A stretch of 11,453 nt of DNA from Candidatus Zixiibacteriota bacterium (GTDB taxonomy: Bacteria > Zixibacteria > MSB-5A5 > CAIYYT01). Positions 1 to 11,453 of this stretch are shown piece after piece. A program made the position numbers and the translations under genes. Under the pieces are notes generated by a model. That model saw nothing but the letters and a program-made list of their open reading frames with translations. It ran no database searches and was not told the DNA's origin. The stretch spans positions 1 through 11,453 of the forward strand of contig JAPLUP010000210.1 in assembly GCA_026397575.1 (NCBI GenBank). The letters run 5' to 3'. Numbering within the stretch: position 1 is the stretch's first letter; each line of letters opens with the position of its first letter.

Positions 1-15
1 ACTGCGGCGTAACAT
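1..15 (-). CDS. Start of a gene downstream of argF (partial, cut by window edge)
   Basis: Read on the minus strand, an ATG at 15-13 opens a frame beginning M-L-R-R-S that leaves the window. It is preceded by a strong ribosome binding site (AAAGGAG, five bases before the ATG). It begins only 20 bp after the ornithine carbamoyltransferase stop codon, so the two genes are almost certainly cotranscribed. In many bacteria argF is followed by argG or another arginine gene, which makes an arginine-pathway role likely. Five codons cannot identify the product. Confidence 0.55.
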
Positions 16-35
16 AATGACTCCTTTTGTTGTAA

Positions 36-956
36 TTAAGTTCCCAACAGTTTCTGATCCATCAGTACAAGCATTATCGCTTTCTGGATGTGTAGTCTGT
101 TTTCGGCCTGATCGAAAACGACCGAGTTGGGACCGTCCATAACCGAGTCTGTGATCTCGGCATTACGTAGCGCCGGAAGGCAGTGCATCACCAGGCAATC
201 GGGTTTCGCCAGTTCAAGCAGGGCGTCGTTCACCTGAAAATCTTTCAGCAGCTCCGCCTTTTCCTCCGCCAAGTGTTTCTGTCCCATACTCGCCCACACG
301 TCCGTATAGATTACATCGGCAGCGGTAGCGGCTTCTTTAGGGTTAAATACAACCTCAACGCTCCCAACCTTCTCGGCCTGCGCCGCTTTGACCAGAGCCT
401 GATCAGGGAGGGTGCCGGGGTTGGTAGCGATCACCAGCTTTATGGGATAGCGCCTGGCAAGGTTTATTAAGGAATTCGCGATGTTGTTGCCATCGCCGAG
501 ATAAACAATTCTCAGTCCTTCCAGCTTGCCCTTCTTTTCAATTATGGTAAAAGCGTCGCCCAAAATCTGACAGGGATGCAACAAATCTGTCAGAGCATTG
601 ATCACCGGGATTTCCGAATGCCGCGCCAACTGCTCGACGTCGCCGTGAGCGAAGGTGCGGATTGTGATCGTTGCCAGATAGCGCGACAACACCTTGGCAG
701 CATCAGAGATCGTTTCGCGCTTGCCAAGCTCAATCTCTTTCTCGGTGATATAGAGCGAACTGCCGCCCAGTTCGGCGACACCGACCTCGAAGGAAATGCG
801 GGTGCGCAGCGATGCCTTATGAAAAATGCAGCCGACCGTCTTCCCTGCCAGCGGCTTGGGAGCGATCTTTTTGTTCTTCATGGCGGCGCACAACTCAAAA
901 ACGCGGTCGATTTCTTTGGTGGTGAAATCAGTCTCGGCGACGAAATCTCTCTTCAT
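36..956 (-). CDS. argF: Ornithine carbamoyltransferase (anabolic)
   Basis: Transfers the carbamoyl group of carbamoyl phosphate to L-ornithine to give citrulline, the sixth step of arginine biosynthesis, in the cytoplasm. The 306-residue length is normal for the family. The carbamoyl-phosphate loop reads S-L-R-T-R at 49-53 (classically STRTR; SLRTR also occurs in this family). HPCQ follows at 127-130, the ornithine-side DVWASMG at 219-225, and the HCLP signature at 258-261 with its conserved Arg264. The His of the usual HCLPAHR is Leu263 here. The DVWASMG segment favours ornithine over aspartate as acceptor. N-acetyl- or N-succinylornithine carbamoyltransferase is less likely but not excluded by reading alone. 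The ATG at 956 has only a modest GA-rich binding site (AAAGAGAG). The next gene starts 20 bp after its stop, indicating an operon. A candidate promoter lies about 107 bp upstream. Confidence 0.93.
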   Translation of the reverse strand: MKRDFVAETDFTTKEIDRVFELCAAMKNKKIAPKPLAGKTVGCIFHKASLRTRISFEVGVAELGGSSLYITEKEIELGKRETISDAAKVLSRYLATITIRTFAHGDVEQLARHSEIPVINALTDLLHPCQILGDAFTIIEKKGKLEGLRIVYLGDGNNIANSLINLARRYPIKLVIATNPGTLPDQALVKAAQAEKVGSVEVVFNPKEAATAADVIYTDVWASMGQKHLAEEKAELLKDFQVNDALLELAKPDCLVMHCLPALRNAEITDSVMDGPNSVVFDQAENRLHIQKAIMLVLMDQKLLGT

Positions 957-1009
957 GGCGACTCTCTTTCATATTGTTAGTAGCTGATTCTGCAAGTCAA
1001 CGGCGTCCA

Positions 1010-1056
1010 CGAGGGGTCAAGCTACGGCATAGTACGGTAGCGAACTTCGTGAGTCG
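1010..1056. repeat. Head-to-head degenerate GTAGC/GCTAC hairpin repeats
   Basis: At 1037-1056 a GTAG tetranucleotide is followed by CGAACT, the loop TCGTG, and AGTCG. This is a short stem with one bulged A. Just before it, 1010-1028 (CCACGAGGGGTCAAGCTAC) resembles the right half of the hairpin at 7826-7853 (CCACAAGGGGCTGGGCTAC), matching at 14 of 19 positions. The two point towards each other around CGGCATAGTACGG. They look like decayed members of one GTAGC-flanked hairpin family. Confidence 0.4.
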
Positions 1057-1062
1057 CGGGAA

Positions 1063-1089
1063 ATTATCGGTGCCCTTGACGAGAGTCAA
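1063..1089 (-). promoter_or_regulatory. Candidate promoter of the argF operon
   Basis: On the minus strand a TTGACT -35-like hexamer (1089-1084) is followed after 15 bp by GATAAT (1068-1063). Each matches the sigma70 consensus at five of six positions, but the spacer is two bases short. The leader to the argF ATG would be about 100 nt. The -35 lies inside the 16-bp palindrome at 1075-1090. No clear ArgR box was recognised. Confidence 0.3.
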
Positions 1090-1090
1090 G
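1075..1090. promoter_or_regulatory. 16-bp perfect palindrome, possible operator between divergent genes
   Basis: The sequence CTTGACGAGAGTCAAG is two 6-bp inverted arms around GAGA. It lies in the 244-bp space between divergent argF and the LiaF-like gene, and it overlaps the candidate argF -35 hexamer. It could bind a dimeric regulator or form a short hairpin. No specific regulator is recognised. Confidence 0.3.
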
Positions 1091-1099
1091 AGAATTCCC

Positions 1100-1129
1100 T
1101 TGATTGCTACATGCCGTATCTACCATATT
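1100..1129 (+). promoter_or_regulatory. Weak candidate promoter for the LiaF-like gene
   Basis: TTGATT (1100-1105) and CATATT (1124-1129) are separated by 18 bp, each similar to sigma70 hexamers, about 75 bp upstream of the ATG at 1201. The match is only moderate and other placements are possible. Confidence 0.2.
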
Positions 1130-1200
1130 GCTATCGTCGCGGAGGCGATCATTCGATCGCTCCGGCATCGAACGTCCGTCGCCATGACAAAGGAGTCGCC

Positions 1201-1767
1201 ATGCGTTGGTTTTTTGGAATCCTGCTGATTCTGCTTGGATTTCTGATTCTCGGTAACAATGTCGGGTGGTTTGATTTCAGCCTCGGCGAGTTTATTCACA
1301 AGTTCTGGCCTCTGATCTTGATCGCCTTCGGCATCGAGCAAATTTTCAGCCATTCCCGAAAACACCACTGGTCAGAACACAAGTGGACGGAGTTTGTCGG
1401 CGAGAAATTCTCGCGCACGGTCGGTGATCTGCGTCTAAAACCGGTGAGCATCGACACCGGCGGTCTCAAAGCCGATCAGGGCGCCGGCGACATCACGATC
1501 GACCTGTCATTATCCGCCCTGCACGAAGGCGAAAACGTTGTACACTGCAACTTGGGAATGGGTGACCTCGAGATCATCGTTCCCGCCAACGTGCCACTCA
1601 AGGCCAGTTGCACGGCAGGTATCGGTGATATTCATATTCTTGGCAAGCGCGGCGACGGTTTTGGCGCTAAACTCGAACATCAGGACGCTGATTATACCAA
1701 CGCCGACAAGAAAATCTACTTGGTGGCCAAAGTCGGGCTTGGAGACATTCGGGTCTCGCACCCGTAG
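1201..1767 (+). CDS. LiaF/DUF5668-type membrane protein with C-terminal GxGD beta repeats
   Basis: Predicted small inner-membrane protein of 188 residues. Residues 3-22 and about 34-50 are two hydrophobic helices separated by a short loop (the LiaI/LiaF-like N-terminal region). A basic, His-rich stretch follows (about 51-62: HSRKHHW). The C-terminal half contains four short repeats around G-x-G-D-(I/L), with the Asp at 97, 122, 143 and 182, as in the beta-solenoid of LiaF/DUF2154 and DUF4097 proteins. In Firmicutes LiaF restrains a cell-envelope-stress two-component system. No kinase or regulator gene is adjacent here, so an envelope-sensing role is only inferred. The frame is open from 1111, but the ATG at 1201 is chosen because AAAGGAG lies just before it and the hydrophobic helix starts there. 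It is the only plus-strand gene and is convergent with the GH130 gene. Confidence 0.75.
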   Translation: MRWFFGILLILLGFLILGNNVGWFDFSLGEFIHKFWPLILIAFGIEQIFSHSRKHHWSEHKWTEFVGEKFSRTVGDLRLKPVSIDTGGLKADQGAGDITIDLSLSALHEGENVVHCNLGMGDLEIIVPANVPLKASCTAGIGDIHILGKRGDGFGAKLEHQDADYTNADKKIYLVAKVGLGDIRVSHP

Positions 1768-1792
1768 AAAAGACCGGACGCGTTGTTAAGGT

Positions 1793-1819
1793 GTCAAAAC
1801 CGAAGCGGTTTTGACCCTT
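1793..1819 (-). repeat. REP-like hairpin, copy A
   Basis: Perfect 10-bp arms GTCAAAACCG and CGGTTTTGAC around AAG (1793-1815). It is identical to the palindrome at 5271-5293. On the minus strand it is preceded by AAGG (GAAG if shifted one base), a poor version of the GTAG seen beside the other copies. It lies between the convergent 3' ends of the LiaF-like and GH130 genes, so it can also fold in both transcripts. There is no T-tract on either side, so classic intrinsic termination is not indicated. Confidence 0.75.
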
Positions 1820-1866
1820 CAATCCCAACAGAAAACCATTGACATGAAGGACGGTATCTACAAAGC

Positions 1867-2808
1867 TCAATGGTTCTGATCAAGCCACTCAAGCATGGCA
1901 CGAATACTGCCGGTGGCCAGGGCAATGCTTGTGTCGGCTGCTCCGTAATACAAATGGATGGTGTCACCATCGGGAAGGACAGTGTAGCCGCAGGGGAAAA
2001 CGACGTAGCCGACATCGCCCCGTTGCTCGTAAGATTCCTCGGCGCCAAAGACCCACTCGCTGCTACGCTTCAAACAGCGCTCGGGTATCTTCAGATCAAA
2101 AAGGGCGAGTCCTAATCGGTAAAGAGAGCCGGCCGCTGTCTGCCGCACACCGTGGTAAATCACCAGCCAACCCTGAGGGGTTTCGATAGGTGGCGGCGAG
2201 AGGCCAATCTTGTTTGCATCCCACCATCCTCCGCGGCGAGCTTCCAACATGAGTGCGTGGCTACCCCAGTGCCGTAGATCGGGCGAATAGGAAATCCATA
2301 TGTGCGCTCTGGGAGAGCTGACCGGGCGATGAATCAACGCCCATCGACCGTCGATGCGGTGCGGCAGCAGAGTTGCATCCTTATCTTCCGGGGGCATAAT
2401 TATCCCGTAGCGCTCGAATCTGTGGAAATCTTCGGTGGTCGCCAAAGCCACGCCCGGTCCATCGTGGGTGAAGGCGGTATAGACGATGGCGTACTGATTC
2501 AGTTCCGGGAGGTAGGTAATGCGTGGATCCTCAATGCCCCAAATCTCCTCAGGAAAATGTTCAGGGTCGGGTCTCAAGGTCGGCTGTGGATCAATCTGCC
2601 AACCGTCCACGCCATTGGCCGAGCGGGCCGCACAGAGGTGTGACTGTCCGCGCCGATCCTCTACACGGCACAGGAGCAGTGTCGTGCCATCGACCAACAA
2701 TGTGGCACCCGGATTAAACACAGTATTGACGGGATAAGGCCAATTAGCAGCCGTCAAGATCGGATTGAGCTTGTGACGATGAAGAAGTTCGACGTGCGTA
2801 TTGCTCAT
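1867..2808 (-). CDS. GH130-family glycoside phosphorylase/hydrolase
   Basis: A 313-residue five-bladed beta-propeller enzyme of the GH130 (PH1107-related) family. Known members phosphorolyse or hydrolyse beta-mannosides such as beta-1,4-mannosyl-glucose, mannobiose or mannosyl-GlcNAc. Visible signatures are FNPGA at 31-35; GIEDPRIT at 91-98, where Asp94 matches the family's general acid; KDATLLP at 143-149; WWDANKIG at 195-202; and YYGAADTSIALA at 287-298. There is no signal peptide, so the enzyme acts in the cytoplasm. Its ATG overlaps the upstream glycosyltransferase stop by four bases (ATGA), so translation is probably coupled. GT4 plus GH130 pairs are known from other bacteria and may make or remodel a mannose-containing glycan. 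The subfamily, and so whether phosphate is used, cannot be fixed by eye. Confidence 0.85.
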   Translation of the reverse strand: MSNTHVELLHRHKLNPILTAANWPYPVNTVFNPGATLLVDGTTLLLCRVEDRRGQSHLCAARSANGVDGWQIDPQPTLRPDPEHFPEEIWGIEDPRITYLPELNQYAIVYTAFTHDGPGVALATTEDFHRFERYGIIMPPEDKDATLLPHRIDGRWALIHRPVSSPRAHIWISYSPDLRHWGSHALMLEARRGGWWDANKIGLSPPPIETPQGWLVIYHGVRQTAAGSLYRLGLALFDLKIPERCLKRSSEWVFGAEESYEQRGDVGYVVFPCGYTVLPDGDTIHLYYGAADTSIALATGSIRAMLEWLDQNH

Positions 2809-5117
2809 CTGGATCGCGTCTCCACAGACAAAAAGTTGTTCTCTGCCAAGCGCAGCTCCAGCAGGGACTGGAGAAAAGCGAGCGTAGACTCCGCGCCAAG
2901 ATTCTCGTTAGGGCGGTCGGGATGCAAACCGTCTCGACAACCGCCAGTCGTTGGGTCATAAATGGAAAGGTTCAGGTCGTTGCGCCCAAGGAACCACTCG
3001 AAAGCGCGTCGGGCTTCTTTGTTCCAGCGTTCATCTCGCGTGAACCGGTACGCTTCAAGACACGCGGACACCATGGCCTGGCCCTCCACAGGCTGTTGAT
3101 CGAATCGAGCACGATCGCCGCCCCGCCGGTAAAAGCCATTCGATCCGATCGGGACAAAATGCCCTCCTTTGTCGGCCCGCTGTAATTCGGCCAGCCAGGT
3201 GAGCGATTCCAGTCCAGCATCAATCATGGCAGCATTGGGTATCGACTGGCCGCACATGAGTAAGGCATGAGGCAGCGCAGCATTGCAGTAGGTCAGTCCC
3301 TCTTCGTACCATCGCCAGTCGTCCGAACGGTTTCTTTGATACAACGCCAATAGACGCCCGGCCAATTCCTCCCGAACTTGGCTGGCCCGACGGTCGCCGG
3401 CAAATCGACGCAGGTACTCATGGATGCCGATAAGCGCAAATGCCCAAGCCCGAGGACTGGTTGTGTCGATAATTGCGGGCAAAGCCTGCTCGAACAACCA
3501 GCCAGCCATACTGTGCAGCGCCGGTGTGTGAGAGCTACCCAACACTGTGCCGAGTGCCCACAAGGCGCGGCCGTGGCTGTCGTCAGAACCATTCGCTTCC
3601 CGCCAGGTCCGCTGGTAAGTCATGAAGTTTCGAAAGCGTCGGGTCTCAACATTATAGGCGTACCAAATGAAGGCGAGATAACGGGAAGCTAGTTCGAAGG
3701 CCTCTTGATTACCCAGGTCCTCCAAGAGAGCACTCACTATTAGAGCGCGGGCGTTATCGTCAGTACTGTATCCTTCATGATAGTTCGGAACCGTAAATAT
3801 GGCGTGCTGCAGGATGCCGGTCTCATCGGTCATATGGTGTAGGTGATCGAGTCTAAGGGGTGGCAGTTCCCCTGGATGCTTATCGAGAGCTTTGACCGTA
3901 AAGCCTGGGTTGCTGAAATGACGTCGTTCGGCGCGAGCGCGTCCAAAGCTCTCCCGATAGCGCCGCGCCACCTGTGGCCAGATCATATCCCGCCCGAACA
4001 AATAGGCCCGTTTGCGCATCGCATGGCGTCTGGCTTCGTCATCCAACAGATCGATGATTTTCTCGGCCAGCGCGGGTGGATCACCAAACGGCACCAGCAC
4101 GCCTCGGTCTTCAGCCAGCATCTCTTCTGCGTACCAATATGGCGTCGAAATCACGGCCTTTCCCGCGCCCAGGGTGTAGGCAAGCGTGCCAGAAGTGATC
4201 TGTGCCTGGTTGAGATAAGGTGTAATGTAGATATCCGCTGCGCCGATAAACTCATTGAGTTCCTCCAGACTGACGAAGCGGTTGTAAAAAATGACATTGC
4301 TCTCCACGTCTCTCTCTCGAGCCAGCCATTGCAGTGAGAGTCGGTACGCTTCGCCGTCGACCTTTTTTACGTTCGGATGGGTCTCGCCCAGAATTATGTA
4401 AACTACGTTTGGATGATCGACCAGAACAGCAGGCAGCGCTTCGATGACATTCTCGATTCCCTTGTTTGCGGAGAGCAAACCGAAACTGAGCAGAACCATT
4501 TTCCCTTCGACCCCAAACAGATCCTTGTGGAAGCTGGGGTCGACAAATGGCACGTCAGGAATGCCGTGTGAGATCATATCAATCTTCTCGGGAGGCACGT
4601 GATAGATTTCTTCCAGAATGTCCTTACCGCGGTTGCTCATAACGACCAGCCGGTCTGAAAGGGTCGCAACTTCCTCCAATACTTGTCGCTGATAGGGGTC
4701 TGGTTCGACCAGGATTGTGTGTAGAGTTGTGACAACTGGCATGCGCAGCTCGCGCAAGAGAGCAAGGATGTGACTGCCCATTCGTCCGCCAAAGATGCCA
4801 TATTCAAACTGCAGGCACGTTAGATCGACATTGTTGATATTCAGAAAGCCCGCCGCGCGGCGATAGGATTCAATATCTCTCTCTGTCAGCTCAAATCGAA
4901 CGCGGGGCGGATACGCATATCCCTCTGCAATGTCGTTGACGGGCATAGCGAAACAAGTTATCTCACTAAACTCCGTAGCGATAGCTTCACACAAATCGGT
5001 GGTAAATGTCGCGATGCCGCATCTGCGCGGCAGATAATTGCCAACAAATGCTATGCGACTGAGAGTTGAGTTGACCGAGCCCTGTTCCGCGATTAACATC
5101 TCCTTACTGACAGCCAC
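2805..5117 (-). CDS. GT4-family glycosyltransferase fused to a C-terminal helical-barrel domain
   Basis: A 770-residue cytoplasmic two-domain protein. Residues about 20-395 form a GT-B glycosyltransferase of family 4: the N-terminal glycine loop region is FVGNYLPRRCGIATF at 24-38, a sugar-nucleotide loop is at 212-229 (FGLLSANKGIENVIEALP), and the donor-binding segment is at 309-332 (SGTLAYTLGAGKAVIS through YAEE). Residues about 420-760 form a separate alpha-helical region with repeated aromatic/acidic motifs (NYHEGYSTDDNARAL at 445-459, GRALWALG at 516-523, NLGAESTLAFLQ at 739-750). It resembles (alpha/alpha)6-barrel glycosidase or thioredoxin-like accessory domains, and its function is unknown. 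The gene overlaps GH130 by four bases. The start is uncertain: GTG at 5117 lacks a well-placed binding site, and a better-supported ATG at 5130 is one base out of frame. Donor and acceptor sugars are not predictable here. Confidence 0.85.
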   Translation of the reverse strand: MAVSKEMLIAEQGSVNSTLSRIAFVGNYLPRRCGIATFTTDLCEAIATEFSEITCFAMPVNDIAEGYAYPPRVRFELTERDIESYRRAAGFLNINNVDLTCLQFEYGIFGGRMGSHILALLRELRMPVVTTLHTILVEPDPYQRQVLEEVATLSDRLVVMSNRGKDILEEIYHVPPEKIDMISHGIPDVPFVDPSFHKDLFGVEGKMVLLSFGLLSANKGIENVIEALPAVLVDHPNVVYIILGETHPNVKKVDGEAYRLSLQWLARERDVESNVIFYNRFVSLEELNEFIGAADIYITPYLNQAQITSGTLAYTLGAGKAVISTPYWYAEEMLAEDRGVLVPFGDPPALAEKIIDLLDDEARRHAMRKRAYLFGRDMIWPQVARRYRESFGRARAERRHFSNPGFTVKALDKHPGELPPLRLDHLHHMTDETGILQHAIFTVPNYHEGYSTDDNARALIVSALLEDLGNQEAFELASRYLAFIWYAYNVETRRFRNFMTYQRTWREANGSDDSHGRALWALGTVLGSSHTPALHSMAGWLFEQALPAIIDTTSPRAWAFALIGIHEYLRRFAGDRRASQVREELAGRLLALYQRNRSDDWRWYEEGLTYCNAALPHALLMCGQSIPNAAMIDAGLESLTWLAELQRADKGGHFVPIGSNGFYRRGGDRARFDQQPVEGQAMVSACLEAYRFTRDERWNKEARRAFEWFLGRNDLNLSIYDPTTGGCRDGLHPDRPNENLGAESTLAFLQSLLELRLAENNFLSVETRSR

Positions 5118-5130
5118 TTCTCCACCCCAT
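5104..5130 (-). other. Eight-codon upstream ORF or frameshifted true start of the GT4 gene
   Basis: An ATG at 5130 has an ideal binding site (AGAGGAG, five bases upstream) and encodes M-G-W-R-S-G-C-Q before a TAA that ends at 5104. Just four bases later (GGAG) comes an ATG at 5099, in frame with the glycosyltransferase (its Met7). This could be a leader peptide with re-initiation. Alternatively, loss of one G from the GGGG run at 5125-5128 would join it as M-G-G-E-V-A-V-S to the annotated protein. Confidence 0.35.
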
Positions 5131-5270
5131 CTTTACTCCTCTTGGCCAATCAACGCAAATAAACGGTTGCTCACGTGCCCTTTCCTCATCAATGCAATTG
5201 CCCAGCAGTTCCATAATCATTACAACAACACCGCCGACCGCCGCAAATACTACGTGGTGGAGTTTTGTAT

Positions 5271-5297
5271 GTCAAAACCGAAGCGGTTTTGACCTAC
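5271..5297 (-). repeat. REP-like hairpin, copy B (with GTAG)
   Basis: Arms GTCAAAACCG / CGGTTTTGAC around a three-base loop, identical to copy A over all 23 bases. On the minus strand the canonical REP tetranucleotide GTAG directly abuts the foot of the hairpin (CTAC at 5294-5297 on the plus strand). It lies about 40 bp beyond the tryptophanase stop and upstream of the GT4 gene. It is the best-preserved copy in the window. Confidence 0.8.
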
Positions 5298-5314
5298 AAC
5301 CAATCGAACCCATC

Positions 5315-5333
5315 CGGCGCAGGCCGTGCGCCG
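5315..5333 (-). repeat. GC-rich stem-loop immediately after the tryptophanase stop
   Basis: Perfect 7-bp arms CGGCGCA / TGCGCCG around a five-base loop, beginning at the base right after the TAA. In the transcript it is followed by GATGGGTTCG rather than a U-tract. It is therefore more like a 3' stabilising or attenuating hairpin than a strong intrinsic terminator. Confidence 0.45.
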
Positions 5334-6728
5334 TTACACAGACGTGCGAACCGACTTCTTCTCTTCCAGCTTCAGCGTGAAGTGACGCAAGTATTTTGAC
5401 TGGTGGACGATGTCGAAGCCAACCAGCTTGTCTTTGTAGTCCCTGATCTTGTCCATGCAGAGCGCTACGTGCATGAGATGCGCGTTCGTATAGACGCGGC
5501 GCGGCACCGCGAGACGCACCAACTCGTAGGGCGCATACTCCGATTTGCCGGTGGTCGGATCTTTGGTCTCAAACATGATCGAGCCGATCTCGCAGGAACG
5601 GATTCCACCCTCACGGTACAGTGCGATCACGATGCTCTGCCCAGGGAACTCGCTGGGCGGAATGCTGGGCAAAAATTCACCGGCGTTGATGAAGACCGCA
5701 TGACCGCCGGTCGGTTCGATGATTGGGACGCCCCGTTTCATCAATTCCTCGCCCAGGAGCTTGACCTGCTTGGTGCGGAATTCAAGATAGCGCGGATCAA
5801 GCGCTTCATATATACCGCGTGCGATCGCTTCAAGATCGCGGCCTGCCAGACCGCCGTAGGTGCGGAAACCCTCGATTAGAATCATCAGATTAGTGATTTT
5901 CTCTTCCAGCTCGGCGTCATTGATTCCGATGAAACCGCCCATATTCACTAGCCCGTCTTTCTTGGCCGACATTAGCACACCATCGCCGTAGCTGAACATC
6001 TCGCGGACGATATCGATAATCGGTCTGTCTTTGTATCCCGCTTCCCGCTGCTGTATAAAGTAAGCGTTTTCGGCAAAGCGCGCGGCATCGAAATAGAGCG
6101 GGATGCCGAACTTGTCGAGCACTTCCTTGGTCGCCCGAATGTTCGCCATTGATACCGGCTGTCCGCCGGTGGAGTTATTGGTCACGGTCAGGAAACAGGC
6201 CGGAATCTTGGCGGCGCCCTTCTCGCGGATGAACTCTTCCAGTCGAGCGACATCCATGTTGCCTTTGAACGGATACTGCGAATGCGGGTCCCGAGCCTCG
6301 GAGCAGATGAAATCAACGGGGTAACCACCCTTATGCAGCGTATTAGCGCGTGTCGTGTCGAAGTGTGTGTTATTCGGAATGTAGTCACCCGGTTTAACGA
6401 TGTTCGAAAACAGCAGGTTCTCGGCCACGCGCCCCTGATGTACGGGAATGAAATACTTAAAACCAAATACGTCCCGCAGGGTGCTCTCAAAGTGTTCGTA
6501 GTTGGCGCATTGCGCGTAGGCTTCATCGCCCAACATCATACCGGCCCATTGATTGTCGCTCATCGCACCGGTGCCGGAATCGGTCAGGAGGTCGATAAAG
6601 ACATGGCGGGATTTTATATTGAAGATATTGAAGTGCGCTTCACGAATCCTTTGCTCGCGTTCTTCGCGCGAGATCAGATTAATGGGCTCGACTACTTTTA
6701 TCCGATACGGTTCTGCAAAATGTTCCAT
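5334..6728 (-). CDS. tnaA: Tryptophanase (PLP-dependent beta-eliminating lyase)
   Basis: A 464-residue fold-type I PLP enzyme predicted to split L-tryptophan into indole, pyruvate and ammonia in the cytoplasm. Family signatures are FIDLLTDSGTGAMS at 44-57, the substrate loop HQGR at 97-100, DAARFAENAYF at 214-224, and the PLP lysine in SAKKD at 254-258 (Lys257 by alignment to tyrosine phenol-lyase numbering). Overall wording is close to tyrosine phenol-lyase (AMSDNQWAGMM). Even so, three discriminating positions are tryptophanase-like: Asp124 (Asp137 of E. coli TnaA, Thr in TPL), Ile381 (Ile396 of TnaA; the phenol-binding Arg381 in TPL) and His449 (His463 of TnaA, Phe448 in TPL). AGGAG lies six bases before the ATG. 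It follows the asparaginase gene by 66 bp, so it is probably cotranscribed. No TnaC-like leader was found. Confidence 0.88.
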   Translation of the reverse strand: MEHFAEPYRIKVVEPINLISREEREQRIREAHFNIFNIKSRHVFIDLLTDSGTGAMSDNQWAGMMLGDEAYAQCANYEHFESTLRDVFGFKYFIPVHQGRVAENLLFSNIVKPGDYIPNNTHFDTTRANTLHKGGYPVDFICSEARDPHSQYPFKGNMDVARLEEFIREKGAAKIPACFLTVTNNSTGGQPVSMANIRATKEVLDKFGIPLYFDAARFAENAYFIQQREAGYKDRPIIDIVREMFSYGDGVLMSAKKDGLVNMGGFIGINDAELEEKITNLMILIEGFRTYGGLAGRDLEAIARGIYEALDPRYLEFRTKQVKLLGEELMKRGVPIIEPTGGHAVFINAGEFLPSIPPSEFPGQSIVIALYREGGIRSCEIGSIMFETKDPTTGKSEYAPYELVRLAVPRRVYTNAHLMHVALCMDKIRDYKDKLVGFDIVHQSKYLRHFTLKLEEKKSVRTSV

Positions 6729-6794
6729 TACTGCTCCTGAATGTTGCCGTTGAGAACATCGAAATTGTTATTGTCTGGGTGAAGACTACACAAG

Positions 6795-7802
6795 CTACCC
6801 TCGCCTTAGCGTAAAGCACGGCAGTATCTCGCCGATGTGCAGGTCGCGGAAGTTGTAAAGCCGTGGACGTGTAAACTTCGCCAACACCTGAGCTTGTGAA
6901 TCATCGAGCGCGCCGATCTGACGCAACGTCTCGACAATCACCGGGAAGAGCGCACGCGGGTTGCCATCGGAAATTTTGATCGCGATGCCGAGTCCTCTGG
7001 AAAGCACGCCGATAAGTTCGATCGCTTCGCCACCAATCTTCAGGATCACGTCTCCCTTGCAGGCCTCGGTCACAGCCAGATCACAACGTCCGGGACCGGA
7101 GACCATGAATGGATACTGCTGCATGGCTGAGATTACGGTCTGATATGCTTCGCGGCGAATCGCCGATTCGCTGGATTTGGTGACGAGCATCGCGTACGCC
7201 TTCGCCATGTTTTTGAGTGGCAGCGCGAAGTTTGGTAGCGAGCAGCCATCCGTGCCCATTTGAATCTTGTCGACGGGGTAGTCGTACGCCTCAGCAACCG
7301 TTTGCCTTACCAACTGCTGCGTCTTGGAGTCGGGATCAATATAGTTCTTGGGGTCATCGCCGATATGCAGCGCCAGTGCCAGTTGTCCGGAGTGCTTGCC
7401 GGAGCAGTTGTGCAAGAGTTGCGAAAATTTCTGCCCTTCGTATGGGATATAGCCCTTCATCTGGTAGTCGATTGGCACATGCGTGCCGCATTTCAGGTAC
7501 GATTCGTCAAGACCTATCAGATCGAGATTGGATTTGGTCGTCTGTTCGTGCAGCGGCGTACCCGTATGCGAACCGAGCATGATCGCGATTTGCTCCAGCG
7601 AAAAACCGAACCGCTTAACCGCACCCGATTCATAAACCGGCAGAAACTGAAAGGCTTTCGCCGATGACCGCGTGTAAGTAATCAGATTCGCGTCGCCATG
7701 ATAGTAGAGTACGTTACCGTCCTTATCGCTAACGACAATGGAACCGTAATGAACGGACTCGACCGTCCTGTTACGATACACTTCAGCTAGAATTTCCGAC
7801 AT
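6795..7802 (-). CDS. L-asparaginase, Rhizobium AnsA type (Asparaginase_II family)
   Basis: Hydrolyses L-asparagine to aspartate and ammonia. The 335-residue protein belongs to the family of the Rhizobium etli inducible enzyme, unrelated to the E. coli AnsA/AnsB fold. Residues known from that enzyme are all present with an offset of two: the Ser-x-x-Lys pair in RSSAK (Ser46, Lys49), Ser78 in LGSHTG, the zinc-site Cys133 and Lys136 in NCSGKH, and Cys187 in DGCS. No signal peptide is seen, so the enzyme is cytoplasmic. AAGGAAG precedes the ATG. It is the first gene of a probable two-gene operon with tryptophanase 66 bp downstream. Both release ammonia from amino acids, which suggests amino-acid catabolism or nitrogen scavenging. 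The upstream region is packed with REP-like hairpins. Confidence 0.9.
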   Translation of the reverse strand: MSEILAEVYRNRTVESVHYGSIVVSDKDGNVLYYHGDANLITYTRSSAKAFQFLPVYESGAVKRFGFSLEQIAIMLGSHTGTPLHEQTTKSNLDLIGLDESYLKCGTHVPIDYQMKGYIPYEGQKFSQLLHNCSGKHSGQLALALHIGDDPKNYIDPDSKTQQLVRQTVAEAYDYPVDKIQMGTDGCSLPNFALPLKNMAKAYAMLVTKSSESAIRREAYQTVISAMQQYPFMVSGPGRCDLAVTEACKGDVILKIGGEAIELIGVLSRGLGIAIKISDGNPRALFPVIVETLRQIGALDDSQAQVLAKFTRPRLYNFRDLHIGEILPCFTLRRG

Positions 7803-7825
7803 CGAAAATCACTTCCTTTTGTACC

Positions 7826-7853
7826 GTAGCGCACCCACAAGGGGCTGGGCTAC
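7826..7853. repeat. GTAGC...GCTAC imperfect hairpin
   Basis: Five-base outer arms GTAGC / GCTAC enclose two further short paired blocks with mismatches (CA with TG, CC with GG) around an A-rich loop. It lies 24-51 bp upstream of the asparaginase ATG and would be in its 5' leader if transcription starts upstream. Its right half resembles 1010-1028. Confidence 0.5.
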
Positions 7854-7861
7854 TCGTCTTT

Positions 7862-7886
7862 GTCAAACCGCAAAGGTTTGAACCAC
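7862..7886 (-). repeat. REP-like hairpin, copy C
   Basis: Seven-base arms TCAAACC / GGTTTGA around GCAAA, with one unpaired A next to the foot. On the minus strand it is preceded by GTGG, one base from GTAG. It has the same orientation as copies A, B and D but a shorter stem, so it is a diverged member of the family. Confidence 0.6.
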
Positions 7887-7891
7887 AAGCT

Positions 7892-7918
7892 CTCAAAACC
7901 GCGGGGGTTCTGACCTAT
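7892..7918 (-). repeat. REP-like hairpin, copy D
   Basis: The left arm TCAAAACC and right arm GGTTCTGA pair with a single mismatch around a GC-rich loop. On the minus strand ATAG (one base from GTAG) abuts the foot. It lies about 8 bp from copy C in the same orientation, so the two form a tandem pair, as REP elements often do. Confidence 0.6.
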
Positions 7919-7919
7919 T

Positions 7920-7958
7920 CTGGGTTTTCGTGGATTAACGTCACCACTCAGAACCCAG
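7920..7958. repeat. Two-part inverted repeat next to REP copy D
   Basis: Outer arms CTGGGTT (7920-7926) and AACCCAG (7952-7958) enclose inner arms GTGG (7930-7933) and CCAC (7944-7947). It forms a long interrupted stem directly beside copy D. It may be part of a composite REP cluster; no other function is evident. Confidence 0.4.
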
Positions 7959-7975
7959 GCGCAAACAAAAGCCAA

Positions 7976-7998
7976 GACGCGGACGCTAGTGCCGCGTC
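7976..7998 (-). terminator. Possible terminator downstream of the S8 protease gene
   Basis: Perfect 7-bp arms GACGCGG / CCGCGTC around a nine-base loop. Read in the protease direction, the stem is followed by a T-rich run (TTGGCTTTTGTTTG). It lies about 130 bp after the protease stop. The T-tract is interrupted and the loop is large, so strength is uncertain. Confidence 0.4.
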
Positions 7999-8131
7999 AT
8001 AGATGGTAAGTATACTGCTTTAGGGGTGGTCTGTCAACGCGAAAGGGGTGTGGCTTTAGATACCTGCGCCAGTTGTGCCGTCGGAAATGGGTTTTTAACA
8101 GGGCTGCGAAGCGAACTGAAGCGAAATCCTT

Positions 8132-10090
8132 CTACTCTTTCTTGAAGACCTTCAGGGTCGTTTCGATACCCGGGCTGGCGAAATACACAATATAGACGCC
8201 TGCCGCAGCCTGGTCACCATTGGAATTCTGACCGTCCCAGGAGAGACGATAAGTTGAGGAGCTAACTTCACCGGAAAGAGTAAACGATGCCGATTTCTCG
8301 GCTATCTTTTCTCCTGCGATGTCGTAAATACGATATTTCGCTTCTCCGGCAGCCCGCAGAGAAAAGACGAAGTCCACAGAAGCCGTGAATGGATTAGGCG
8401 CAGCGACGACGCCGGAAATGTTCGCGGATGATGCGACGAAATCCTGTCCGCTTATATCTGCCAGGACATTGGCAAAGTCCAAGTGGTCGGGCATAAAGGT
8501 ATATCCGGTTTTGGTTGGCGTTACCGTACCTGCCCAGTCATAAGAGACAACGAGCGAGTAGGTAGCGTCAGCATTCGAGGTTGCAGTCTTTAGCGTTCCA
8601 TCAACATAACTCAGGGTCGCGCCTGCCATACCAATGTTGCCTGAAATTGTGAAGGTTGCAGTGGTGTCCGATCCGAAATGCAGGGCATGGTAAGCGCGAA
8701 TGATACCATAACCGTATACGGTATCAGGAACTGCAGCTTGCGTCGCCGTGCTGGTGATGGCGTGATAAATGTCGCCATAGTGCCAATTCGGGTGAGCTTG
8801 TAGTAGCAGAGCACAGGCTCCCGCCACCAGTGGAGTGGCAAACGATGTACCGCCCCCATTACCGTAACCACCGGTCTGATTGGCGATCCTGTCCCCCACC
8901 CCCAAAGCACATACATCCGGCTTAATCCGGCCGTCAAAGGTCGGGCCATTGGATGAGAAACCGGAGATTTCTCCCGCCAAGGTCACCGCCCCGACAGCGA
9001 TAACACTGTCACCATCTGCGGGAGCGATAATAGTCGGGTGTGGCGAAGTGCGCCCCTCGTTGCCGGCAGCATTGACAACAACCAGACCGTGTCGGGCCGC
9101 CATGGTGGCAGCAATCGTACAGGTGGCCGTGCGGCCATCCATGTCTTCCCATGTATACCAATCGTTGTAACCGAGCGAACTGGAGGCAACATCTGCGCCC
9201 AAGCGCTCGCCCCATTCGATTCCGGCCACCCAATTATCCTCTTCCGCTTTTATCTCCTGGTTGGTAATCTCCGTTTTTGCCAGGAGGAAATTGGCATCGT
9301 AAGCAACACCGATCATATTGCCGTAATCATAGCCACCGATAATCGACAATGTTGCGGTACCGTGCGATTGCTGCGAAATCCCGAAGCCGATTTCGGAGGA
9401 ATCATTGGGATCTTCGACGTTGACATCGTTGTGGATGAAGTCCCAGGTCGAATCGATTCTTATTCGCGCGAAGGCCGCATGCGAGATCTTAAAACCGGTG
9501 TCGAGCATGAGTATGGTTATGCCGGTTCCGGTTAGATTGCGATTATGAAGCTCATCGATCTCGATTTGATGCGCCTGTGCGAAGGACTCGCCGTAGTCGG
9601 GCGGATAAGGTAATTCTGGTTTCAACATCCTCATCGTATCAGCCTCGGCGGTCGGCTCCGGTTTGCGAACAAAGACGGCAACTTCCTTCACGCTATCGAC
9701 AAATTCAAGCTCTGCGAGTCGACCGAGCCCTGATGGTACCGCCCAGGCGCTGACGGCATTGAGCCAGCGCGATGTTTGTGCGACGCGCTTCACCAGCGGA
9801 ACAATTTGCGCGACATATTCAGGATTCACTTCGCGGTCGTAGGTATCATAATCGCTGACACTACCCCTCAAGGCACGACGTTGTTTTGCCCGGTCATTTA
9901 CAACCGCCTTCTTGAATAGCGGCGCCAAAGCGTTGCCTTTGTCATGGAAAAAAACCCAGACCTTGACACTGTCGGACTGGAGACTGTTTGGTCTGACTCC
10001 GATCTTGTTACCGGCGGAACTCAGGGCGTAGAGCGACAGCACGACTGCGCCCGATAGACTTAGTAGGAAAAGGAGTTTCTTGATCGTCAA
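8132..10090 (-). CDS. Secreted subtilisin-like (S8) serine protease with C-terminal sorting-type domain
   Basis: A 652-residue exported endopeptidase. Residues 1 to about 26 form a signal peptide (two lysines, then a leucine-rich core ending SSAG). Residues about 40-145 look like an inhibitory propeptide. The catalytic domain (about 180-470) carries Asp197 in LDTG, His243 in SHGT, the oxyanion Asn344 in AAGNEG, and Ser416 in GTSFATP. Residues about 480-555 form a carboxypeptidase-regulatory-like beta domain (ISGNI, then TGYTFMP). Residues about 558-652 form a FlgD-like/Por-type module (AAPNPF, IYDIAGEKIAE, WDGQNSNGDQAAAGVYIV, KVFKKE) like those that direct export or surface attachment in FCB-group bacteria. 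The start is TTG with GAGG about nine bases upstream; no better ATG lies nearby. It stands alone, with a possible terminator downstream. The substrate is unknown. Confidence 0.9.
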   Translation of the reverse strand: MTIKKLLFLLSLSGAVVLSLYALSSAGNKIGVRPNSLQSDSVKVWVFFHDKGNALAPLFKKAVVNDRAKQRRALRGSVSDYDTYDREVNPEYVAQIVPLVKRVAQTSRWLNAVSAWAVPSGLGRLAELEFVDSVKEVAVFVRKPEPTAEADTMRMLKPELPYPPDYGESFAQAHQIEIDELHNRNLTGTGITILMLDTGFKISHAAFARIRIDSTWDFIHNDVNVEDPNDSSEIGFGISQQSHGTATLSIIGGYDYGNMIGVAYDANFLLAKTEITNQEIKAEEDNWVAGIEWGERLGADVASSSLGYNDWYTWEDMDGRTATCTIAATMAARHGLVVVNAAGNEGRTSPHPTIIAPADGDSVIAVGAVTLAGEISGFSSNGPTFDGRIKPDVCALGVGDRIANQTGGYGNGGGTSFATPLVAGACALLLQAHPNWHYGDIYHAITSTATQAAVPDTVYGYGIIRAYHALHFGSDTTATFTISGNIGMAGATLSYVDGTLKTATSNADATYSLVVSYDWAGTVTPTKTGYTFMPDHLDFANVLADISGQDFVASSANISGVVAAPNPFTASVDFVFSLRAAGEAKYRIYDIAGEKIAEKSASFTLSGEVSSSTYRLSWDGQNSNGDQAAAGVYIVYFASPGIETTLKVFKKE

Positions 10091-10215
10091 TGGAGCAACC
10101 TCACGATGTCAATACCTTGCCGAAATCGTCGGCACAACAGACGCGATCTGTCTCGCCTGTCTTGAATAGGTACGGATGGAAGCGGAACTTGTTCAATAGT
10201 CAATCATTTCCCGGC

Positions 10216-10512
10216 TTATAGGTCCTTGATGACTTTGAGATACCGTTTGTATGGTATCGCTGTCCAGCTTTCTGCCGCAGTAGCGCCGTTCGCCAAACTG
10301 ATCAGCGACACTTTGGCGGCAGTCTCTTCATCGGGCGCTTCGTAGATGTCGAGGAAATCGAATTTCCCCAGCAGCGCATAGTGGCTGATGAATTTGACGT
10401 TGGGACAGCTCTTCTTGACCTTGTCGAGCCAGACACGACCTTTGGCAGCGCGCGTCTTGGGGTTCTTGATAAATTCCGGCGACAACTTGGTCATCAAAAT
10501 AAACGTCTTCAT
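10216..10512 (-). CDS. GYD-domain protein (small ferredoxin-like fold)
   Basis: A 98-residue cytoplasmic protein of the GYD-domain family, whose biochemical function is not established. The typical pattern is present: FILMTKLSPE at the N-terminus, WLDKVKKSCPNVKF at 28-41, HYALLGKFDFLDIYEAPDEETAAKV (GKFD in place of the family's GxYD) at about 44-68, and ESWTAIPYKRYL near the end. The length is typical. The start is secure: AGGAGG sits five bases before the ATG. A strong sigma70-type promoter (10545-10573) lies just upstream, so it is a single-gene unit. No neighbour hints at its role. Confidence 0.85.
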   Translation of the reverse strand: MKTFILMTKLSPEFIKNPKTRAAKGRVWLDKVKKSCPNVKFISHYALLGKFDFLDIYEAPDEETAAKVSLISLANGATAAESWTAIPYKRYLKVIKDL

Positions 10513-10544
10513 AGTACCCTCCTACCATGAGTGATTTCGGCAGC

Positions 10545-10573
10545 ATAATACACGATGTTTAATGGGGTGCCAA
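10545..10573 (-). promoter_or_regulatory. Sigma70-type promoter of the GYD-domain gene
   Basis: On the minus strand TTGGCA (10573-10568) and TATTAT (10550-10545) are separated by exactly 17 bp. Each hexamer matches consensus at five of six positions. Transcription would start near 10538, giving a leader of about 25 nt that contains the AGGAGG binding site. This is the most convincing promoter in the window. Confidence 0.6.
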
Positions 10574-10741
10574 GGGAAAACAGGTGAAGTGGGGCCCAGT
10601 TCGCTTGGTAGTGAAAACGCAGAAAGACAACAATGGCGTGGAGAGCGCGTCCTAGTGTTCTGTCCCGTAGATACGTTGCATCACTATCGCACTCGTCCGC
10701 GGCTTTCAATGTTAGCCAGTTTCTCTTAAACAATTGCGATT

Positions 10742-10769
10742 GTGCATGCTGCAAAAAAGCAGCATGCAC
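10742..10769. repeat. 11-bp perfect stem with A6/T6 loop downstream of RAYT
   Basis: Arms GTGCATGCTGC and GCAGCATGCAC pair perfectly around six A residues. There is no T-tract on either side for intrinsic termination. It lies 73 bp past the RAYT stop. It lacks a GTAG foot, so it is not of the same type as the other REP-like copies. It could terminate or stabilise the RAYT transcript or be an element end. Confidence 0.6.
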
Positions 10770-10818
10770 GCTGACGCGAGAAAGGAACACAATCATATTC
10801 CAGATATTCCTGGGGCAC

Positions 10819-10838
10819 GACATGCCCTTACGCATGTC
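10819..10838. repeat. 7-bp stem-loop just after the RAYT stop codon
   Basis: Arms GACATGC / GCATGTC around CCTTAC, ending four bases before the RAYT stop codon. The arms share the core CATGC with the larger hairpin at 10742-10769. Functions as a 3' end structure or as part of a RAYT-associated end are both possible. Confidence 0.45.
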
Positions 10839-10842
10839 AGCT

Positions 10843-11430
10843 TCACCTGACGTAGTATCGATCCAACTCCCATTTCAATGGGTTGTTAATTATGTATTCT
10901 CTTTTCTCGGCAAGGTCTTTTTCGTCGCGGATGACGTGCTCGTAGTAGTTGCGTTGCCAGATTCGTTCGCCGGGAGTGTGGGTGACGACGTTGATGTCTC
11001 TCGTGGTCAGATATTTGAAGTAGGCGATAATTTGGCCGAGAGTCTGCACGTTGGGGTTGGGCAAGGGTTTGGAGACCAAACCCCTACGCGGGTTAGCTCG
11101 TGCGTCGTTGGTTGATTGGGGCGCGGGGACCGCGCCCGTACGCGGGGTGGCAGATTCGCGGTCGTGAAGTACTATGATGCCGTGGAAGTGATTGGGCATG
11201 ATCGTGAAGGCGTCGAGTTCGACAAACTGAAAGCGAATCGTCAGTCTGTACCACCAATCATGCACGATCTGCCCAAAGCTCGAAAGCGCCACCGTCTCGT
11301 TGCGGACATCGCCAAGGAACATTTTTCTGTCGAGAGCACAGATCGTAATGAAATATGCGCCTGCCTGGGAATAGTCGTAGTCTTGCAGGCGGATGGAGCG
11401 GCGATGATGGGTGTTAGGGTCGTAGTTCAA
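10843..11430 (-). CDS. REP-associated tyrosine transposase (RAYT; HUH/Y1 superfamily)
   Basis: A 195-residue single-strand DNA endonuclease/strand transferase of the Y1 (IS200-like) superfamily, the RAYT branch. RAYTs act on REP hairpins rather than on a mobile copy of themselves. Seen here: the N-terminal HHRRSIRLQDYDYSQAGAYF block (8-27), ITICALDR (28-35), the HUH metal-binding motif in MPNHFHGIIV (His81, His83), and the C-terminal WQRNYYEHVIRDEKDL (158-173) with the catalytic tyrosine as Tyr162 or Tyr163. YIINNP follows at 179-184. The domain appears complete. Residues about 91-128 are a proline- and arginine-rich linker containing two 18-residue repeats that coincide with DNA hairpins. 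The start is TTG, chosen because the family N-terminus aligns there; a GAGAG stretch is 10-15 bases upstream. It stands alone with no visible insertion-sequence ends. Confidence 0.88.
   Translation of the reverse strand: MNYDPNTHHRRSIRLQDYDYSQAGAYFITICALDRKMFLGDVRNETVALSSFGQIVHDWWYRLTIRFQFVELDAFTIMPNHFHGIIVLHDRESATPRTGAVPAPQSTNDARANPRRGLVSKPLPNPNVQTLGQIIAYFKYLTTRDINVVTHTPGERIWQRNYYEHVIRDEKDLAEKREYIINNPLKWELDRYYVR
11065..11087 (-). repeat. GTAG-hairpin inside RAYT, unit 2
   Basis: On the RAYT sense strand GTAG directly abuts a perfect hairpin with arms GGGTTTGG / CCAAACCC and loop TCT. It encodes part of the linker peptide PRRGLVSKP (residues 114-122). It lies exactly 54 bp from the matching module at 11119-11141. 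Confidence 0.75.
11119..11141 (-). repeat. GTAC-hairpin inside RAYT, unit 1
   Basis: On the RAYT sense strand GTAC abuts a perfect hairpin with arms GGGCGCGG / CCGCGCCC and loop TCC. It encodes part of the linker peptide PRTGAVPAP (residues 96-104). Compared with unit 2, three adjacent stem pairs are changed on both arms so that pairing is kept. Confidence 0.75.
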
Positions 11431-11453
11431 AAGCTATTTTTCTCTCGTCAACT

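Follow-up and report, generated by a model that had tools for sequence, protein, structure and literature searches.

Why does a gene for a REP-associated transposase (RAYT, or TnpA_REP) carry two REP-like hairpins inside its own coding sequence? The linker region in which they lie could offer a clean case for asking whether a mobile repeat within a gene is tolerated or used. The gene stands near one end of the 11,453-nt stretch of DNA analysed here (the window), which is contig 677 of the 719 that make up the 3.09-Mb draft host genome. The contig stops 23 bp upstream of the 5' side of the gene, so that the 5' flank is absent from it, and the 3' side holds only a weak REP-like element. The relevant features are the following.

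10843..11430, minus strand: RAYT (TnpA_REP) gene, 195 aa, TTG start (ORF listing, profile and structure match)
11020..11175, minus strand: variable β3-αC linker, residues 86-137 (motif parse, pLDDT)
11119..11141, minus strand: module 1, forward REP GTACGGGCGCGGTCCCCGCGCCC, composed of GTAC and GGGCGCGG-TCC-CCGCGCCC; of the type of the host's own REPs
11065..11087, minus strand: module 2, forward REP GTAGGGGTTTGGTCTCCAAACCC, composed of GTAG and GGGTTTGG-TCT-CCAAACCC; of a type found in cyanobacteria
10813..10831, minus strand: weak REP-like element GTAAGGGCATGTCGTGCCC, 11 bp past the RAYT stop codon, with a stem of 5-6 bp by eye

The encoded protein is a member of TnpA_REP subclass 2.4, i.e., RAYT group 4; the group, defined by Bertels et al., is matched to the subclass in Quentin et al. 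2018 (PMC6006769). The motifs given there for subclass 2.4 correspond to NHFH (residues 80-83; HuH motif NH[IFV]H), WQ (within WQRNYYEH) and YIINNP (YIxNNP) in the translation. In an alignment of 58 sequences, M78, P79, H81, and H83 are invariant, and W158, Q159, Y179, N183, and P184 are invariant or nearly so. Profile searches detect the protein weakly: NCBIfam NF047646 (REP-associated transposase) scores 71.3 bits, below its cut-off of 80, no Pfam family is found at E 0.001, PHROGs gives one weak unnamed family, and phmmer against PDB returns one weak match (PDB ID: 4er8, E 0.00043). The same entry, a TnpA_REP with REP hairpin, is the top PDB match of the AlphaFold model in Foldseek (E 1.5e-6), followed by the ISDra2 and IS608 transposases, and the predicted structure has the Y1 HuH transposase fold. 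In the model (mean pLDDT 84, core 91-98), a strand at residues 81-88 and a helix at 131-150 enclose a low-confidence stretch, with block pLDDT of 50-56 at residues 91-120 and 77 at 121-130. Both hairpins are encoded within residues 91-120. This is the variable insertion between β3 and αC, whose length ranges from 18 to 116 aa in the parsed homologous genes.

The two modules were found to be as a sequence-only reading had described them: GTA(G/C)-headed hairpins with perfect 8-bp stems and 3-nt loops, 54 bp apart, with stem interiors of CGC/GCG in one and TTT/AAA in the other, encoding the parallel peptides PRTGAVPAP (residues 96-104) and PRRGLVSKP (residues 114-122). Allowing at most one mismatch, the pattern GTASGGGNNNGGTNNCCNNNCCC occurs twice in the window, where 0.01 occurrences would be expected, and none of 200 shuffles reached two; the seven other genes of the window contain no such hairpin in 8,835 bp. 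Folded as single-stranded DNA, module 1 has an energy of -11.3 kcal/mol (z -2.5) and module 2 of -7.8 kcal/mol (z -2.9). Synonymous recoding of the linker produced two such hairpins in 81 and one in 4,678 of 100,000 sequences. The shuffles and the recoding together rule out a chance origin.

As to their kind, GTAG REPs are palindromes of 20-40 bp with an unpaired GTAG at one end; module 2 has this head, while module 1 carries GTAC, one change away. A GT[AG]G head and a stem foot of three G-C pairs, or a double foot, are described by Quentin et al. 2018 (PMC6006769). The tag of Rickettsia RPEs and of the CGTC superfamily occurs at neither head: in R. conorii, RPEs have CGTC at the end, and CGTC repeats are apparently without a dedicated transposase (PMC3733652). 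The earlier comparison with Rickettsia therefore holds only in the sense that both are palindromes inside genes. A REPIN, which consists of two inverted REPs, was also considered and rejected for the window, in which both modules point forward.

The common orientation and the 54-bp spacing might suggest that one 54-bp unit was duplicated inside the gene, as the sequence-only reading had allowed. Repeated units of one type do occur in the linkers of L050, L078, and L147, where REPs of the same class follow each other in one orientation, which looks like growth by tandem copying. For the window, such an origin is scarcely credible and largely refuted: the modules belong to different REP types, the units agree at only 12 of 31 positions beyond the 23-bp REP, and a direct-repeat search (seed 9, minimum length 14) found none between the two units. 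The shared flank CCCGCGTA need not mean duplication, because a free-standing copy of module 1 on contig C714 of the host genome has the same flank on its 5' side; this copy differs from module 1 by one base and also has CCCGC ahead of GTAC. The two best other protein matches, P0002 and P0003 (61 and 57% identical), encode GAETAPLR and then RRGLVSKP at the matching places, i.e., as read from peptides only, module 1 reversed and module 2 as in the window. The mismatch of the units and this orientation led to the rejection of a 54-bp tandem duplication. The same peptides suggest that module 2 is probably older than the split from P0002 and P0003, and that module 1 may have been either flipped or inserted anew relative to them. 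P0002 additionally encodes the REP-like peptides RRGAVSAP and GRGDLAPT ahead of an HHRRS motif.

In-frame REPs in this loop of RAYTs are already published as a kind, and the window is a further case. According to Quentin et al. 2018 (PMC6006769), REPs inserted within tnpA_REP genes are unique to subclass 2.4, are in frame and predominant, and generally lie between HuH and Y; every tnpA_REP has a REP family of its own. Compared with those insertions, the window combines REPs of two types that share one direction, and one of these types was not found elsewhere in the host phylum. In the accessible parts of that article, no comparison of linkers with flanks, homologous pairs, frame count, or foreign-type REP in a gene was found. 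Titles and abstract beginnings in the open literature, exclusive of preprints and supplements, yielded no further paper on REPs inside RAYT genes, and no passage on them was found in PMC2817692 or PMC8266576. Di Nocera et al. 2013 (PMC3733652) report GTAG-tagged palindromes inside many coding sequences, including those of uvr and other repair genes; in the window, by contrast, the gene concerned is the REP-associated transposase itself.

How general the arrangement is can be judged from the homologues, which number 7,959 in total, 120 of them being among the matches listed. A set of 124 loci (L031-L154; 58 + 29 + 37) and the window gave 108 distinct parsed RAYT genes, with start codons and linker ends set by motif rules rather than annotation; 18 of the 124 loci gave no gene, one of these (L118) being a second copy of L041. 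An earlier motif parse had taken 34 of 58 loci. A hairpin headed by GT[AG]N is present in the linker of 86 of the 108 genes (85 of 107 without the window), and no linker REP was found in the other 22. With both strands of double-foot elements counted, 144 REP calls fall in linkers and 14 outside; after trimming of the frame ends, six heads remain outside the linker, two of them fully paired. GTA[GC]GGG heads number 135 in 15.7 kb of linker versus 6 in 40.7 kb of core, i.e., they are about 60 times denser per base, and 113 of the 135 are paired at four of four interior positions, compared with 0.3% of shuffles. Perfect 7-bp hairpins occur in 92 of 108 linkers versus 13.2 expected under synonymous recoding. 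The 108-gene survey thus bears out the earlier proposal that the linker consists of in-frame REP elements. A forward REP followed by a reverse one, the order resembling a REPIN, was found in 26 of the 108 linkers, whereas the two modules of the window point the same way.

The reading frames of these units speak to what was inserted. Forward units are distributed over the three frames as 48, 28, and 0 (n=76, with 20 double-foot units counted as forward) and reverse units as 20, 25, and 1; none of the 76 forward units stands in the frame with an in-frame TAG. Since five of six frames are used (one of them once) and the TAG frame never, the inserted entity is DNA, not a peptide. A selected linker peptide, e.g., a recognition or partner-binding motif, from whose codon choice the hairpins would follow, is disfavoured and very improbable. 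It would fit the likeness of the two window peptides (PRxGxVxxP) and one group of homologues that keeps VGATR(Q/H) without the full hairpin. However, insertion in five frames and both orientations gives peptides as unlike as VGARLPRP, RRGEVLSP, GGETPPLR, and ERGNRAPT, synonymous recoding rarely yields the hairpins, and the loop is of low model confidence. A peptide-driven origin was rejected on the frames and the recoding.

The REPs fall into many stem and loop classes, and the class present in a linker tends to recur beside the same gene. REPs occur in linker and flanks alike in 57 genes. In 35 of these, a linker REP is at least 80% like one lying no more than 1.5 kb from the gene, as measured beyond the common foot; 300 permutations of the flanks gave 3.1 such genes on average and never more than 8. 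At five loci (L036, L042, L090, L096, and L107), an inverted REP pair of the linker has a homologous counterpart next to the gene, and the homology extends to the spacer (7-59 columns, z from 3.7 to 7.2). No convincing spacer likeness was found for the linker and flank pairs of L076, L112, and L122 (z -0.4, 2.2, and 1.7).

REP class also follows the RAYT tree, which was built from the protein without its linker: 19 changes are required versus 46.4 in shuffles, with none of 200 as low, counting the 70 of 108 rows that belong to nine classes and leaving uncounted the 38 without REP or with rarer classes. The classes derive from our own regular expressions, and 55 of the 105 inner branches of the tree are open. 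The window lies in a 20-row set in which 15 rows, including its own, carry one REP class. Its nearest row is the cyanobacterial RAYT L031 (SH-aLRT 90), which is one of the 22 genes without a linker REP and has five REPs of the window's class on its 5' side. In the genomes of 11 homologues with a window-class linker REP, seven hold 7-81 matches to the pattern. The genomes of L032 and L049 hold two matches each, equal to the count of their own linkers, and those of L039 and L045, with linker heads GTGG and GTAA, hold none; the reversed controls gave 0.

The two modules of the window differ in where their types recur. The sequence-only reading had named a lack of further copies in the genome as evidence against it, and this applies in part: copies exist for module 1 but not for module 2. 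The class pattern has seven other matches without mismatch in the host genome, five of them with the CGC stem (reversed control 0); with at most one mismatch, it has 10 further matches, seven of them with the CGC stem of module 1 (reversed control 1). The consensus of these host REPs is GTAGGGGCGCGGTCTCCGCGCCC. By ORF reading alone, which leaves out C86 and a pair at C326 as not assignable, no copy is clearly inside a real gene; for seven copies, a longer ORF ends 8-50 bp away, and one of these copies, on C645, is also within an open frame of 503 aa whose start is uncertain. In G019, a genome of the same genus, there are three class matches at two sites (control 1), and no RAYT was found at E 1e-20. 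Other Y1 proteins of the host genome are only distantly like the window RAYT (best E 3.5e-6).

For module 2, the window copy is the only one in the host genome and across 132 genomes of the phylum. Within the scope of the search, namely this phylum and one cyanobacterial class, its type occurs in six of the 388 genomes of that class, with 26, 5, 4, 4, 2, and 1 matches and a reversed control of 0 in all six; it is absent from three cyanobacterial genomes. One cyanobacterial copy directly follows a RAYT gene (L238) whose product is 44% identical to the window RAYT, 14 bp past its last sense codon. A motif parse of 25 cyanobacterial loci found this one RAYT, and no TTT-type REP inside it. Module 2 may be a remnant of an earlier host that the gene brought with it when it moved horizontally.

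Taken together, the hairpins are REPs of the GTAG superfamily that sit in frame in the exposed β3-αC loop of a subclass 2.4 RAYT, and it is probable that the REP type of each such RAYT accumulates in and next to its own gene. The data show directly that the modules are REPs, where they lie, which frames are read, that linker and flank REPs are alike, and that five homologues have matching pairs in linker and flank. The loop would tolerate REPs because it is flexible and five of six frames are open. The RAYT itself may have done the inserting, self-insertion being likely, and it may act preferentially near its own gene; once in place, linker copies would be protected from deletion by the need to keep the frame. 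Module 1 has the REP type now present in the host, and module 2 would have that of a former one. Counting against this are the 22 of 108 genes without a linker REP, the four of 11 genomes without a surplus of matches, the GTAC head of module 1 in place of GTAG, and the fact that the cyanobacterial reading rests on six of 388 genomes.

Whether the linker copies have any role in the gene is a separate matter. REPs might simply land anywhere, survive in permissive surface loops near their source, play no role there, and decay. Tolerance of this sort is a strong contender, only a little short of probable. Quentin et al. 2018 (PMC6006769) favour insertion in the linker as a peripheral extension of little effect, and ordinary genes take up REPs as well. 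In two Chloroflexi genomes, 40 REP sites other than those of RAYT linkers were sampled, though not randomly, and 11 of them fall within open frames of at least 120 aa. For five of these frames, a Pfam family exceeds its cut-off (in one case weakly). These five genes, each with an in-frame REP of the window's class, encode a UvrD-like helicase (L187), a protein with a weak GH16 match (L196), MoeA (L199), type III pantothenate kinase (L204), and a ferredoxin/DmsC-like protein (L206).

Decay is visible in several RAYT genes that stand outside the 108. In L165, 80% identical to the L036 protein, GCAG replaces GTAG and the second hairpin is damaged. L175, L176, L177, and L179 keep VGATR(Q/H), but the outer portion of their far arm is by eye no longer there; it is likewise missing by eye in L182, which has a near form of the peptide. 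The linkers of these last five also keep DGSPLPxGPKP, possibly a REP-derived peptide kept as protein. The sequence-only reading had named homologues that conserve the peptide but not the pairing as evidence against its view, and the VGATR(Q/H) group without the outer far arm partly answers this description.

Against mere tolerance stand two observations. Among the 99 genes with both 500-bp flanks, an intact hairpin is present in 62 linkers versus 25 of the 5' and 29 of the 3' flanks; the rest of the coding sequence has one in two of these genes. At the five loci with homologous pairs, linker and flank copies differ at 4 of 166 stem positions, 4 of 30 loop positions, and 52 of 171 spacer positions, and the four stem differences form two compensated pairs with no one-sided change (detection of the pairs required pairing, which biases towards intact stems, not towards identical ones). 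Selection of the hairpins as nucleic acid would account for both, e.g., through autoregulation by a RAYT that binds its own mRNA or the single-stranded form of its gene, or through a linker copy that serves as a founder substrate travelling to new hosts. It is also in keeping with the likeness of linker and flank REPs, the agreement of class with tree, and the foreign-type REP carried in the window. However, the same data could also result from gene conversion, from recent insertion, or from the shielding of linker copies against deletions that break the frame, and homologues that lost the pairing, together with genes lacking a linker REP, argue the other way; such selection appears possible but unlikely. 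Tolerance and retention are both kept, because the excess in the linker would also arise if the need to keep the frame protected linker copies from deletion. Selection for the hairpins is unproven, since some homologues keep the peptide without the pairing and ordinary genes carry in-frame REPs. The earlier suggestion that the hairpins are kept at the nucleic-acid level is favoured by the compensated stem changes and weakened by the peptide-only group and by module 2 being uncopied in the genome.

A bolder form of the same idea is doubtful and offered tentatively: the linker might be an in-gene record of the enzyme's substrate, a founder travelling with the gene, kept as a hairpin by selection and seeding REPs in a new host, with the window still carrying the REP of a former host of cyanobacterial type. 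Recognition and spread of REPs by RAYTs have been tested in vitro for few pairs, three TnpA_REP/REP pairs being reported by Corneloup et al. 2021 (PMC8266576). Should the loop hold a record of the cognate REP, the whole enzyme group's recognition code might be readable from sequence, RAYT sequences would be labelled by the thousand with their own cognate DNA hairpin, and embedded copies could be used to track RAYT genes moving between phyla.

The host genome contains further palindromes. One, TCAAAACCG-nnn-CGGTTTTGA, lies in the window at 5265-5299 and 1786-1822, and some of its copies are headed by GTAGG; allowing at most two mismatches, it has 32 sites in the host genome (reversed control 0). 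Three copies are located on contig C603 (positions 752, 1279, and 1857), two of which flank a different Y1 transposase frame (1312-1878), one at each end, the frame overlapping the 5' copy as read. This palindrome and the C603 transposase look like a second transposase/REP pair of the host. On C326 and C714, other REP-like palindromes adjoin window-class copies by eye. Finally, a perfect intergenic hairpin, GTGCATGCTGC / GCAGCATGCAC, lies downstream of the RAYT gene at positions 10742-10769 of the window and is perhaps a terminator.
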